NCBI RefSeq assembly: GCF_001571385.1
Contig: NZ_BCNW01000001.1
Location: forward strand, 1,364,001 to 1,428,000
Length of the DNA stretch: 64,000 bases
Direction of reading: 5' to 3'
DNA from: Methanofollis ethanolicus
GTDB lineage: Archaea > Halobacteriota > Methanomicrobia > Methanomicrobiales > Methanofollaceae
A program made the position numbers and the translations under genes. This document shows positions 1 to 64,000 of the stretch, in pieces (within the stretch, counting starts at the first letter, position 1; each line of letters begins with the position of its first letter). The notes under the pieces are model-generated. The model saw only the letters and a program-made list of their open reading frames with translations. It was not told where the DNA came from and did no database searches.

Positions 1-363
1 GGGATCGACTACACTCCGCTGACGGCCTGCCTGGGCTCGATGACTATCGGCGTGGCCTCGGAGTACACCATCCTGATCATGGAGCGGTATTATGAGGAAC
101 GTGAGAAGGGGAGAGAGCTCTATGATGCGATCCAGCAGAGTGTCTCCCAGATAGGGACGGCGATCACCGTCTCCGGCATGACCACGGTCTTTGGCTTCTC
201 GGCGCTCATCCTTTCGACCTTTAATATCATCCAGAACTTCGGCGTGGTCACCGTGATCACGGTGGGTTTCTCTCTCATCGGTGCGATCATCGTGATGCCT
301 GCCGTGCTCTCCCTGATAGGGCGTTCGTCCCGTAATCCTGCATCTAAGGCCGCGAATGAGTAA
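1..363 (+). CDS. RND/MMPL-type exporter, C-terminal fragment (5' end outside the window)
   Basis: The reading frame is open from the first base, so the true start lies upstream. The 120 visible residues contain membrane helices typical of the last transmembrane bundle of RND-superfamily exporters: a Gly/Ser-rich helix (TACLGSMTIGVASEYTILIM), then a short loop with ERYYEER, then two further hydrophobic helices ending in a basic tail. The pattern fits the archaeal HAE3/MMPL-like family, which exports hydrophobic compounds or lipids with the proton gradient. Substrate cannot be read from this fragment. The gene ends with TAA and is followed by a 156-bp gap with a promoter for the next gene. Confidence 0.75.
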   Translation, partial: GIDYTPLTACLGSMTIGVASEYTILIMERYYEEREKGRELYDAIQQSVSQIGTAITVSGMTTVFGFSALILSTFNIIQNFGVVTVITVGFSLIGAIIVMPAVLSLIGRSSRNPASKAANE

Positions 364-484
364 TCTCCCGTTTTCCTTTTTTCCTGAGCCGTATTTTTAT
401 CATTACGTCTTTTGATACCTGCTTACGTCGAGCAAATACTTATTAATTTATAATTTGGTAAAAAATGCATCAAACACAAAATCA

Positions 485-497
485 AAATATTTAAATT
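485..497 (+). promoter_or_regulatory. TATA-like element upstream of the HAMP gene
   Basis: The AT-rich run AAATATTTAAATT lies about 25-35 bp before the ATG at 520. That spacing would place the transcript start only a few bases before the start codon, which suggests a nearly leaderless mRNA; no Shine-Dalgarno sequence is seen there. Inference from spacing only. Confidence 0.5.
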
Positions 498-519
498 TGG
501 AGCACGTAAATATCTGAGT

Positions 520-942
520 ATGGAAGGTTCGATCAAGTCCGGCACGACGGGGCGGAGCATCACCCTCCAGATCCCGATCTTCTACAAACTCTTCGTGAGC
601 ATGCTCTTTGTGGCAGTGCTCCCGATCGCGCTCATCGGCCTCATTTCCATGGGCGACACCGAGGGTATCGTGGCAGCAATCGGCCTGCCTGCGACTGTCT
701 TTCTCCTCACTCTCGTGACTCTCGGCCTTGTGGTGATGTGGAGTTTCTTCCTTGCAACAAGCATCACAAGTCCCATCACTCAGCTCTCCGAGGTGGCGAG
801 GAGCGTCTCCATGGGCGACCTGCGGAACTCTGAGGTGAAGATCATGACCAACGACGAGATTGGCGAACTTGCCACCTCATTCAACAGGATGCTCAACTCG
901 TACAAGATCCTTGACGCCCTCTCGCGTGAAGACGGCAAATGA
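520..942 (+). CDS. Small membrane protein with a HAMP domain and no output domain
   Basis: The protein has 140 residues. Residues about 24-42 and 50-75 form two hydrophobic membrane segments, followed by a HAMP linker (residues about 76-125, with SPITQLSEVARSVSMGDL and a second helix NDEIGELATSFNRML). HAMP domains relay conformational signals from membrane sensors to kinases, cyclases or chemotaxis modules, but here the protein stops about 15 residues after the second HAMP helix. The next genes include Roadblock-like proteins, so it may signal through a separate partner. This partner assignment is inferred from adjacency only. Confidence 0.75.
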   Translation: MEGSIKSGTTGRSITLQIPIFYKLFVSMLFVAVLPIALIGLISMGDTEGIVAAIGLPATVFLLTLVTLGLVVMWSFFLATSITSPITQLSEVARSVSMGDLRNSEVKIMTNDEIGELATSFNRMLNSYKILDALSREDGK

Positions 943-1116
943 GTGGAGGTTATGCCGCTCTGCGACATCGCCGCTCTGGCGTCGAAGGAGAGATCCGGTT
1001 ATTTTGCCGGGTTCCTCCTCCCGGCACGGGCCCGTGCCCGTGTCCGGGCGATCGGTCAGACCCCCGACAAGGGGGTCGCCGGGTGGGTGAGGGAGAGGAC
1101 CCTTTCCCCGGAATAA
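943..1116 (+). CDS. Possible small ORF between HAMP and Roadblock genes
   Basis: Directly after the TGA of the HAMP gene an in-phase frame begins with GTG (943), or ATG (952), and runs to TAA at 1114-1116, giving 54-57 residues. GGAGGT at 945-950 lies too close to the ATG to be an ideal ribosome site. The peptide has an Arg/Ala-rich middle and a C-terminus ending VRERTLSPE. I do not recognise it. It could be a genuine small protein of the cluster or chance coding in GC-rich DNA. Confidence 0.25.
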   Translation: MEVMPLCDIAALASKERSGYFAGFLLPARARARVRAIGQTPDKGVAGWVRERTLSPE

Positions 1117-1140
1117 TGAAGATGACTGGAGGGAGATACT

Positions 1141-1482
1141 CTGCTGATTAACTTTACCCTGAGCAAACTGCTCGTCGCCGGGGCCGTTGCCGCCTGCGTA
1201 GCGGGGCCTGACGGCGAAGTTCTCGGCGAGGCCGGGACTGCCGACTGGGAAACAGCGGCATCTCTTGTCCCCACGGTGCGGGACGTCTGGGAACGCCTCT
1301 CCGCGGGGATCGGTGCCGACGGCTACGAAGACGCAATGCTCGAAGCGGACGGCGGGAACATCCTTGCCACGCCTCTCGGGAACGGTCCTGTGCTGATGGT
1401 GCTCCTTGAGCCCGGTGCGAATGCCGGGCGCGTCAGGTATGAGATGAAGAAGAACCGCGATCTTATCGAATCTGTGCTATGA
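1141..1482 (+). CDS. Roadblock/LC7-like small protein, probable non-AUG start
   Basis: Frame conservation extends well upstream of the first conventional start (GTG 1276): residues LINFTLSKLLVAGAVAACVA, then GPDGEVLGEAG, look like the first helix and strand of a Roadblock/LC7 fold. There is no ATG, GTG or TTG between the stop codons upstream (last at 1123) and GTG 1276. A strong ribosome site GGAGGGA (1128-1134) precedes CTG codons at 1141 and 1144, so a CTG start is proposed. Roadblock proteins dimerise and regulate small GTPases or motility in bacteria and archaea. The gene overlaps the next one by 4 bp (ATGA), implying translational coupling. Confidence 0.5.
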   Translation: MLINFTLSKLLVAGAVAACVAGPDGEVLGEAGTADWETAASLVPTVRDVWERLSAGIGADGYEDAMLEADGGNILATPLGNGPVLMVLLEPGANAGRVRYEMKKNRDLIESVL

Positions 1483-2165
1483 TCGACGATCTGCCTGAAG
1501 GAACCAGCCTTGGAACGATGCAAGCCCCCCTGTCCTGGGTTTACTCACATACGGTGCGTTTTCTCGGGGCGGTGAAGGTCGCCGTCAGGGACGGCAGGGG
1601 TTTTGTCCTGATCAGGAGGGGTGACGTGGTCGCGTACTTCTTCAGGTACGGCGGCATCACGCTGAGGGGAAATGCGGCGCGTGAATATCTCTCCTCCATG
1701 GAGGTTCTCGAACTGACTCTCTGCAAGTACGACGACGAGGAGTTCGCCGCCGCCGTCGCCTGGTGTCAGGCAGAGGACGTGCCTGTCCACGACGAAGAGA
1801 AAGAGGATACTTCGGCGGGTCTTTCCCGGAGCGAGGCGGCCGGAGTGCCGGTCTCCTCTCCCCTCTCTCGTGAGGAAGACGGCGTCCGCCTGGTGGCACG
1901 GTGCACCGAGGAGGAGATGACCATTCTTGCGGGCACCTGTCCGGAAGGGCTTGCATGTGCCGATATTGAGGCCTCTCTCTGGGAATCCGATTCCCTCCTC
2001 GGTTCCCTGGGCGCGGGCAGCCTCTCGTACTTCATCCTTGAGACGCCCGTCGGCCGTCTCTGTACCGTCCCCCATGGCGACAGTATCCTCTGTGTCCTGA
2101 CAGACCGGGGAGTTCCCCTCGGCAGGGTCAGGTCCCTGGTGCAGGGTCTGCTGTCGGAACAGTAA
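1479..2165 (+). CDS. Uncharacterised cytosolic protein, possible second Roadblock-like partner
   Basis: The protein has 228 residues. The N-terminal half (about 1-95) contains alternating strands (VKVAVRDGRGFVLIRRGDVVAYFFRYGG) that resemble a small alpha/beta domain of the kind found in bacterial gliding/GTPase-regulator proteins. A charged Ser/Glu linker at about 100-130 is followed by a second domain (about 135-228) whose strands FILETPVGRLCTVPHGDSIL suggest a Roadblock-like fold. It starts inside the stop of the previous gene. I do not assign a function; the fold call is by eye and uncertain. Confidence 0.55.
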   Translation: MIDDLPEGTSLGTMQAPLSWVYSHTVRFLGAVKVAVRDGRGFVLIRRGDVVAYFFRYGGITLRGNAAREYLSSMEVLELTLCKYDDEEFAAAVAWCQAEDVPVHDEEKEDTSAGLSRSEAAGVPVSSPLSREEDGVRLVARCTEEEMTILAGTCPEGLACADIEASLWESDSLLGSLGAGSLSYFILETPVGRLCTVPHGDSILCVLTDRGVPLGRVRSLVQGLLSEQ

Positions 2166-2197
2166 TCCCCTTTCCCGGCCCATCTTTTTTCGAGTCG

Positions 2198-5038
2198 ATG
2201 ACGCGTATTTTTACCTATTATCCTGAAGATTTCGGGGAACTGCCTGTCGAGGTCGTCCACATGGACCTCACCCTCTCTGTCTGTGACGATGTCACCGACG
2301 TCTCTTCGCGCCTGCATGTCCGTGTGCGCGACCGGCCGGTCAGCCGTCTTGACCTGAATGCCCGCGACCTTGAAGTCGTGGCGGCCTCATGCGAGGAGGC
2401 CGCGGCCGACATCACCTATGACCGGGACCGTCACGTCCTCGTCTTCTCCTTCGACGACCCTGTCGGACCCGGCGCCGACCTCCACCTCCTCACCCGGACC
2501 CGCTGCAGGCCGTCACGGACGCTCCTTGAAGGCCTGTACTACGACGAGACGCCGGCAGGTGCGCCGCCGACCCAGATCACACAGTGCCAGCAGTGGGGTT
2601 TCCAGAGACTTGTCCCCTGCTTCGACGACATGACGGCGAAGTGCACCTATACGACGACGATCATCGCCGACGAGCGCTATACAAATATCATCTCCAACGG
2701 GGACGCCCTATCCGGGAGGAAGCCGATGGGCGATGGCAGGAGCGTCATCACCTACGACAACACGACGACACCGATGGCGCCGTACCTCTTCTTCCTCGGC
2801 GTGGGGACGTACGCTACCTTCTCGCGCGACTTCGAGTATCCGGACGGCCGGACCTTCGCACTCGAACTGCTCGCGCCGCCGGGCGCCGACGCCGCGGCTG
2901 CCCGCGCCTCTCTGGAAGTGCTTGCCGACGGCGTTCTCTGGGTCTATCTCTTCACCGGCCCCGCCCAATACGGCCACACCGATCTCCGTGCCGATCTCTG
3001 GGCCCTCTGCCACGAACGCGACAGGGCGAAAGAGGACGGGGACGCCGGGCGGGTCTCGGCCCTCCGTGCCGACCTCGCCCGCAAGGTGCAAGATATCACG
3101 CCAGGTTACGCCTACACCGGCACGGTCTACCGCGAGATTGCGATGCAGAACTCCGACTACGGCGGCATGGAAAATGTCGGCAACACCACGATCACGGCCA
3201 ACAGGATCATACCGTCCCGCCGGATCACAGACCGCGCCTACGAATACATGGTGCGGGTGAAGGTCCACGAGTATTACCACAACCTGAACGGTTCCGAGGT
3301 CACCGGCAGGAGCCCCTTCGAACTCTGGCTCAACGAGGCGGTGACTGTCCACGTGGAGAACGCGCACTTCGCCTTCCTCTTCGGTGAGGACTATGCCCGC
3401 CTCCAGAGCGTCGTCGACCTCGTCGACCCGGAGACCGGGATCTTTGCCCTCGACGCCGGGGCGGCCTCGATGCCGATCGAGCCCGACGGGTTCAACGACC
3501 CGAACGAACTGATCAACGGCGTCACCTATGTCAAGGCCCCCGAGTTCGTCAGGATGATCGAGACGGTCATGGGGAAGGAGGCCTTTGCCCGCGGCCTCGA
3601 CCTCTATCACCGGCGGTTCGCCCACGGCAACGCGTCGAGGCAGGACTGGCTCGATGCGATGGAGGAGGTGGCAGGAAGGAGTTTTGCACGCATGGCCCAT
3701 CTCTGGCTGAAGCAGACAGGCTATCCTACGGTGCGGATGGCGCACTCCTACGACCCCGCGTCCCGCACCTGCACCCTCACCCTCGACCAGGAGACGCCCG
3801 CGGGCGTGGAGCCCTGGGAGTTCCCGTGCGTGGTCGCCCTGATGGACAGGGGGGGCCGGGAGATCGCGGGGGCGACACACCTGGTCGCCGGCCGTCACGA
3901 GGAGGTCGTCTTTGCTGACGTGGAGAGGCCGGCCTTCGTCGCGGCAAACCGCGGCTATTCATTCTACGGGAAACTGATTGACGATGCCACGCCGGAAGAA
4001 CGTCATCTCCGGGCGAGGCATGACCCCGATATGATTGGAAGGTTCTGCGCATTCCAGAACCTTGCAGAGGCAGAGATGGTCGGACTCCTCGACGACCCCG
4101 CTGCGGTCCCCTCGCCTGCTTTCTCTGACCTCTATGCCGACCTCCTCTCCGACGACGCCCTGATGGCCGCGGTCGGCGGGGAGTTCCTGACCATCTTCGA
4201 GTCGGTCGACGACCCCCGTTATGCACACCGCTACACCGCCCTCCACGAGGCCCGGCGGCGTCTCCAGAGGGGCATCGCCTCCCGGCACGAAGAGGCCCTC
4301 CGTCTCCTGTACCTCCGATACGCCGGGGCGCCTGCCGACCGGAGTCCGGCCGTGGTCAAGGCGCGGCAGGTGAAGAATGTGGTCCTCGGCCTCCTCGCCC
4401 CCCTCGACACCCCGGCGGTGCACGCCCTGATCAGGGAACAGTTTGAGAGGGCCTCCTGCACCACCGACCGTCTTGCCGCCTTTGCAGCCTATATGGACTC
4501 GTCGGCGCCCGACCGGATGGCCGTGCTCGATATCTTCGAGGAAGAATCCCGGGCCGACCTGGTCTCCTGGGAAATGTTCCTTGCCGTCGTCGCCGGCGTC
4601 ACGGCGCCCGAATGTATCGACCTTGTGCGGCGGGTAGAGGCGTCGCCGTCCTTCAGGATCGAGCAGAGCAATGACCAGAGGGCGCTCTACGGGAGGTTCG
4701 TCCGCAACAGGATGGTCTCCCTGGAGACCCCGGCAGGGAGGGAGTATCTTGCCCGGGTGCTTGGACGTCTTGCCGGGATCAACGAGTACAACACGGTCAG
4801 CGCCCTGGAGGTCTTCGGCGCCCTTGACAGGATGGAAGAGGAGCACCAGGCCCCCCTTGTCGCCGTCCTTCTCGGGGTCATGCGTTCGGTCGATCCTGCC
4901 GTCCGCCCGAGTGTCTATAACACCGTCCGCCGTCTTCTTGACGGTGCGCCGCGGGCCGTGGCGCGGTATGTGGCCGCGTTCGGTTCCGCCCCCGAACTGG
5001 ATGCCCTGCCGCACCGGCAGGTAGCAAATGAACGATAA
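2198..5038 (+). CDS. pepN: M1-family aminopeptidase (aminopeptidase N type)
   Basis: This is a 946-residue zinc metallopeptidase that removes N-terminal residues from peptides in the cytoplasm. The gluzincin motif is present: H357-E358-Y-Y-H361 with the third zinc ligand E380 in NEAVTVHVE, and the exopeptidase signature G322-G-M-E-N326. The N-terminal part is the beta-sandwich domain that precedes the catalytic domain; the long helical C-terminal domain (about 560-946) matches M1 enzymes. Length is close to bacterial PepN (about 870 residues). The ATG at 2198 is the first in frame and sits 32 bp after the previous stop. No signal peptide is seen. Confidence 0.93.
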   Translation: MTRIFTYYPEDFGELPVEVVHMDLTLSVCDDVTDVSSRLHVRVRDRPVSRLDLNARDLEVVAASCEEAAADITYDRDRHVLVFSFDDPVGPGADLHLLTRTRCRPSRTLLEGLYYDETPAGAPPTQITQCQQWGFQRLVPCFDDMTAKCTYTTTIIADERYTNIISNGDALSGRKPMGDGRSVITYDNTTTPMAPYLFFLGVGTYATFSRDFEYPDGRTFALELLAPPGADAAAARASLEVLADGVLWVYLFTGPAQYGHTDLRADLWALCHERDRAKEDGDAGRVSALRADLARKVQDITPGYAYTGTVYREIAMQNSDYGGMENVGNTTITANRIIPSRRITDRAYEYMVRVKVHEYYHNLNGSEVTGRSPFELWLNEAVTVHVENAHFAFLFGEDYARLQSVVDLVDPETGIFALDAGAASMPIEPDGFNDPNELINGVTYVKAPEFVRMIETVMGKEAFARGLDLYHRRFAHGNASRQDWLDAMEEVAGRSFARMAHLWLKQTGYPTVRMAHSYDPASRTCTLTLDQETPAGVEPWEFPCVVALMDRGGREIAGATHLVAGRHEEVVFADVERPAFVAANRGYSFYGKLIDDATPEERHLRARHDPDMIGRFCAFQNLAEAEMVGLLDDPAAVPSPAFSDLYADLLSDDALMAAVGGEFLTIFESVDDPRYAHRYTALHEARRRLQRGIASRHEEALRLLYLRYAGAPADRSPAVVKARQVKNVVLGLLAPLDTPAVHALIREQFERASCTTDRLAAFAAYMDSSAPDRMAVLDIFEEESRADLVSWEMFLAVVAGVTAPECIDLVRRVEASPSFRIEQSNDQRALYGRFVRNRMVSLETPAGREYLARVLGRLAGINEYNTVSALEVFGALDRMEEEHQAPLVAVLLGVMRSVDPAVRPSVYNTVRRLLDGAPRAVARYVAAFGSAPELDALPHRQVANER

Positions 5039-5542
5039 TGTTCATCGATGAACACATTATTTTCAATTTATTTTTCATACTGAATTCATGGGTATGTGGA
5101 CGTTTTTCCATTTGCCTGATACAATGAAGGAATGGCCATACAATCTCTGATAATTCTTTCTGGAAACTTAAAATTTCAAATTAAAATAGAATTGGCTTAT
5201 TTTAGCCAAATTAAACCCTTCAAATCCTTTTTTCCATGAGTCTGATGGTGCCGAATGTAAATCTGGCCATTTATAGAGCGCAAAACCAATCGGGGCCATG
5301 GGCGTGCCCTGCTGTGTACAGGAGGATCAAACGCGGCGTAAATCCGGGGTAGATCGGTTTCGGCATAATATTGTCATCTATTCCAGAAATCCCTCATTAT
5401 TGGTCATTAATTCTCATTTTATTCTCTAATCTGCCCGTTTTATCTCATTCCCTGTGGGGTATCTGGATAGATATTTTTAAATCTTCAATTGATGTTGTTA
5501 TTACATCATAGCCTCCAGGGAACTCTCCCGGAGGGGATCGTG
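5039..5542. other. AT-rich intergenic region before the SAM decarboxylase homologue
   Basis: About 500 bp without a convincing gene, clearly richer in A+T than its surroundings. It ends with a likely promoter and a long leader for the downstream gene. I see no tRNA-like or strong hairpin structure. Confidence 0.5.
5472..5482 (+). promoter_or_regulatory. TATA-like element for the SAM decarboxylase homologue
   Basis: TATTTTTAAAT lies about 60-70 bp before the ATG at 5543. With usual archaeal spacing, transcription would start near 5505, giving a leader of about 40 nt that contains the ribosome site GGAGGGG (5530-5536). Confidence 0.5.
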
Positions 5543-6010
5543 ATGAATATGACCGCAACCGAGATTCACAACCAGAATGACATGCTCACCCTGAACGAGA
5601 CCACGAACTACTGGGATACTCTCTCAGACGACGAGATCATCAAGAAGTTTAACGCTCAGGGATCCTGGGGTCTGTACACGAGTGTCGACCTGAAGAACTG
5701 CAACCCGGCCACCATCAGAGACGCCGACAAGATCAAGCAGTTCATCGTAGAACTCTGCGACCTCATCGACATGAAGCGTTTCGGCGAACCGACCGTCGTC
5801 CACTTCGGCCCGTGCGAGAAGGTCGCCGGCTATTCTATGATGCAGCTCATCGAGACCTCCCTTGTCTCCGGTCACTTTGCCAACGAGACCAACGCTGCCT
5901 ATCTCGATATCTTCTCCTGCAAGGAATACGGCCCCAAGCAGATGGCTGAGTTCTGCAAGGCGTTTTTCGGCGCGGAGTCGATGACCACCCACGTGCTCTT
6001 CAGAGACTGA
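5543..6010 (+). CDS. speD: S-adenosylmethionine decarboxylase homologue (pyruvoyl family), divergent
   Basis: The 155-residue frame starts at ATG 5543, preceded by GGAGGGG; an upstream in-frame ATG (5489) has no such site. The region IETSLVSGHF then AAYLDIFSC aligns by eye with the SpeD segment that carries the pyruvoyl-forming serine, catalytic histidine and cysteine: here S106, H111 and C126. The residue before the serine is Thr (T105), not the Glu usual at the self-cleavage site. AdoMetDC supplies decarboxylated SAM for polyamine synthesis. The N-terminus is longer than in short bacterial class 1B enzymes. It could be a true SAM decarboxylase or a paralogue acting on another amino acid. 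Confidence 0.75.
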   Translation: MNMTATEIHNQNDMLTLNETTNYWDTLSDDEIIKKFNAQGSWGLYTSVDLKNCNPATIRDADKIKQFIVELCDLIDMKRFGEPTVVHFGPCEKVAGYSMMQLIETSLVSGHFANETNAAYLDIFSCKEYGPKQMAEFCKAFFGAESMTTHVLFRD

Positions 6011-6106
6011 AGCGCACTCTCTTCCCTATTTCCTTCATCTTCCCACAAACCACGATTCCTCCCGACCTGAGTGGAGGGGAAGGGTTTCCGGCAGCGCCCT
6101 GCCCTT

Positions 6107-7519
6107 TTATGTCCTGATAAGGATCGATCTTTCCTCGGTGTACCTGTCCAGTGCGGCACGACCGTTTTCCCGCCCGATACCACTCCCCTTCGTCCCGCCG
6201 AAAGGAGCCTCAGGCGGGATCTTGAGGTGCTGGTTCACCCAGACGATGCCGGCCTCCAGGTCCCTGCAGCCCCGCTCGGCCCGCTCCAGGCTCTTTGTCC
6301 AGATCGATGCCCCGAGTCCGTACTTCGTGCTGTTCGCCTGCACAATCGCTTCGTCGAGGCTCTCCACCTCGACGACCGGGAGGACGGGCCCGAAGACTTC
6401 CTCGCGGAGGGGGAGGGCGTCGGGTGCAAGGCCTGTGACCACGGTCGGTTCGAAGAAGAAACCCTTTCCCGGCGGCACCTTCCCCCCGGTGAGGACCCGG
6501 CCCTCGCTCTCGATATCCTCGACCACCTTCCGCATCCGCTCCTGGCCGGGGGCATTGTTCAGCGGTCCCATCCTGACGCCGGCTTCCATCCCGTTCCCGA
6601 CCCTGATCTCTTCTGTCTTCCTGGTGAGGAGGGCCCTGAACCTGTCGGCGACACTGGAGAAGACGAAGAGCCTCTTCACTGCCGTGCAGGTCTGCCCGCA
6701 GTTATAGAACCGGCCGGCGATCGCCCCTGCGGCCGCTGCTTCAAGGTCGGCGTCGTCGCAGACGATCATCGGGTCGCTCCCGCCGAGTTCCAGGGTGACA
6801 TACTTCATCGTCTGCGCGGCGGCCTCGGCCACGTGCCTGCCCGTGCCGATCTCCCCGGTGAAGGAGACCTTTCTGACGCCGTGGTGGGTGACCAGCGCCT
6901 CGCCGAGGGTTTCCCCGGGACCGGTGACGATGTTGAGGGCTCCTGCCGGGAGACCTGCCCGGCAGAAGAGGTCGCCGATGGCGAGGGTCGTGAGAGGCGT
7001 GGTACTGGCTGGTTTGAGTACGACGGTATTGCCGGCAAGGAGGGCAGGCCCGATCTTCCAGCCCGCGATGATCACCGGCATGTTCCAGGGCACGATGCCG
7101 ACGCAAACACCGAGAGGTCTTTTTTCGACGATGATCCGGCCGTACGCCTGTGTGTTCAGCGTCTCCCCCACGAGGGAGGAGGCAAGGCCGGCATAGTACT
7201 CCAGGATATGGGCAAAGCCCCGCACTTCGTCCTTTGCCTCGCGCAGGGGCTTGCCCTGTTCGGCGACAAGGGTCGCCGCCAGGGTGTCGACCTCGCCGCG
7301 CACCAGGCCCGCGGTGCGATAGAGCACCTTCCCCCTGTCGAGGGAGGTCGTGCCGGCCCATCCGGCGAGCGCCTCCCCTGCGGCCTCGACCGCGGCGCCT
7401 CCATCCTCAGGGCCGCCGAGGGGCACTCTCTCGATCGTTTCCCAGGTGGCAGGGTTCACGACGTCCATCGTCCTCTCTGATGACGCATCCACCCATGCGC
7501 CGCCGATAAGCATCTTCAT
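6107..7519 (-). CDS. NAD(P)-dependent aldehyde dehydrogenase
   Basis: A 470-residue soluble ALDH-superfamily enzyme that oxidises an aldehyde to the acid. The general-base glutamate lies in VTLELGGSDPMIV and the nucleophilic cysteine in FYNCGQTCTAVKRLFVF; the Rossmann nucleotide-binding region and the C-terminal GTKGSGIGRENG signature are intact. ATG 7519 (MKMLIGGAWVD) was chosen because the upstream extension is Arg-rich and overlaps the divergent gene. Related methanogen enzymes act as lactaldehyde dehydrogenase for F420 synthesis (CofA) or as succinate-semialdehyde dehydrogenase. Which substrate applies is not decided here. Confidence 0.85.
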   Translation of the reverse strand: MKMLIGGAWVDASSERTMDVVNPATWETIERVPLGGPEDGGAAVEAAGEALAGWAGTTSLDRGKVLYRTAGLVRGEVDTLAATLVAEQGKPLREAKDEVRGFAHILEYYAGLASSLVGETLNTQAYGRIIVEKRPLGVCVGIVPWNMPVIIAGWKIGPALLAGNTVVLKPASTTPLTTLAIGDLFCRAGLPAGALNIVTGPGETLGEALVTHHGVRKVSFTGEIGTGRHVAEAAAQTMKYVTLELGGSDPMIVCDDADLEAAAAGAIAGRFYNCGQTCTAVKRLFVFSSVADRFRALLTRKTEEIRVGNGMEAGVRMGPLNNAPGQERMRKVVEDIESEGRVLTGGKVPPGKGFFFEPTVVTGLAPDALPLREEVFGPVLPVVEVESLDEAIVQANSTKYGLGASIWTKSLERAERGCRDLEAGIVWVNQHLKIPPEAPFGGTKGSGIGRENGRAALDRYTEERSILIRT

Positions 7520-7616
7520 AGTCACTGGAATCCTATTCTTTACAGAAGAATAGGTTTTTCCCTCCCGGCGGGTCGACCGCACCTGTACCCGTCGTCTTCT
7601 CCAGGGTGGTCTGCAG

Positions 7617-8330
7617 ATGGAATGGACACGAAAACAGGACTTTCTCGCTTTTCTTGCACAACAACCGATCGGCATCACCGGAGTCACCGACGAGGCGCTT
7701 GCCTGCTACGACCGGGCCTTCACACACCGCTCGTACGCCCACGAGCACCCCTGCGGCCAGCTCCCCTGCCCCGACTATGAACGCATCGAGTTCCTCGGCG
7801 ACCGCATCCTCAACTTCATCGTGGCCGAGTACCTCTTCTCCACCTTCAACTGCTCCGAGGGCGCCCTCTCGAAGAGGATGGAGGCGGTGAAAAACGAGCA
7901 CCTCGGCACGATCGTGCCCGGCACCGGCATCGGGCTTGAGAGGCTGATCCTCCTTGGAACGGGCCAGGCCCTCACGACGTCGATCATCGCCGACGTCTTC
8001 GAGGCCTTCATCTGCGCCCTGTACCTCCACGTGGGGCTGGACAGGACGCGGGAGATCGTGCTCGGCCTTGTCGCCGACGACATCCTCCACTTCGACACCG
8101 GTGAGAACACCATCGGCAGACTCCAGGAGCGCGTCCAGAAAGACCACGCCGGCGACCTGCCCGAGTACCATGTCCTCGACCGCCGGGGCCCTGACCATGC
8201 CCCCACATTTGTCTGTGCGGTCACCGTCCCCGACCTCTTCTCGGCCCCGGGCACCGGCAGGAGCAAGGCCGAAGCGAAGAAGGCTGCTGCTGCTGCTGCT
8301 CTGGCGGTCCTTGAGGAGAGTGAGGGGTAG
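7617..8330 (+). CDS. rnc: Ribonuclease III
   Basis: The 237-residue protein has the RNase III catalytic domain (about 1-150) with the signature ERIEFLGDRILNF and the downstream acidic pair region DVFEAFICALYL, then a double-stranded-RNA-binding domain (about 160-235) ending in SKAEAKKAAAAAALAVLEE. It cleaves double-stranded RNA. All expected acidic residues are visible, so it should be active. It is divergent from the aldehyde dehydrogenase with a 97-bp gap. RNase III is common in bacteria but unusual in archaea, so lateral transfer is likely somewhere in its history. Confidence 0.92.
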   Translation: MEWTRKQDFLAFLAQQPIGITGVTDEALACYDRAFTHRSYAHEHPCGQLPCPDYERIEFLGDRILNFIVAEYLFSTFNCSEGALSKRMEAVKNEHLGTIVPGTGIGLERLILLGTGQALTTSIIADVFEAFICALYLHVGLDRTREIVLGLVADDILHFDTGENTIGRLQERVQKDHAGDLPEYHVLDRRGPDHAPTFVCAVTVPDLFSAPGTGRSKAEAKKAAAAAALAVLEESEG

Positions 8331-8392
8331 GGGGAGATTGGTTCCTGCGATACGGCGTTTTCGGAGCTGGAGTTCTCTTTTGGAGTGAGACA

Positions 8393-8670
8393 CCGATCCG
8401 CCGCCTTCCCCATGCTGGTTGTCGGGGGACTGCTCGAAAGCCTGATGGCTTTCTCATGCTCCCTTCGGTCGCATCTCGAAGGTCTTCGACCCGCTGCACA
8501 TCAAAGATGTGCGTGAACAGGAAAATCTTCGACCTTTTTGAACTCGCTGGCGCTCGCACAGCGAAAATCTTCGATTTTCTCGTTCCCCCGGCGGAGTGCC
8601 GATCTACTGCCTTCCCAAAACCCTTTGCCGGGGGACTGGCCTCGAAGACCCGATGATCTTCTCGACTCCC
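8393..8670. repeat. Dispersed intergenic element rich in short palindromes (copy 1)
   Basis: This segment has no credible gene. It contains many short inverted repeats of the type GAAAATCTTCGATTTTC. The stretch 8495-8521, read on the minus strand, is nearly identical to 19998-20025 (shared CTGTTCACGCACATCTT), and GATCTACTGCCTTCCC occurs here and again near 20120. The same sequence family therefore occurs twice in the window in opposite orientation. The rest of 8331-8921 shows nothing further. Confidence 0.6.
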
Positions 8671-8921
8671 TCTGGTCGTTCCCCAGAACCATGCCCTTTT
8701 GTTCAAAAATGTGCGCGCAGAATCACTGCCATCCCCCCAATAGTGCTCGGGGCAAGCCCACAGGGCTCGCCTCCACTTCTCATACTACGTACCTGTCATC
8801 GTCGACAGGACTGATCGAAACGAGGCTGTATAGATGGGTCCCTCACGATGCTCCCACTCCTTGTGCCCGGTCTCTTTCGTTCAGTTTGACGAGGTGCAAC
8901 ATACGACAATGCTCTCGTCTT

Positions 8922-9479
8922 TCAGACCCATGTGACCTGCCAGATCGTCGGCCAGAAGGCCGTGAAGCCTGGGAGTATGGCGATTACAACCAGAAGAGCG
9001 AGGGGAATGCCGCAGGCGAGGAGGAGGACGGCGGCCGCCCGTGACGTCGAGAAGTGATGCAGTTCCCGCAGTCCCACGAAGAGGAGGACAAGAGACCACA
9101 GGAAACCGAGCAGGGCGAGACCGGGTATCCAGCCGAGAAGGGCCGTGGGGGTCAGGGCGACAAGGACGAGACTGAAGGTGCTCCCCATCCCCTCCCGCCC
9201 GCCGGAGGCGTAGACCCAGAGATGGAGCCAGAGAGCACCGAGCGGCACCAGCAGGAGGGATGCGACCACCGCCGCCACCTGAAGACCCGGCATCCGTCCG
9301 GTCGTCCAGAGAAGAAAGGTCAGGACGAGATTGAGGCCTATGATCAGGACGCCGTAACTGAGAATTGTCCTGTCAGTCTCCTCCCTTACATCCCTGAAGA
9401 TTTTTGCCGGGCGGAGAAGCGCCCCCTTCATCAGGGAGAGATATTTTACTGGACTGTTTCCATCGTACATTTGTGGCAT
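8922..9479 (-). CDS. Yip1-like integral membrane protein
   Basis: The protein has about 185 residues from ATG 9479. A short cytosolic N-terminus with LMKGALLRPAKIFRDVREETD is followed by five hydrophobic segments; this N-terminal signature plus the five-helix layout matches archaeal Yip1-domain proteins. Function in archaea is unknown; family members are membrane-bending or scaffold proteins in eukaryotes. The frame remains open to 9524, but that extension is Phe-rich and has no ribosome site; GGTGAT lies just before 9479. The gene is only about 40 bp downstream of the broken secreted-protein gene on the same strand. Confidence 0.65.
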   Translation of the reverse strand: MPQMYDGNSPVKYLSLMKGALLRPAKIFRDVREETDRTILSYGVLIIGLNLVLTFLLWTTGRMPGLQVAAVVASLLLVPLGALWLHLWVYASGGREGMGSTFSLVLVALTPTALLGWIPGLALLGFLWSLVLLFVGLRELHHFSTSRAAAVLLLACGIPLALLVVIAILPGFTAFWPTIWQVTWV

Positions 9480-9516
9480 AATATCACCGAAAAAAAATAG
9501 TTGGAGATCATTCCTT

Positions 9517-10209
9517 CTATACAACCGTTACAACCTCAGATTGAGTTATCGTTGTTTCCTCGGCTGGGCTGTATCCCGGTGGAGCAGTGAAATAGTGGAC
9601 TCCCTCGCAGAAATAATCTCCTGCTTCAGAGACAGTCATACTTTTTTCTGCTTTAAGGTTATAAACCCCATTTTCACCGACTGTTTCTGCGGAAAAGGCG
9701 ACTAGTGTCCCTGTTCGACCATCGCTATCCATCTTATAATGTGCTGTTGTGATCTCCCCATAGGGCATCTTGAGATAAGGAGGAACCACAACCCAAGATT
9801 CAGAACGATAATCAAGTTTTCTTCCCGATGCTGAGAGATCCGAGATGTGACGAAGAATTACTGGAATGACAGCGCGCTCTCCTGCTTTGAGAAATTACGT
9901 TTCTTGTTCCCCTGTTTTCGCAGGATCAACCTCTGCGTGGACTTTGACATTGGTGTAATTAGGCCACACCACTTTTGTCGAATACAACGTTTCCTGTATA
10001 TCCTCAGAGATGTCTGCCATCAGTTCAGGCTGAACATTTTCATAGAGTTCACCCAATGATATGTCCTGACCCTGAAGATCATTCAGGATCTGAAGTTGAG
10101 TTTCGTTCGCAGAGAATTCAAACGCTCCAACTACTGGTACAAAACTCAAAGTCATGAAAAGCAGTGTGACAAACGCAATACCTAGATCTTTTGTTCTTTT
10201 TTGTTTCAT
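9517..10209 (-). pseudogene. Secreted protein interrupted by an in-frame TAA
   Basis: A single frame runs from ATG 10209 (MKQKRTKDLG, then a hydrophobic signal peptide ending VVGAFEFSA) to a stop at 9517, total 231 codons, but a TAA at 9895-9897 interrupts it. Downstream of the stop the same frame continues with convincing protein sequence (FLKAGERAVIPVILRHISDL, later PPYLKMPYGE and ITQSEVVTVV). The first part alone gives 104 residues. No frameshift is needed to join the halves. I do not recognise the family; it looks like an exported beta-rich protein. Base composition is more AT-rich than the core genes. Nonsense mutation, sequencing error or recoding are the options; TAA recoding is not known in methanogens. 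Confidence 0.7.
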
Positions 10210-10882
10210 GATCTTCCCTCTTTTTGATCCATTTTCCCCGGGAGAGCGACGGACCGCAATGGCTATCCATGATGACACCCAACAACCCGATCGCCTCCTG
10301 GCAGATGTGAGGGTCGGGTTTCGCGTGCAGAACGAATATGCCCGGCCTCTCACGGGGCGCCGCACGCAGCGTCACCGATGGATACGTCGGCACTCTTCTT
10401 TAAATAATTTCTAGGACAATCACCGACTCATCAGGGCACAGGGAGGTTCTGGCCAGGAGAAAAAAGCATGATCCCGTATTATCATAGGCCAATGCTCCGA
10501 CCATTCAGCCGGATGCCAATTGTGGGCAGAGAGCGCGCTTCATCATCAACAGGAACAGAGCATACACACATCGTAATTATACCTCTGGATGATTTTTGCA
10601 GCAATCATGAAGATGTCCACTCCGTCATACAATTCGAAAGTGCGTGCGAGTATCGCATTTTGGAGTGTTCAGTCCACTTTAGAATCCATAAAACCACGTA
10701 GACTCCTCTCAAAATCCAATCATATTGGATGATGAGCACTGCAGTACGAATATAAAAAAAAGTGAGAAACACGCAGTCTTTCAAGGCCTTCGAAGTACAA
10801 CGAGGCGAGTGATCGTCGGCGAGGGCGAGAGTTAATAGATCCCGTTGTCTACATTGCAGGTCTGCCCGTAGGCACAATATAC
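10210..10882. other. Accessory region without a recognised gene
   Basis: Open frames on both strands are short, have no ribosome site and give low-complexity or His/Arg-rich translations. The base composition is more AT-rich than the flanking core genes. I see no tRNA, clear IS element or terminal repeats. Confidence 0.4.
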
Positions 10883-11170
10883 ATGCTGATATGCGGGCCA
10901 CTAGCACGCGGATCAAACCAGATCGGAAAGCATAATGAGGGTACTCAGGCTGAATCCGCATCAGATATCTCTTCAAAACCTTCGAAACGACTGATTTTTG
11001 CTCTCATCCTTATCGTCATCATGGTGCTGGCGATCTATCCTGTTCGCGTGTGCGCTCCACAGACAAAAGTTCTCTTTATTCCCCGGGCATACTGGTTCGG
11101 GGTAATTCTTGGCACCTCTTTAGGATGGATCATCATCTCGCCGAAGACTAGAGATAAAAAAGCAAAATGA
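10883..11170 (+). CDS. Small hypothetical membrane protein
   Basis: The frame gives 95 residues. A Lys/Ser-rich N-terminus (about 1-40) is followed by a strongly hydrophobic helix LIFALILIVIMVLAIYP (about 41-57), a short loop with a cysteine, and a second hydrophobic stretch VILGTSLGWIII near the C-terminus, ending in Lys-rich DKKAK. The pattern is typical of a real two-helix membrane protein. The start is uncertain because no ribosome site is visible before ATG 10883. Unknown function; it lies in an accessory, AT-richer stretch. Confidence 0.4.
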   Translation: MLICGPLARGSNQIGKHNEGTQAESASDISSKPSKRLIFALILIVIMVLAIYPVRVCAPQTKVLFIPRAYWFGVILGTSLGWIIISPKTRDKKAK

Positions 11171-11352
11171 AAAGATGAATGACGGTGTTGCTGCTGAATC
11201 CAGCATGAGTTGTGCGCTCACCTCGGGCATGCCACATGATAGCATTTATTGGCAAATTTATTCGTTTCTGAAGAGAGAAGTGAACAAGGAAAAAGTTTGA
11301 TTCGGTGTTTGTCCCACAAAACTCATATGATGTAGGATTACAACTACCCATC

Positions 11353-11805
11353 ATGGTATCAACAAGAAGTAGACCCATGGTTTTTGCCCTCCTGCTGGTC
11401 GTTGCCTTTCTGGCCGTACCTCCTGTGTCGGCAAAAGATGATGCCGGATACACTGTTTGCCCTTCTGTATTTGATGCTCCGGAGATGATTCAAAGACTGG
11501 CCGACACGATCGAACAGGGCGAAACCAACAGACATCAGTTTTATGTCGAGAGCGGAGCCGAGTGCCTTGAAGTGCACCTTAACTGGTACTCGACCTCCGA
11601 GTCTCTGGCCTTGACTCTATATGCCCCTTCATGGAGTGAGATTGGCACGTACCATGACAATGATGACGGGGTTAAAGATGGCAAGATTCATATTGACATT
11701 GTTCCAGATAGCAGTCATGTAGATCAGGGGATCTGGACTTTCGATGTATATGGTGATAGGGTATCATCCCAGAGAACATACAACCTCAATCTTTACCAGC
11801 ACTAA
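11353..11805 (+). CDS. Secreted protein of unknown function
   Basis: From ATG 11353 the protein has 150 residues with a clear signal peptide (MVSTRSRPMVFALLLVVAFL, then AVPPVSA cleavage region). The mature part is beta-rich and acidic (LEVHLNWYSTSESLALTLYAP, then DGKIHIDIVPDSS and IWTFDVYGD), resembling the pre-peptidase C-terminal type of small beta-sandwich seen in exported archaeal proteins. It ends at 11805, within the 5' part of the next frame. It may be a surface partner of the downstream membrane regulator; this is inference from gene order. Confidence 0.6.
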   Translation: MVSTRSRPMVFALLLVVAFLAVPPVSAKDDAGYTVCPSVFDAPEMIQRLADTIEQGETNRHQFYVESGAECLEVHLNWYSTSESLALTLYAPSWSEIGTYHDNDDGVKDGKIHIDIVPDSSHVDQGIWTFDVYGDRVSSQRTYNLNLYQH

Positions 11806-12586
11806 GTCGGGTGGATTGTTGAGGATAATCGCACTATCGATCCTTTTTTTTGTGTTGCTGGTTCCGATTGCCAGTGCTTTGGGATATACGGTTCACCCCT
11901 CTCAAAATATTGGGAACGACCCTGGATCACCAATTTCAGGCGAGACTGTTCATGATATCGATCCGATCCCCCTGTGGCTCGCTCTACTCCTGTGCGTACT
12001 CCCGCAATTAACAGCGACTCCGATTGAGGCGCTTATCTCTCTGAAGGCTTCTCTATACCTGGGATATAGAAATGTATGTAAAAAGAATGCTCTCGACAAC
12101 CCGGCAAGGCTTGAGATATTTCATTTCATCAAAGAAAATCCAGGGGTACATTTCAGGGAAATACTGAGAACTCTGTCTTTAGCGAGAGGAACGCTTGGAT
12201 ATCATATTCACATAATGGAAGAAGAGGGTTTGCTGAGAACAATACAGGGGAGAGGAAGGAAACACTATTTCACCGCCGGTTCTCCGTACCCGGTCGAAGA
12301 GGGAATCCTCATCACTGTCCTGAGAAATGATAGTCTGAGGAGGATTTTAACACACATCCGTGGAAATCAGGGTATACCTCTCGATGAAATCGCCGAGGGA
12401 GTGGATCTATCTAGAGCCACGGTTCATGCAGACCTCAAATATTTAGTCAAACTCGGTATTGTGAAAAAAGAAAAAAAGGGGAGATATATGCTGTATATCC
12501 TCCCTGAAAACTATTCTCATACATTGATGAAGTACGTGAACTGCTGTCCCGAACCGGTTCCGATCCCGGCCGAATATGAGGGATGA
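11744..12586 (+). CDS. Membrane-anchored regulator with two winged-helix domains
   Basis: The frame encodes up to 280 residues. Around residue 27-45 is a hydrophobic helix (IIALSILFFVLLVPIASA) and a second one around 78-95, then two winged helix-turn-helix domains: about 112-180 (NPARLEIFHFIKENPGVHF, later LARGTLGYHIHIMEEEGLL) and about 185-260 (LDEIAEGVDLSRATVHADLK). Such proteins in methanogens bind DNA while tethered to the membrane. The start is uncertain: ATG 11744 overlaps the previous gene by 62 bp; TTG 11816 just after GGTGGA would begin directly at the signal helix and may be the true start. Confidence 0.7.
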   Translation: MYMVIGYHPREHTTSIFTSTKSGGLLRIIALSILFFVLLVPIASALGYTVHPSQNIGNDPGSPISGETVHDIDPIPLWLALLLCVLPQLTATPIEALISLKASLYLGYRNVCKKNALDNPARLEIFHFIKENPGVHFREILRTLSLARGTLGYHIHIMEEEGLLRTIQGRGRKHYFTAGSPYPVEEGILITVLRNDSLRRILTHIRGNQGIPLDEIAEGVDLSRATVHADLKYLVKLGIVKKEKKGRYMLYILPENYSHTLMKYVNCCPEPVPIPAEYEG

Positions 12587-12835
12587 ATCCTCGCCTTGAA
12601 TGTGTAATCCCACCGCACACATGGGAAAAATTGCTCTGGAAAGTCACTCATAAAACAGTTTCCGGCACGATCTATAGGATAGAGCCGGGGAAGACAGAAC
12701 AGGAGACCCAGAAAAAGGGATAACCATCCCGTCCCTATCCTGAAGGTGGAGGGTCAGGGGGGCTTGCCCCCGGCACGTACTCCAGAACAGGAATACTATG
12801 GGGTCTCTTCACACGCGATTTTTTTTCGGGCTCCT
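12587..12835. other. Intergenic stretch with a fragment of the GC-rich hairpin repeat
   Basis: No gene is seen. Bases 12745-12790 contain the hairpin AGGGGGGCTTGCCCCC and the sequence CCAGAACAGGAATAC, both of which recur in the GC-rich elements near 39.0-39.4 kb. Confidence 0.5.
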
Positions 12836-13258
12836 TCACCCCATAACCTCGGGGTCCTCGAAGGTGTCGAGTTCGTCGAGGAAGGGCATCAGGCCGGTCA
12901 CATAGGGCGTGCCCGCGATCTCCCCCACCGCCACGACCTCGATCATGATCGGGAGTTCTTTGAGGCGGATGTCGAAGGAGTAAGGGTCGTACTCGCGGGC
13001 AAACTTCAGGAAGTCGTCGACGGAGACGAAGGGACGGTCGCTCTCGGGCACGTCCGCATACTCCTTCTCATCCGCTGCAAGGTCCCCCGCCTGTGCCATC
13101 TCCTCCTCGAAATAGACGACGGCACGGAAACCGTACCTGCGGCTGAGACGCTGGAGTTCGAGGATGTCGACCTGTACCCCGGTCGAGACTCCGATGGACG
13201 CAAATTTTTCATCGACACCCGACCCTTTCAGGTTTTCAAATGCATTCTTTTCTGTCAT
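12836..13258 (-). CDS. Conserved-looking acidic cytosolic protein, unknown function
   Basis: The protein has 140 residues, is acidic throughout and has no membrane segment or signal peptide. It has a helical N-terminal part with VQVDILELQRLSRRYGF and a C-terminal part LPIMIEVVAVGEIAGTPYVTG. Codon use is like the core genes. It lies 16 bp after the MFS transporter gene on the same strand, so the two are probably co-transcribed. I do not recognise the family. Confidence 0.65.
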   Translation of the reverse strand: MTEKNAFENLKGSGVDEKFASIGVSTGVQVDILELQRLSRRYGFRAVVYFEEEMAQAGDLAADEKEYADVPESDRPFVSVDDFLKFAREYDPYSFDIRLKELPIMIEVVAVGEIAGTPYVTGLMPFLDELDTFEDPEVMG

Positions 13259-13274
13259 GGTAATCTCCGATTTT

Positions 13275-14339
13275 TCAGTGTGATACCGGGCACCTGCACC
13301 GCCCGATGGTGACGGCCATCACGGCCGAAAGGACGGCGGTGACGGCAAATGCCATCATAAATCCATGTATTTCCGAGACCACTCCCGCCATAAAGGGAAG
13401 GAGAGTCATCCCCGCATAACTCGATGCATTGAAGAGGCCCATCACCGCCCCCTGTCTCGCCTGGTCTGCCGCAAGGTAATTGATCTGGGCGATCATCACC
13501 ACGCCGGCGGTCCCGCCGACGACCACGAACGCGAGCGGAGTGAGATAGGAGAAGGCGACCGCCGCGGCCATCACCACGGCCGACGCCCGTATCGTCGGGA
13601 TCGGTGCCAGGTGGGCCCGTGACGCAGCGATGGAGGCGACGACCGTCGCCACGTTCATCATCCCCAGTTGCAGGCTCAGGGTTGCCGGCGTCTCGCCGGT
13701 GAAGTCCGGATAGATCGCCGTCACCGCCCCGGTCGCGCCGACAAGGACAATCGCCGAGACATACAGCCAGAAATAGTTCTTTCCGATCCCGACGAGCCCG
13801 CCATTTCTCCCTTCGGGAGCGCTCGCTTCTGCTATCAGGGCCGAGAACACGAGCGGCACCACCGTCGCCGCGGTGAAGACCGCAACCCCGCCCATGATCC
13901 CTGCCACGTCGCTGAGAAAGCCTGCCCCGAGAAGGCCGGAGACCAGACCGACATTCAGGGCGGCGATGAAGTTGCCGCTCATATGCTCGTGGTCGGGCTG
14001 GAGATTGATCCAGGACATCGCCGCGGGCACGAAGAGACCTGCACCGATCCCCTCGATGCCCCGTGCTGCAAGGAGGACCAGAGGGTCGGGGAAGGCAAGG
14101 ATCGCCGCACCGCTCGCGAGTGTCAGGACAAGGCCGGCCCGTATCAGGGGCACCCGGCCCACCCTGTCGGAGAGGACTCCTGCCGGCAGGACCGTGAGAA
14201 AAGCCCCGAGAAAGTATGCGGAAAAAAGGGCGCCCTGCAAAGCCGGCCCATCGGCGAGGGCTGGCAGCACGGGCACGATCGCGTTCGAGAGCGCCATCAC
14301 GACAAAGACGCCGAGCAGGAGGGGGAGGCGCTGCTTCAT
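13275..14339 (-). CDS. Major facilitator superfamily transporter
   Basis: A 354-residue integral membrane protein with about 11-12 hydrophobic helices. The MFS A-motif appears in the loop after the second helix (GVLSDRVGRVPLI). The first half has the pattern of drug/proton antiporters (DHA type), with a small central loop. It is slightly short for the family (usually 380-420 residues). The substrate is unknown; export of a small molecule is the most likely role. It starts 7 bp after the end of the aCPSF1 gene, suggesting one transcript. Confidence 0.85.
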   Translation of the reverse strand: MKQRLPLLLGVFVVMALSNAIVPVLPALADGPALQGALFSAYFLGAFLTVLPAGVLSDRVGRVPLIRAGLVLTLASGAAILAFPDPLVLLAARGIEGIGAGLFVPAAMSWINLQPDHEHMSGNFIAALNVGLVSGLLGAGFLSDVAGIMGGVAVFTAATVVPLVFSALIAEASAPEGRNGGLVGIGKNYFWLYVSAIVLVGATGAVTAIYPDFTGETPATLSLQLGMMNVATVVASIAASRAHLAPIPTIRASAVVMAAAVAFSYLTPLAFVVVGGTAGVVMIAQINYLAADQARQGAVMGLFNASSYAGMTLLPFMAGVVSEIHGFMMAFAVTAVLSAVMAVTIGRCRCPVSH

Positions 14340-14346
14340 GCTGTCT

Positions 14347-16236
14347 TTATACCATGCGGTATGTTTCGAGGTTCAGGGGCGAACGCGTCTCGATGTGGAA
14401 ACGCTTGTAGATCGAGCTTGCAAGGTCGATGGTGCTCCCCTCGTCCCCGTGGATCGTGAAGATCTTCTCGGGCCGCGGCTGGAGGTGCTGGATGAACCCC
14501 ATCAACTGCTTCCGGTCGGAGTGACCGGAGAACCCGTCCACCGTGTCGATATCGAGCTTGAGGACCATCGTCTCGCGGTTGCCGATCGGGATCTCCCGCC
14601 AGCCCTTCTGGAGGCGCCGCCCGAAGGTACCGTCGGCCTGATAACCGACGAAAATGAGGGTGTTCCTCTCGTCGGGTGCGAGGGCGTACAGATACTCCAT
14701 CACAGGGCCGCCATTGAGCATACCGCTCGTTGTGACGATCACGCAGGGGTCGCCGCCGATGACCTTCTCCCGCAGGTCGGACGAGTCCACCTGGATGAAG
14801 CAGTCGGCGAGGAAGGGGTTCATGCCGTCCCTGAAGATCTGGTTGCGGAGGTCGACGTTGAGATATTCGGGATAGGTGGTGTGGATCGCCGTTGCCTCCT
14901 TGATCATGCCGTCCAGGTAGACCTTCACCTTCGGGATCTTCTCCTTCCTCATCCCCTCTTCGAGGGCGAGCATGACCTCCTGCGACCTGCCGACAGCGAA
15001 GGCCGGGATGACAACCTTGCCGCCGCGGTTGATCGTCCTGGTGACGATCTCGTAGAGTTTGGCCTCGGCCACTTCACGCGGCGGCTGGAAATCGTTCGCG
15101 CCGCCGTAGGTGCTCTCCATGAAGAGCGCTTCGAGACGGGGGAAACTTGAGACCGCCGGTGAGAAGAGCCGGGTCTTCTGGTAGTTGAAGTCGCCGGTGA
15201 AGGCGATGTTGTACAGACCGTCGCCGATATGGAAGTGAGCGATGGCCGATCCCAGGATGTGGCCCGCGTTGTGGAAGGTGAGCTTGATGTCGGGTGCGAT
15301 GTCGGTGACAGACCCGTAGTTGAGGGTGATCGAGTGCTTGATGTACTCCTTCACCTCATTGGAAGTGTACGGCTGCCTCCCTGCATCCTTTTTGACCACG
15401 TCGAGGTAGTCGAGCTGGAGCATGGTGGCAAGGTCACGCGTCGGCGGGGTCGAGTACACCGGGCCGTCGTAGCCATACTTGAAGAGCAGGGGCACGAGGG
15501 CGCAGTGGTCGAGGTGGGCGTGGGTGAGGACCACGGCGTCGAGAGAGGTCAGCGGAGAGATCTCCGGGACATAGAGGTACGGCGTGCTCGTGGCGCTTCC
15601 CGGCTTTTCGCCGCAGTCGATGAGCACCTTGCTCTCCGGCGTCGTGAGGAGGAAGGCCGCACGACCGACTTCCCGGCAGCACCCGAGGGTCGTCACCCTG
15701 ACCCACTGGTCCTTTGCAATCACGTCGCGGTGGATCCGGCGTCCGATGGTCCGGAGGAATGTCTTCCTCTCGTCCTTGACCGACCTGAGGAACTGGCGGA
15801 CCTGCTTGACGCTCGAACTCTCGATCGGGGGGGTGCGGACCACTTTCGGCGTCCAGCAGGTGTTCTTGGTGATATCGCGGAGGGTCGCCCCGTTCTTGCC
15901 GATGACGACACCGGGCTTTTCTGCTTCGATGAGCACCTCGCCGGTGTCGGGGTCGAAAAAGATATCTGATATTCCGGCATTGTCCGGCACGACCGCCTTG
16001 ATCTTCGTGGCCGCCGTCTCCGGGTCTTCAAGGATGTTCGGCCGCACGACGATACGCTTGCGAAGGTCCCGTGCCAGGACCTTGATCAGGTCCTCCTGGT
16101 CGGCGAATTTCTTCGGATCATCGGTATAGATGACCAGTTCCGGGCCTTCGAATTCGACGTCAGAGATGGTGATCCCCGCGGGGACCTTGGTATTGATCTT
16201 ATCTCTGAGTTCCTTGAGTCTGTCCTCTATGAGCAT
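14347..16236 (-). CDS. Archaeal cleavage/termination nuclease aCPSF1 (FttA), KH plus beta-CASP
   Basis: The 629-residue protein begins with two KH-like RNA-binding domains (about 1-145; [13 protein letters not shown] carries the GxxG loop), followed by a metallo-beta-lactamase domain with the zinc motif [13 protein letters not shown] and a beta-CASP insertion ([15 protein letters not shown]), and ends with the C-terminal motif [15 protein letters not shown] and IHGDEGS. In methanogens this protein cleaves nascent RNA and terminates transcription genome-wide. Gene order psmB-aCPSF1 is commonly conserved in euryarchaea. All catalytic His and Asp residues are visible. Confidence 0.95.
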
Positions 16237-16258
16237 TAATATCGTCCTAAAAAAGAAT

Positions 16259-16900
16259 TTAGTGGGCTAATTCTGGGCTGTTTCCTTTTGTGACCTCAAC
16301 AGCACGTTCTTCATACTTGTCTTTCATGATGACGACAACACTGATATCCTCGCCCGACGCCGAGTCACGGCGCATCGCAGCCTTCAGGGCCCGGATCGCA
16401 AGTGTTGCAGCCTGTTCTTCGTCCATGCCGGCCGTGAAACGGTCTTCAAGTACGCCGTACGCCATCGGCGAGCCCGATCCGGTCGAGACGATGTCGTCTT
16501 CCTTCGAGGCGCCTCCCATGGCGTCGACTGAATACACGCTCGGGCCGTTCCTGTCCACGCCACCGACGAGGAGCTGGACATAGTACGGGTAATACCGGTT
16601 CTGCTGGAGATAGTTGGAGAGGAGTGTCGCCGCCGCCACAACCGTGATGGTTTTCCCGTGGCGGACCTTGTAGAGGTTACACTCAACCTGCATGAGACGG
16701 GCGAGCTGCTGGGCGTCGCCGACGCCGCCGGCGGTCGTCATCCCGATGCGATCGGCGATCTGGTAGACCTTCTTTGCCTTTTTGCTGGCGATCAAATTAC
16801 CCATCGTCGCACGTTTCTCGGTCGCAAGGACGATGCCGTCATGGAATACGAGCCCCACTGTCGTGGTGCCCTTTAATATTTCCTGATTAATCTCAGGCAT
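16259..16900 (-). CDS. psmB: Proteasome beta subunit
   Basis: The 213-residue precursor starts [11 protein letters not shown] and is expected to self-cleave before T12, exposing the catalytic threonine ([23 protein letters not shown]). The lysine in ATEKRATMG corresponds to the active-site lysine. The beta subunit forms the two inner rings of the 20S proteasome, which degrades unfolded proteins in the cytoplasm. It is 22 bp upstream of aCPSF1 in the same direction. The 70-bp region before it contains AT-rich motifs that may be its own promoter. Confidence 0.96.
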
Positions 16901-16971
16901 TGGAATACCCCCAAAAATTACACGCTAAAAGTTGGTAAAAGCGTTATCTGTTATAAGGGACACGAAGAAAT

Positions 16972-17832
16972 TTAAAGGTTGTTGTTCCCGGGTTCCTCAC
17001 AGAGCACCCTGATGAGGTCGCGGTCAAAGAGCATGGCGATGAGTTTTTTGTCGCCGTTGACCACCGGGAGCTGGTCGAGACGGGAACGCTTCATCAGAAG
17101 AGCGCACTCGCTCACCGTTGCGTTCTTCGGGACGGTGATCACGTTTTTGACCATGGCCGTCTTGACCGGTCTTTCCGGGAGTTTCACCTTCGAGACACCG
17201 TAACTGATGACATGCATGTCCCTGATGCTCTCCCATGTCCACTCGTCGTCGTCGGTCCCGTTCGAGAAGTCGGAGACCTCGACAGAGTCCTCGATATGCG
17301 AACTGCGGATGAGATCGCGTTCTGAGATGATCCCTGCAACCCTGCCTTTGTCGTCCATGATCGGGACGGCCTCGACGTCGGAGATCTCCATGATCCTGCC
17401 GACGAGGGGGAGGGGCGTCTCTTCCCAGAGGGCAAAGGTGGTACTCACGCAGTGGTCCTTGATCTCGTCCTTGATCCTGAGCTGGGCAACGGAGGCAATG
17501 ATGTCGGCGACGCTGATCAGGCCGACGAGTTTCCCGTCGTCGTCCACGACCGGCAGCCTGCGGAAATTGTCCTTGCTCATCAGGGTGGCGGCTTCGACAA
17601 TGGTGGCGTCCGCCCGGATCACGATTGGGTTGTGAGACATCAGGAGGGCGACCTGGGTCTCCTCCGACTTTCTGAGGAGGTCTTTCCTGGTCACCACGCC
17701 GACGACCTTTCCTTTTTCAAGGACCGGCACGCCCGAGATCCCGGTCCGTTTCAGGATCTTGAGGATGTCGTCCCGGTTGCTGGGTATTTCGACAGAGACG
17801 ACATCCTTTGTCATGTAGTCGATGACATGCAT
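16972..17832 (-). CDS. Four-CBS-domain protein
   Basis: About 286 residues with four CBS modules in tandem; typical CBS cores are visible (VSVEIPSNRDDILKILKRTG, GVVTRKDLL, LRRLPVVDDDGKLVGLIS-like, VPIMDDKGRVAGIISERDLI and LDQLPVVNGDKKLIAMLFD). CBS pairs bind adenine nucleotides and regulate partner proteins. ATG 17832 is chosen (20 bp after the Usp gene); a GTG at 17877 would overlap the Usp gene. It is probably co-transcribed with the Usp gene, consistent with an energy-status or stress role; the exact target is unknown. Confidence 0.88.
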   Translation of the reverse strand: MHVIDYMTKDVVSVEIPSNRDDILKILKRTGISGVPVLEKGKVVGVVTRKDLLRKSEETQVALLMSHNPIVIRADATIVEAATLMSKDNFRRLPVVDDDGKLVGLISVADIIASVAQLRIKDEIKDHCVSTTFALWEETPLPLVGRIMEISDVEAVPIMDDKGRVAGIISERDLIRSSHIEDSVEVSDFSNGTDDDEWTWESIRDMHVISYGVSKVKLPERPVKTAMVKNVITVPKNATVSECALLMKRSRLDQLPVVNGDKKLIAMLFDRDLIRVLCEEPGNNNL

Positions 17833-17852
17833 GTCATCTGCCGTTTCGGGAA

Positions 17853-18278
17853 TTATCTCACCACCATTGTTGTGCACCTGCTGTCCTGGACGACATGGGC
17901 GGACACACTGCCGAGGAGCAGACGGTCGATGCCGCTCTTGCCGCGTGACCCGATGACGATCAGGTCGGCCTGCAGTTCTTCGGCAAGGGCGAGGACTTCG
18001 GTCCCGGCGTGTCCGTCCCTGAGATGGGTGACGATGGATATCCCTTCGGCGGCAGCCTGTGCGGTGCTCTTCTCAAAGATCTCCCGGCCTTCCTTCTCCA
18101 GCAGGGAGTAGATGACTTCCATGGTATTGTCCATGGGAAGGGATGAGAACCTGCTGGTCTCGACGACGTAGATCACGTGAAGCGCGGCATTCCACATTTT
18201 CGCCTCCGAGAGAGCGACCTCGAATGCCTTCTGGCTTATCTCTGACCCGTCGACGGCGACGACGATTTTCTGGAACAT
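17853..18278 (-). CDS. Universal stress protein (UspA family)
   Basis: The 141-residue protein begins MFQKIVVAVDGSEIS and contains the ATP-binding signature GSRGKSGIDRLLLGSVS followed by VVQDSRCTTMVVR, as in ATP-binding Usp proteins. It is a soluble single-domain dimeric type. The ribosome site GGAGGTG precedes ATG 18278, and TTATAAAT about 50 bp upstream is a likely TATA box. It heads a short operon with the CBS protein. Confidence 0.9.
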   Translation of the reverse strand: MFQKIVVAVDGSEISQKAFEVALSEAKMWNAALHVIYVVETSRFSSLPMDNTMEVIYSLLEKEGREIFEKSTAQAAAEGISIVTHLRDGHAGTEVLALAEELQADLIVIGSRGKSGIDRLLLGSVSAHVVQDSRCTTMVVR

Positions 18279-18318
18279 AACTGCACCTCCAAAAATGAAA
18301 CTTGCAACATAATTCCTT

Positions 18319-19359
18319 TTATGGATTTATAACAGTTTCTAGGATGGCATTTCCGTCCACTCTCCGGACGATCGAGGCCAGAGGGTCTGTGCTGAACCGG
18401 AGATTCGCAGATCCGGGGTTTATTATGACAAAATTCGCACGATTCCCTGTGTCCAGGAGGCAGGATCTGCCCGCGAGGGCGGCGCCCCCGACGGCGGCGC
18501 GCAGCACCTGATCGGCAGGGAGGCGCGAGACTGTTTCGCAGAATGCCATATCGCGGAGCATGTCGGGCTGGACGAACATGACGTTGTCGGTGCCGAGGTA
18601 GAAGGTGCAGCCGAGTTCGGCCATCCGCCGGAGGGGCGGGTGGTCCTGCCCGCGGGTGACGCCGAGGATCCAGTTCGAGCGCATGCAGACGGCGATTGGT
18701 GTCCCTGCATCGGCGATCGCCCGGAGTTGTCTGTCGGTGGCATGGGTGCAGTGGACGAGGAGGTCGGGCTCGAAGGCGAGGGCGCCGTCGATGTCGTCGG
18801 GGTCGCGCTCCCCGGCGTGGAAGGCCACTTTCTTTCCGGCGGCCCGTGCGGCGGCCACCTGCGCCTCGACGCCGGCGACGTCCCTGACGCTGCTGATCCC
18901 GATGCCGTCGGCCACCATCTCACCTCCTTCGCGGCCGAAGATGACGGGGGTTGCCGCCTCGCCGCGGAGCGCCTCTCTCAGGGCCGACACCCCGTCAGGG
19001 CCGCCCTCCCTGAAGTCGGCGAAGCCTGCCGTGCCGGTCGCCCGCATGGCCCCGATGCTCGCACGCATGCCTGCGACGAGACGGTCTCGCGGTGTTGCCG
19101 CGAGGATGCGGTGCTTGAGGCCGTGCGGCGGGGTGACAAGTGCGGTGAGGTCGCCGCAGGTGGCGCAGTCCATCGCCACGGTGTCGCCAAGGTGTGTATG
19201 GGCGTTGAAGAATGCGGGACAGATCCAGAGGTCCGGTGCGGCGGGGTCGTCCTCGACCTTCGTGATCCTTCCGTTTTCGACGACGATCGCCACGCGGGAC
19301 GGCTCAAAGTCCGCGCCGAGGAGGGCCAGGCCCCGGTACACCTGCTCGTGCATATCCAT
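18319..19359 (-). CDS. Amidohydrolase-family deaminase
   Basis: The 346-residue protein has the metal-binding layout of the amidohydrolase superfamily: FFNAHTHLGDT near residue 50, VAFHAGERD, then HCTHAT and the late aspartate in YLGTDNVMF. This set resembles the 5'-deoxyadenosine/SAH deaminase and chlorohydrolase branch, which act on purine-related substrates. The protein is shorter than typical SAH deaminases (about 420 residues), so the substrate is uncertain. It is divergent from the Sec61beta gene with 45 bp between the starts. Confidence 0.8.
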   Translation of the reverse strand: MDMHEQVYRGLALLGADFEPSRVAIVVENGRITKVEDDPAAPDLWICPAFFNAHTHLGDTVAMDCATCGDLTALVTPPHGLKHRILAATPRDRLVAGMRASIGAMRATGTAGFADFREGGPDGVSALREALRGEAATPVIFGREGGEMVADGIGISSVRDVAGVEAQVAAARAAGKKVAFHAGERDPDDIDGALAFEPDLLVHCTHATDRQLRAIADAGTPIAVCMRSNWILGVTRGQDHPPLRRMAELGCTFYLGTDNVMFVQPDMLRDMAFCETVSRLPADQVLRAAVGGAALAGRSCLLDTGNRANFVIINPGSANLRFSTDPLASIVRRVDGNAILETVINP

Positions 19360-19372
19360 CCGTTGACACCGA

Positions 19373-19384
19373 TTTTATATATAT
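19373..19384. promoter_or_regulatory. TATA-like element between the amidohydrolase and Sec61beta genes
   Basis: TTTTATATATAT lies 21-32 bp before the Sec61beta ATG at 19405 and close to the divergent amidohydrolase start at 19359. The spacing fits a short-leader or leaderless Sec61beta transcript. Confidence 0.5.
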
Positions 19385-19404
19385 TGAATGAGAAACCAGA
19401 ACCC

Positions 19405-19563
19405 ATGGCAAAAAAGAGTGGCGGGCGGCTTGTATCGTCTGCAGGTCTCGTGAACTATTATGACAGCGAGGACCGCCGGGCGTTCCACATCAACCCCACC
19501 TATGTGCTCGCAATCGCGGCAGCGGTCGGGGTCTTCATCTTCGTGTTGAACACCTTCTACTGA
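19405..19563 (+). CDS. Preprotein translocase subunit Sec61beta (SecG-equivalent)
   Basis: The 52-residue protein MAKKSGGRLVSSAGLVNYYD has the conserved N-terminal basic/Gly segment and the YYDSEDRRAFHINP region of archaeal Sec61beta, followed by one C-terminal membrane helix (TYVLAIAAAVGVFIFVLNTF). It is the small tail-anchored subunit of the SecYE-beta channel. Length and layout match archaeal homologues closely. Confidence 0.93.
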   Translation: MAKKSGGRLVSSAGLVNYYDSEDRRAFHINPTYVLAIAAAVGVFIFVLNTFY

Positions 19564-19729
19564 ATACCTTTTTTTCGGGTCGGCGGCGGCCCTGGATTTT
19601 CGTCGGGCGTGACGCAAGAGGGGGTGCTGTTTTTTTCTGCGCTGCGCGGGATGGGGGGTGCGGTGAGGCACGGACTTCCCTGTATACGTCACCCGGAACA
19701 CCGAGGGCGGAGTGTCGTTATGATACCGA

Positions 19730-19870
19730 TACTGCCTTCCCGCCACTCTCCGCTGGGGGACTGCCGCCCCCAGACCCCCGAAATTAGGATAGGACGGGGG
19801 AAGGGTGAGCAGGATATCCCGAGGAGGGAGATAACCGTATCCCCGTCTATCCTGAGTGGGGTGCGAGCAC
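19730..19870. repeat. GC-rich hairpin intergenic repeat
   Basis: Contains CTGGGGGACTGCCGCCCCCAG (near-perfect hairpin), followed by ACCCCCGAAATTAGGATAG. The same order, a (C)GGGGGACT hairpin, CCCCCG(A/C) and then AGGATAGG, recurs at about 34.33, 38.93 and 39.29 kb, so this is one member of a dispersed family. No gene is present in 19564-20272. Confidence 0.6.
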
Positions 19871-19876
19871 AAGCGA

Positions 19877-20135
19877 GCATGAGAAGATCGAAGATCTTCG
19901 AGGGCCGGGGGCAACGAGCGATAGCGAGTTCGAGAAAATCTTTGATTTTCGAGTGACGACCGAAGGGAGTCGAGAATACGGGAAATGCAAAGCATTTCCC
20001 TGTTCACGCACATCTTCGATGTGCAACGCACGGAAGATCGAAGATCTTCCTGTTCCGGTAGATCTCCGATCTGCCAGGGGTCGAAGACCTTTGCTGTAGT
20101 CCCCCGGAGGAGAAAACCGATCTACTGCCTTCCCC
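19877..20135. repeat. Dispersed intergenic element rich in short palindromes (copy 2)
   Basis: Contains repeated short palindromes such as GAAGATCGAAGATCTTC, GAAAATCTTTGATTTTC and CACATCTTCGATGTG. The segment 19998-20025 is nearly the reverse complement of 8495-8521, and GATCTACTGCCTTCCC near 20120 repeats the sequence near 8603. The rest of 20136-20272 shows no gene. Confidence 0.6.
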
Positions 20136-20272
20136 CCATCACCCGACAGGGACAGGAAGATTGCAGAGAGGGGGGCGCCATCGTTTCGTCAGATGCGTGA
20201 TGCCCTTCAGACCATGCAGAGAGTTTCCGATCTCATGGCATCCGATCCGCCGTCCCGCCACGAAAAAAAGGT

Positions 20273-21013
20273 TTAGTTCCGGCCGAGCGACTGCCTGATG
20301 ATATCTTCCTTCTTGCTGAAGTGGAGGCTGTCGTGCCCGGCCCACGCCCCGCAGTTTCTGAAGACGACCGCGGGGACGCCGTTGTTGCTCTCGCCCATCA
20401 TGAAGTTCGAGAAACCGGCGATCTCGTCGATCACCGCCTCCTCCGTGATCTCCAGGGTGTGGCCGAAGAGGTCGTGGTCGCCGCGGAAGTCCCGGATCGC
20501 CGTCATGCCGCTCCACCCGATAGCGACGCCGGTCTGGCCCCGCCTGAACGAACGCCCGCAGGTGTCGGTGATGATCACCCTGACGTCCTTCCCGCAGATC
20601 CGGCCGATCTCCCGGCGCATGCCCTCGGCGGCGCCCATCGGGTCGGGGGGAAGGCGGATGATCATGCCGTCCTCGATATTGGAGTGGTCGATGCCTGCCC
20701 GCACGCCCACGTGGCCGGTGACCGTCTCAGAGAGGATGAAGGGTTCTTCCAGGATGACGTCGGTCGTGTCGTCAAGGACAGCCTGGACGAACCGCGGGTC
20801 CTCACGGGTCTTTTGGGCGATGCGCAGTGCGTTTTCCGAGGGAGCGATCTCGTCGAGCCTGCGAATATGCCCGTGCGCCTTGGAGTAGACCGAGGAGGCG
20901 ATGCAGAGGATGTCTCCGTCCTCGAAGGCGATCGTGCTGCAGATCATCTCAGCAAGATGGTCCCCGGGATGGATGATAGGAAGGCCCACAACAGGGATTA
21001 CCTGGATGTGCAT
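20273..21013 (-). CDS. cofE: Coenzyme F420:L-glutamate ligase
   Basis: The 246-residue protein (MHIQVIPVVGLPIIHPGDHL) matches CofE along its length: GTP- and metal-binding region FEDGDILCIASSVYSKAHG, VGVRAGIDHSNIEDG, and VIITDTCGRSFRRGQTGVAIG. It adds glutamates in gamma linkage to F420-0, the deazaflavin hydride carrier of methanogenesis. ATG 21013 fits family alignment; a TTG three codons upstream (21022) lies closer to GGAGG and cannot be excluded. It is divergent from a small gene at 21139. Confidence 0.95.
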   Translation of the reverse strand: MHIQVIPVVGLPIIHPGDHLAEMICSTIAFEDGDILCIASSVYSKAHGHIRRLDEIAPSENALRIAQKTREDPRFVQAVLDDTTDVILEEPFILSETVTGHVGVRAGIDHSNIEDGMIIRLPPDPMGAAEGMRREIGRICGKDVRVIITDTCGRSFRRGQTGVAIGWSGMTAIRDFRGDHDLFGHTLEITEEAVIDEIAGFSNFMMGESNNGVPAVVFRNCGAWAGHDSLHFSKKEDIIRQSLGRN

Positions 21014-21138
21014 AAAGATCAATCCGCCTCCTCTGGACTAATACTCATCGGTCCCGGCCTGACGGATACCTTTAATACCACCCTCTCTCCCCTCTGGTGC
21101 ATGCGGGCGGGGATACCGTCCGCGGAGGTGTGAAAGAG

Positions 21139-21321
21139 ATGACCTGGTACAGTTATGGAGCGCAGATCAAGGAAGAGATCCACCGGGGGAAGAAGTACGG
21201 CCCGGCCTTTACGAGGGGGGGAGAGATGGCCGCCGAAGCCGCAGGCCCTGTACGGGTGGAGATCATCGTCCACGGAACAGGCGGTGCTGCCGGAAAGAGA
21301 GGGCGCCTCTGGCGCTGGTAG
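21139..21321 (+). CDS. Possible small basic protein, unknown function
   Basis: Sixty residues from ATG 21139, preceded at good spacing by GGAGGTG (21121-21127). The sequence begins MTWYSYGAQIKEEIHRGKKYG and ends with a basic tail (GGAAGKRGRLWRW). No domain is recognised. The ribosome site supports translation, but the short length and GC-rich context leave it uncertain. It is divergent from cofE. Confidence 0.4.
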   Translation: MTWYSYGAQIKEEIHRGKKYGPAFTRGGEMAAEAAGPVRVEIIVHGTGGAAGKRGRLWRW

Positions 21322-21457
21322 GACGGCCGGATACGCGGGAACAGGATGGGTCGGGTGACACTCCGCGGCTGCGCTTTTGTCCGCGTGGCGATAGACCCCC
21401 ATCCTGTTCCGGTGCAGAGAGGAATCTTTTTCACAGAGCAGTGCCGATCTCCCCTTG

Positions 21458-21727
21458 ATGTACCACGTCATCCGCTGTCCGGGGTGCCTCACCTTCACCT
21501 ACGTCGATCCCTACCAGCGGTGGAAACTCTGCCATGTCTGCGGCGAGGTGATTGACGTGACCCGGTCCGTCGTCTATCTCGAAGCTGAGGACCACCGCGA
21601 CGCGGAGACCATCGTCTGCAAACTTGCGGATTTTCTTGAGGACACCGGCAGAAAAGACCTGAACGATGCGGAAAAAAGAAAATTGCGTTCCGAGTACGCC
21701 CGGTGGGTCAGGAGCAGAATGGCCTGA
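21458..21727 (+). CDS. DUF1922-like zinc-ribbon protein
   Basis: Eighty-nine residues. The N-terminal zinc ribbon uses CPGC (residues about 7-10) and CHVC (about 25-28): MYHVIRCPGCLTFTYVD and LCHVCGEVIDV. The remaining part is helical and charged (EKRKLRSEYARWVRSRM). It resembles small archaeal DUF1922 proteins of unknown function. It converges on the fwd operon end with 1 bp between its stop and the neighbouring stop on the other strand. Confidence 0.7.
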   Translation: MYHVIRCPGCLTFTYVDPYQRWKLCHVCGEVIDVTRSVVYLEAEDHRDAETIVCKLADFLEDTGRKDLNDAEKRKLRSEYARWVRSRMA

Positions 21728-21728
21728 G

Positions 21729-21878
21729 TCACCAGCGCTTGCCGCACTTCGGGCAGAGCATCGTCACCTGCCGCCCGCAATAGGAGCAGAATATCCCCCT
21801 GCGCTCGGTATATTCGAGAGGGCGCCCGCACTTTTTGCAGTACAACGGCGCCTCATAACCGCATGCATGCCGGATCAT
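21729..21878 (-). CDS. 49-residue double zinc-ribbon protein at the end of the eha-fwd operon
   Basis: ATG 21878 overlaps the TAA of fwdC by one base (TAATG), a coupled arrangement. The 49-residue product starts MIRHACGYEAPLYCKKCGRP and contains three CxxC pairs (C14/C17, C31/C34, C42/C45), ending CPKCGKRW. It is a rubredoxin/zinc-ribbon type miniature protein. Its place as the last gene of the formylmethanofuran dehydrogenase operon suggests a role in assembly, metal or electron handling for that complex, but this is inference; no known Fwd subunit is matched. Confidence 0.65.
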   Translation of the reverse strand: MIRHACGYEAPLYCKKCGRPLEYTERRGIFCSYCGRQVTMLCPKCGKRW

Positions 21879-22648
21879 TACTCCAGATATTGAAAACTCC
21901 TGATGAAAAGTCTTCCCTTTCCTCTGTTTGCGATATCCCCGACAAATGCGGTGAGGGTTCTGCCGTCAGGGCCGGCAGTCTCTCCGGTTCGCTCGAAGGT
22001 CGGGATCAGGTCGCGGACCGTGCCGAGGACCGTGCAGGTGCCTGCTTTCATATTCCCGCAGGGACGGGAACAGTCGCCGCCGATGGTGAGCGTCCCGCCT
22101 CTCATCTCGGCACCCGGCATGTCCCCGCAGTTCCCGTGGATGACCACCTCGCCGCCCGAGAGGTGTTCGGCGGCAAAGTCGCCGGCATCCCCGAAGACCT
22201 CCACCGTCCCCCCGGCCATCCCCTTCTTCTCGCCGCGGTACCCGGCGGCGCAGTAGTGGCCGGTGTTCCCGCGGCAGATGACGGTCCCGCCGTGGAGTTC
22301 GCGGGCACACCATCCCGCGGCATTGCCCCTCACTTCGATAGTCCCGGCCGACATGAAGTTGCCGCAGTGCATCCCGATGTCCCCTTCGACCGTGATCCTG
22401 CCGCCGTCCATGTACTCGCCGACCCGTTTCACGCGGGAAGTGTCGCCGCGGAGGACGACCTCGACCTCGTCGGCCGAGGCGGCCTCTCCCTCGACGACGA
22501 CCTCGAAGAGATCGGCGAGGCGCCGCGCCTTGTTCCCCTCGTAGACGGTGACGTCCGTCCCTTTCATGAGAATGGAGGGGACAATCTTCTCGGCCTCGAT
22601 GGGGATGTACGGGTTCTTCCGCTCCCGCATCGAGAGAGTGATCCGCAT
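21878..22648 (-). CDS. fwdC: Formylmethanofuran dehydrogenase subunit C
   Basis: The 256-residue protein has the repeating GxxGxxxG pattern of the right-handed beta helix shared with the glutamate synthase C-terminal domain (for example GGRITVEGDIGMHCGNFMSA, then GGTVICRGNTGHYCAAGYRG). In the Fwd complex this subunit forms the helical scaffold that sits against FwdA and FwdD, where CO2 is reduced to formylmethanofuran. It begins one base from the stop of fwdA. Confidence 0.95.
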   Translation of the reverse strand: MRITLSMRERKNPYIPIEAEKIVPSILMKGTDVTVYEGNKARRLADLFEVVVEGEAASADEVEVVLRGDTSRVKRVGEYMDGGRITVEGDIGMHCGNFMSAGTIEVRGNAAGWCARELHGGTVICRGNTGHYCAAGYRGEKKGMAGGTVEVFGDAGDFAAEHLSGGEVVIHGNCGDMPGAEMRGGTLTIGGDCSRPCGNMKAGTCTVLGTVRDLIPTFERTGETAGPDGRTLTAFVGDIANRGKGRLFIRSFQYLE

Positions 22649-24348
22649 CAGAAGACCGCCTCCGTCTCCATACGCAGGCTTCTTTTCAGATACTCGTCCT
22701 GCACCGGATAGTTGCTCATCCGCACCGAGTAATAACGGTCGAACATCTTCACGAACTCTGTGTCCTGGCTGATGTCGTGGCCGGGCCCCATCTTCGGGTC
22801 GACCCAGATCGTCGTGTTCTCACCGTGGACCAGGATCTCGCCGTCCCGCGTGACCGGCCGTCCCCGCTTGATCGTATACTTCGTCCGGGAAAAGGCGTCG
22901 ATCACTTTCCTGTACTCCTGTGCGGGGTCGACCTCACCGACCCGTATCGGATAGACCGCGATGTCGGCCTCGGCCCCGAGGCCCAGGTGGCCCTTCCCGA
23001 TGCCGGTGATCCCGAGAGCCTTCGCCTGCCCTGCCCGCGTCATGACGGCGATCTCGTTCCAGTCGAGTTCGCGGTCAAGGGCCGGGAGGACGACCCGTGA
23101 CCCGGTGTCCGGGTGGACAGTCGCGAACTCGGCGTCACGGTATTTCTTGCTCATCAGGAGGGCGATGATCTCCGGGTACTTCACGAACGGCGCCCCGTTC
23201 GGGTTGTCGGTCGTGAGCATGCACTGCCAGGGGTTCTTCACCAGCAGGGCCAGTTCCAGACCAATCGCCCACATGATCGAGTTCACCAGGTTCTTTCTCC
23301 GGTAGAAGACCGGGATGATCCCCGACCCTGTCTCCAGTTCGACATCGTGGTTGCTCCACTTGTCGTGGTGGAGGCGGTACAGGTTGAACTCCATCGGGCC
23401 GTCCGCGGTCATCGTCGTCGTCTTCCCGAACATCACCTGCCCCATGTCGATGACGATCTGGGGCAGGTTGTTCACCGTGTACGCCACCGGTTCGGCCTTC
23501 GAGCAGAAGGTCTTCCAGTCGGACCCGCCGTAACTGTGGAACTGGACATGGGTGGCATACAGGGTCTGGCGTTTCTCATTGAGGTCGGGGATCTGGTTGA
23601 AGGTCCCGAGCGTGCAGGCGTAGTTGCCCGGGTTGCCCAGGTTGTTGCAGTGGAGGTGGACAGAGTGGGGGAGGCGGAGGGTCTCGCAGGCACGGATCAT
23701 CGCCTGGATGATCTCGATCGGGGTGACCCCGAAGTTCGGGACCTCGTCGTTGATGCAGGTCAGGTTCTTCCCGAACCCCCATGCCTCGGTGCCGCCGGGG
23801 TTGGTGAGTTTGATCCCGAAACCCTTCACCGCGGAGAGGGTCCAGCCGACGATCTCAGCGACCCTGTCCTGGTCGCCGTCCCGGATCGCGTTCATAACCC
23901 CCCAGTTCCCGTCGAAGAGGGTGTTTGCCATCATGTCCTGGAGGGGCGTGGCCGAGAACTCCTCGTGGGTGTGACGGGCTTCGAGGGGCGCCATCGCCCC
24001 TTCGAGGAGGGTGGTGTAACCCATGACGGCGTAGCGGTACGAGTTCGCGTAGGTCGTCGGGACAGAGTAGCCCGATGTGGCGTGCTTCACCCCGCGCCGC
24101 GCCTCCCTGCCTGCCCGCATGTCCTCGGGGCTCATGTACCGCCCGAAGTTCACCTTCGTGCCGCAGACATGGGTATGGGAGTCGACGCCGCCGGGGAGAG
24201 TGAGGCAGCCTCTGGCATCGATCACGGTCGCCTTCGGGCCGACGTCCTCGACGATCCTGCCGTCCCTGACGGCGATGTCCATGACCTCGCCGTCGATATG
24301 GTTGATCGGGTCGATCACATAGGCGTTTTTGACGAGTAACTCGCTCAT
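22648..24348 (-). CDS. fwdA: Formylmethanofuran dehydrogenase subunit A
   Basis: The 566-residue amidohydrolase-like subunit has the binuclear-metal motif VDSHTHVCG (H58, H60) and the lysine-bearing GFGIKLTNPGG region typical of the carboxylated-lysine site. FwdA condenses formate made by FwdB with the amine of methanofuran. Length is within the family range. It overlaps fwdB by 4 bp and directly precedes fwdC. Confidence 0.96.
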   Translation of the reverse strand: MSELLVKNAYVIDPINHIDGEVMDIAVRDGRIVEDVGPKATVIDARGCLTLPGGVDSHTHVCGTKVNFGRYMSPEDMRAGREARRGVKHATSGYSVPTTYANSYRYAVMGYTTLLEGAMAPLEARHTHEEFSATPLQDMMANTLFDGNWGVMNAIRDGDQDRVAEIVGWTLSAVKGFGIKLTNPGGTEAWGFGKNLTCINDEVPNFGVTPIEIIQAMIRACETLRLPHSVHLHCNNLGNPGNYACTLGTFNQIPDLNEKRQTLYATHVQFHSYGGSDWKTFCSKAEPVAYTVNNLPQIVIDMGQVMFGKTTTMTADGPMEFNLYRLHHDKWSNHDVELETGSGIIPVFYRRKNLVNSIMWAIGLELALLVKNPWQCMLTTDNPNGAPFVKYPEIIALLMSKKYRDAEFATVHPDTGSRVVLPALDRELDWNEIAVMTRAGQAKALGITGIGKGHLGLGAEADIAVYPIRVGEVDPAQEYRKVIDAFSRTKYTIKRGRPVTRDGEILVHGENTTIWVDPKMGPGHDISQDTEFVKMFDRYYSVRMSNYPVQDEYLKRSLRMETEAVF

Positions 24349-25640
24349 GGATGTCTCACCTCCTGCACCTTCTCGAAGATTCTGCCGATGACCTCGGTGT
24401 CAGTGGGATAACCAAGGTCAAGGAATGTCTTCACATGGATCGGGACGCCGTCCATCCTGTAGGCCGTGCCCGAGGCGTCGATGCCGGTGACGGCCGTCGG
24501 GATCTGGCACCGGCAGAGGGGCGTCGTCACCGTCCGCGCCGGGTCGATGAGCACCGTCGGGATGGATGTGAGGTGTTCCAGGCATTTCCGCGGGAAGTGG
24601 GCACCGGGATCGCTTGCCACGATGAGACAGGCGTCGCACTCCTTCCGTGCCAGGATGTCCACCGCCGTCGTCTCGCCGGGGTTGTAGAAGGCGATCTGCC
24701 GGGAGAAGTCGACAGCATAGGGGTATCCTGTCATCCAGGTGAAGACTTCGTTCGAGCCATAGACATTGTAGTGACCCCGCAGGGGCGTCAGGGTGAACTT
24801 CGTGTACCTGTTCAGTTCGTCCACCAGTTCAATGGCGTTCCTGATGTTCTTGTACCGGCCCGGCGCCATGGTCAGGCCGACGCCGAAGAAGAAGGCGCCG
24901 AACTTCGCACTCTTGCACATCTCCGCGATCTTTTCGAGTTGCTCCTTCGTCACGCCGGCGACGGTCGGCGGCACGACGTCGCCGCGTCCCCGCACGATCG
25001 CCCGCAGGGCAGAAAAGACCGCATAGTCGCCGCCCGGTGTGATCTGCACGAACTCATCGGCGATACTCGCGGTCTCGGTCTTCCTGACGTCCACGACGAT
25101 GAGTTTCCTCTCCCTGAAGGAGTTCTGGAGGAAGAAACCGTCGGCATAGGTGGTGTACCGACTCATGTGCCGCGGGTGGGCCTCGGTCGGGTTGCAACCC
25201 CAGTAGATGATCAGGTCGGCCCTGTTCTTCACCTGGCCGAGGGTGCACCCGGGATGGCCGACTTCCTGGATGGCCAGGATGGAGGGGCCATGGCAGACCG
25301 AGGTGGTCGAGTCGATGACGCCGCCGAGGAGTTCGGCCATGGAGACGCCGAGGCCCTGGGCCTCCCCCTGCGTGCTCGACCAACCGTACAGCAGGGGCCG
25401 GTCGGCGTCGAGGAGGACGCCGGCGGCGTACTCGATCGCCTCGTCATAGGTGGCGTCCCGCCACCCTGCGCCGTCCCGCATGATCGGGCCTTTCAGGCGG
25501 TCCATCGAGGCGTTCATCAGTTTGTGGGTGCCGAGGGTGCAGGCATTGTCCACCCGCACGACCGCGTTCCCCTCGGTCTCGACGACGATATCGTCGCAGA
25601 GGCAGCCGCAGAAGGGGCAGACCATGTCGGTGTGGATCAT
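24345..25640 (-). CDS. fwdB: Formylmethanofuran dehydrogenase subunit B (W/Mo catalytic)
   Basis: The 431-residue molybdopterin/tungstopterin subunit reduces CO2 to formate. A [4Fe-4S] site is formed by C8, C11, C15 and C34 (MVCPFCGCLCDD, later ACTLG). The metal ligand is cysteine C116 in STTSVCHGPSILA, so this is the cysteine form rather than a selenocysteine form. Sequence alone does not tell tungsten from molybdenum. It overlaps fwdD and fwdA by 4 bp each. Confidence 0.95.
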   Translation of the reverse strand: MIHTDMVCPFCGCLCDDIVVETEGNAVVRVDNACTLGTHKLMNASMDRLKGPIMRDGAGWRDATYDEAIEYAAGVLLDADRPLLYGWSSTQGEAQGLGVSMAELLGGVIDSTTSVCHGPSILAIQEVGHPGCTLGQVKNRADLIIYWGCNPTEAHPRHMSRYTTYADGFFLQNSFRERKLIVVDVRKTETASIADEFVQITPGGDYAVFSALRAIVRGRGDVVPPTVAGVTKEQLEKIAEMCKSAKFGAFFFGVGLTMAPGRYKNIRNAIELVDELNRYTKFTLTPLRGHYNVYGSNEVFTWMTGYPYAVDFSRQIAFYNPGETTAVDILARKECDACLIVASDPGAHFPRKCLEHLTSIPTVLIDPARTVTTPLCRCQIPTAVTGIDASGTAYRMDGVPIHVKTFLDLGYPTDTEVIGRIFEKVQEVRHP

Positions 25641-26038
25641 GACGTCTCCTCCGGGGAATAGGCCGCCCCGCCGATCTCGTCCATCAGATCTGCAACGGTC
25701 GGCACCTCCCTCAGGGTCGGTTCGATCTCGACTGTCATGGTCTTGAAGTCAGGCATCCCTGTCCCGTGGGTCTCGCCCCCGAGGATATGGTTTGCATAGG
25801 GACCGAGAGGGACAAAGACCATGCCGCGTGGCGTCCCCTCGGCCGGGACGACCGAGAGGACGACCTCGCCTGCCGGCCCCCTGACCTGGAGGTGGTCCCC
25901 GGCCTCGACGTCGAGGTCCATCATGTCGACCGGGTTCATCATGCAGCGCGAGGTCGCCCGGGCATACTCTGCCCCGGCCTTCCTGTCGAGCCCGATACCC
26001 TGTGCCGCCGTCCTGCCGGTGTTGAAGAGGAACTTCAT
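25637..26038 (-). CDS. fwdD: Formylmethanofuran dehydrogenase subunit D
   Basis: From ATG 26038 the protein has 133 residues and contains the molydopterin-dinucleotide-binding C-terminal fold: MMNPVDMMDLDVEAGDHLQV and VFVPLGPYANHILGGETHG. It completes the pterin-binding pocket with FwdB. The start overlaps the ferredoxin stop by 4 bp. Confidence 0.93.
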   Translation of the reverse strand: MKFLFNTGRTAAQGIGLDRKAGAEYARATSRCMMNPVDMMDLDVEAGDHLQVRGPAGEVVLSVVPAEGTPRGMVFVPLGPYANHILGGETHGTGMPDFKTMTVEIEPTLREVPTVADLMDEIGGAAYSPEETS

Positions 26039-26640
26039 TCTTCCACCCCCTGCCGCCCTTCGGCGACCCGTGCAATCCTGATCGCCCTGGTCGGGCAGAC
26101 GCTCTCGCAGGTCTTGCAGCCCGTGCACTTCTCGTCATGGACGACCCAGAGGTTGCCGTTGTGGATCTTCATGATCACCTCGTCGTTTGCCGAGGTGCCG
26201 CCGGCACCGAGTTGCGGGTCGGCCTCCTTGTTCACCGGGCAGGCGACGACGCAGTTGCCGCAGCGCACGCAGGTGTCGGGGTTCACGGTCACCTGGTACC
26301 TGACCGTGATGTCGGTCCCATCGCGTTTTTGCGTCTCCAGCACCCGTCCTGCGTCGAGGACGTCCTCGGGACAGGCCTCGACGCAGAGGCCACACCTGAT
26401 ACAGTGGCCGGGGTAGATGTGCGGGGTCCAGGTCTCGCCGTCGCGCAGCACCTCGATCGCGCCCGGCGTCGGGCAGATCATCATGCAGGAGAGACAATGG
26501 GTGCACTCCTTCCCGGTGAGGGCCGGATAGCCCCTGAAGTACGGCGGGTCGACGAGGGGCGCCGTCTTTACGAAGAAGAAATCTTTGAGCCAGTCGGCCC
26601 GGAGAAATTCCCGCAGATACCAGAAGATCGAGATTCCCAT
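26035..26640 (-). CDS. Ferredoxin-like subunit with four [4Fe-4S] motifs between Eha and Fwd
   Basis: The 201-residue protein starts with an N-terminal segment like NuoI/EchF-type hydrogenase ferredoxin subunits (MGISIFWYLREFLRADWLKD) and has four cluster motifs: CTHCLSCMMICP, CIRCGLCVEACP, CVRCGNCVVACP and CTGCKTCESVCP. It could pass electrons from the EhaN/O hydrogenase module to soluble ferredoxin or directly to FwdB. It lies 5 bp after ehaO and overlaps fwdD by 4 bp, which supports a bridging role. Confidence 0.85.
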   Translation of the reverse strand: MGISIFWYLREFLRADWLKDFFFVKTAPLVDPPYFRGYPALTGKECTHCLSCMMICPTPGAIEVLRDGETWTPHIYPGHCIRCGLCVEACPEDVLDAGRVLETQKRDGTDITVRYQVTVNPDTCVRCGNCVVACPVNKEADPQLGAGGTSANDEVIMKIHNGNLWVVHDEKCTGCKTCESVCPTRAIRIARVAEGRQGVEE

Positions 26641-26645
26641 GCCTT

Positions 26646-27731
26646 TTACCTCTCATTGCACGCGATGCAGGGGTCAGAACTGATGAAGGTCGAGGTGACG
26701 TCCGCGATCGACGTGACGCCCTTGAGCATGTAGTGCGTGCAGGCGTCGATGTTCATGATCGACGGCGTCTGGATGGCGATCTCCTCGACCCGCCCGTAAC
26801 GGTCGGCTTTGACGAAGTAGGTGAGTTCGCCCCGCGGCGCTTCGCCTGAGTAGCGCACCTCGCCGCCCTTGCAGATGCCGCCGCCCCGTATCGGCCCGTC
26901 GGGCATCATTGCCAGGGAGCGCCTGATAAGGCCGATGCTCTGCTTCAGTTCCTCGAACCGCACCATGATCCGTGCATAATTGTCTCCCTCATCCCGTACG
27001 ATCGGGGAGAAGCCGATCGCCCGGTAGGTCGGGTGGTTGCTCCGGCAGTCCACGGCGATCCCGCTTGCCCGCGCCGTCGGGCCGACGGCATGGGCTTCGA
27101 GGGCCTGGTCCTTCGTGAGAATGCCGACGCCTTTGCTCCTGAGGGCGATCATCGGCCCGGTCTCGAACATCTTTGCGTAGCGAGTAAGGTTTGTGTCGAG
27201 GAGGTCGAGCGTCTCCCTGATGATTTTTTCGTCTGCGGGCCGCAGGTCGTAGCGGACGCCGCCCGGGATCATGTAGGCGGTGTTCACCCGGTTGCCGGTG
27301 AGACGTTCGAGCATGTCCAGCACGTGCTCACGCTCGTTGAGGAGGTACATGCCCAGGGTCTCGTGCTCGATGGTGTAGCAGTACGAGAAGTTGGCGATGA
27401 GGTGGCTTGCCATCCTATCGAGTTCATTGGCGACCACCCTGAGGTACGCCGCCCGTGGGGGTGGCGTGATCCCGGAGATCGTCTCCATTGCCTCGATGAA
27501 GACCATGTTGTGGACGACCGAGCAGATCCCGCAGACCCGTTCGGCAAGGAACATTACTTCCTGCCAGGGCCTCCCCCGCATGATCCGCTCGATCCCTTTC
27601 TTCATGTAGCCCATCTCGACCTCGGCGCTGAGGACGTGCTCTCCTCTGGTCTCGCACTTGATCCTGACCGGCTCCTTCCAGCAGGGGTGGACAGGGCCGA
27701 TCGGTATCGCTACATCGACCGTTTTTTTCAT
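26646..27731 (-). CDS. ehaO: Energy-converting hydrogenase large subunit (EhaO-like)
   Basis: From ATG 27731 the protein has 361 residues. The [NiFe] site ligands are complete: C67-G-I-C70 in RVCGICSVVHN and C355-x-x-C358 in DPCIACNER at the C-terminus. The overall sequence is of the NuoD-like group 4 membrane hydrogenases. With EhaN it takes electrons from H2; the membrane subunits use ion flow to drive reduction of low-potential ferredoxin. The frame upstream of 27731 is Arg-rich and overlaps ehaN, so it was excluded. Confidence 0.93.
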   Translation of the reverse strand: MKKTVDVAIPIGPVHPCWKEPVRIKCETRGEHVLSAEVEMGYMKKGIERIMRGRPWQEVMFLAERVCGICSVVHNMVFIEAMETISGITPPPRAAYLRVVANELDRMASHLIANFSYCYTIEHETLGMYLLNEREHVLDMLERLTGNRVNTAYMIPGGVRYDLRPADEKIIRETLDLLDTNLTRYAKMFETGPMIALRSKGVGILTKDQALEAHAVGPTARASGIAVDCRSNHPTYRAIGFSPIVRDEGDNYARIMVRFEELKQSIGLIRRSLAMMPDGPIRGGGICKGGEVRYSGEAPRGELTYFVKADRYGRVEEIAIQTPSIMNIDACTHYMLKGVTSIADVTSTFISSDPCIACNER

Positions 27732-28186
27732 TGTTTTTTCTCCTCGTAGTCTGCAAAGATCGTCGGCGCGAGCGAGAGGATCGCCCTGATGATCTCGGTT
27801 GGGCGGGGCGGGCATCCCGGGACGGATGCGGCGATCGGGATGTGTTTCGAAGCAGGCGGGTTGACGTACCCCCCCTCCCTGTTGAAGACGCAACCCGAGA
27901 TCGGGCAGTTGCCAATGGCGATCGCCACCTTGGGTTCAGGGATCTTTTCCCAGAGACCCTTGAGTTTGTCCTCCCACTGGGGTGTGCAACACCCGATCAC
28001 CAGGAGGACGTCTGCTTCTCTCGGGTTGTTGTGGACATAGATCCCGTACTGTTCGAGGTCGTAGCGGGGGGAGAGGCATGCGAGCACCTCGATGTCGCAG
28101 CCGTTGCATGACCCTGTGTCCACGTAGGCCACATGGATCGAGCGCGACCGCACGGCGTTCTTGAGTCTCTGGAGCAGGTCTGTCAT
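27728..28186 (-). CDS. ehaN: Energy-converting hydrogenase small subunit (EhaN-like)
   Basis: The 152-residue NuoB-like subunit carries the proximal [4Fe-4S] cluster: C27 and C30 in DTGSCNGCDIE, C94 in GNCPISGC and C125 in PGCPPRP. It relays electrons from the [NiFe] centre. The ATG at 28186 overlaps the ehaM stop by 4 bp, and its TGA overlaps ehaO by 4 bp. Confidence 0.92.
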   Translation of the reverse strand: MTDLLQRLKNAVRSRSIHVAYVDTGSCNGCDIEVLACLSPRYDLEQYGIYVHNNPREADVLLVIGCCTPQWEDKLKGLWEKIPEPKVAIAIGNCPISGCVFNREGGYVNPPASKHIPIAASVPGCPPRPTEIIRAILSLAPTIFADYEEKKQ

Positions 28187-28572
28187 GGGGCGATCACCTC
28201 CCTGAGGGCTTTCTTTCCTTCTTCGACGGCGGCGTCCAGGGTCGCGCCGCCGTCTGCGAGGGTGCGGGCTTTTTTGTATGCGGCCTCCATCTCCGCGGGC
28301 GTGAAGACGGCGATCTTCCGCACGAAGAGGTCGCAGCCGAGGGCGGCGGCAAGGGCGTCGTCGCCTGCGGGAATCGCAAGCGCGGCCTCCCATCTCGCGG
28401 GCATGTTTTCGAGGTTGGACATGTCGAGGCGCTCGATGAGGTGGCGCCTGAAGACCTGCACCCGCACGCCGAGGCGGGCGGCCATCGCCCGCACCGTCCG
28501 GTCCTGCCGCGGCGCTGTGAGAATGTTGTACTTCATGGGGCGGAGGTCTTTTTCATAGAGGTATTCGGTCAC
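28183..28572 (-). CDS. ehaM: Eha hydrogenase subunit M-like (DUF1959)
   Basis: The 129-residue soluble helical protein contains YEKDLRPMKYNILTAPRQDR and an acidic/Ala-rich C-terminus (GATLDAAVEEGKKALREVI). Size and position between the last small membrane subunit and EhaN match EhaM. GTG 28572 overlaps the previous TGA (GTGA), which is why it is preferred over ATG 28536. Confidence 0.8.
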   Translation of the reverse strand: MTEYLYEKDLRPMKYNILTAPRQDRTVRAMAARLGVRVQVFRRHLIERLDMSNLENMPARWEAALAIPAGDDALAAALGCDLFVRKIAVFTPAEMEAAYKKARTLADGGATLDAAVEEGKKALREVIAP

Positions 28573-28817
28573 AGGACACCTCCTGTTTTCAGGAGACCGT
28601 ACAGGAGGAAGAGCCCGACGCAGGTCCAGAGAAGGGCCATCTCCGTCTTCTTCAGTCTCCGATCGTCCCCTGACCCGAAGGCGATCCCTGCCGCCGCAAG
28701 GAAGAGGGCGGCGGCGAGGGCTATCGGGGCGGCGGACGGGCGCTGGACTGCCTGGACGACAAGGATGGCGCCGTAGACCGCCGCACTGGAGGCGACGGCG
28801 TTTCTGATCAGAGTCAT
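28569..28817 (-). CDS. Small Eha membrane subunit (EhaK/L-like)
   Basis: From ATG 28817 the protein has 82 residues with three hydrophobic segments (AVYGAILVVQAV, APIALAAALFLAAAGIAF and ALLWTCVGLFLLYGLL). Its place after EhaJ and before EhaM matches EhaK or EhaL of Methanothermobacter; I cannot decide which. It overlaps both neighbours by 4 bp. Confidence 0.75.
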   Translation of the reverse strand: MTLIRNAVASSAAVYGAILVVQAVQRPSAAPIALAAALFLAAAGIAFGSGDDRRLKKTEMALLWTCVGLFLLYGLLKTGGVL

Positions 28818-29656
28818 GGGATCACCCCCGCGAGAAGGACATAGACGACGATGAGGCCGGCCACCCCGATCTGGATGGTGACCGTGTCGAAGGGGGAGAG
28901 CATCGGCGTCAGTGCGCAGATGAACGAGAGGGAGAGGAGGAGGAGCACCATCGTCACGGCCGCAAGGAGGAGGGGCATCGGCGCCAGGAAGATGAGGATG
29001 AAGGCGTACAGGAGGACGAAGGTCTTGAGCGCGAAGGCCGCCTCCAGTCCGGCACGCCAGACCCCGAAGTGCTCGGTGACATTGCCGCTCACGATCTCCT
29101 TGCTCTCGATGACGGCGAAGGGGCTGTAGTGCATCTTCGCCAGCACGACGATGTAGAGTGCTGCGGCCGCCGGCGGGGCCGCAAGGAGGAGGGGGCCGTG
29201 CGCCGCCTGCCATGTCTGGATGTCCGAGATCATCAGGGATCCGGTGACGAGGTACACGGCGGCGATCGTGGCGAAGAGCGGGATCTCGGAGGCCGCGGAC
29301 ATCACCGACCTGATCGCCCCGAACTTCCCGTACGGCGACCCCGAGGAGAGGCCGAGGCCGTGCTCCACGATCTTGTGGAGCATGTAGACGGCGAAGAGGA
29401 GGAGGAGGCTCCCGCCGGTGACGAGGATGAAGAGGGCGGTGCTCCAGACGGCGATGGCGATGAGCACCACCGCCACGAAGAGCGTCTCGCTGGCCGTGGC
29501 CGGGACCCAGGTCTCCTTGAAGGAGAACTTCAGGACATGGAGGATCTCCTGCCAGACCGGGGGGCCGGGCCGTCCCTGTACCCGTGCGATCGCCTTCCTG
29601 TGGATGCCGTGGAGGAGAAGTCCGGCGAAGACCGCGAAGATGAGATATTCGATCAT
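28814..29656 (-). CDS. ehaJ: Eha hydrogenase NuoH-like membrane subunit (EhaJ)
   Basis: From ATG 29656 the protein has 280 residues and about eight membrane helices. NuoH-type signatures are visible (KAIARVQGRPGPPVWQEI, then ESKEIVSGNVTEHFG). This subunit links the hydrogenase arm to the ion-translocating membrane part. The start lies 2 bp after the ehaI stop. Confidence 0.9.
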   Translation of the reverse strand: MIEYLIFAVFAGLLLHGIHRKAIARVQGRPGPPVWQEILHVLKFSFKETWVPATASETLFVAVVLIAIAVWSTALFILVTGGSLLLLFAVYMLHKIVEHGLGLSSGSPYGKFGAIRSVMSAASEIPLFATIAAVYLVTGSLMISDIQTWQAAHGPLLLAAPPAAAALYIVVLAKMHYSPFAVIESKEIVSGNVTEHFGVWRAGLEAAFALKTFVLLYAFILIFLAPMPLLLAAVTMVLLLLSLSFICALTPMLSPFDTVTIQIGVAGLIVVYVLLAGVIP

Positions 29657-29658
29657 GT

Positions 29659-29871
29659 CTAGTACCCTATGAAAGGGGTGTCCCCCTCTTTTTCTGCTGC
29701 ATTCCACCACAGGCCGAGGGCGACAAGGAAGAAGGGAAAGGCGACGACGGTCAGCACGATCGAGACCCAGGTCTCGACAAGGCCGAATCGCCACGCCGCC
29801 GAGGAGGCGACGCAGACCATGCCCGCCGCCGCCGTCACCGCACGTGCAGTCTGTTTTTTCATTGTCATCAC
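29659..29871 (-). CDS. ehaI: Small Eha membrane subunit (EhaI-like, DUF2104)
   Basis: Seventy residues with two hydrophobic helices (AVTAAAGMVCVASSAAWRF and SIVLTVVAFPFFLVALGLWW) and a short C-terminus DTPFIGY. GTG 29871 or ATG 29868 both overlap the ehaH stop. Assigned by position and size. Confidence 0.75.
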   Translation of the reverse strand: MMTMKKQTARAVTAAAGMVCVASSAAWRFGLVETWVSIVLTVVAFPFFLVALGLWWNAAEKEGDTPFIGY

Positions 29872-30524
29872 ACCGTCAGGGCGATCTCCACCACTCTGAG
29901 GAAGAGGAGGAGGGAACTCACATGGATCATCAATACGTAGGGGGCGCCCGGCGCCCGGGTGATCTCGGCCTTCCCGATGTAGAAGGGCGCCATGCCCTCT
30001 CCCATCACGCCGACCACCAGGAACATCTTCGCGAGGAGGGGCACGGCCCCGGCCCCGGCGAGCGCCCAGATCGAGAGAGTGCCTGTCGCCGCAAGCGCGA
30101 TCGCCGCTCCGCCGAAGAGGGGCACGGTGGCGACCATCGCCACGATCCCGTACTGGTACGCGGCCTCCAGGACGTGCCTGTTCTTCACCGCGGCCACGAT
30201 CCCGATGTTCGTGATCCCGATCATCGAGCTGAAGAGGGTGAAGTTGAAGAGGTCGCCGGAGACCATTGCCCCGAGGGTCGCGAGGCCGCAGGCGATGGCC
30301 ATGAACCTCTGGAAGCGGAGTTGTTCCGGCGGGATCTCCTTCGTGTAGTAGGCGTCGCCGCCGAAGACGATGTCCACCGGCTTTTCCGGGCGGCTGATTA
30401 TCGCGAGCCCTGTGAAGAGGAGGGCGAAGACGAAGAGGACGGCCGTGTACACGCTGAAGTAGTCGACGATGTCGCCGAACTCGACAGCCAGCAGTTCCGC
30501 CCCTTCGATGGGGAGGTCAAACAT
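29868..30524 (-). CDS. ehaH: Eha hydrogenase antiporter-like membrane subunit (EhaH)
   Basis: From ATG 30524 the protein has 218 residues and about six helices. It is related to the core of Nuo L/M/N and Mrp-type ion-translocating subunits but shorter (for example SGDLFNFTLFSSMIGITNIG and VAMVATVPLFGGAAIAL; LLAKMFLVVGVMGEG carries a conserved lysine). It probably moves protons or sodium ions. The start overlaps ehaG by 8 bp; a longer start at 30551 would overlap more. Confidence 0.85.
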   Translation of the reverse strand: MFDLPIEGAELLAVEFGDIVDYFSVYTAVLFVFALLFTGLAIISRPEKPVDIVFGGDAYYTKEIPPEQLRFQRFMAIACGLATLGAMVSGDLFNFTLFSSMIGITNIGIVAAVKNRHVLEAAYQYGIVAMVATVPLFGGAAIALAATGTLSIWALAGAGAVPLLAKMFLVVGVMGEGMAPFYIGKAEITRAPGAPYVLMIHVSSLLLFLRVVEIALTV

Positions 30525-31110
30525 CCCGACCACCCCGCATTGTGCCGACAAGTGCCATCTTTGCCATCACCTTGAGGAGGATTGCGCCGCCCGCGATCAT
30601 CACCGCGAAGAGCCAGTACTGCGGCGCGATCATGAAGACGAAGAAGGCGACGATCCAGAGCGCCCAGGCATAGCCCGAGGCCGTCTCCAGGATTGCGAAT
30701 GCCTCGTCGTGCCCCTTGCAGAAGAACCAGAAGAGGAGACCGAGGCCGGCCACCGCACCGCCTGAGAAGCCGGAAAGGACGATGCCGTAGATTACGAGGC
30801 CGGCGGCGAGGATCGCGGGGGCGCTGTCCATCACCTCGAGGTGCATCATCCTCTTCGGGGCTGCGGTCAGCCCTTCCTTGACGAGGTAGACCTCGGAGAG
30901 GGCCATCAGTTCTGAGATCCCGACCACCAGGCCGGGCAGGATCAGGGCCTCGGCGAGGTCGGTCGCCACCAGGGCGATGATCGCAAGTCCGGTGATCTCG
31001 GCGAGGTCGGTGAGGAGGAGGCGGTGCAGGTCGTCCTTTTCAAGCACCAGCGCTATGAAGGCGACCGCGACCGCGACCAGGACGGCCGGAAGGGCGATCT
31101 CGTAGCTCAT
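30517..31110 (-). CDS. ehaG: Eha membrane subunit (EhaG-like, DUF2105)
   Basis: The 197-residue protein has about six hydrophobic helices and a conserved-looking loop VLEKDDLHRLLLTDLAEITG, as in EhaG. It also has GISELMALSEVYLVKEG. It overlaps ehaF by 4 bp and ehaH by 8 bp. Its role is within the membrane part of the hydrogenase. Confidence 0.82.
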   Translation of the reverse strand: MSYEIALPAVLVAVAVAFIALVLEKDDLHRLLLTDLAEITGLAIIALVATDLAEALILPGLVVGISELMALSEVYLVKEGLTAAPKRMMHLEVMDSAPAILAAGLVIYGIVLSGFSGGAVAGLGLLFWFFCKGHDEAFAILETASGYAWALWIVAFFVFMIAPQYWLFAVMIAGGAILLKVMAKMALVGTMRGGRDV

Positions 31111-31556
31111 CCGTCACGCCTCCTGAAGAGATAGGAGGCGATCGCAAAGGCCGTGAAGAGGATGCTCGTCTCGACGATGGTGTCGAGCCCCCGCGTGTTG
31201 TACAGGATTTCGTCGATGATCCCGCCGGGGTGGGAGACGATCGTCGTCCCGAGGTGGGCCGTGGTCTCTGCCAGGAAGAGGGAGAGGGGCGTGAGGTACG
31301 CCGTCACGTAGCCGAGGTAGGGCGAATTCTCAGGGTACTGCGCCGCCACCGTCGTCGTGTTGAAGGGTTCGCCGCCCCGGTCGTACGGGTCGAGGTGGCT
31401 CGCCCGGTCGATCGCCTTCGGGTACAGGGTGTCCCCGTGATAGACGATCGCGGGGAGGGAGAAGGCCCCGATGATGAGGACGAGGAGGACGAGCACGGCG
31501 TAGAGGAGGGTGAGGTTCTCGTATTCAGAAAGGATCTTCGATATCCTGCTGATCAT
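31107..31556 (-). CDS. ehaF: Eha membrane subunit (EhaF-like, DUF2106)
   Basis: From ATG 31556 the protein has 149 residues: a helix at about 15-35, a long external loop (about 38-100) with YHGDTLYPKAIDRASHLDPY and NSPYLGYVTAYLTPLSLFL, and a C-terminal helix near NTRGLDTIVETSILFTAFAI. The final segment resembles MbhE/MnhB-type subunits of multisubunit antiporters. Both neighbours overlap by 4 bp. Confidence 0.82.
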   Translation of the reverse strand: MISRISKILSEYENLTLLYAVLVLLVLIIGAFSLPAIVYHGDTLYPKAIDRASHLDPYDRGGEPFNTTTVAAQYPENSPYLGYVTAYLTPLSLFLAETTAHLGTTIVSHPGGIIDEILYNTRGLDTIVETSILFTAFAIASYLFRRRDG

Positions 31557-31789
31557 GGCGCTTCCCTCCTCTCGACCACCCTGACCATGACGAAGGTGGA
31601 GATGGCGGTTACGGCTATGAAGGTGAGGAGGGCGAGGGTCTCGTCGTACGCGAGCATGACGAGGAGGAGGCCCCATCCCGGGATCTCCAGGCTGATGATC
31701 CTGGAGAGATAGGTCTTCGGCCGCGGGAAGGCGGCGGCGACGGCCCCGATGATGAGGATTGCGAGACCGAGGATGAGTTCAGGCGCCAT
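31553..31789 (-). CDS. ehaE: Small Eha membrane subunit (EhaE-like, DUF2107)
   Basis: Seventy-eight residues with two to three helices (ELILGLAILIIGAVAAAF; WGLLLVMLAYDETLALLTFI). The acidic residue in LAYDETLALL is a feature of MnhE/F-like antiporter subunits. Assigned by size and position in the eha order. Confidence 0.8.
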   Translation of the reverse strand: MAPELILGLAILIIGAVAAAFPRPKTYLSRIISLEIPGWGLLLVMLAYDETLALLTFIAVTAISTFVMVRVVERREAP

Positions 31790-32018
31790 GTTCGTCCCTC
31801 CTCCAGGCGAGCGCGAGGACGAAGATCGTCGTGATAGGTGCGAGCAGGGCGACGGCGACGGCGACGTCGAGGTAGCCCCGGTCGACGATGAAGGGCATGA
31901 TCCCGCCGATCATCACGCCGAGGGCGATGAGTTTGTCGAAGGGGTCGCGGGAGACGGCGGTGGCGACGGCCCCGAGGAGGGCGATCGCAGCGAGGACGAC
32001 CTGCAGGAACTCAATCAT
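31779..32018 (-). CDS. ehaD: Small Eha membrane subunit (EhaD-like, DUF2108)
   Basis: Seventy-nine residues with helices at both ends and the central motif DPFDKLIALGVMIGG, typical of MrpG/MnhG-like small subunits. It overlaps ehaC by 8 bp and ehaE by 11 bp. Confidence 0.8.
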   Translation of the reverse strand: MIEFLQVVLAAIALLGAVATAVSRDPFDKLIALGVMIGGIMPFIVDRGYLDVAVAVALLAPITTIFVLALAWRRDEHGA

Positions 32019-32262
32019 GCTTCACACCCCCGGCCTTTGCGCTTGCAATGGCGTTCGCCTCCAGGGTCGAGCCCACGAAGTAGGCGGCGGCCGCAAGGAG
32101 GGAGAGGGGGTGGTCGATGAGGAGCACGATGATCCCGGCGACGGCGAAGTTCATCACATTCAGGTACGGGAGCTTCAGGTAGGTCTCCTTCTCGGCGAGG
32201 CAGCGGACCGCCGCAAAGAGGGCGACAACCCCGCAGACGTACAGGGCGATCAACTCCGCCAC
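32011..32262 (-). CDS. ehaC: Small Eha membrane subunit (EhaC-like, DUF2109)
   Basis: Eighty-three residues with three hydrophobic segments and the motif AEKETYLKLPYLNVMNFAVAG, which resembles EhaC. The C-terminus is short and polar. It overlaps the preceding gene by 13 bp. Confidence 0.8.
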   Translation of the reverse strand: MAELIALYVCGVVALFAAVRCLAEKETYLKLPYLNVMNFAVAGIIVLLIDHPLSLLAAAAYFVGSTLEANAIASAKAGGVKHD

Positions 32263-32735
32263 CCCCAGATGCGGGCGAGGAGGCGGCTTGCGTGCCTGTG
32301 CGAGAGGCCCTGGATGGTCAGGATCGCGATGACCATGCCGGCGATGAAGTTCTCCGGGGCAAAACCGATGCCGGCGAGGCCGGCGACCATCAGGCTTGCA
32401 AGGACGGCGCCGGTGGTGCCGGCATAGCCCGGGTCATGGCAGATACGGTTTCCGACAAAGACAAGGGCGGCCGCTGCAAGTCCTCCGGGAAGGCCGGCGA
32501 CATAAACCCCGCACGCGGCGAGGAGGGTGCCGGCCGAGGCGTCGGGCGAGGAGACGATATTTCCCATCATCGTCCCGCCCGCGAGGGCACCGCCGTGCTC
32601 CTCGATACTCTGGCCGATGGCCGTCGCACCGCTCACGCCTCCTTTCTCCGGCAACCTGAAGGCGATATCGACGGTGACGAAGAGGACCCAGCAGAGGACG
32701 GCAGCGATCACGATCTGTTGATAGTCAGCAAGCAT
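32250..32735 (-). CDS. ehaB: First eha membrane subunit (EhaB-like)
   Basis: The 161-residue protein has about four to five hydrophobic segments, separated by the Gly-rich loop GGALAGGTMMGNIVSSPDASAG and NRICHDPGYAGTTGAVLASL. Size and position before EhaC fit EhaB. No EhaA-like gene is seen upstream, so the cluster starts here, behind the AT-rich promoter region. Confidence 0.7.
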   Translation of the reverse strand: MLADYQQIVIAAVLCWVLFVTVDIAFRLPEKGGVSGATAIGQSIEEHGGALAGGTMMGNIVSSPDASAGTLLAACGVYVAGLPGGLAAAALVFVGNRICHDPGYAGTTGAVLASLMVAGLAGIGFAPENFIAGMVIAILTIQGLSHRHASRLLARIWGWRS

Positions 32736-32790
32736 CTCCTCTCTCCGCGTCTATTCATTTAACCTAATTAACCGGAGCACACCCATAAAG

Positions 32791-32799
32791 ATTTTTATA
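32791..32799 (-). promoter_or_regulatory. Probable TATA box of the eha-fwd operon
   Basis: TATAAAAAT on the minus strand, about 55-65 bp before the first eha start (32735). It lies in the 216-bp AT-rich gap between divergent genes and is the only good promoter for the 19-gene run. Confidence 0.55.
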
Positions 32800-32951
32800 C
32801 GGTTTTGTAAGAGTCAAATTCGGGCGTTTCACGATTGATTGAGGTATTTGCGACCATCCTATAAGAAATTTCAGATGACGGCAGTGCCGGAGGCCGTCTC
32901 CCGCCTCCCATACTATTTTATTCCTGTCAGGGCCGTATCTCTGTATATTCC

Positions 32952-33953
32952 ATGACGCACGACCGCCTGACCCTCATCCTCGTCTTCGCCGTTTTTGCCG
33001 TCACGGCCCTCGCCTTCTGGAACCTCCTCTGGGTGGTCGTCATTGCCGCGTCCCTTGCCGTCGTCATCCTGCCCCTGAAGAGATGGTTCTGCCGGTGGGT
33101 GGGGGAGGAGATGGCGTCCCTCCTCACCGCCGTCGCCGTATTTCTCGCCCTTACGGTCGCGGTGGGTTTTACGATCGCCGTCCTGGCCCTGAACGCCGAT
33201 TATCTCGCCGGGATCGTGCAGGGGATCCTCGCCTGGATCGGGGCCGAGGGGGAGACGGCTGTGGGGCCGGTCCAGTCGGCCGGCATCGCCGCCTGGGCCG
33301 GGGAACAGGTCGCCCGTTTCGGCGACTGGGCCGGAACATTCGCCTCCGAGGTGCCGATGCTCGTCATCGATGTCATCGTCTTCTTCCTCGCCCTCTTCAT
33401 GTTCGTTTTCCAGGGCGAGGCGGTCGCCGCGGAGGTGACGGCCGCCCTCCCCGCCCGCCTGCGGGCCACGGTCGAGAGGATGACCGCCACCTCGGTCGAC
33501 ACCCTCTATGCGATCTATATCGTCCACGTGGCGACGGCGGTGATCACCTTCTTCCTCGCCATCCCCTTCTTCTGGCTTCTCGGCTACGACCATATCATCT
33601 TCTTCTCGGTGATGGCCGGGATCTTCCAGCTCATTCCGATACTTGGGCCTTCCCTGATCATGTTCTTCATCGGCATCCACGCCCTTTCCCTCGGCGATGT
33701 CAGGGGGGCGGCCCTGGCGGCCTTCATCGGCTACCCGATCGTCTGCGCCTTCCCGGACCTCTACTTCCGCCCTCTCATGATGGGCAGGCGTGCCGCGATC
33801 CACCCGGTGATCATGTGGATCGGATTTTTCGGCGGCCTCGTGACGATGGGCATCGTCGGCTTCGTTCTCGGCCCTCTCTTCCTGGCGCTCGCCGTGGCGG
33901 GGTACCGGATCTTCATCGAGGAGATGGAGGACGCGAAGGGGGCGGAGGTGTGA
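32952..33953 (+). CDS. AI-2E-family (PerM-type) membrane permease
   Basis: The 333-residue membrane protein has about eight helices arranged as two N-terminal helices, a large loop (about 70-140), and a C-terminal block with the family core FFSVMAGIFQLIPILGPSLI and GFVLGPLFLALAVAGYRIF. Members export small molecules or act in Na+/H+ exchange; the quorum-signal name is historical. It is divergent from eha and monocistronic. Confidence 0.85.
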   Translation: MTHDRLTLILVFAVFAVTALAFWNLLWVVVIAASLAVVILPLKRWFCRWVGEEMASLLTAVAVFLALTVAVGFTIAVLALNADYLAGIVQGILAWIGAEGETAVGPVQSAGIAAWAGEQVARFGDWAGTFASEVPMLVIDVIVFFLALFMFVFQGEAVAAEVTAALPARLRATVERMTATSVDTLYAIYIVHVATAVITFFLAIPFFWLLGYDHIIFFSVMAGIFQLIPILGPSLIMFFIGIHALSLGDVRGAALAAFIGYPIVCAFPDLYFRPLMMGRRAAIHPVIMWIGFFGGLVTMGIVGFVLGPLFLALAVAGYRIFIEEMEDAKGAEV

Positions 33954-34233
33954 GACTTCTGTCCTGCATGCCCATGCTTTGAAAACGATCCCCGTGGTTT
34001 TCATGGTAAACCTCATGATTTCAGGCCGATTACCCCCTATATCGGCCTTTCCGGAAGCCCTCTGGCGGGTGTTCCCCGGGGTGGCAGAGTGATACATCCT
34101 CCGGGCATTCCTGCCGCTCATATCCCTGCTATATCCCCTGATTCTCTCTTTGATCGTGTATTGGCGCACGATTCTCCGGTCCCGCCTGCTTCACGGTTCG
34201 GTGGGATCATACCTCCGGCGAAACGGGAAAATA
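33954..34233. other. Intergenic stretch before the MITE-like element
   Basis: No gene, tRNA or strong hairpin is seen. Open frames here are short and lack ribosome sites. Confidence 0.4.
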
Positions 34234-34587
34234 GTCGTTTTTTGGGCTCTGTAGAATCCATTTTCTTGAAGTAGATGGGGAACAAAAGCCCTGGACCTCG
34301 ATTATGGGAAAGATGATGGATCGGTGCCCCGCGCCGGGGGACTACGCCCCCGGAGCCCCCGCTCAGGATAGGCAGGGACAGGGCAATCTTCCGCCTCAGG
34401 ATATCTGTTCTGTCTTCCCCGGGCCAATCGCAAGGGGGGACGACCGGAGGGAGCGTGAGAAGACGAAGTCTTCGAGGAGCCCCCGGCGCGTGCTTTAGGG
34501 GAAGGCGGTGGGTCCTCACTTTTCTTCATAGGATTACGGGGATACATCAACCCGAGCATGAGGTTTTCTACAAAGCCGTTTTTTGGG
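34234..34587. mobile_element. MITE-like element (copy 1)
   Basis: Bounded on the left by GTCGTTTTTTGGG (34234-34246) running into GGGCTCTGTAGAATCC, and on the right by TTTTCTACAAAGCC running into GCCGTTTTTTGGG (34575-34587). The inner sequences are inverted repeats of each other; the outer ones are direct repeats. The interior has the GC-rich hairpin GCCGGGGGACTACGCCCCCGG and short AAGACGAAGTCTT palindrome and no transposase, so any movement would need a helper enzyme. Confidence 0.55.
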
Positions 34588-34614
34588 CATTCCCGGTGTC
34601 CGACCCGGATCCCC

Positions 34615-35430
34615 TCACTTCTCCCACCACACCATCGCCCGCCTCCGCCTCCTGACCAGCACGTACCCCCCGTCCCCGTCCGGTTCCAGGGCCTTCCTGA
34701 AGTGCTCGACGACGACCTCTTCCTTCCCTGCCGGGGGCTCGTGCATCCTCGCCCAGTCGGCCGCGGCCGCTTCGGGCGAGGGGTAGTGCCTGACCGTCTC
34801 CGTCCCGTAGACCCGCACGTTCGCGTAGATCCCGAGGTCGTGGAGGATGTGAATAACGAAAAGGTAATCGGGATATCCGACACGGCCCCCTTCTGCACCG
34901 AAGACTTCACGCCAGAGTTTCTGGTCGTCGCGCTCCCGCCAGTCTCCCGCGTGCCAGAAGAGGTACACCGCCTTCGTCGCCGCCGCGTCGATCTTTTCGA
35001 GTTCCCGTCTCAGGTCGGCAAAGCCGAGGGAGTTTGCGGCGACGACGACCGTGTGGGGGCCGATGTCGACGCCCGGCGTCACGTCCTCCCAGCGTGCCTT
35101 CATGCAGGTGTAGTTGCCAAGACCCGCCTCCTCCATGTGGCGGCCGAGGACCGCAAGCATCTTCCCCGACGGGTCGAGGGCGGTGACGTGCCGTGCGACC
35201 CGCGCCATCGGGACGGCAAGACGCCCGGTACCTGCCCCGATATCGAGGACAGTATCGTCCGGACCGATCGCCATCATCGAGACCTCGGCCGCCCCTCTCT
35301 CCTCTCCTCTGACACGGTCGTATGCCCCGGCCCGGCGGTCCCAGACCGCACCCGGGTCGTCGATCTTCTCCCTGCCGCCGGCCTCGACCGCCGCCCGCCA
35401 GAGTTCGTTGTAATCGGGAAGAGGTTCCAT
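34615..35430 (-). CDS. Class I SAM-dependent methyltransferase
   Basis: From ATG 35430 (ribosome site GAGGGTG) the protein has 271 residues. SAM-binding motif I is VLDIGAGTGRLAVPMA, motif II region VTALDPSGKMLAVL, with VVVAANSLGFADL later. The C-terminal half has no clear substrate signature (TETVRHYPSPEAAAADWARM). Similar archaeal proteins methylate small molecules or unknown targets. It is divergent from the next gene. Confidence 0.82.
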   Translation of the reverse strand: MEPLPDYNELWRAAVEAGGREKIDDPGAVWDRRAGAYDRVRGEERGAAEVSMMAIGPDDTVLDIGAGTGRLAVPMARVARHVTALDPSGKMLAVLGRHMEEAGLGNYTCMKARWEDVTPGVDIGPHTVVVAANSLGFADLRRELEKIDAAATKAVYLFWHAGDWRERDDQKLWREVFGAEGGRVGYPDYLFVIHILHDLGIYANVRVYGTETVRHYPSPEAAAADWARMHEPPAGKEEVVVEHFRKALEPDGDGGYVLVRRRRRAMVWWEK

Positions 35431-35537
35431 GCACCCTCTCTTGGAGTGATCTGATATGAGGGTGGCGGTCAGGGCCGGGATGCGAAAAGACCATACCCGG
35501 CTGATAGAAAAGTACTCTGTATACAGGCGTTGGAACG

Positions 35538-35690
35538 ATCCCACAAAAATCAGACGATATCTCAGGCATAGAAAAGATCTTCAACGGCGTGGCCACGGGC
35601 ATCCTCCGCTATCCCGCCCACCTCGCCCATATCAGGACCGGCAAGGCCGGGGCAAAACAGGGAGATGTGGTCGTCCCCGAGAGGGCCTGA
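35538..35690 (+). CDS. Possible 50-residue ORF without an ATG start
   Basis: The frame ending with TGA at 35688-35690 reads SDDISGIEKIFNGVATGILR, later HIRTGKAGAKQGDVVVPERA, and shows strong C/G bias in third positions as in real genes. Upstream it remains open to a TAG at 35505 with no ATG, GTG or TTG; ATC (35538) or CTG (35517) would be needed. It may be a gene with an unusual start or the remnant of a longer gene. The given start is a placeholder. Confidence 0.3.
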   Translation: MPQKSDDISGIEKIFNGVATGILRYPAHLAHIRTGKAGAKQGDVVVPERA

Positions 35691-35740
35691 CCGATCTTTT
35701 TTTCTTCCCCCACTCCCCAGAGGCGTCGGGGTATCATTCC

Positions 35741-36550
35741 ATGCGGCCTGCATTTGAAAGACATACCGACAGACTGAGAGACGAGGAGATCCTGGAGATC
35801 GGCTCCTTTGTCCCGGAGCCTCTGCCCGATGAGGAGAAGGCGCGGTTCAGCCGTGTTACCGGCATGCCGGAAGCGCCCGAGACATTTCCGGCCGTCGCAA
35901 TCGGGTGGCCGGAGACGAAGAACCTTGCCCGACTGCTCGGGAGGGACGACCTGAAGACGATCGACCCCTTTGTCAGGGCCGATATCAAGAGGTATGATTT
36001 TTTCCTGGTCCGGCTCTGCTGCTCTTTCCTGCCCGAGAGCGAGGAAACGGTGCTGCACTCGGCGCGATTTATCGTCGTCCTGAAACCCGACGAGAGGGGA
36101 CGGCAGCCGCGGGTCTCTACGATGTACCCGCGGCGGGTCCTCGACCCGGTGAAGGAGACGAGTCGGATGGGTTTGAATGCCTCTCTCCAGTTCATCCCCC
36201 TCGTCGGTGCGACGCCCGCGGTGGAGGGGGCGATTGAGACCGGCGTCGAGTACACGAAACTCGTTCCGAAGATGGTGGCCGCTTTCAACTTCGACCAGAG
36301 CGGCGCACTCTGGGACTTCGAGCGGACCGACGCGGACGAACTGCGCGGCGTGCGGTACATGTACCTCCTGGCCAGGGCGCCGACAGGGGCCGTGAGTCTT
36401 TGGGCCAGGATCACCCTCTCGGCAAAGGTCAGGTTCAGGGACCGGCTGCGAAACGCGGTCTTTGCGCCCTGGGGAAGGGCGGCCCCCGCCCTGGAACTCA
36501 ACCTCCTCGCCGAGAGGGGCCGGGCCGTCCGCCCCCCTGCCGCGGCCTGA
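35741..36550 (+). CDS. Uncharacterised conserved-looking cytosolic protein
   Basis: From ATG 35741 the protein has 269 residues. It contains ARFIVVLKPDERGRQPRVST, later MYPRRVLDPVKETSRMG and AFNFDQSGALWDFERTDADE. A mixed alpha/beta pattern is seen, no membrane segments. Codon bias is typical of the genome. I do not recognise the family. Function unknown. Confidence 0.65.
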   Translation: MRPAFERHTDRLRDEEILEIGSFVPEPLPDEEKARFSRVTGMPEAPETFPAVAIGWPETKNLARLLGRDDLKTIDPFVRADIKRYDFFLVRLCCSFLPESEETVLHSARFIVVLKPDERGRQPRVSTMYPRRVLDPVKETSRMGLNASLQFIPLVGATPAVEGAIETGVEYTKLVPKMVAAFNFDQSGALWDFERTDADELRGVRYMYLLARAPTGAVSLWARITLSAKVRFRDRLRNAVFAPWGRAAPALELNLLAERGRAVRPPAAA

Positions 36551-36612
36551 CCGTCGCGCGGGAGAATGTTTATGAATACGAGGCCCCACCCTCCCCACCC
36601 ACGGGGGGTACA

Positions 36613-37164
36613 ATGGCAAAGATTGCACGGAAGATGGTGGAGGATGCGGGGGTCGACGTGGACCATCTCGTCGACCTCCTGGTGAAGAACGCCGCAGCAG
36701 AACTGACGACCTTTTATTATTACACGATCCTGCGGGTGAACCTGATCGGTCTGGAGGGTGAGACGATCAAGGAGATCGCGGAGACCGCACGGATTGAGGA
36801 CCGGAACCACTTCGAGGCCCTGGTGCCGCGGATCTATGAACTGGGCGGAAAATTGCCGGAGAGCATGGTGGACTTCCACAATGTCTCGGGGTGTCCGCCG
36901 GCAAAACTGCCCGCGGACCCGACAGACACCACGGCGATGCTGAAGGTGCTCGTGGAGGCGGAGAGGTGTGCGGTGCGGCAGTACACTCATGTCTGCTCTC
37001 TCACCGCGGGGAAGGACCACCGGACCTATGACCTCGCCCTCTCCATCCTCCACGAGGAGGTTGAGCACGAGTCCTGGTTCTCCGAGTTCCTCGGCGAGGG
37101 GCCTTCGGGCCACTTCCTGAGGAGGGGCGAGACCTCGCCTTTTGTCTCGAAGTTCCTGCGGTGA
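36613..37164 (+). CDS. Thioferritin-like Dps protein (DPSL)
   Basis: From ATG 36613 the protein has 183 residues and is a four-helix ferritin-fold protein. Carboxylate/His ligands are seen in AAAELTTFYYY, ARIEDRNHFEALV, EAERCAVRQYTH and LHEEVEHESWF. A conserved cysteine pair, in NVSGCPPAK and EAERCAVRQ, matches the thioferritin feature beside the di-iron site of archaeal Dps-like proteins. It should detoxify hydrogen peroxide and store iron in the cytoplasm. Confidence 0.82.
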   Translation: MAKIARKMVEDAGVDVDHLVDLLVKNAAAELTTFYYYTILRVNLIGLEGETIKEIAETARIEDRNHFEALVPRIYELGGKLPESMVDFHNVSGCPPAKLPADPTDTTAMLKVLVEAERCAVRQYTHVCSLTAGKDHRTYDLALSILHEEVEHESWFSEFLGEGPSGHFLRRGETSPFVSKFLR

Positions 37165-37199
37165 GAACAGGGTGGTGGGAGGCACTCCCGCCCCCCCCT

Positions 37200-37949
37200 T
37201 CATGCCTGTGCGACAGAGGCCACGGCCTGACGCCCTCCGTACTCGACAATCTTCCCATCAAGTGTTTCTCTGATGGCCATCGCTTCTGCATTGCTCAATT
37301 CAGGGTTGTTGCCGCCGTACCTGAGATGACGGGCGAGGACAGGATACCGGTCCAGGTCGTCGTCGCCGAGATGGACGGTCTCCTGGGCGGCCATCTCTTC
37401 GGGCGTGGGGGTGGAGAGGAGGAGGAAGAATCCGCTGAGGTTGGTGTGCTCCTCTGTCCAGCCAGTGTCCTGGGACGAATAGATGACATGGAGGAGTCGG
37501 CCGTCGGTGTCGAGCGTCCCTGTGGTGTCGATGAAGACGTCGGTCTGATCGATCCGCGCCCACAGGATCACGGCCGTGTTGCTCGTTGAAAGAGTGACCA
37601 TGCTTTTTTCGACAGCTGAGAGAGTGCCGCTGAAGTATCAGGTGTCCGGGGGGACGGTTGTAGGAACGTCTCTCTTCGCTTCAAGCACGGCGAGGCACGG
37701 CCTCCCGTCGATCCGGACCTCCAGTGTGTCCTTATCCATGAGGTGCGCCTGGAGAGTGTCGGTATCGAAGACGGCCACGTCATACCGCTTCACTGTCGGT
37801 GTGACCCCGGGGTCGGCATCTGCATGGGCGGCGGTGCGGATCTCTGTCACGCCCGGGGTGAAGACCGCCGCGTTGTCTGTCTCTGTCGCGGTGCATCCGG
37901 CAAGGAAGAGAAGAAGGGTGCTGAGGAGGAGGGGCAGGCCTGTTCTCAT
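37200..37949 (-). pseudogene. Lipoprotein gene interrupted by an in-frame TGA
   Basis: One frame runs from ATG 37949 (MRTGLPLLLSTLLLFLAGC, lipobox LAGC) to a stop at 37200, about 249 codons, with a TGA at 37638-37640. The part before the stop (103 residues) ends TTVPPDT; after the stop the same frame continues YFSGTLSAVEKSMVTLSTSN and further convincing sequence. No frameshift is needed. Selenocysteine is unlikely, because this lineage is not known to use it. It is probably a nonsense pseudogene, or a sequencing error. Confidence 0.65.
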
Positions 37950-38107
37950 GGATTCTCAGAAGGGGACTGAAGATGTCCCTCATTATAGTTTTTTTGGCCT
38001 GCTGTCTCCGGGTTGTCCGGGTGTCTTTCCGAAAGCACGGTTTTCTTGAAAGAGGCTGATGATCGTCGCCTGATCTTTCCGGAGTTATCTATCTGACCAT
38101 AATCTGT

Positions 38108-38518
38108 TCATTCAATAGCCTTTGCCTTCTTGACCAGGAAATAACCTCCCGAGAGGGCGATGATGACAAAGCCGATCCCGAGAAGGGAGAGGCCGTCCAT
38201 CTCTCCCGAATCGAGGAGGAGGATCTTCCGGGCGATGGCGATGAGAGCGACGAGCATGATCACCTCGACGTGGACCCGGTGGTCCTCGACATAGGTCCGG
38301 ATCGTTTCCAGGAGTTCGATGCCGATGAGCACAAGGAGGAAGAGGCCGAGGACGCCGAGGATTTCATGGTTTTCAAGTCTGAATCTAGATTCGTCGAATA
38401 TCAGGCCGTTAAAAACGAGCAGGGCCAGTTCGATGACGGAAAAACCGACGATGATGGCGAGGAGGCCGATAAGGACATAATATATCCCCTTCTGGTAGGA
38501 GTCCAGCGCTTTGAACAT
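38108..38518 (-). CDS. PsiE-like membrane protein
   Basis: The 136-residue protein has four hydrophobic helices; the layout and loops (LETIRTYVEDHRVHVEVIML, then IARKILLLD) match the phosphate-starvation-inducible PsiE family. The function of the family is unknown. It is monocistronic. Confidence 0.8.
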   Translation of the reverse strand: MFKALDSYQKGIYYVLIGLLAIIVGFSVIELALLVFNGLIFDESRFRLENHEILGVLGLFLLVLIGIELLETIRTYVEDHRVHVEVIMLVALIAIARKILLLDSGEMDGLSLLGIGFVIIALSGGYFLVKKAKAIE

Positions 38519-38665
38519 GTGCCCTCAGTCCTGATTTTCATGGGTCGGGAGGGCTGATAAAATCAGATGTTTTGTGCCTCCGGGAGGTTTTGGGGGGCTT
38601 GCGCCGTGGCCGGGATCAAGGGTATTTATACCGGCGAAACGTATGGGTATCTGCATTTCTGGTCT

Positions 38666-38750
38666 GCGAGGGTTGCCGAGCCAGGTCAAAGGCGATGGAT
38701 TTAGGGTCCATTCTTGCAGGAGTTCGAGGGTTCGAATCCCTCCCCTCGCA
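38666..38750 (+). tRNA. tRNA-Leu (anticodon UAG)
   Basis: An 85-nt class II tRNA. Acceptor GCGAGGG pairs with CCCTCGC (38743-38749), discriminator A at 38750, CCA not encoded. The anticodon stem ATGGA/TCCAT encloses the loop TTTAGGG, giving anticodon TAG. The T stem GAGGG/CCCTC closes TTCGAAT. The long variable arm is present. GTATTTATACC upstream at about 38623 is a likely TATA box. Confidence 0.95.
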
Positions 38751-38849
38751 CTTTGTTTCCGGGTAATAACGAGTTGCAAAAAACGCCACTTCTGAAACAG
38801 AGTACGTATGTGATGAACCGATCATCATTCTCTGTAGGAAAATAATGAT

Positions 38850-39099
38850 GCCGTTTTTCGGGCTCTGTAGAAACCCTCACCTTTTCCGTGTATGAACGTG
38901 GCCCAACCGCCTTCCTCCATCTTCGCACCGGGGGACTACGCCCCGGGACACCGCTCAGGATTGGACATCAAAAGGGCAAACGTGCATCTTGAAGAGGGGA
39001 CTGCCCTCCACCCCCCTATCCTCATGGCGGGGGGACCGGGGGGTGGCAGCCCCCCGGACGAGACACTCCAGAATAGGAGTTCTACAGAGCCGTTTTTCG
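38850..39099. mobile_element. MITE-like element (copy 2)
   Basis: Direct repeats GCCGTTTTTCG at 38850-38860 and 39089-39099 flank inner inverted repeats GGGCTCTGTAGAAA (left) and TTCTACAGAGCC (right). The interior contains ACCGGGGGACTACGCCCCGG and a second, more degenerate hairpin AGCCCCCCGGA. The borders match copy 1 at 34.2-34.6 kb. It has no coding capacity. Confidence 0.55.
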
Positions 39100-39254
39100 T
39101 GTGTTTCTCTATAATATCTGAGATACTCAAGGTTTCATAGAGAGCATATCCCAAAACTCTCGTTCATTCTCCCCATCTCTGCATGCAGGGATCGGGAGAG
39201 AATATCATGTTCGGGTTGATATCTTCCTGAATTCCCTGAAGAATCGTGCGAAAC

Positions 39255-39440
39255 CCCCGCCTTCCCCTATCTCTCTGCCGGGGGACTGACGCCCCCGGAC
39301 CCCCGAAACAGGATAGGGCCGGGGAAGAGAGACCAGAGATCCTGATGACGGAGATTGCCATCCACCCCCTATCGCAATGATGGGGGGACCGGGGGTGAGA
39401 CCCCCCGGACAAGACACCAGAACAGGATTTTTCAGAACCA
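39255..39440. repeat. GC-rich hairpin intergenic repeat, partial element
   Basis: Contains GCCGGGGGACTGACGCCCCC, then CCCCCGAAACAGGATAGGG, followed by TGGGGGGACCGGGGGTGAGA and CCAGAACAGGATTTTTCAGA. The order matches the interior of the MITE-like elements, but no clear terminal inverted repeats are found. The remaining sequence of 39100-39254 and 39441-39555 has no visible gene. Confidence 0.5.
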
Positions 39441-39555
39441 CATACCGATCATTCCATCGACAGGACAGAGGGTATGATCAGTTTTGGGATGACCTCAGAG
39501 ATTGTTTACGTGGCCCTTAAGATAACAGTAAAAATAGTTGGAAGTACCAGGCAGC

Positions 39556-39693
39556 TCATTTGATCTTTTTGTTGAGCTTCTTGAGCTTCTTCTTGGCGGC
39601 CTCGCTACCTGCTGCCGCCTGCTTTGAGAGATCGTCTGCCTTGGCTATCTTCGCTTTGTTCTTTTTCTCCAATTCTTTCTTACTTAATGGCAT
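39556..39693 (-). CDS. 45-residue lysine-rich protein
   Basis: ATG 39693 to TGA 39556-39558. The sequence starts MPLSKKELEKKNKAKIAKAD and ends KKKLKKLNKKIK: 17 of 45 residues are lysine, and the pattern predicts one long amphipathic helix. It could be an RNA- or DNA-binding miniprotein. The ribosome site is weak (GGGATGTGA upstream). No family is recognised. The regular Lys spacing and clean start and stop support a real gene. Confidence 0.5.
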   Translation of the reverse strand: MPLSKKELEKKNKAKIAKADDLSKQAAAGSEAAKKKLKKLNKKIK

Positions 39694-39894
39694 ACAGTCA
39701 CATCCCAGGCCTTTGTGTTGTTTATTTGTCTTTTTTCCTTCTTATATACCAGTATCGTTGTATCAGCCGGGAAAAACTAATGAAAATCTGACCTATTCAA
39801 CTGCTATTTTACCATTTTGAACAGTCGACGATGTGTTATTTGAAAATAGTCTGTCATATCTCTCATATCAAACCAAAGTGAAGAAGAGGTCCTC

Positions 39895-40454
39895 TCATAA
39901 CTCTCCGGACCCCCAAAGTGTACATGCCAGGTAGATGAGTCCCAGAAATGAGTATTCATGTCGCTCGTATCGGGGAAAGACCTGCTTAAATGCCTTTATG
40001 CCGCTGAAAATTGTTCAACGGCGCTTCGCTTTTTATACGATCCCTGATCAAATCAGAATGGCCTTCCCCGCCGGGGGTATTTCCCTGCACTGTGTCCGCT
40101 CTTGCCTTTACAGCAACTGTTCCGCTGCCATACGCTGCATTCGGGCGGGTCTTTTTCCATTTTTCCCGTAAAAGACCGCACATCTGGGCGTGATGCCGCG
40201 GAGGGAGGTCGCGAGAGGTGAAAGGATCGGTGAACCGGGAGAAGGTGATCCAGAGATGTGCCCCGTGCCATGAAAAGATCGCCAACCAGATAAACTCCTG
40301 CACCAACTCGTCTTTCGAGTCGTGAGCGAGAACCAGGCCATTGCATTTGAGTCGTGGAATGGTAGTGGGATGATGAAATGCGGGCGTGGCGCAATGCGCC
40401 AGGCACCGCGTGCTGACAATGCAATCGCGGTGCGTTGTCATGCCGAACCATCAT
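39895..40454 (-). pseudogene. Degenerate IS4/IS5-type transposase remnant
   Basis: On the minus strand two frames together give the C-terminal part of a DDE transposase: SYKKRSAVEQFS, then after a one-base deletion GIKAFKQVFPRYERHEYSFL and LGLIYLACTLWGSGEL up to TGA at 39895-39897. Allowing the deletion, the Y-2-R-3-E-6-K signature of IS4/IS5-group transposases is exact. Upstream the same frame has another stop (TGA after GKYPRRGRPF). The 5' limit and terminal repeats are not seen. Confidence 0.5.
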
Positions 40455-40598
40455 CCGGCACAGGGGTCCGGAGACGTTTCGTGGGGTATGTTCTTCGCGA
40501 TGCTGAAGTCCACATGCCGGACGTACGGGAAGACTCTCCTGAAGATCGAACGTTTTGATCTATCCTCGAAGACGCATGGGTAACTGCATTTCCCGTCT

Positions 40599-40683
40599 GC
40601 GAGGGTTGCCGGGCCCGGTCAAAGGCGATGGATTTTGGGTCTATTCTTGCGGAGTTCGAGGGTTCGAATCCCTTCCCCTCGCA
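40599..40683 (+). pseudogene. Decayed tRNA-Leu copy with Gln-type anticodon UUG
   Basis: It follows the tRNA-Leu at 38666 base for base over most of its length, including the flank (ATGGGTAACTGCATTTCCCG versus ATGGGTATCTGCATTTCTGG). Differences: anticodon loop TTTTGGG (anticodon TTG instead of TAG), one base lost from the variable arm, T-stem 3' strand CCCTT plus an extra C before the acceptor, and changes in the D arm. The upstream TATA box is also lost. A class II body with a Gln anticodon would mis-insert leucine if active. Confidence 0.7.
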
Positions 40684-40907
40684 TTGCGACAGGGCATTCC
40701 CCTGATCGGGAGTGGTCCCGCTATTTTATCCGAGTTCGGGACTGACGCCTCTTCTGCCGGGGGATTTTTCTACTTCTTCCGGGATGGCGATCTGCTTCCT
40801 GCCGCCGGCGTCCAGCATCATGCGAGAGGGAATTCTGGAATGTCCCCTCAGTGGGGGGGCAATCCATATATGCAAAAAGTGCCAACATTTCTCTGCACTG
40901 TGGCAGA

Positions 40908-40979
40908 GCGCCGATAGTGTAGTGGTTATCACTAGGCGTTGCCAACGCCTAAACCCGGGTTCGAGTCCCGGTCGGCGCA
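40908..40979 (+). tRNA. tRNA-Gly (anticodon GCC)
   Basis: A 72-nt tRNA. Acceptor GCGCCGA pairs with TCGGCGC, discriminator A at 40979. Anticodon stem AGGCG/CGCCT closes the loop TTGCCAA, anticodon GCC. T arm CCGGG-TTCGAGT-CCCGG is canonical. CCATATATG about 40 bp upstream is a likely TATA element. Confidence 0.96.
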
Positions 40980-41210
40980 CTTCTTCTTCTGTGACCTCTT
41001 CTTTCAGAGCCGTGCATCCGATCGCTCGTGGACAGCATCTATGCGTGCCATCTGTGATGACACAGCTCCATCGGTTGTCAGACCGGGAGATGATGCAGAT
41101 GCCGCTCTCTCTCCCCACGCTCACCCGGACAGTTCTCCGCCCTGCCGCCGTGACTGTTTCCCATCATCGAAAAATCGTTGTGTTTCGGGGGACCCGGTCC
41201 TTCCCCTTCT

Positions 41211-41618
41211 TCAGCGCGGGCCGGGAACGGACACCTGCACACGGCGCGGCATCCCCTCCTCGATCCATCTCCATGCCTCCTGGCGGCGTTCGGGCCCGAA
41301 GAACCTGACGTCGGTGTTCGAGAAGAGGAAGAACGCCGGTTGCACGGAGAGCAGCCGTTTTTCCCACTCTTCATCGCCGATGATCGCCTCGCGCTCGACA
41401 GAAGGTTCTTTTATGCTCTGGACGAGGTCGTCGGCCATCGCCCCGAAGTCCTCCCCCTTGTAGTCGACGATGTCGACCAGCACGCGGACAGTGCCATAGC
41501 GTTCGGTCGCCAGGTCGATCGCCGGTATGAATATGTGCGTGTAGTCCTCGTCCGTGACCTCTCCGCTGATCCTGAACCCGATGATGCCTCCCCTGCTCTC
41601 CGGCAATATCTCGATCAT
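41211..41618 (-). CDS. SpoIIAA/STAS-like protein
   Basis: The 135-residue soluble protein starts MIEILPESRGGIIGFRISGE and follows the STAS/SpoIIAA-like pattern with VRVLVDIVDYKGEDFGAMAD and the final part FGPERRQEAWRWIEEG. This family occurs in bacteria and methanogens; roles are mostly unknown, some bind lipids or act as anti-sigma antagonist folds. It is transcribed away from the CodB gene. Confidence 0.8.
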   Translation of the reverse strand: MIEILPESRGGIIGFRISGEVTDEDYTHIFIPAIDLATERYGTVRVLVDIVDYKGEDFGAMADDLVQSIKEPSVEREAIIGDEEWEKRLLSVQPAFFLFSNTDVRFFGPERRQEAWRWIEEGMPRRVQVSVPGPR

Positions 41619-41878
41619 CTCTTCCCTCCCGCGGGGGTAGGGGGATCATCGGAATAAATAGGTTGCCCGGGTTCTCCTCTCTGATGGGTGAGGAGGGCGG
41701 CATATCCGCGCCCGCGAGAGGTCTCCGGGAAGTGAAGAGACGGCACCCCGCCTCTCTCCTCCGTGTTCCATGCAGAAGATGGACGTGTGGCCATTCCCAC
41801 GATCCCTATCCCCTCTGCCGGAAATGCCGGATCATAATGCTGAAATTATCCTTCGTCCCACTCTTTCGGCGATACTCT

Positions 41879-43153
41879 ATGGGAGGACGTAGCGACGATA
41901 GCATCGAGGACTATCCCCAGTCACCTGTCCCTACCCATGCCCGCCGGGGTTTTCTCTCCACTGCCGTCATCCTCCTCGGCTTCACCTTCTTCTCGGCGAC
42001 GATGTGGGGCGGCGGTGCCATCGGCGTCGCCTTCCCCTTCTGGCCCGACCTGATCGCCGTCATCTTGCTCGGGAACCTCCTGCTTGCGGGCTATGTCGTG
42101 GCCCTCGCCTATGTCTCCCAGAAGAGCGGACTGAACACGGTGCTCATGGGCCGGTACTGTTTTGGGCGGGTCGGCAGCCGCTGGCCAGACCTGGTTCTCG
42201 GGTTCACCCAGATCGGGTGGTACGCCTGGGGGACGGCGACGATCGCCATTCTGTTCACCGGTCTCCTGGACCTCGGCGACGGGTGGAGGGCGCCGCTCAT
42301 GGTCCTCTTCGGCGTCACCTTCTGCTGGACGGCGTTCATCGGGTACCGCGGGCTCGAACGTCTCTCTCTGGTCTCGGTCCCCCTGATGTGCCTCCTCATC
42401 GTCGTGAGCCTGGCAATCGCCACGCGGGACGCCGGGGGTGTGGCGGGCGTCCTCTCCATCGCACCCACGGCCACGATGGGTGTCGGCGAGGCGGTGACCA
42501 TCGTCGTCGGGACATTTATCGCCGGAGGGACGCAGGCGACAAACTGGACGCGGTTTTCCGACACGCCGCGCACTGCCGTGGGTGCGGCGGCCCTCGCGTT
42601 CCTGCTCGGGAACGGCCTGATGGTCCTTGTCGGCGCCTACGGCGCTCTTGTCTACGGGGAGAGCGACATCGTTCAGGTCCTTGCGATGCAGGGCCTGCTC
42701 GCCGGGGGCGTCGTGATGCTCTTTCTGAACATCTGGACGACGCAGGACAACACCATCTACAACGTCTCGGTGGCCGGGTGCGACCTTCTCCGGACGAACA
42801 GGCGCAGGCTGATCACGCTCGGAGGGGCGGGCCTGGGCACCGTCCTCGCCCTCCTCGGGATGTACGACTGGCTCGTCCCCTATATGGAGATGCTCGGCAC
42901 CCTGGTCCCGCCCATCGGGGGGATCATTCTTGCGGACTTCGCCGTCGTCCACCGCGGCCGGTACCCTCCTCTCGAAGAGGCCTCCCGGTGCGCCGTCCGC
43001 TGGACCGGGGTCGTCGCCTATGTCGCGGCGTCGGTTATCGCCATATATTCCCCCGGCATCCCGCCGCTCACCGGGATTGTCGCCGCGTTCCTCCTCTATG
43101 GGGCCGGGAACTGGATCGAGGCCCGGCGCCATCCCTCCGCGGACTGTCGGTGA
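41879..43153 (+). CDS. Cytosine permease-type transporter (NCS1 family, CodB-like)
   Basis: From ATG 41879 the protein has 424 residues and about 12 helices. Segments match CodB: SATMWGGGAIGVAFPFWPDL, VLMGRYCFGRVGSRWPDLVL, GWYAWGTATIA and the binding-site region WTTQDNTIYNVSVAG. It should import cytosine or a related base with protons or sodium. No cytosine deaminase gene is adjacent, so use of the imported base would depend on an enzyme elsewhere. Confidence 0.88.
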   Translation: MGGRSDDSIEDYPQSPVPTHARRGFLSTAVILLGFTFFSATMWGGGAIGVAFPFWPDLIAVILLGNLLLAGYVVALAYVSQKSGLNTVLMGRYCFGRVGSRWPDLVLGFTQIGWYAWGTATIAILFTGLLDLGDGWRAPLMVLFGVTFCWTAFIGYRGLERLSLVSVPLMCLLIVVSLAIATRDAGGVAGVLSIAPTATMGVGEAVTIVVGTFIAGGTQATNWTRFSDTPRTAVGAAALAFLLGNGLMVLVGAYGALVYGESDIVQVLAMQGLLAGGVVMLFLNIWTTQDNTIYNVSVAGCDLLRTNRRRLITLGGAGLGTVLALLGMYDWLVPYMEMLGTLVPPIGGIILADFAVVHRGRYPPLEEASRCAVRWTGVVAYVAASVIAIYSPGIPPLTGIVAAFLLYGAGNWIEARRHPSADCR

Positions 43154-43199
43154 GGTGCGGGGATACTTACGCCTTTGCAGCAGGTTTCCTGCAGTTTTT

Positions 43200-43740
43200 T
43201 CAGCACCTGCTGCGAGAGAGAAAAGTCGAGGATCGACTCCCGTACTGCCGGTACATGTACAGATTGAGAGACGCGTCTCTCTCTATGTACTGAAGTACAG
43301 CAAAAAACACACACAGTCCCTGGCACCTCTCTCCGGGTGTGTGGGTGTGTGTGCGATCCCCGGAATGATGAAAACGATCCCATGATGACGGCGTGCCGTG
43401 GCTTAAATTATAATCGAGCGTCACTGTTCCGTCCGTTGAGTGGCGGTAACCTCCGCAACACGCTGAAAAGAGATGGGAAGACGGGGCCTGTGCTGCAGGA
43501 GTCCCTGCTGTCGATGGCACTTTCGCACCTCCTGTGCACCGGAGGTGCACCGGAAAAGTGCACACATAAAGATGGAGGATCGAGCCTGGATTGAATAATA
43601 TAGAGAGAGGAGAGAGAGATCTCTCTCTCATAGTACTCTAGTGCACCAGAATAGAGGCACACACAGCACGGGGGACCTCTCTTTGTCAGGGGGTGACTGT
43701 GTGTGTGATCTGCGTGCGAGTGCTCATGACGGGGAAGATG
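43200..43740. repeat. Two related palindromic modules in a gene-poor region
   Basis: Module 1 (about 43205-43360): GAGGATCGA, palindrome GAGAGACGCGTCTCTC (43266-43281), GTACTGAAGTAC, ACACACAGTCC, GGCACCTCTC, GTGTGTGTGCGATC. Module 2 (about 43575-43715): GAGGATCGA, palindrome GAGAGAGAGA/TCTCTCTCTC (43610-43629), AGTACTCTAG, ACACACAGCACG, GGACCTCTC, GTGTGTGTGATC. The same order of motifs shows an old duplication. The remainder of 43154-44006 has only weak frames. Confidence 0.55.
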
Positions 43741-44006
43741 GGGGTAAAATGTCCCGGATTGGTGAAACCGGCAACGAATGGATGCCTTTGTGTTTTACTC
43801 TCCGGGTGCAAGCCGGTGCACGGGGGTGTACAGGTGCAAAGACGACTGTCCTTCCTGTTGAGCGTGGTGGGATGTGGGGTGAGGAGTGTGTGGGGTTCCG
43901 GACTGCCGGGAGTTTGGTGCCGGTGAGAGGGTCGACCCCGGGCGGTGTGCGGACAGGGGGAAGGCGCGGGTGCAGACCCGGACTCCTCCCCGCACCTCAG
44001 ATCGAC

Positions 44007-44666
44007 TCAGGCCTTCTTGCATATCGAGAGAACCACGGCGGCAGACGGCCTGACACTCGCACATTTGCTCTTCCCTTGCGCCGTCTGGTCGATCAATCTG
44101 TCCGAGAGCAACCGCGCACAATACCGCGAGGCGGAACTTTCAGATATCTGCAAACGTTGTGCGACATCTGAGATCGACGTGGGGCCGAAGTCCTGAATAT
44201 CCTTGAGGACCGCCAGTTCCCTGTCCCGGAGGGGGGAGGTGAGATAGGGCAGATCGATCTCAGAGAGTTGTCGGCTCACATCTGAATATGAGGTGAACTG
44301 AGCGATCTTTGGTGCATGGCTTAAAGATGCAATGGTGAGGGCGACCAGGATCTCGCGGGGCCCGCCAGAGAGATTTACAATGATCGACGCACCCGGAGTG
44401 TCGTGCAGCGTACCTTTAATCGCCTCAATGCATGCGAGGACCATACCGGAAAAATCACGGTGGTCAAGGTTGACTCGTCTGATCGCGATGCCGGCGTCGA
44501 TTGTGCGGACCATCTCTGTCACGCTCGTAAATGCACTGTCGGCCCGTTCATCCCTCGTATCTGACATCAGCATAATGATCCCGTCCCCTGCTTCGATCCC
44601 ATATTTCACGATCAGTGAGAGGACATGGGAGGTGTCAAAACCAAGGGGTGAAACGTATACTTTCAT
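44007..44666 (-). CDS. csa3: CRISPR-associated transcriptional regulator Csa3
   Basis: The 219-residue protein has an N-terminal CARF domain (about 1-130) with VYVSPLGFDTSHVLSLIV and ASIIVNLSGGPREILVAL, and a C-terminal winged helix-turn-helix (about 145-210) with LQISESSASRYCARLL. CARF domains sense cyclic oligoadenylates or related signals, and Csa3 controls cas or adaptation genes. It is divergent from cas6 with a 132-bp shared control region. Confidence 0.9.
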   Translation of the reverse strand: MKVYVSPLGFDTSHVLSLIVKYGIEAGDGIIMLMSDTRDERADSAFTSVTEMVRTIDAGIAIRRVNLDHRDFSGMVLACIEAIKGTLHDTPGASIIVNLSGGPREILVALTIASLSHAPKIAQFTSYSDVSRQLSEIDLPYLTSPLRDRELAVLKDIQDFGPTSISDVAQRLQISESSASRYCARLLSDRLIDQTAQGKSKCASVRPSAAVVLSICKKA

Positions 44667-44700
44667 ACATTATCTCTGACGGCAAGGTATTTAGATTTCA

Positions 44701-44750
44701 TTTTTTTGCAATATATCTCGGTGCATGCACTTTTTTTGCAACATTAATGT
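44701..44750. promoter_or_regulatory. Putative Csa3 operator and divergent promoter
   Basis: Direct repeats TTTTTTTGCAA at 44701-44711 and 44731-44741 are exactly 30 bp apart (about three helical turns). Between and after them lie perfect palindromes GTGCATGCAC (44721-44730) and ACATTAATGT (44741-44750). AATATATC and CACTATACG are candidate TATA elements for csa3 and cas6. Binding by Csa3 is inference. Confidence 0.55.
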
Positions 44751-44798
44751 CACTATACGAATCAAAAGATTGATGAGGACATAAGTCAAGGAGTGTTC

Positions 44799-45653
44799 AT
44801 GCGACGGGTGAATCTAGCACTCAGGACAGACCAGTCATTCGAGATACCGGTCCACGAAAGCTACCAAATTTACTCTTCGCTGCTGGGACTCATGAAGGAA
44901 TCTGACCCTGAAGTGAGTCAGCGCATCCATGACTCGACTATCACGTCAATCTCCCTTGGAGCCCTTCACGGCCCCTTCCGATCGACAGAGAGGCCCTACC
45001 TGAAGCAGGTGATGCCCCATGAGCTCTATCGTCTTCGTATCGGGATCACCGACCCCCACGACGACGAGGTCTTCCGTCATCTTGTCCTGCCCATTCTGAC
45101 AGATCGAAAGGAACTTTCCCTCTATCAGGGTTCCTTCTCCATCGAGCAGGTCGAGGACCAGATGGTATCGGTCGACGACCTCATACGGCAGACGCAGGGG
45201 TATGAACGACCCTCTCTGAACTTCGATTTTCTGACCCCGACATGCATTCAGTACCGGAATTCCCGTGTCACGGAGATGTATCCCCACCGGATTGCCGTGT
45301 TCCATTCTCTCCTTTCAAAATGGAACCATCTCTCTCCAGCCGACCTTCGCATGGGTGTTTCCCGAGACGATTTCGGGCGATACCTCATCGAAAAACCTGA
45401 CCTGCGCCGGCTCGCGACCTACAGCGTGCAGGTCAACACGGTCATGGACGCGAAGAGAGGTCATTCCCGTCCGATCTTCAAACAGGGCTTTGTCGGTCGA
45501 TGCACCTATTCCTTCACATCAAATGCCCCGATAGGGTTTAGAAACGCTACCCTGATCCTCGCCATGTTTGCCGAGTTCTCAGGTGTCGGATCCAGTGTCG
45601 CCCGCGGGTGCGGGCAGGTGGATGTCACAGTCCAGGACGGTGTCAATGAGTAG
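44799..45653 (+). CDS. cas6: CRISPR endoribonuclease Cas6
   Basis: From ATG 44799 (site GGAG six bases upstream) the protein has 284 residues. The C-terminal glycine-rich loop GVGSSVARGCGQVDV and the RAMP-type layout identify Cas6, which cuts the CRISPR transcript inside the repeat. It overlaps cas10d by 8 bp. It is the first gene of the cas operon. Confidence 0.9.
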   Translation: MRRVNLALRTDQSFEIPVHESYQIYSSLLGLMKESDPEVSQRIHDSTITSISLGALHGPFRSTERPYLKQVMPHELYRLRIGITDPHDDEVFRHLVLPILTDRKELSLYQGSFSIEQVEDQMVSVDDLIRQTQGYERPSLNFDFLTPTCIQYRNSRVTEMYPHRIAVFHSLLSKWNHLSPADLRMGVSRDDFGRYLIEKPDLRRLATYSVQVNTVMDAKRGHSRPIFKQGFVGRCTYSFTSNAPIGFRNATLILAMFAEFSGVGSSVARGCGQVDVTVQDGVNE

Positions 45654-48600
45654 TGATCCATTCATGAGCCTGTTCTCTCAGGAGCAGGTGAATATGGTCT
45701 TTCAGAAGACCACAGGGAGGGCAATCCCTCCTTCGTATCGTGTGCTGAGTGACTATTTTACTCTGGTCGATCCGGTGATCCGGATCTCCCAGTACGCTCT
45801 TCGCCCGGCAAAGAGTGTAGAATATGGCAAGGTCGACCAGCCGATGCTGAGCCATATACGGAATGGCGTCTGGGCCATGGTCGAACTGAACGTACGTCTC
45901 TCAGAGATGGGTTCCGATGTCGCTCTCTCCCCGGACGAGTTGCGGGAAACCATCGCTCTCTTTGCCGTTCACGACCTTCACAAATGTGTCGGCGAGAAGT
46001 GGAAGGAACAGTTTGACCTCTCGGCCGAGCATGTCCATATGGTCGCCGCAGAGTTCCGGCTTACCGAGTACGCTCCTGCCCTGACCGCCGAGGACTATCA
46101 GTCCATTGCCGTCGCCCTCCACTCGAAATGCGGTTATCACGCCGACCTCTCGCAGAAGTTCACGGATTACCTCCGATGGCTGAAACTCGCCGATGCTCTG
46201 GCAGGTCTGGAAAGGCCCCGGGTCACCGGTTCGATGCGCAAGGCCCTCGGCTTTATCGATCCGTCGCTTTCTTTCTACTATCACCTGTTCCAGGAGTCGA
46301 CCGGCATCCTCTCGAATGTTGTGCACACCGGTGTTGCTGAATGGGCGAAGAAAAAGGGTCTGTATCCTTTCCTCATCTTCGAGACTGGCGTCCTCTACGT
46401 CGGACCGAAAGGAATCGACCTCGACGTTCCCGGCCGCGAGACCCTGATCGAGATCTACCGGGAGTTCGAGCATGTTCTCAACTCCTGCCATGCGGCGATC
46501 TCAAGTCCCGCAGAATTCTCCAAGAGTATTACAGTTCAGGGGAGCAAGGGGCTGTATTCGGTCGATAACGCCTCCTTCTTCTACTCGGGCGTCCCGACCG
46601 TGATGAAGGGGTTCATGGCCGCGGCGGTCCTCCGCGAAGAATCAGAGAACACCGGCCAGATCGAGATCGACCTCGCACAGCACAAACTCCTGGCCAGGAA
46701 CGCGGCACCCGAGATGCAACAACCGCTCCTTGAGGTCATCGACATTCCGGCTTCGGCCATCTCTGAGATCACAGTCGACGGGAGTGCGGTGGAACCTGTA
46801 AACGTGGAGATCCTCTGCCGGCCCCCTCAGCAGACCAGATCGAAATCTCTCCTCGTCCCGGAGTCGGTCAGGCTTGACGGACAGACGGTCGATGGGGCGG
46901 AGATCACGATCACCGGGCCAAGCCTCTTTGCAAGCCAGGTCGGATACCGGCACCATCTCAGGGAAGACTTCGGTATCGACATCGGGTGGGACGCCCGGAT
47001 CATCTCCTATGCTCGGGCAGTCGCAGGACTGAGAAAAGCGGTCATCGACCCGCTCACCGAGGCCCATGCCCTCCCCACCGACGACCCCATCCTTGAAACC
47101 TGCCGGCTCTTCCAGGTCAACGAGGACCTTGCACACCGCATGGCAGAGTACGCCGGGGAGCACCGTGGGAAGGATCATCATGCGGTCGGGGGGTTCTGGA
47201 ACTATTCCTATGTGATCGCCAGGGTTCTGCTCGACTCCTCTCTCGACGGTGTCCGCTTCGCCGACCTTACGACCGACAGGAAGATCGCGTACCTCATATC
47301 CCTGGTCGATTCGTTCCTCTCCAGCATCCCGACTGGGACGATGGAAGCCTTCAAAGAAAGCCTCCTCTATCCCTATCAGGACAAACTTCTTGTCTGGTTT
47401 GCAGAGAACCTCGACCTGAACGGGTCGATGGCATTTGGTGCATTTGAGAACAAAGTCTCGAAGTTTGACGCCTACTGTCGGGGGAAGGGAGTCTGCCACC
47501 TCACCGCAGATACGCCGTTTGACACGGAGGAAATAGCCCCCTCGAAGGATGTCAGTATGCTCGGTTATTCGTTCTCGAACCACGCCGTCCTTGGGGGAAC
47601 AGAGCCGAAACTCTCGGTCTCCGTGCCGGTCGAGGTCGAACTCGGGCTCAGGAGAATTGGTCACCAGATCAAGAAGGGCGAGGATAAACTCTACTTCCGG
47701 TTGGTTCCCGACTACTTCCACACGCCTCTCGTCGCACGGATCTTCTCTGATCTCCTGAGCCGGTTCAACGACGAGGCGATGACAAACATCAGAGCCCTGG
47801 CGGTGGAAGCCCTGAACGGGTCTACTCTTGATCTCACAGCACTGGTGCGAGAACTCTTCGCCGAGGCTGGGGGTCGTGGACTCTTCCGGTATACGGGTGG
47901 GGGCTTCACGGCATTTGATTCAACCCTGTACACTACCTACGACGTCGTCTTCAACAAAATGAAAGACAACGAGACCGAGTACTGGTTCTTCGGTGCATAT
48001 CTCGGGATGGTGCTTGCCACGGCAACCGGGTGCCGGGTGGTGGTTGGGGAGAACCCGATATGTATGACCGGCGGAGATGAGTTCAACGAGATGGTCCTGC
48101 TTGAAGCACCGCACGCGGCGGTAAAACGCATCTTTCATGACACGATCCCCCTGTCGAGACTCCCCTCAGACCTCCATGGCGCGTCCCTGGTCGTCGCCCT
48201 CGGGTATGAGTACGCCCTGGAGGACAAGTGGTTCCCGAAACATCTGCAGACGCTCAGGAACCACCGGTGTCCGGGAAGCACTCTCCTCAAGGCGCTCTGG
48301 AGAAAGAACACCGAGAGCGATGGCCAGACCGGGGCTTTCATCAACCGCGTCCGGGGCTATTCGATGCAGGCTGATAAGAAGGTCTACAACCAGTCGGTCC
48401 GGCTTCTTGAATGGGCGATCGAACTTGACCAGATTGCAGGTGATCCTATGACTATACAGACACTCCATGAACTTGCCCAAATCGGGATGGATGTTGTGAT
48501 CCCGAAGGGGTTTGAACCGCATAAGATCGAGAGACTCTTCAGGGAGTCGGTCCGGGCCGTCCTCGCGCGGGGGACGCAGAAGTTCCAGCGCGAAGATTAC

Positions 48601-48906
48601 GTCGACGCCGTTATGGGCCGGTTGCTCAAGATGATGGAGCGCGCCGGTGATGACCAGTTCTTCCGGGTCAATCGGCGTAACCACGATCATACCGAGCAAA
48701 CAAAGGCATTTGCCGAAGCGTTCGTTGATTATGTCTTTTACGGACTTTTTAACGGCAACGCCGGGAAGATGAAGCGTGCGGAGAACGACCTCGCCGACGG
48801 GTTCTACGCGGCGACGCTCCAGCTGCGTGAAGAGTATTACCAGAGAAAAAACGCCGCACAGAGTACAGCCGTTGAAGAGAAGAAAACTGTAGAAGGAGGA
48901 AATTAA
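45646..48906 (+). CDS. cas10d: Type I-D large subunit Cas10d (Csc3)
   Basis: From ATG 45646 the protein has 1086 residues. The N-terminal HD nuclease domain contains H109-D110 in AVHDLHKCVGEKW. The central palm-like domain carries G809-G-D-E-F813 in MTGGDEFNEMV. In type I-D, Cas10d supplies the HD nuclease that other type I systems have in Cas3. The GGDEF-like motif is retained here even though the family's palm is often considered inactive. It is followed by csc2 and csc1. Confidence 0.9.
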   Translation: MSSDPFMSLFSQEQVNMVFQKTTGRAIPPSYRVLSDYFTLVDPVIRISQYALRPAKSVEYGKVDQPMLSHIRNGVWAMVELNVRLSEMGSDVALSPDELRETIALFAVHDLHKCVGEKWKEQFDLSAEHVHMVAAEFRLTEYAPALTAEDYQSIAVALHSKCGYHADLSQKFTDYLRWLKLADALAGLERPRVTGSMRKALGFIDPSLSFYYHLFQESTGILSNVVHTGVAEWAKKKGLYPFLIFETGVLYVGPKGIDLDVPGRETLIEIYREFEHVLNSCHAAISSPAEFSKSITVQGSKGLYSVDNASFFYSGVPTVMKGFMAAAVLREESENTGQIEIDLAQHKLLARNAAPEMQQPLLEVIDIPASAISEITVDGSAVEPVNVEILCRPPQQTRSKSLLVPESVRLDGQTVDGAEITITGPSLFASQVGYRHHLREDFGIDIGWDARIISYARAVAGLRKAVIDPLTEAHALPTDDPILETCRLFQVNEDLAHRMAEYAGEHRGKDHHAVGGFWNYSYVIARVLLDSSLDGVRFADLTTDRKIAYLISLVDSFLSSIPTGTMEAFKESLLYPYQDKLLVWFAENLDLNGSMAFGAFENKVSKFDAYCRGKGVCHLTADTPFDTEEIAPSKDVSMLGYSFSNHAVLGGTEPKLSVSVPVEVELGLRRIGHQIKKGEDKLYFRLVPDYFHTPLVARIFSDLLSRFNDEAMTNIRALAVEALNGSTLDLTALVRELFAEAGGRGLFRYTGGGFTAFDSTLYTTYDVVFNKMKDNETEYWFFGAYLGMVLATATGCRVVVGENPICMTGGDEFNEMVLLEAPHAAVKRIFHDTIPLSRLPSDLHGASLVVALGYEYALEDKWFPKHLQTLRNHRCPGSTLLKALWRKNTESDGQTGAFINRVRGYSMQADKKVYNQSVRLLEWAIELDQIAGDPMTIQTLHELAQIGMDVVIPKGFEPHKIERLFRESVRAVLARGTQKFQREDYVDAVMGRLLKMMERAGDDQFFRVNRRNHDHTEQTKAFAEAFVDYVFYGLFNGNAGKMKRAENDLADGFYAATLQLREEYYQRKNAAQSTAVEEKKTVEGGN

Positions 48907-48907
48907 A

Positions 48908-49900
48908 ATGAGCGAAGATGCGATCCAGAAATTTGGTGCAACGATCAAGGACTACATTCTTGAAAAACCCGAGAAGAGGCCGAAGAACCGGTACGTGAAC
49001 CTTCTGGTCCTCCGGGAACTGCTCTCGGCGGCACGGTTCACCACCGACGGCACCGAGGCAAACTCGGCAGTCATCCGCATCGGGGAAACCGAGGAGACGG
49101 TCGGGAAACTCTTCGGTCGTAAGCAGGTGGCGAGCGACCGCCGCACTGCAAAGGCGGTTCAGCGGGCCCTGATCACCGACGAGATGAAGAAGAAAAAGGC
49201 TGACTGGGACGGGTGCTCGATGGAAGTGACAAAGATGTGCCAGAAGTGCCCGGAGTGTGCTCTCTTTGGCAGCGCCGCATCTGAAGGTGCTGTCAGCATG
49301 ACATCCCGCGTCATGTACGACGAAGCGTACACGATCCGGTCCCTGAGTACGGTTGTCGAGGAGTTCTTCCAGAACGCACCCGGTGACGCCTACGTGAAGA
49401 ACGCAACATCTGGAATCCGTGAGCCCGACTTCTTCAAAGAGGGCGTGCTCATCCCCTGTGTGGTGACTCTCAAAGACGTCACTCTTGAGGAAGTGCTCTT
49501 CTTCATGAACATAACAGACCGGAACTCCCGGTACGGCGCCACGGGGACACGCTTCGGGAAGGTCAGGAACCACATCCTCGGTGTCTACGCAGGCGGACGG
49601 GAAGGGCCGTCGAGTCTTGAGGTGACGCGCGAGATCATCCTTGCCCTCGCCGGCACGTCTGATCAGGAGGCGATCCAGAAGGTGATGTCCGCCGATACGC
49701 TGGACCTTGAAAAAGTAAAGGCGGCGGCGGTCACGGGCTATGAAGACCTTGCATCCCGCCACCGGATCACCTCCATAAAGGTCGACGAAGCGGCGACCGC
49801 GGAGGTCCTCGACGCAATCAAGGAGGACTCGGAGGTTGCATCCCTGCTCACGACCCAGCTTGGAAAACTGGACGACTATCTTGACGTGCCCAAGAAGTGA
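48908..49900 (+). CDS. csc2: Type I-D backbone subunit Csc2 (Cas7d)
   Basis: The 330-residue RAMP protein is the Cas7-like subunit that coats the crRNA. It has a Cys-rich zinc-binding segment CQKCPECALFGSAASEGAVS typical of Csc2, and RNA-contact loops around FTTDGTEANSAVIRIG. It starts directly after cas10d (GGAGG site in the cas10d tail). Confidence 0.9.
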   Translation: MSEDAIQKFGATIKDYILEKPEKRPKNRYVNLLVLRELLSAARFTTDGTEANSAVIRIGETEETVGKLFGRKQVASDRRTAKAVQRALITDEMKKKKADWDGCSMEVTKMCQKCPECALFGSAASEGAVSMTSRVMYDEAYTIRSLSTVVEEFFQNAPGDAYVKNATSGIREPDFFKEGVLIPCVVTLKDVTLEEVLFFMNITDRNSRYGATGTRFGKVRNHILGVYAGGREGPSSLEVTREIILALAGTSDQEAIQKVMSADTLDLEKVKAAAVTGYEDLASRHRITSIKVDEAATAEVLDAIKEDSEVASLLTTQLGKLDDYLDVPKK

Positions 49901-49905
49901 GTGCT

Positions 49906-50658
49906 ATGTCCGCGACTGTCGCACCCACGCCGCTGGCGGCGAAGCAGGACATGCAGGTCTACGAGGGTGTGCTGGAGCTCATGGGTGAGCTCTTCTTTGC
50001 CACCCTTGAACCCGGCAACCGGTACGTGACAAAGCCCCTGATCCTGAACACGGCGCTCTACTACGCCCTGGGATATGCCCGGGGTTCCTATGTAAACGGG
50101 GCGACGGGTCGGCGGTCGAAGAGGCAACAGCCGACCTATGTCGAGGACACGGCGGCGTTTGCCGACGAGATCTATGTCTCGGTCGCCCGGCCGATCACCC
50201 CTCTCAGGTTCACCACCGAGAATGCCAATGCTCGTGGCGACGATTACGTCCAGCGCAACCAGCCTGAAAAGCAGATGAACTCACCGACAGGGAAGATCGG
50301 GACGCGGAAGCAGATCCAGCCCGGTGCAAAGTTCCGCTTCTTTGTCCTGGCATTCAACGGCGCAGTCCCGGACCTGCCGGTCTATGTGCGGGTCGGGAAA
50401 AAACGAACCAAGGCCCTGATCGAGTGGAACCGTCTGCCGGTCAGGCGGCATGCCGGATCATTCCTGATGAACCATCCGGTCCTTGTCGACGACCTGGTCA
50501 GTATGCCGATCGGAGACATCCGTTTCTCCCGGATGATCCCGTTCGACGTGATCGAGCAGGGGCGGTTTGAAGGACCGTATTGTGCGTTCACCTGCACCGA
50601 TGGTGAGGAGGTCTGTCTTCCGGCCGACCTGCAGTTCCTCCGGCGGTGGCGGGCATGA
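49906..50658 (+). CDS. csc1: Type I-D subunit Csc1 (Cas5d)
   Basis: About 250 residues from ATG 49906 (GTG 49897 overlapping the csc2 stop is possible). It has the Cas5-like RAMP pattern with ELFFATLEPGNRYVTKPLIL, and PSGAKFRF-like strand FRFFVLAFNGAVPDLPVYVR followed by GKKRTKALIEW. It caps the 5' handle of the crRNA. Its stop overlaps the cas3' start (ATGA). Confidence 0.88.
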   Translation: MSATVAPTPLAAKQDMQVYEGVLELMGELFFATLEPGNRYVTKPLILNTALYYALGYARGSYVNGATGRRSKRQQPTYVEDTAAFADEIYVSVARPITPLRFTTENANARGDDYVQRNQPEKQMNSPTGKIGTRKQIQPGAKFRFFVLAFNGAVPDLPVYVRVGKKRTKALIEWNRLPVRRHAGSFLMNHPVLVDDLVSMPIGDIRFSRMIPFDVIEQGRFEGPYCAFTCTDGEEVCLPADLQFLRRWRA

Positions 50659-52724
50659 TCGTCGAGGGGCTTTCCCTGCCGCGATATGATGCAGAACCGC
50701 TGGTCGGGGATATGCCTCCCTTCGGTCATCAGGTGATTGCCCGGGAGACCATCGGGACGCAGGACGAATATTATCTTGCGCTTACGGCCCCAACAGGATC
50801 TGGAAAGACCAATGCATGGGCCGTGCCCGCCCTTACCGGCGACCGCCTCGGTGTGATCCTTGCCCTGTACCCGACCAACGCCCTGGCCCGGGACCAGTAC
50901 AGGTCTCTCTGCCGTCTCCGGGACCGCCTGAACCCCTCGAAGCCCATAGAGTACCTTGACGCCGAACAACTTGGCCTGAGAAGGGACGAGTATGACTACC
51001 GGATCACGAAGGGCGATGTGCTGGAGCAGATCGTCAGGACTATGACGCGGTCGGGCGGTGTCATCGTCACCAACCCTGACATCTTTATCTACGGGTTGAA
51101 GGGCTACTTTTCCAACTGTTATCTCGCTTCGTTCCTGAGGAACACAGTTTCGACGGTGGTCTTCGATGAGTTCCATCTCTTCGACCTCAAACAGACCGAC
51201 ATGATCCTCTTTCTCCTCCATGAGATCTCGTTCTACGATTCGGCACGGATGAAGCGTTTTCTCTTCCTCTCGGCGACTCCGAACGAGCGTGCTCTTGCCA
51301 AAATCCGGGATGTCATGCATGGCAACCTTGTGGTCGCCGGGCCGCGGTGCGATCTGCCTGTCGCCGATGAGGTGCCGGTGATGCCCGAGGTGGACCTCCG
51401 CTTTGTCCGGGGAACGAGGTTTGGCGTGGGGGAGGCGATCCTTGCAGATATCGATCGTTTCCTGGAGTTCTGCGAGGGGTGCAGGACAGCGGTCATCCTG
51501 GACAGCCCTGCGGAAGTCTGGATGGTGGCCGACTTCCTGCGGGAGCATACTGATCTTCGCGTCTGCGAGATGAGCGGATACCACAGGGGTTCGATGGACG
51601 AACCTTTCGATGTGCTTGTCGGGAACAAGGCGGTCGAGGTCGGGATCGACTTCAAGGGGGAGACGGCGATTCAGCGCCTGATCTTCTCTGCGCACAACCT
51701 CAGTGAGTTCCTGCAGAGGTTCGGCCGGCTCAGGAACCCTGAGCCCGGGATCGCCTACCGGGCGGTCTGCTATGCCCCGCGCGAGACGGTCGACCACTTC
51801 TCGTCGGTAGAGCGGGTGTCGAGGTCAGACCTTGAGGCCGGGCTCCGTATGACGATGCGGGACCCGAGGGTGGCGCAGAGTTTCAGCTGGCGCTACGGGT
51901 ACCTGGAGGCCTGGGAGTATCTCTGTAGACACGTATCCGGCATCGGGGCCCGGGAGGCCAGAGCAAAGATCAAAGGCGCGTATCCTCCTCTCACCGGCGG
52001 CGTGCCAACAGATCAGCAAGACGAAGTGAAGCATCGGGGACTTGGTCTCCTCTACTACCATTATTTCGTCGGTTCCGGGATCTCTCCAGAGGAGATGCTC
52101 CGGCTTCCCGGCCTTGTACCGCTTGAGAACTACACGCAGGACGATCTCCCCCTCCTCGACCTGATCGATGAACTGGTCAGTTTCCGGGGGAAAGGGATGG
52201 ACCTTGCCTATCTCAACACGACTGACGGGAGTTCCGGGACCTACGACCTCTTCTTCCTGCTCCGCTGGACAGACCTGGAGGTCGTGACTCGCGAGGAGTT
52301 CCTGCGGGCTCTTCCAGAGGATCGCCGGTCATGGGGCCACGAGATCTCGGGGCGGGTAGCGGGGTATGTCTTTGTCCGCGGCAGGGTCGAGAGCCCAAGG
52401 ACGGTGAAGATGGAGGGGGCGACGTTCCGGGAGATGGAGGTGCTTGTTGATCAGGACCGCGTGCCGCGGGTCGTCTGCGGCATCGGACCCTATGTCCGGA
52501 GCCGCGATCCCGCAGTCCCTGTCCTCGACATCACGGCCTTAAATACGGCAATCCGGAATAAGGGGGTGTTCTGTCGGTACTTCGCCCACAATGGGTATGT
52601 TGCCAAGGAACTCTTCGGCCTTGACGACTATCTCAAACTGGTCCCGTTCAAGGGCGGGAGCCTCGCTCTCGATCTTGATGCACTGTATGCCGACTGTGCC
52701 GCCTTCGAGCATCAGGTCCGGTGA
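50655..52724 (+). CDS. cas3: Type I-D helicase Cas3' (no HD domain)
   Basis: The 689-residue superfamily 2 helicase has Walker A TAPTGSGKTNAW, DEFH box VVFDEFHLFD, motif III LFLSATPNER and motif VI QRFGRLRNP. No HD domain is present at either end, as expected for type I-D where the HD nuclease is in Cas10d. It unwinds target DNA during interference. Confidence 0.92.
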   Translation: MIVEGLSLPRYDAEPLVGDMPPFGHQVIARETIGTQDEYYLALTAPTGSGKTNAWAVPALTGDRLGVILALYPTNALARDQYRSLCRLRDRLNPSKPIEYLDAEQLGLRRDEYDYRITKGDVLEQIVRTMTRSGGVIVTNPDIFIYGLKGYFSNCYLASFLRNTVSTVVFDEFHLFDLKQTDMILFLLHEISFYDSARMKRFLFLSATPNERALAKIRDVMHGNLVVAGPRCDLPVADEVPVMPEVDLRFVRGTRFGVGEAILADIDRFLEFCEGCRTAVILDSPAEVWMVADFLREHTDLRVCEMSGYHRGSMDEPFDVLVGNKAVEVGIDFKGETAIQRLIFSAHNLSEFLQRFGRLRNPEPGIAYRAVCYAPRETVDHFSSVERVSRSDLEAGLRMTMRDPRVAQSFSWRYGYLEAWEYLCRHVSGIGAREARAKIKGAYPPLTGGVPTDQQDEVKHRGLGLLYYHYFVGSGISPEEMLRLPGLVPLENYTQDDLPLLDLIDELVSFRGKGMDLAYLNTTDGSSGTYDLFFLLRWTDLEVVTREEFLRALPEDRRSWGHEISGRVAGYVFVRGRVESPRTVKMEGATFREMEVLVDQDRVPRVVCGIGPYVRSRDPAVPVLDITALNTAIRNKGVFCRYFAHNGYVAKELFGLDDYLKLVPFKGGSLALDLDALYADCAAFEHQVR

Positions 52725-52731
52725 GGTGACA

Positions 52732-53286
52732 ATGTTAGGTGATCTCGTCAACATCTCAGACCTGAACCAGTTCCTCTACTGCCCGCGTCGCCTCTACTAC
52801 CTGATGTTCTACCAGACGCAGGGGTTGAACTTTTACCTTGCCGACGGCCGGGCCCTCCACAACCGTCAGAGTCGGCGGGGCGGGTGGTATCGGGAGGTCT
52901 ATCTCCGCTCCGAGGCCCTCCACATGCACGGGAAGATCGACGTCGTCGAGCGTGCCGGTGATGTCATTGTCCCGGTGGAACGCAAGCACGGGTCGAGGTA
53001 CTATGAGAATGACCTGGTCCAGCTGGCGGCGTATGCCATGCTGCTGGAGGAGTACCTGGGGGAACGGGTGCCTGCGGGGTACCTGTACCTCTACGAGACC
53101 AATGACCGGTACCTGATCGAGATCTCCGACCTGCTCAGGGAGAGGGTGAGGACGACGGTCGAGGCGATACGGTCCATGAGAGTCGATGAGGTCCCGGCGT
53201 TCTCGGAGAACCCGAATAAATGCCGGAAGTGCAGTGCGGTCACCTACTGTATGCCCTACGAGGCCCGCCTGCTGGAGGAGGTGTAA
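52732..53286 (+). CDS. cas4: Cas4 nuclease
   Basis: The 184-residue RecB-like nuclease has the iron-sulfur cysteines C17 (FLYCPRRLYY) and C164, C167, C173 (NKCRKCSAVTYC), and the catalytic core D70 (GKIDVV), E83-x-K85 (VERKHG) with QLAAYAMLLEE. It selects and trims new spacers in adaptation with Cas1-Cas2. GTGAGGTGA precedes the ATG. Confidence 0.93.
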   Translation: MLGDLVNISDLNQFLYCPRRLYYLMFYQTQGLNFYLADGRALHNRQSRRGGWYREVYLRSEALHMHGKIDVVERAGDVIVPVERKHGSRYYENDLVQLAAYAMLLEEYLGERVPAGYLYLYETNDRYLIEISDLLRERVRTTVEAIRSMRVDEVPAFSENPNKCRKCSAVTYCMPYEARLLEEV

Positions 53287-53293
53287 AATAAAT

Positions 53294-54334
53294 ATGCCCG
53301 AGTCAGATCGTGCGATCGAGGGTGCCGAGGCATTCAGGGTGGTGCGGGCGTCGGAGGGTATGTTTGATGACGACGTGATCTATGTCTCGGCACAGAAGAG
53401 CCGTGTCCGGGCGGAGGGCGGCAGGATCACGGTCACGCCCTGGGGCGAGAAGGAGGTTCTGGCCTCTTTTCCCATGGAGAAGGTGAGGACGATCAATGTC
53501 TTCGGGAGCGTGTCGGTCTCCTCCTCGGTCCTCACGAAGTGCCAGGAAAATGGCATGGCGGTGAACTACTTCACCTATTATGGGCGGTACGAGGGGAGTT
53601 TTGTCCCGGTACATAATACGATTGCCGGGGTCCGCCGCCACCAGTACGGCTGCACCGGTAACCGGGCCCTCAGGATTGCCCGTGCCATGATCGGCGGCAA
53701 GATCCGGAACTCACGGACTCTCCTCTCCAGAAAGCATGTCCCTCCTTCTGCCAGGCTGAAGGAACTGGAGCAGAGCGCCGGAGGTGCGAAGAACATGGGT
53801 GCGCTTCGCAGTGTCGAGGGTGAGGCGGCCGGCATCTACTTTGCGTCCCTGAACGAGTGCCTGATCGAGGGCTGGACTTTTGAAAAAAGAACACGGAGGC
53901 CTCCGGAGGATCATATCAATGCCCTCCTTTCTCTGACCTATTCCATGGTCCTGAACGAGGTCATCTCGGCTCTCCGGCAGTATAACCTCGATCCTTTCCT
54001 TGGCGTGATGCATACGGATCGCCATGGGAGGCCGGCTCTCGCCCTGGACCTCCTTGAGGAGTTCAGGCCGATCTTTTGCGACGCCTTTGCCCTGAGGCTG
54101 GTGAACCAGAGGGTTCTCACGCATGATGATTTCAAGGAGGACAACCACCTGAAAGACGCGTCCTTTAAAAAATACCTCTCCCAGTATGACTCATATATGA
54201 AGGAGGAGTTCAGGCATCCGCATTTCAAGTACCAGGTGTCCCGGAGGCGTGCGATAATCATGCAGGCGATCCTCCTCAGGAAAGCGATTACCGGAGAGAT
54301 GAAAGTGTATCATCCCCTGGTGTTCATGAGGTGA
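53294..54334 (+). CDS. cas1: Cas1 integrase
   Basis: From ATG 53294 (GGAGGAGGTG upstream) the protein has 346 residues. Metal-binding residues are E177 (EGEAAGIYFASL), H240 (GVMHTDRHGRP) and the acidic pair in LALDLLEEFRP. It integrates spacers at the leader end of the array. It overlaps cas2 by 1 bp. Confidence 0.95.
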   Translation: MPESDRAIEGAEAFRVVRASEGMFDDDVIYVSAQKSRVRAEGGRITVTPWGEKEVLASFPMEKVRTINVFGSVSVSSSVLTKCQENGMAVNYFTYYGRYEGSFVPVHNTIAGVRRHQYGCTGNRALRIARAMIGGKIRNSRTLLSRKHVPPSARLKELEQSAGGAKNMGALRSVEGEAAGIYFASLNECLIEGWTFEKRTRRPPEDHINALLSLTYSMVLNEVISALRQYNLDPFLGVMHTDRHGRPALALDLLEEFRPIFCDAFALRLVNQRVLTHDDFKEDNHLKDASFKKYLSQYDSYMKEEFRHPHFKYQVSRRRAIIMQAILLRKAITGEMKVYHPLVFMR

Positions 54335-54606
54335 TGGGTGTGCGGCTGGTGGTGACCTATGATATTTCCAAGGATAAGGTTCGGAATCGGGTGTTCCGGA
54401 TTCTTGAGGGGTATGGTGCGTGGAAGCAGTACAGCATCTTTGAACTTGAGGTCACTGACGTTCAGAGGGTTCAGATGGAGGAAAAGATCAGGTGTGTCAT
54501 TGAACCTCATGACAGGGTACGGATCTATGAGTTGTGCGCCCGCTGTATCGGAAAGATAACGGATCTCGGGGAGCGGTCGCCGGAGTCGCTCTCCAATGTG
54601 GTGTAG
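54334..54606 (+). CDS. cas2: Cas2
   Basis: Ninety residues, MGVRLVVTYDISKDKVRNRV, with the conserved aspartate D10 and a ferredoxin-like fold pattern (GAWKQYSIFELEVTDVQ). It forms the adaptation complex with Cas1. ATG 54334 lies in the stop of cas1. Confidence 0.95.
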   Translation: MGVRLVVTYDISKDKVRNRVFRILEGYGAWKQYSIFELEVTDVQRVQMEEKIRCVIEPHDRVRIYELCARCIGKITDLGERSPESLSNVV

Positions 54607-54756
54607 CGAAAAGTTGATCGTGCGATGGGTCAATAGGTGTTCTGGTGTATCATGCCTGTTTATATGGGCAGGGTATGCTGTCACCCTATGACCTGATCGT
54701 CTCCTTTCTCTGCCATGCATTGCTTTGTTCGGCTTTTGCAGGCAAAATGGGGGGCG
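54607..54756 (+). promoter_or_regulatory. CRISPR leader
   Basis: The 150-bp stretch between cas2 and the first repeat has no ORF. TGTTTATATGG at about 54656-54666 is a likely TATA box, so the array is transcribed from here rightwards. This orientation agrees with the repeat 3' end ATTGAAAC, the usual 5' handle of Cas6-processed crRNAs. Confidence 0.75.
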
Positions 54757-57462
54757 GTCGCAGCTGAAAAGAAAACCCGATAGGGATTGAAACCAGGCGG
54801 TCGTCAAGTCGCTCCGTGTCAAGGCGGGGGTCGCAGCTGAAAAGAAAACCCGATAGGGATTGAAACAAGTACGGGCAGAACCCCGCACAGATCTTCTGTG
54901 GGTCGCAGCTGAAAAGAAAACCCGATAGGGATTGAAACACCTCCTCGTCGGAGGTGTCGGGGCGCAGGCCGTCGTCGCAGCTGAAAAGAAAACCCGATAG
55001 GGATTGAAACGACGCTATACGGGGGGGTTATGGTTCGCGCTCAGTCGCAGCTGAAAAGAAAACCCGATAGGGATTGAAACGGTGCGAGCGTGACCGGACG
55101 ACCGGAGCGATCACAGTCGCAGCTGAAAAGAAAACCCGATAGGGATTGAAACCAGATCACAGTATCGGGGCCGATCACGAACCCAGGTCGCAGCTGAAAA
55201 GAAAACCCGATAGGGATTGAAACCAGGATCTTGGCCGTGGTCACTGCATTGCTCGCGAGGTCGCAGCTGAAAAGAAAACCCGATAGGGATTGAAACAGAT
55301 TCCTCAGCCCCGCGACGGGAAAGCCCACCGGGGTCGCAGCTGAAAAGAAAACCCGATAGGGATTGAAACATCTCGTAGGTCGGCCAGGTGCCCGCCTGCG
55401 CGATTGGTCGCAGCTGAAAAGAAAACCCGATAGGGATTGAAACTAGGTACCAATACATTGCATGGTTCTCAGTCCTGGGTCGCAGCTGAAAAGAAAACCC
55501 GATAGGGATTGAAACTATATTCCCGCGCTCATGCACGCAGATGTAAGGTCGCAGCTGAAAAGAAAACCCGATAGGGATTGAAACCCGGCAGAGTTCCCCT
55601 GCTCGGTGATAGAAGTCTAGTCGCAGCTGAAAAGAAAACCCGATAGGGATTGAAACAGGCCGAGACCCCGGCGGGTGTCTGTGCGAAGGCGGGTCGCAGC
55701 TGAAAAGAAAACCCGATAGGGATTGAAACTGCCGAAGAACGGATGTACATCCATATCAGTATTGTCGCAGCTGAAAAGAAAACCCGATAGGGATTGAAAC
55801 TTCCCGGCCTCGTCGGTCTCGTAGACGACGCGGTTGGGTCGCAGCTGAAAAGAAAACCCGATAGGGATTGAAACGCATGCGCGCAGGTTCTACAGTTGAC
55901 CTCTGGCAACCGTCGCAGCTGAAAAGAAAACCCGATAGGGATTGAAACTGATCCCCGGTCGGGCCTTACCCTCCCGCTCAGTAGTCGCAGCTGAAAAGAA
56001 AACCCGATAGGGATTGAAACGACATGGTGGACGCCGCCCCGATATGGGAAAAAGGTGTCGCAGCTGAAAAGAAAACCCGATAGGGATTGAAACAGTATTG
56101 CGTAGACTCGCCCCTCGATTGCGAAGGTGAGTCGCAGCTGAAAAGAAAACCCGATAGGGATTGAAACGTCGGCATGACGGTCCGGATCGACCCCGCGGTC
56201 CGGGTCGCAGCTGAAAAGAAAACCCGATAGGGATTGAAACCACCCCCGCGGTCAGGGTGTACTGGTCAGAGGTGAGTCGCAGCTGAAAAGAAAACCCGAT
56301 AGGGATTGAAACACAGTCTGGGAAGGGTTCGTGATCATGGTGGTGTGGTCGCAGCTGAAAAGAAAACCCGATAGGGATTGAAACGCGAGCCTCGCCGAGG
56401 TAGACGTTACGCTTGCACTTGTCGCAGCTGAAAAGAAAACCCGATAGGGATTGAAACTTTGTTCTCAGATACTTTGCAAATTCGGACCATACCAGGTCGC
56501 AGCTGAAAAGAAAACCCGATAGGGATTGAAACGGAGTTCGCTGACCCCATCGAGAAGAGGGAGCCGAGGTCGCAGCTGAAAAGAAAACCCGATAGGGATT
56601 GAAACACGAGGGTCTCCTCGGCAACGCTCTCCGGGGTCGCGTCGCAGCTGAAAAGAAAACCCGATAGGGATTGAAACTGTGCGGCATGCACGCCGCCGGA
56701 GCGAGTAGATCTGCGTCGCAGCTGAAAAGAAAACCCGATAGGGATTGAAACTTTCGTCCAATCGTATGGTACTGGGACGTGGACCTTGTCGCAGCTGAAA
56801 AGAAAACCCGATAGGGATTGAAACTCGTTAGGTGTATGGCAACGATTCTTGGAAAGAAGTCGCAGCTGAAAAGAAAACCCGATAGGGATTGAAACGTATG
56901 GTGGGGGATACAACGCGCCGGTTGTGACTCGTCGCAGCTGAAAAGAAAACCCGATAGGGATTGAAACATTGAGAGTGATGTTGGCGATCCGCTCATGCTC
57001 CAGAGTCGCAGCTGAAAAGAAAACCCGATAGGGATTGAAACACGAGTCGGCCCGTAGCAGGGCAATACGCAATAGCCGCGTCGCAGCTGAAAAGAAAACC
57101 CGATAGGGATTGAAACCTCCGATCCAACTCTGGACGTCGTGAAACGCATTGTCGCAGCTGAAAAGAAAACCCGATAGGGATTGAAACGGCTACAAGGGGA
57201 ATTGATCATGCAGATTGTTAGCGGTCGCAGCTGAAAAGAAAACCCGATAGGGATTGAAACTATCACCTCGCCGAGGCCCTGACCAGTTTCATCTGTCGCA
57301 GCTGAAAAGAAAACCCGATAGGGATTGAAACCCGCAGGAGGAAAGGAACCGGCAGATGTAGTAGCCGGGTCGCAGCTGAAAAGAAAACCCGATAGGGATT
57401 GAAACGTGCTTTCGCTCCGTATTGAGTCTTAGCAGACTCAAAAATCCTATCGAGATTGAAAC
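54757..57462 (+). CRISPR. Type I-D CRISPR array, 37 repeats plus one degenerate terminal repeat
   Basis: The 37-bp repeat begins GTCGCAGCTGAAAAG and ends GATAGGGATTGAAAC. Thirty-seven copies from 54757-54793 to 57369-57405 appear identical by eye. The 36 spacers between them are 32-38 bp (most 34-37). A 38th, strongly degenerate copy ends at 57462 (57426-57462, ends GAGATTGAAAC), separated by only 20 bp. Repeat uniformity and a full cas1-cas2-cas4 set suggest an active array. Confidence 0.98.
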
Positions 57463-57547
57463 CTCGAAAAATATCCGGGGTGTGGGAGTCTTCGGGGAGC
57501 ACTGGAAGAGGAATGTGTTCTGGATCGTGAGGGCACTCTCTCCCTCC

Positions 57548-58327
57548 TCACTCCTCTTCCCCGAGCGCCGCCCTCATCATCTCATCAAACATCCCCGGCC
57601 CCCTCTCCCGGATCACCGCCACGCCCTTCTCCGTGATCCCGCCCGGCGTCGCCACGCGGGCGATCAGGCGGCCGACGTCACTCTCTTCGAGGAGACCTGC
57701 CGTCCCGATCAAGGTCTCCTTCACGAGGAGGTCGGCAAGGTCGGGCCGCACCCCGCCCTGCCGCACTGCCGCCCCCGCCAGTTCCTCCATCAGTGCGGCG
57801 ATGAACGCCGGACCACAACTGGTGAGGAGGGTGAGGGCCTCGAAGTCCTCCTCTTCCACCTCAACTGCCCGGCCGATCGCGTTCAGGAGGGAGAGGACGG
57901 TCTCCCTGTCTGAAGGCGTCGCCCGGTCGCCGAAGGCCACCAGGGAGGCCCCCTTCAGCACCTCGGAGGTGAGGGCCGGGATCACCCGCACCACCCGCGC
58001 CTCTGTCCATGCCTGGAGGTCCTCCAGCAGGACGCCGGCAGCGATAGAGACGAGCAATTTCTCCGGCGAGAGTTTGTCTTCCAGTTCACGAAGGACGTCC
58101 TTCACCTCGGAAGGCCGGACACAGAGGAAGACCACGTCCGCATGCCCGGCCACCTCCCTGTTGTCCCTGCCGATGCCGATGCCTGTCTCCACGGCGAGAG
58201 CCTGGAGTTTCGCTGCCGTGCGGTTGGACGCGAGGATCGCGTCCGGCCTCGCGGCCCCGCTCCCGACGAATGACCTGACGAGCATGCCCCCCATGCTGCC
58301 CGTCCCGATGATGCCGATCTGCGTCAT
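57548..58327 (-). CDS. proC: Pyrroline-5-carboxylate reductase
   Basis: From ATG 58327 the protein has 259 residues. The NAD(P)-binding Rossmann motif is IGIIGTGSMGGML, and the family signature LTSCGPAFIAALMEELAGAA lies in the C-terminal dimer domain. It catalyses the last step of proline synthesis. A start at 58348 is possible. It is on the strand opposite to the CRISPR array. Confidence 0.92.
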   Translation of the reverse strand: MTQIGIIGTGSMGGMLVRSFVGSGAARPDAILASNRTAAKLQALAVETGIGIGRDNREVAGHADVVFLCVRPSEVKDVLRELEDKLSPEKLLVSIAAGVLLEDLQAWTEARVVRVIPALTSEVLKGASLVAFGDRATPSDRETVLSLLNAIGRAVEVEEEDFEALTLLTSCGPAFIAALMEELAGAAVRQGGVRPDLADLLVKETLIGTAGLLEESDVGRLIARVATPGGITEKGVAVIRERGPGMFDEMMRAALGEEE

Positions 58328-58421
58328 GCGGTCATATAGGTCAGGCATAGAGATAAAACTCGGCCGGTCAACCCGTGGTGCAGACCGTACTGCTGCCGCC
58401 GCAGTACCCTGTCGTACCTCT

Positions 58422-60215
58422 TCATGCACCGTGAATCCGGTACGCCCCCCCGGGCACCCTGATCTCAAAGCGTGCACCCTCCCCTTCCCTGCCCGTCTCC
58501 GCTATGGTTATCCCGGTGATGCCGAGGACCTCCTTTGAGAGAAACAGGCCGAGCCCGGTTTTTGTACCCACACCCTTCTGGAATACCCGTGCCTTTTCCT
58601 TTTCCGGGATGCCGACACCGTCGTCCTCGATGACGAGCGTCCCGGGGGATTCTCCCGCGACAAAGGAGACGGTGATCGCGGTGACGTGGCCCCCGTGGCT
58701 CAGGGCGTTCTCGAAGATATTGTAGAACACCTTCTCAAGCAGCGGGTCGGCAAAGACCTCAAGGTCGCTGACAGATGAGGAATACCGGATATCAGACGGG
58801 ATGACCCGGGATGCACGCTCCAGGAGTTTGGATATACTCTGCCATTCTCCCCCGTGTACCCCGAGTGCCTCGTAGTCCCTGGCAAATGCGATCTGGCGCT
58901 CGATGTGCGTCGTCGCGTCCTTGACCTTCCCGACCAGTGCGGCCACCGGCGATCCGGCCGGTATTCCTGCTTCGATCTCGTCCGCGTAGAACATCAGGGC
59001 CATGACCTGGTTCAGGATGTCGTGACGCGTGATGGACGAGAGAAGATTGAGTTTTTTATTGAACTCTTCCAGTGTCCGCTGGGTCTTTGTGATCCCGGTG
59101 ATGTCGAGTCCCTTTTCAAGATAGCCGATCAGGTTCCCCCTTCCATCGAGCACCGGATAGGTTGTCATCTGGAGTGTGCGGCCGTTTGCAAGAGTCACCG
59201 TATCAGATGCCGGCTTTCCGCTCGCGATGACGCGGGGTATTCGGCACCAGGGGCACATCTCCTCCCTCTTCCAGACAATATCATAACAGCACCGGCCAAG
59301 CATCTCCTCCCGTGTCGTCTCCAGCTGGCGGGCGGCGGCATCGTTGATCCAGATAGTCCTGCAGTCGAGATCGAGGTAGATCATCGTCTCATCCAAGGAG
59401 TTCAGGATCAGTGCCTTTTCCGCCTCAGACTGTTTCAATGCCCTTTCTGCCTGCTTCTCCAGGGTCTGATCTTCCAGGGTGGTAAAGCAGGAGTACGGTT
59501 GTTCCGGGCTGTTTTCTGCAACAGGCATGGTGGAGGCCATGACCCAGCGCTCTTCGCCGGAGACGGGGTCTCTGATCCCGATCAGTTCCCTGTTTTTTGC
59601 TGCCTCAAGGCGTGAGGTCCCGGTACGTCTCGCCTGCCAGCAGGGATCGGTCAGTCTCTTCCCGAGCAGGCATTCCTGGCTCAGGCCCAGAATTTTTTCT
59701 GCGGCCTGGTTGGCATCGACGATCCGTCCTGCCGTGTCCTGGTAGACCACGCCCAGTGTCATGGTCTCGAAGAGCGCCCTGAATTTTTCTTCTGATCGGC
59801 GGAGACTCTCCTCTGCCTCCCTCTGTTCGGTGATGTCAAGGACAAGGCCGACCAGTCCGCAGACGTCTCCCTGGTCGTCGGTATATGTCGCCTTGTAGAA
59901 GACGACGCGGTGGATGATGCCGTCCTGTGACCGGAAGACTGTTTCGTACTGCTGGGTCCCGGGTCGTGCAAAGAGTTCGGCATCCCTGAAATGGTAGGTG
60001 TCGGCCATTTCTGGCGGGAAAAGTTCGTATACGGTTTTTCCAATAATGTCCTCTGTATGGATGCCACAAAAAACGGCAAATGCATTATTACACCCCAGAT
60101 ACACCTCTCTGGTGTCCTTATAGAAAACAGGGATGCTGATGCTGTCGACCAGATGGTACAGGAATCCCTGCTCTTCCCGGGAAATGGTGGTGGTACTCTC
60201 TATGATGGTTCTCAC
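58422..60215 (-). CDS. Multi-PAS sensor histidine kinase
   Basis: About 597 residues from the proposed GTG 60215. Three PAS domains (about 15-140, 145-265, 270-385) are followed by a dimerisation helix with the phosphorylated histidine H398 (SSITRHDILNQVMALMF) and an ATPase domain with N503 (FENALSHGG), DDGVGIPEKEK and GTKTGLGLFLSKEVL. No membrane segment is present, so it is cytosolic. The frame is open to 60317, but the extension is AT-rich and atypical. No response regulator is next to it. Confidence 0.85.
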   Translation of the reverse strand: MRTIIESTTTISREEQGFLYHLVDSISIPVFYKDTREVYLGCNNAFAVFCGIHTEDIIGKTVYELFPPEMADTYHFRDAELFARPGTQQYETVFRSQDGIIHRVVFYKATYTDDQGDVCGLVGLVLDITEQREAEESLRRSEEKFRALFETMTLGVVYQDTAGRIVDANQAAEKILGLSQECLLGKRLTDPCWQARRTGTSRLEAAKNRELIGIRDPVSGEERWVMASTMPVAENSPEQPYSCFTTLEDQTLEKQAERALKQSEAEKALILNSLDETMIYLDLDCRTIWINDAAARQLETTREEMLGRCCYDIVWKREEMCPWCRIPRVIASGKPASDTVTLANGRTLQMTTYPVLDGRGNLIGYLEKGLDITGITKTQRTLEEFNKKLNLLSSITRHDILNQVMALMFYADEIEAGIPAGSPVAALVGKVKDATTHIERQIAFARDYEALGVHGGEWQSISKLLERASRVIPSDIRYSSSVSDLEVFADPLLEKVFYNIFENALSHGGHVTAITVSFVAGESPGTLVIEDDGVGIPEKEKARVFQKGVGTKTGLGLFLSKEVLGITGITIAETGREGEGARFEIRVPGGAYRIHGA

Positions 60216-60499
60216 CCGGCAAATAAATATTATCTGTAATTTGTATTTACTGTTTTCTATTTTTGAATGCAACAATTTTGGTATTTTAAAAATGAAATTT
60301 TGGTAATTCTGGGACAAATGGACCTATGTCCCCATCATGGCAGGATGTATTCCTGTCGGGGGAGGGAATCATGCGCATTGAAAATCTCGTACAGTTCCGG
60401 TGTTCCCGGGCAGGCCGTCAGGTCCCGGCGGCTTCGAGACCACAGGAAGTCATCGCAGGTCCTGCGATGTCATTTCAGTAAAAAAAAGATGGGAAAAGA

Positions 60500-61996
60500 T
60501 TAGTTGTTCACTTTCCGTACTTCTTCTTCGGTCTGCTCGAACATCGAGATGATTTCAGGCTCGGGTTCCGGCGTGAGCATGCTCACGGCATAGATCGCGA
60601 TGAGGGAGAGGACAAAACCCGGGATAATCTCATAGAGCCCGAAGAAACCGAACTGTTTCCAGATGAGGACAGTCAGTCCGCCGACGATCACACCGGCGAG
60701 AGCGCCCTGGCGTGTCGTCCTCTTCCAGAAGAGGCCCATCAGCAGGACAGGCCCGAACGCCGCGCCAAATCCTGCCCAGGCGTACGAGACGATGTTGAAG
60801 ACGCTGCTTTCCGGGTCCAGGCCCAGAAGGATGGCGAAGACGGCGACAATAAGGACGGAGAAACGGCTGACCCAGATCAGTTCTCTGTCACTCGCACCTT
60901 TTCTGAAGAATGATTTGTACAGGTCCTGGGATACCGCTGATGCACTGACCAGCAACTGGGACGAGGCCGTGCTCATGATCGCCGCAAGGATACCGCAGAG
61001 GACGATCCCGGCGACAAAGGAGAAGAAGACCTCGCTGGTCATCACCATGAAGACGGTCTCCGCGTCAGGGCCGACCAGAGGCTGACTTAAGAAGACGCGG
61101 CCGATAAGCCCGATGGCAACGGCGGCGCAGAGAGAGATGATGACCCAGACCATGGCAATCGACCTGGCCTCCCCGATCTCCTCGGGTCTTTTGATTGCCA
61201 TGAACCTGACAAGGATATGCGGCTGGCCGAAATAGCCGAGGGCCCATGCGAGCATGGAGATGATCGCGACAAAGGTCAGGGGGTCGCCTGTTTGTGCATC
61301 GGTGAAGGGGTCGAGCAGGGCCGGGTTGATCTCCTCAATGCCGCTGACCGTGGTGACAGGGCCGCCAATGAGGAATACCGCAAAGAGAGGTACCATCACA
61401 AGGGCAAAGAGCATCAGTGTCCCCTGGATGAAATCGGTCAGGCATACGGCCTTGAAACCGCCGGTAAATGTATAGGAGACGACGATCAGAGACCCGATCA
61501 GAAGGGCGACAGTATAGTCGATCCCGAAGACTGTGTTGAAGAGTTTCCCGCTGGCCACGAACTGCGCCGAGGTGTAGATCAGGAAGAAGATCAGGATGAA
61601 TGCCGCTGCGATGCTGCTGATAAGGCCTGACCTGTCATTGAACCGGTTCCTGAAAAAGTCGGGCAGGGTGAGCGAATCGTTGGCCTGCTGGGTGTATATC
61701 CTGAGACGCTTCGCCACGAATTTCCAGTTCAGAAATGTCCCGATGATAAGGCCGAGGGCCACCCATCCTGCCTGCATGCCGGAGAGGTAGGCAAGGCCGG
61801 GGAGACCGATGAGCAACCACCCGCTCATATCCGATGCTTCTGCGCTGAGTGCCGCGACGTAGCGGTTCAGGCCCCGGTTGCCGAGGATGTAATCGCTGAC
61901 GGTGTTTGTCTTGTTGTAATAGACAAAGCCGATCACAACCATGAGGCCGAGGTAAAGGATAAATGCGCCCAATATTTCTATGCCGTTACTGAACAT
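60500..61996 (-). CDS. Sodium:solute symporter (PutP-like)
   Basis: From ATG 61996 (AGGAG just upstream) the protein has 498 residues with about 13 helices. SSS-family features: AEASDMSGWLLIGLPGLAY, TLPDFFRNRFN, the family core YTFTGGFKAVCLTDFIQGTL and AIMSTASSQLLVSASAVSQD. The sequence is close to sodium/proline symporters and could support proline uptake as an osmolyte, near proC. The substrate is inferred. Confidence 0.88.
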   Translation of the reverse strand: MFSNGIEILGAFILYLGLMVVIGFVYYNKTNTVSDYILGNRGLNRYVAALSAEASDMSGWLLIGLPGLAYLSGMQAGWVALGLIIGTFLNWKFVAKRLRIYTQQANDSLTLPDFFRNRFNDRSGLISSIAAAFILIFFLIYTSAQFVASGKLFNTVFGIDYTVALLIGSLIVVSYTFTGGFKAVCLTDFIQGTLMLFALVMVPLFAVFLIGGPVTTVSGIEEINPALLDPFTDAQTGDPLTFVAIISMLAWALGYFGQPHILVRFMAIKRPEEIGEARSIAMVWVIISLCAAVAIGLIGRVFLSQPLVGPDAETVFMVMTSEVFFSFVAGIVLCGILAAIMSTASSQLLVSASAVSQDLYKSFFRKGASDRELIWVSRFSVLIVAVFAILLGLDPESSVFNIVSYAWAGFGAAFGPVLLMGLFWKRTTRQGALAGVIVGGLTVLIWKQFGFFGLYEIIPGFVLSLIAIYAVSMLTPEPEPEIISMFEQTEEEVRKVNN

Positions 61997-62482
61997 GCTC
62001 TCTCCTGTATCTGATGCACTATGCCCGTCGTTCATGTGATTCTTAAAAAAAAGGGCAAATGAACATCCATTTGTAGAAATGTTCTCAGGAACAGTATTTA
62101 TAGGGTTCGTACTCGACTCTGCCTCTCCGCATTCTGCATGGGGTCGTGTGGCTTCTCTTTCGAAAACAACCTCTTTCACGTCAGGAAGGAGGATACACTT
62201 CCCGCGTCTGTTCGAAACAATGGTGCAGGGGCATCCATGCGGGCTGTTTCGCCGGCCCGGCGCTGACGATCGCATCCGGCCCTGTCCGGTCGGGGGAGAG
62301 GACCGACCAGACGGGGCGGCCCGGTGGTTTCAGTGATGTTCCCTGTGCGAATCTCCGACCACACCCTGGGGCAGGCGTGACCGGCATCGCCCCCCGCGGG
62401 TGGCTGAGAATAGTCGCAGCAGGACAAAAATTTCTCTTCACGGAGAGGACTGAGCGACCGGGAATAATGGTTCTCCTTTTTT
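61997..62482. other. Intergenic region without a clear gene
   Basis: Only short frames without ribosome sites are seen on either strand. AATGTTC-rich sequence and ATTTATAGGG near 62095 are promoter-like for either neighbour. No hairpin family member is found. Confidence 0.4.
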
Positions 62483-63185
62483 TTATTCTGTCGTCCCCGG
62501 CCTTTTCTCTTCAAAGCGGAGCAATGCCGTGGAGGGCTCCTCTCCGATCTGTCTCAGGGCTGATGAGAGGCGTTCGTCCACCCTGAGGCGACTGCCGGTC
62601 CTCTCCTGATATTCCCTGCGTACATAGGTGATATGGTCCCTGTACGTCATATCGCGGGTGATGAGGATGAGATCTTCATGCATATGGTCCAGGACCATTT
62701 CCCGGATCAATTCGTCGCCGATCATATCTTTTCTCTCGCGTTTCGGGGGGTTCCCGAGGATCTCTCTCTGACTGGCCTTTTCAAAATGGGCCCGTGTCCA
62801 CTGTATCGCCGTGGTCTCCGGGTCGGCATAGAGGCGGGAAAGGGCGGTGAAGATCGGATCGCCGGTCGGATCTGCGATCATCATCCGGATATCGGCGACC
62901 AGATCCCTGATACTCCGGTTGTGCCCGCGCGCTGTTGCAGTCGGCAATGTTCCGGAGACTGCACCCGGAAATAGGGCATTTCATCTTCAGGGGCTGCTGC
63001 ATTCCGGATCCGCCGTGTGCGAGAGTCAGGGGCCCTGTCCCTGTTAGGCAGGTACTCGTCAAAGTGACGTCTGGCAGGACCGGGGAGGCACGCACCTTCA
63101 TGATGTTCCCGAATATCTCTTGCGGATCTTCTTTCGACTCGCACAGGGAGAGAAAGATGGTGGTGTCGATCATGATTCTGATCAT
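62483..63185 (-). pseudogene. PIN-like nuclease gene with a frameshift
   Basis: The first frame from about 63185 reads MIRIMIDTTIFLSLCESKED, the start of a PIN-type domain with the first catalytic aspartate. Around 62950-63000 coding shifts to another frame, which reads RSIRDLVADIRMMIADPTGD and then IREMVLDHMHEDLILITRDM with TYRDHITYVRREYQERTG, the typical C-terminal PIN part. The two halves fit one protein of about 235 residues but are out of frame. Toxin or RNase function is likely lost unless the sequence is wrong. Confidence 0.55.
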
Positions 63186-63194
63186 CGCGGTCAT

Positions 63195-63501
63195 CGGGCC
63201 ATTGCCTCGTTTCCAGATACTATTGTCCGGGATGGCCGGCCTGCCGCCAGGCCCGGATGACACCGGGAATTTTTTGTCAATCTTATCGTCGCCCCTGTTT
63301 TGTTAGTGCGGCCAGATCTTTTTTTTATCCAGAATACCTTTGTTTTGTGCGATATTTTATGGTGAATTTTTGTTCATTGGGGGATATTCGATGAAATAAT
63401 CGACCGATACTATATCCTGCCCTCCCAATCTGCAGGATTGGGGGGTGTGCCCGTCCATATTCTATAAATATTATGAGGGGTATGTTCTGCTCGGGGGGAC
63501 C
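63195..63501. other. Intergenic region before the repeat lipoprotein
   Basis: AT-rich, about 300 bp. CTATAAATATTATG at about 63463-63476 is a likely TATA element for the gene starting at 63502, and GGGGGGACC near 63493 its ribosome site. Nothing else is seen. Confidence 0.45.
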
Positions 63502-64000
63502 ATGAAAAGAATACTACCCTGGTTTTTTATCCTGCTTCTGATTGTTGGCATGCTCTCAGTCACTGCAGGATGTACAGGATCGCAGCCCGGAGGACCGGAG
63601 ACGACGACTCAACCCTTGCCCGCGACCACCGTGTCGCCCGGAGGGGTGGAGACGACCATGCCGCCGGTAGGAACAACGGAAACATTCGGAGTCCCTGTGG
63701 AAACCGAGACAATGGGGGTACCGCCGGGGACGGAGATCACCGAAGAGACGATGACTACCGAGGAGACGATGACTACCGAGGAGACGATGACTACCGAGGA
63801 GACGATGACTACCGAGGAGACGATGACTACCGAGGAGACGATGACTACTGAGGAGACGATGACTACCGAGGAGACGATGACTACCGAGGAGACGATGACT
63901 ACCGAGGAGACGATGACCACCGAGGAGACAATGACTACCGAGGAGACAATGACTACCGAGGAGACGATGACTACCGAGGAGACGATGACTACCGAGGAGA
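63502..64000 (+). CDS. Surface lipoprotein with Thr/Glu tandem-repeat stalk (3' end outside the window)
   Basis: The protein starts MKRILPWFFILLLIVGMLSV, then TAGC, a lipobox whose cysteine (C24) would be lipid-modified. A Thr/Pro/Gly-rich segment follows to about residue 80, then from 63745 the unit EETMTT is repeated without a break to the window edge (about 14 copies). Such Thr-rich stalks are usually O-glycosylated and hold a distal domain away from the S-layer. The distal domain and true length are not visible. Confidence 0.75.
   Translation, partial: MKRILPWFFILLLIVGMLSVTAGCTGSQPGGPETTTQPLPATTVSPGGVETTMPPVGTTETFGVPVETETMGVPPGTEITEETMTTEETMTTEETMTTEETMTTEETMTTEETMTTEETMTTEETMTTEETMTTEETMTTEETMTTEETMTTEETMTTEETMTTEE
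63745..64000 (+). repeat. 18-bp tandem repeat coding for EETMTT
   Basis: The unit GAGACGATGACTACCGAG occurs about 14 times with only rare silent changes (ACAATG, ACCACC), and continues past the window edge. Near-identity suggests recent expansion or ongoing slippage; units of 18 bp keep the frame whatever the copy number. Confidence 0.9.

Follow-up and report, generated by a model that had tools for sequence, protein, structure and literature searches.

Predictions of tRNA genes in which body and anticodon belong to different isotypes are flagged by tRNAscan-SE 2.0 as isotype-mismatched ('hybrid') and are described as unusual and probably not functional (PMC8450103). The nematode nev-tRNAs are class II molecules that carry glycine or isoleucine anticodons and can be leucylated in vitro (PMC4300185, PMC4033280); several species hold more than 100 of them, which are matured and weakly expressed. 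In Haloferax volcanii, the leucine identity of a tRNA resides in A73 and in the variable arm, especially in its loop nucleotides A47c-G47d and U47h (PMC9976931).

The tRNA copy described here lies in a 64,000-nucleotide stretch of the Methanofollis ethanolicus genome (the window; genome handle G000, 2.71 Mb, 3 contigs, 99.7% complete). As in the 'hybrid' predictions, its body and anticodon are of mixed isotypes, its score is low and its structure is defective; no essential difference separates it from them, the present case being one where the parent gene is found 1.9 kb away and where the tnpB neighbour shows the loss of the promoter. With the nev-tRNAs it shares a class II leucine-type body combined with an anticodon foreign to class II tRNAs, but it is single, lineage-specific and damaged, and it has lost a leucine-identity nucleotide. 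The copy is most probably (about 94%) a non-functional pseudogene of the neighbouring tRNA-Leu(UAG), produced by a short DNA duplication that was joined to a truncated tnpB gene, left the promoter behind and decayed neutrally.

A leucine-type body with a TTG anticodon

Three tRNA genes were reported in the window by ARAGORN: tRNA-Leu(UAG) at 38666, a 'tRNA-Gln(ttg)' at 40598-40684, labelled so from its anticodon, and tRNA-Gly(GCC) at 40908. In the Rfam search their respective scores were 51.9, 34.0 (E 0.0026 in the window search) and 66.8 bits. The second of them, the copy, has the lowest score of the 47 Rfam tRNA matches of the genome, the other 46 ranging from 48 to 73 bits, which leaves a gap of 14 bits. 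End-to-end alignment with tRNA-Leu(UAG) at 38666-38750 (the parent) revealed four substitutions and two indels of one nucleotide, 80 of the 85 bases being shared (Table 1); the copy-specific stretch is GGATTTTGGGTCTATTCTTGCGGAG. Upstream of the tRNA the homology runs on for a further ~26-32 nt (91% across 117 nt; E 1e-37), most of the 26-nt leader being common to both, so that the likeness is far beyond chance. Apart from these shared parts, the copy differs from the parent in the anticodon, in A14, in A47c, in the extra base between T stem and acceptor and in having no native TATA box.

Table 1. Coordinates in the window of the parent gene, the tnpB remnant and the tRNA copy.
Feature	Position	Strand	Basis
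Parent TATA box TATTTATAC, outside the copied segment	about 38623..38631	+	top upstream TATA score; identical in G010 and G011
Parent tRNA-Leu(UAG), intact	38666..38750	+	ARAGORN; Rfam 51.9; Leu model 110.5 bits; 85 nt identical in G010 and G011
Part 1 of the remnant of a tnpB pseudogene (IS200/IS605-type)	40190..40377	+	77-82% identity to three intact tnpB of the same genome
Insertion of ~62 nt interrupting the tnpB remnant	40378..40439	+	gap between stretches contiguous in intact tnpB genes
tnpB remnant, part 2, ending before the zinc-finger/C-terminal part	40440..40572	+	78-84% identity to three intact tnpB
Copied 5' leader, homologous to 38640-38665	40573..40598	+	alignment; match from 40567
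tRNA-Leu copy (probable pseudogene), anticodon TTG	40599..40683	+	Rfam 34.0 bits; Leu model 85.1, Gln model 19.2; alignments
Substitution A14G	40612	+	copy vs parent
Substitution A17aC	40616	+	copy vs parent
Substitution A35T, anticodon TAG to TTG (40635-40637)	40636	+	copy vs parent
Substitution C to T, G-U pair remains	40642	+	copy vs parent
Deletion of A47c, variable arm	between 40650 and 40651	+	copy vs parent
Insertion of one T, T-stem/acceptor boundary	40673/40674	+	copy vs parent

The isotype of the body was assessed with two covariance models, one built from 22 class II Leu tRNAs (taken from relatives and from the remaining Leu genes of this genome, parent and copy being left out) and the other from 16 Gln tRNAs. 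With the Leu model, the parent reached 110.5 bits and the copy 85.1 bits, a value which is not by itself proof of a dead gene since it is near that of a genuine tRNA-Leu(CAA) (86.8 bits). With the Gln model, real tRNA-Gln genes, whose class I bodies fit it, scored 96-103 bits, the parent tRNA-Leu 29.2 bits and the copy only 19.2 bits. The copy is leucine-type in its body, without a competing Gln-type fold, and the A35 of a functional archaeal leucine anticodon has been replaced in it. Its acceptor stem, D-stem, anticodon stem and T-loop are still able to pair. Single-sequence RNA folding returned a cloverleaf for neither the copy nor the parent, and folding energies were therefore left unused.

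These results are in agreement with much of the earlier note, which had described a class II, leucine-type copy of the tRNA-Leu(UAG) at 38666, 5' flank included, with a glutamine anticodon, a base missing from the variable arm and an extra base between T stem and acceptor. Both indels are found in the alignment, and the good Gln-type alternative fold that the note had named as a ground against its reading did not appear.

The tnpB junction and the promoter

The sequence ahead of the copied leader is the remnant of an IS200/IS605-type tnpB gene, recognised by comparison with three intact tnpB genes of 400-440 codons in the same genome. The reading frame of the stump matched NCBIfam IS200_TnpB at E 2e-5 and Pfam PF07282 at E 3e-4, in each case under the curated cut-off, as is expected for a fragment. 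At the junction, tnpB homology stops at 40572 and homology to the parent leader starts at 40567-40573, the bases CGAA(G)A at 40567-40572 being common to both. The second part of the remnant occupies the promoter position of the copy.

Promoters were scored with a TATA-only model, trained on the 45 tRNA genes of the genome in leave-one-out fashion, which was adopted because a 14-nt model proved over-specific, giving even the parent only 2.6 bits. The parent TATA box scores 8.0 bits at -43 and exceeds 43 of the 45 tRNA genes. Before the copy, a chance TATA-like stretch belonging to tnpB, GATCTATCC, scores 4.3 bits at -42; this value beats 19 of the 45 real tRNA genes and is equalled by 20% of shuffled sequences. 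Over the last 60 nt ahead of the junction, 50 positions are identical to intact tnpB versus 17 to the parent flank. Since the parent box lies upstream of the duplicated segment and tnpB occupies the equivalent position, the promoter of the copy was never copied, rather than degraded. A TATA box degraded in place, as previously proposed, is ruled out by the tnpB sequence present at that distance, and the copy has not been caught at an interesting step of TATA decay, which did not happen. Expression of the copy from the tnpB-derived stretch appears improbable.

These data are best explained by an origin in which a segment of ~111-117 bp, made up of the tRNA through its final base and the 26-32 nt that precede it, was copied ~1.9 kb downstream and joined to a tnpB gene that was already truncated, probably by means of the short microhomology CGAA. 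The parent TATA box was left behind at the duplication, and the copy, free of purifying selection, would then have gathered substitutions and indels at conserved and variable positions alike, among them A35T, which happened to convert TAG (leucine) into TTG (glutamine). A retro-copy of the tRNA transcript was also considered and rejected, as the leader begins ~26-32 nt upstream, beyond the start deduced from the TATA box, and no CCA end is encoded.

The observed changes have the distribution expected for random hits: invariant columns make up 46 of the 85 Leu positions (54%), two of the four substitutions fall there, and the chance of no hit in such columns was 0.04, a test of little power with only four substitutions. 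Given four random substitutions, the probability of obtaining a sense anticodon for an amino acid other than leucine is 0.078. Neutral decay is enough to explain the TTG anticodon and nothing more is needed.

The locus in relatives and in the genome

In the two nearest relatives of the genus (G010 and G011), the locus was recognised by tRNA-Leu, tRNA-Gly and shared intergenic blocks. The tRNA copy is absent from the syntenic locus in both of them, and the combination of a class II Leu body with a TTG anticodon is absent from the 231 other genomes of the order, which makes the present genome the only one among 232. The 85 nt of the parent tRNA are identical in G000, G010 and G011. Two leader bases (the A of AACG and a G in ATGGG) are common to the copy and the G000 parent and differ from G010 and G011. 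These shared bases would fit a recent local duplication, after the split from G010, the first of them counting less because it adjoins the tnpB junction; we infer that the nearest sequenced relative had already diverged when the duplication took place.

G011 retains part of the tnpB remnant (40269-40385) at the corresponding position, and the whole stretch has been lost in G010. The first bases of the insertion at 40378-40439 (ATGCGGGC) also follow the stump in G011, suggesting that tnpB was probably interrupted before the tRNA copy arose. On the other side, the ~135 nt between the copy and the conserved tRNA-Gly leader (40684-40818) gave no clear match in the genus, only short weak ones. A G+C-rich intergenic repeat (CCGGGGGACT...CGCCCC..GGAC..) is present in two copies, at 38890-39060 and 39255-39415, between tRNA-Leu and the tnpB stump.

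The genome holds an intact tRNA-Gln(TTG), a tRNA-Gln(CTG) and all Leu isoacceptors, so that the copy serves no decoding need. Elsewhere in the genome, a tRNA-Met(CAT) gene (L074, G000:C1:1716941-1717051) carries an intron of 37 nt. The window also contains a type I-D CRISPR-Cas region (44007-57405), with genes for Csa3 (44007-44666, minus strand), a Cas6-like protein (44793-45653, plus strand) and Cas10d/Csc3 (45568-48906, plus strand), and a 37-repeat array (54757-57405, CRISPR-DR60).

Taken with its bottom score and the damage at invariant positions, the absence of the copy from relatives bears out the earlier description of the locus as most likely a decaying duplicate. The copy presents the features of tRNA pseudogenes, namely homology to a functional tRNA, the lowest score, damage at positions of the fold and no conservation in relatives, and is expected to be neither transcribed nor functional.

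Alternative readings and meaning of the copy

The copy could be an active tRNA that accepts leucine and, like the nematode nev-tRNAs, inserts it at a low level at CAA (glutamine) codons. The leucine-type body, A73, G18-G19 and the T-loop are retained, the anticodon is TTG, and the weak TATA-like stretch stands at a plausible distance. The cost of mistranslation would moreover be limited, since the four window genes counted use CAA for glutamine less often than CAG (8 versus 57). Against this reading stands first the damage to the molecule itself. The identity nucleotides A73, A47c, G47d and U47h, which occupy columns 85, 53, 54 and 58 in the Leu alignment, do not vary among the 22 related Leu tRNAs; the copy keeps A73 and U47h, and its A47c is deleted, so that it departs from archaeal tRNA-Leu identity. 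The earlier note was right, for Haloferax volcanii, that the leucyl-tRNA synthetase recognises the variable arm and A73 (PMC9976931), but the copy itself lacks A47c, an identity nucleotide in that archaeon, and the claim of continued leucine charging loses support. A14, another base common to all 22 of these Leu tRNAs and the partner of U8 in the core of the molecule, has been changed in the copy. The inserted T breaks the continuity of the acceptor/T-stem helix. With A47c deleted, A14 changed and that helix interrupted, the proposal that an active copy would insert leucine at CAA codons has lost its basis. The native promoter is missing in addition, no relative conserves the copy, and an intact tRNA-Gln(TTG) would compete with it. 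An active leucine-accepting tRNA is thus very unlikely, and still less likely is the full chain of low-level transcription from the tnpB TATA-like stretch, leucine charging despite the loss of A47c and Gln-to-Leu mistranslation at the rare CAA codons. For expression, maturation and leucylation of the nev-tRNA kind, the sequence evidence points against.

Archaeal tRNA genes are common integration sites, and the scar that an integrase leaves is usually a second copy of the tRNA's 3' portion. The copy could accordingly be the remnant of an attachment site, left by an integrated element that targeted tRNA-Leu(UAG), as its homology ends at the 3' end of the tRNA and transposon debris adjoins it. 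What was duplicated here, however, is a whole gene with its 5' leader, the original remaining intact, and not a 3' part bounding an integrase element. No integrase was detected in the reading frames between 39935 and 41308, the region scanned, and the intervening DNA is partly common to G010 and G011, both of which are devoid of the copy. This origin is as poorly probable as an active tRNA.

The presence of the copy in one genome only could suggest an assembly or sequencing artefact, but this is scarcely credible for a copy with six differences from its parent and unique flanks (the tnpB stump before it, single-copy sequence after it) in an assembly that is 99.7% complete in 3 contigs. That the copy is a divergent but genuine tRNA-Gln, as the anticodon-based label of ARAGORN would have it, is next to inconceivable in view of its Gln score, under even that of the parent, its long variable arm and the 80 of 85 bases that it has in common with the adjacent tRNA-Leu.

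The pseudogene reading thus preferred is of importance mainly for annotation: the tRNA-Gln(TTG) label of ARAGORN and the inference of ambiguous decoding should be corrected to 'tRNA-Leu pseudogene'. Past annotation its importance is little, the copy being an ordinary genomic fossil. It nevertheless offers a small and clear case of a tRNA gene duplicated without its promoter, and illustrates that a decaying tRNA copy can pass through the state of a different sense anticodon, in ~8% of cases with four random substitutions.
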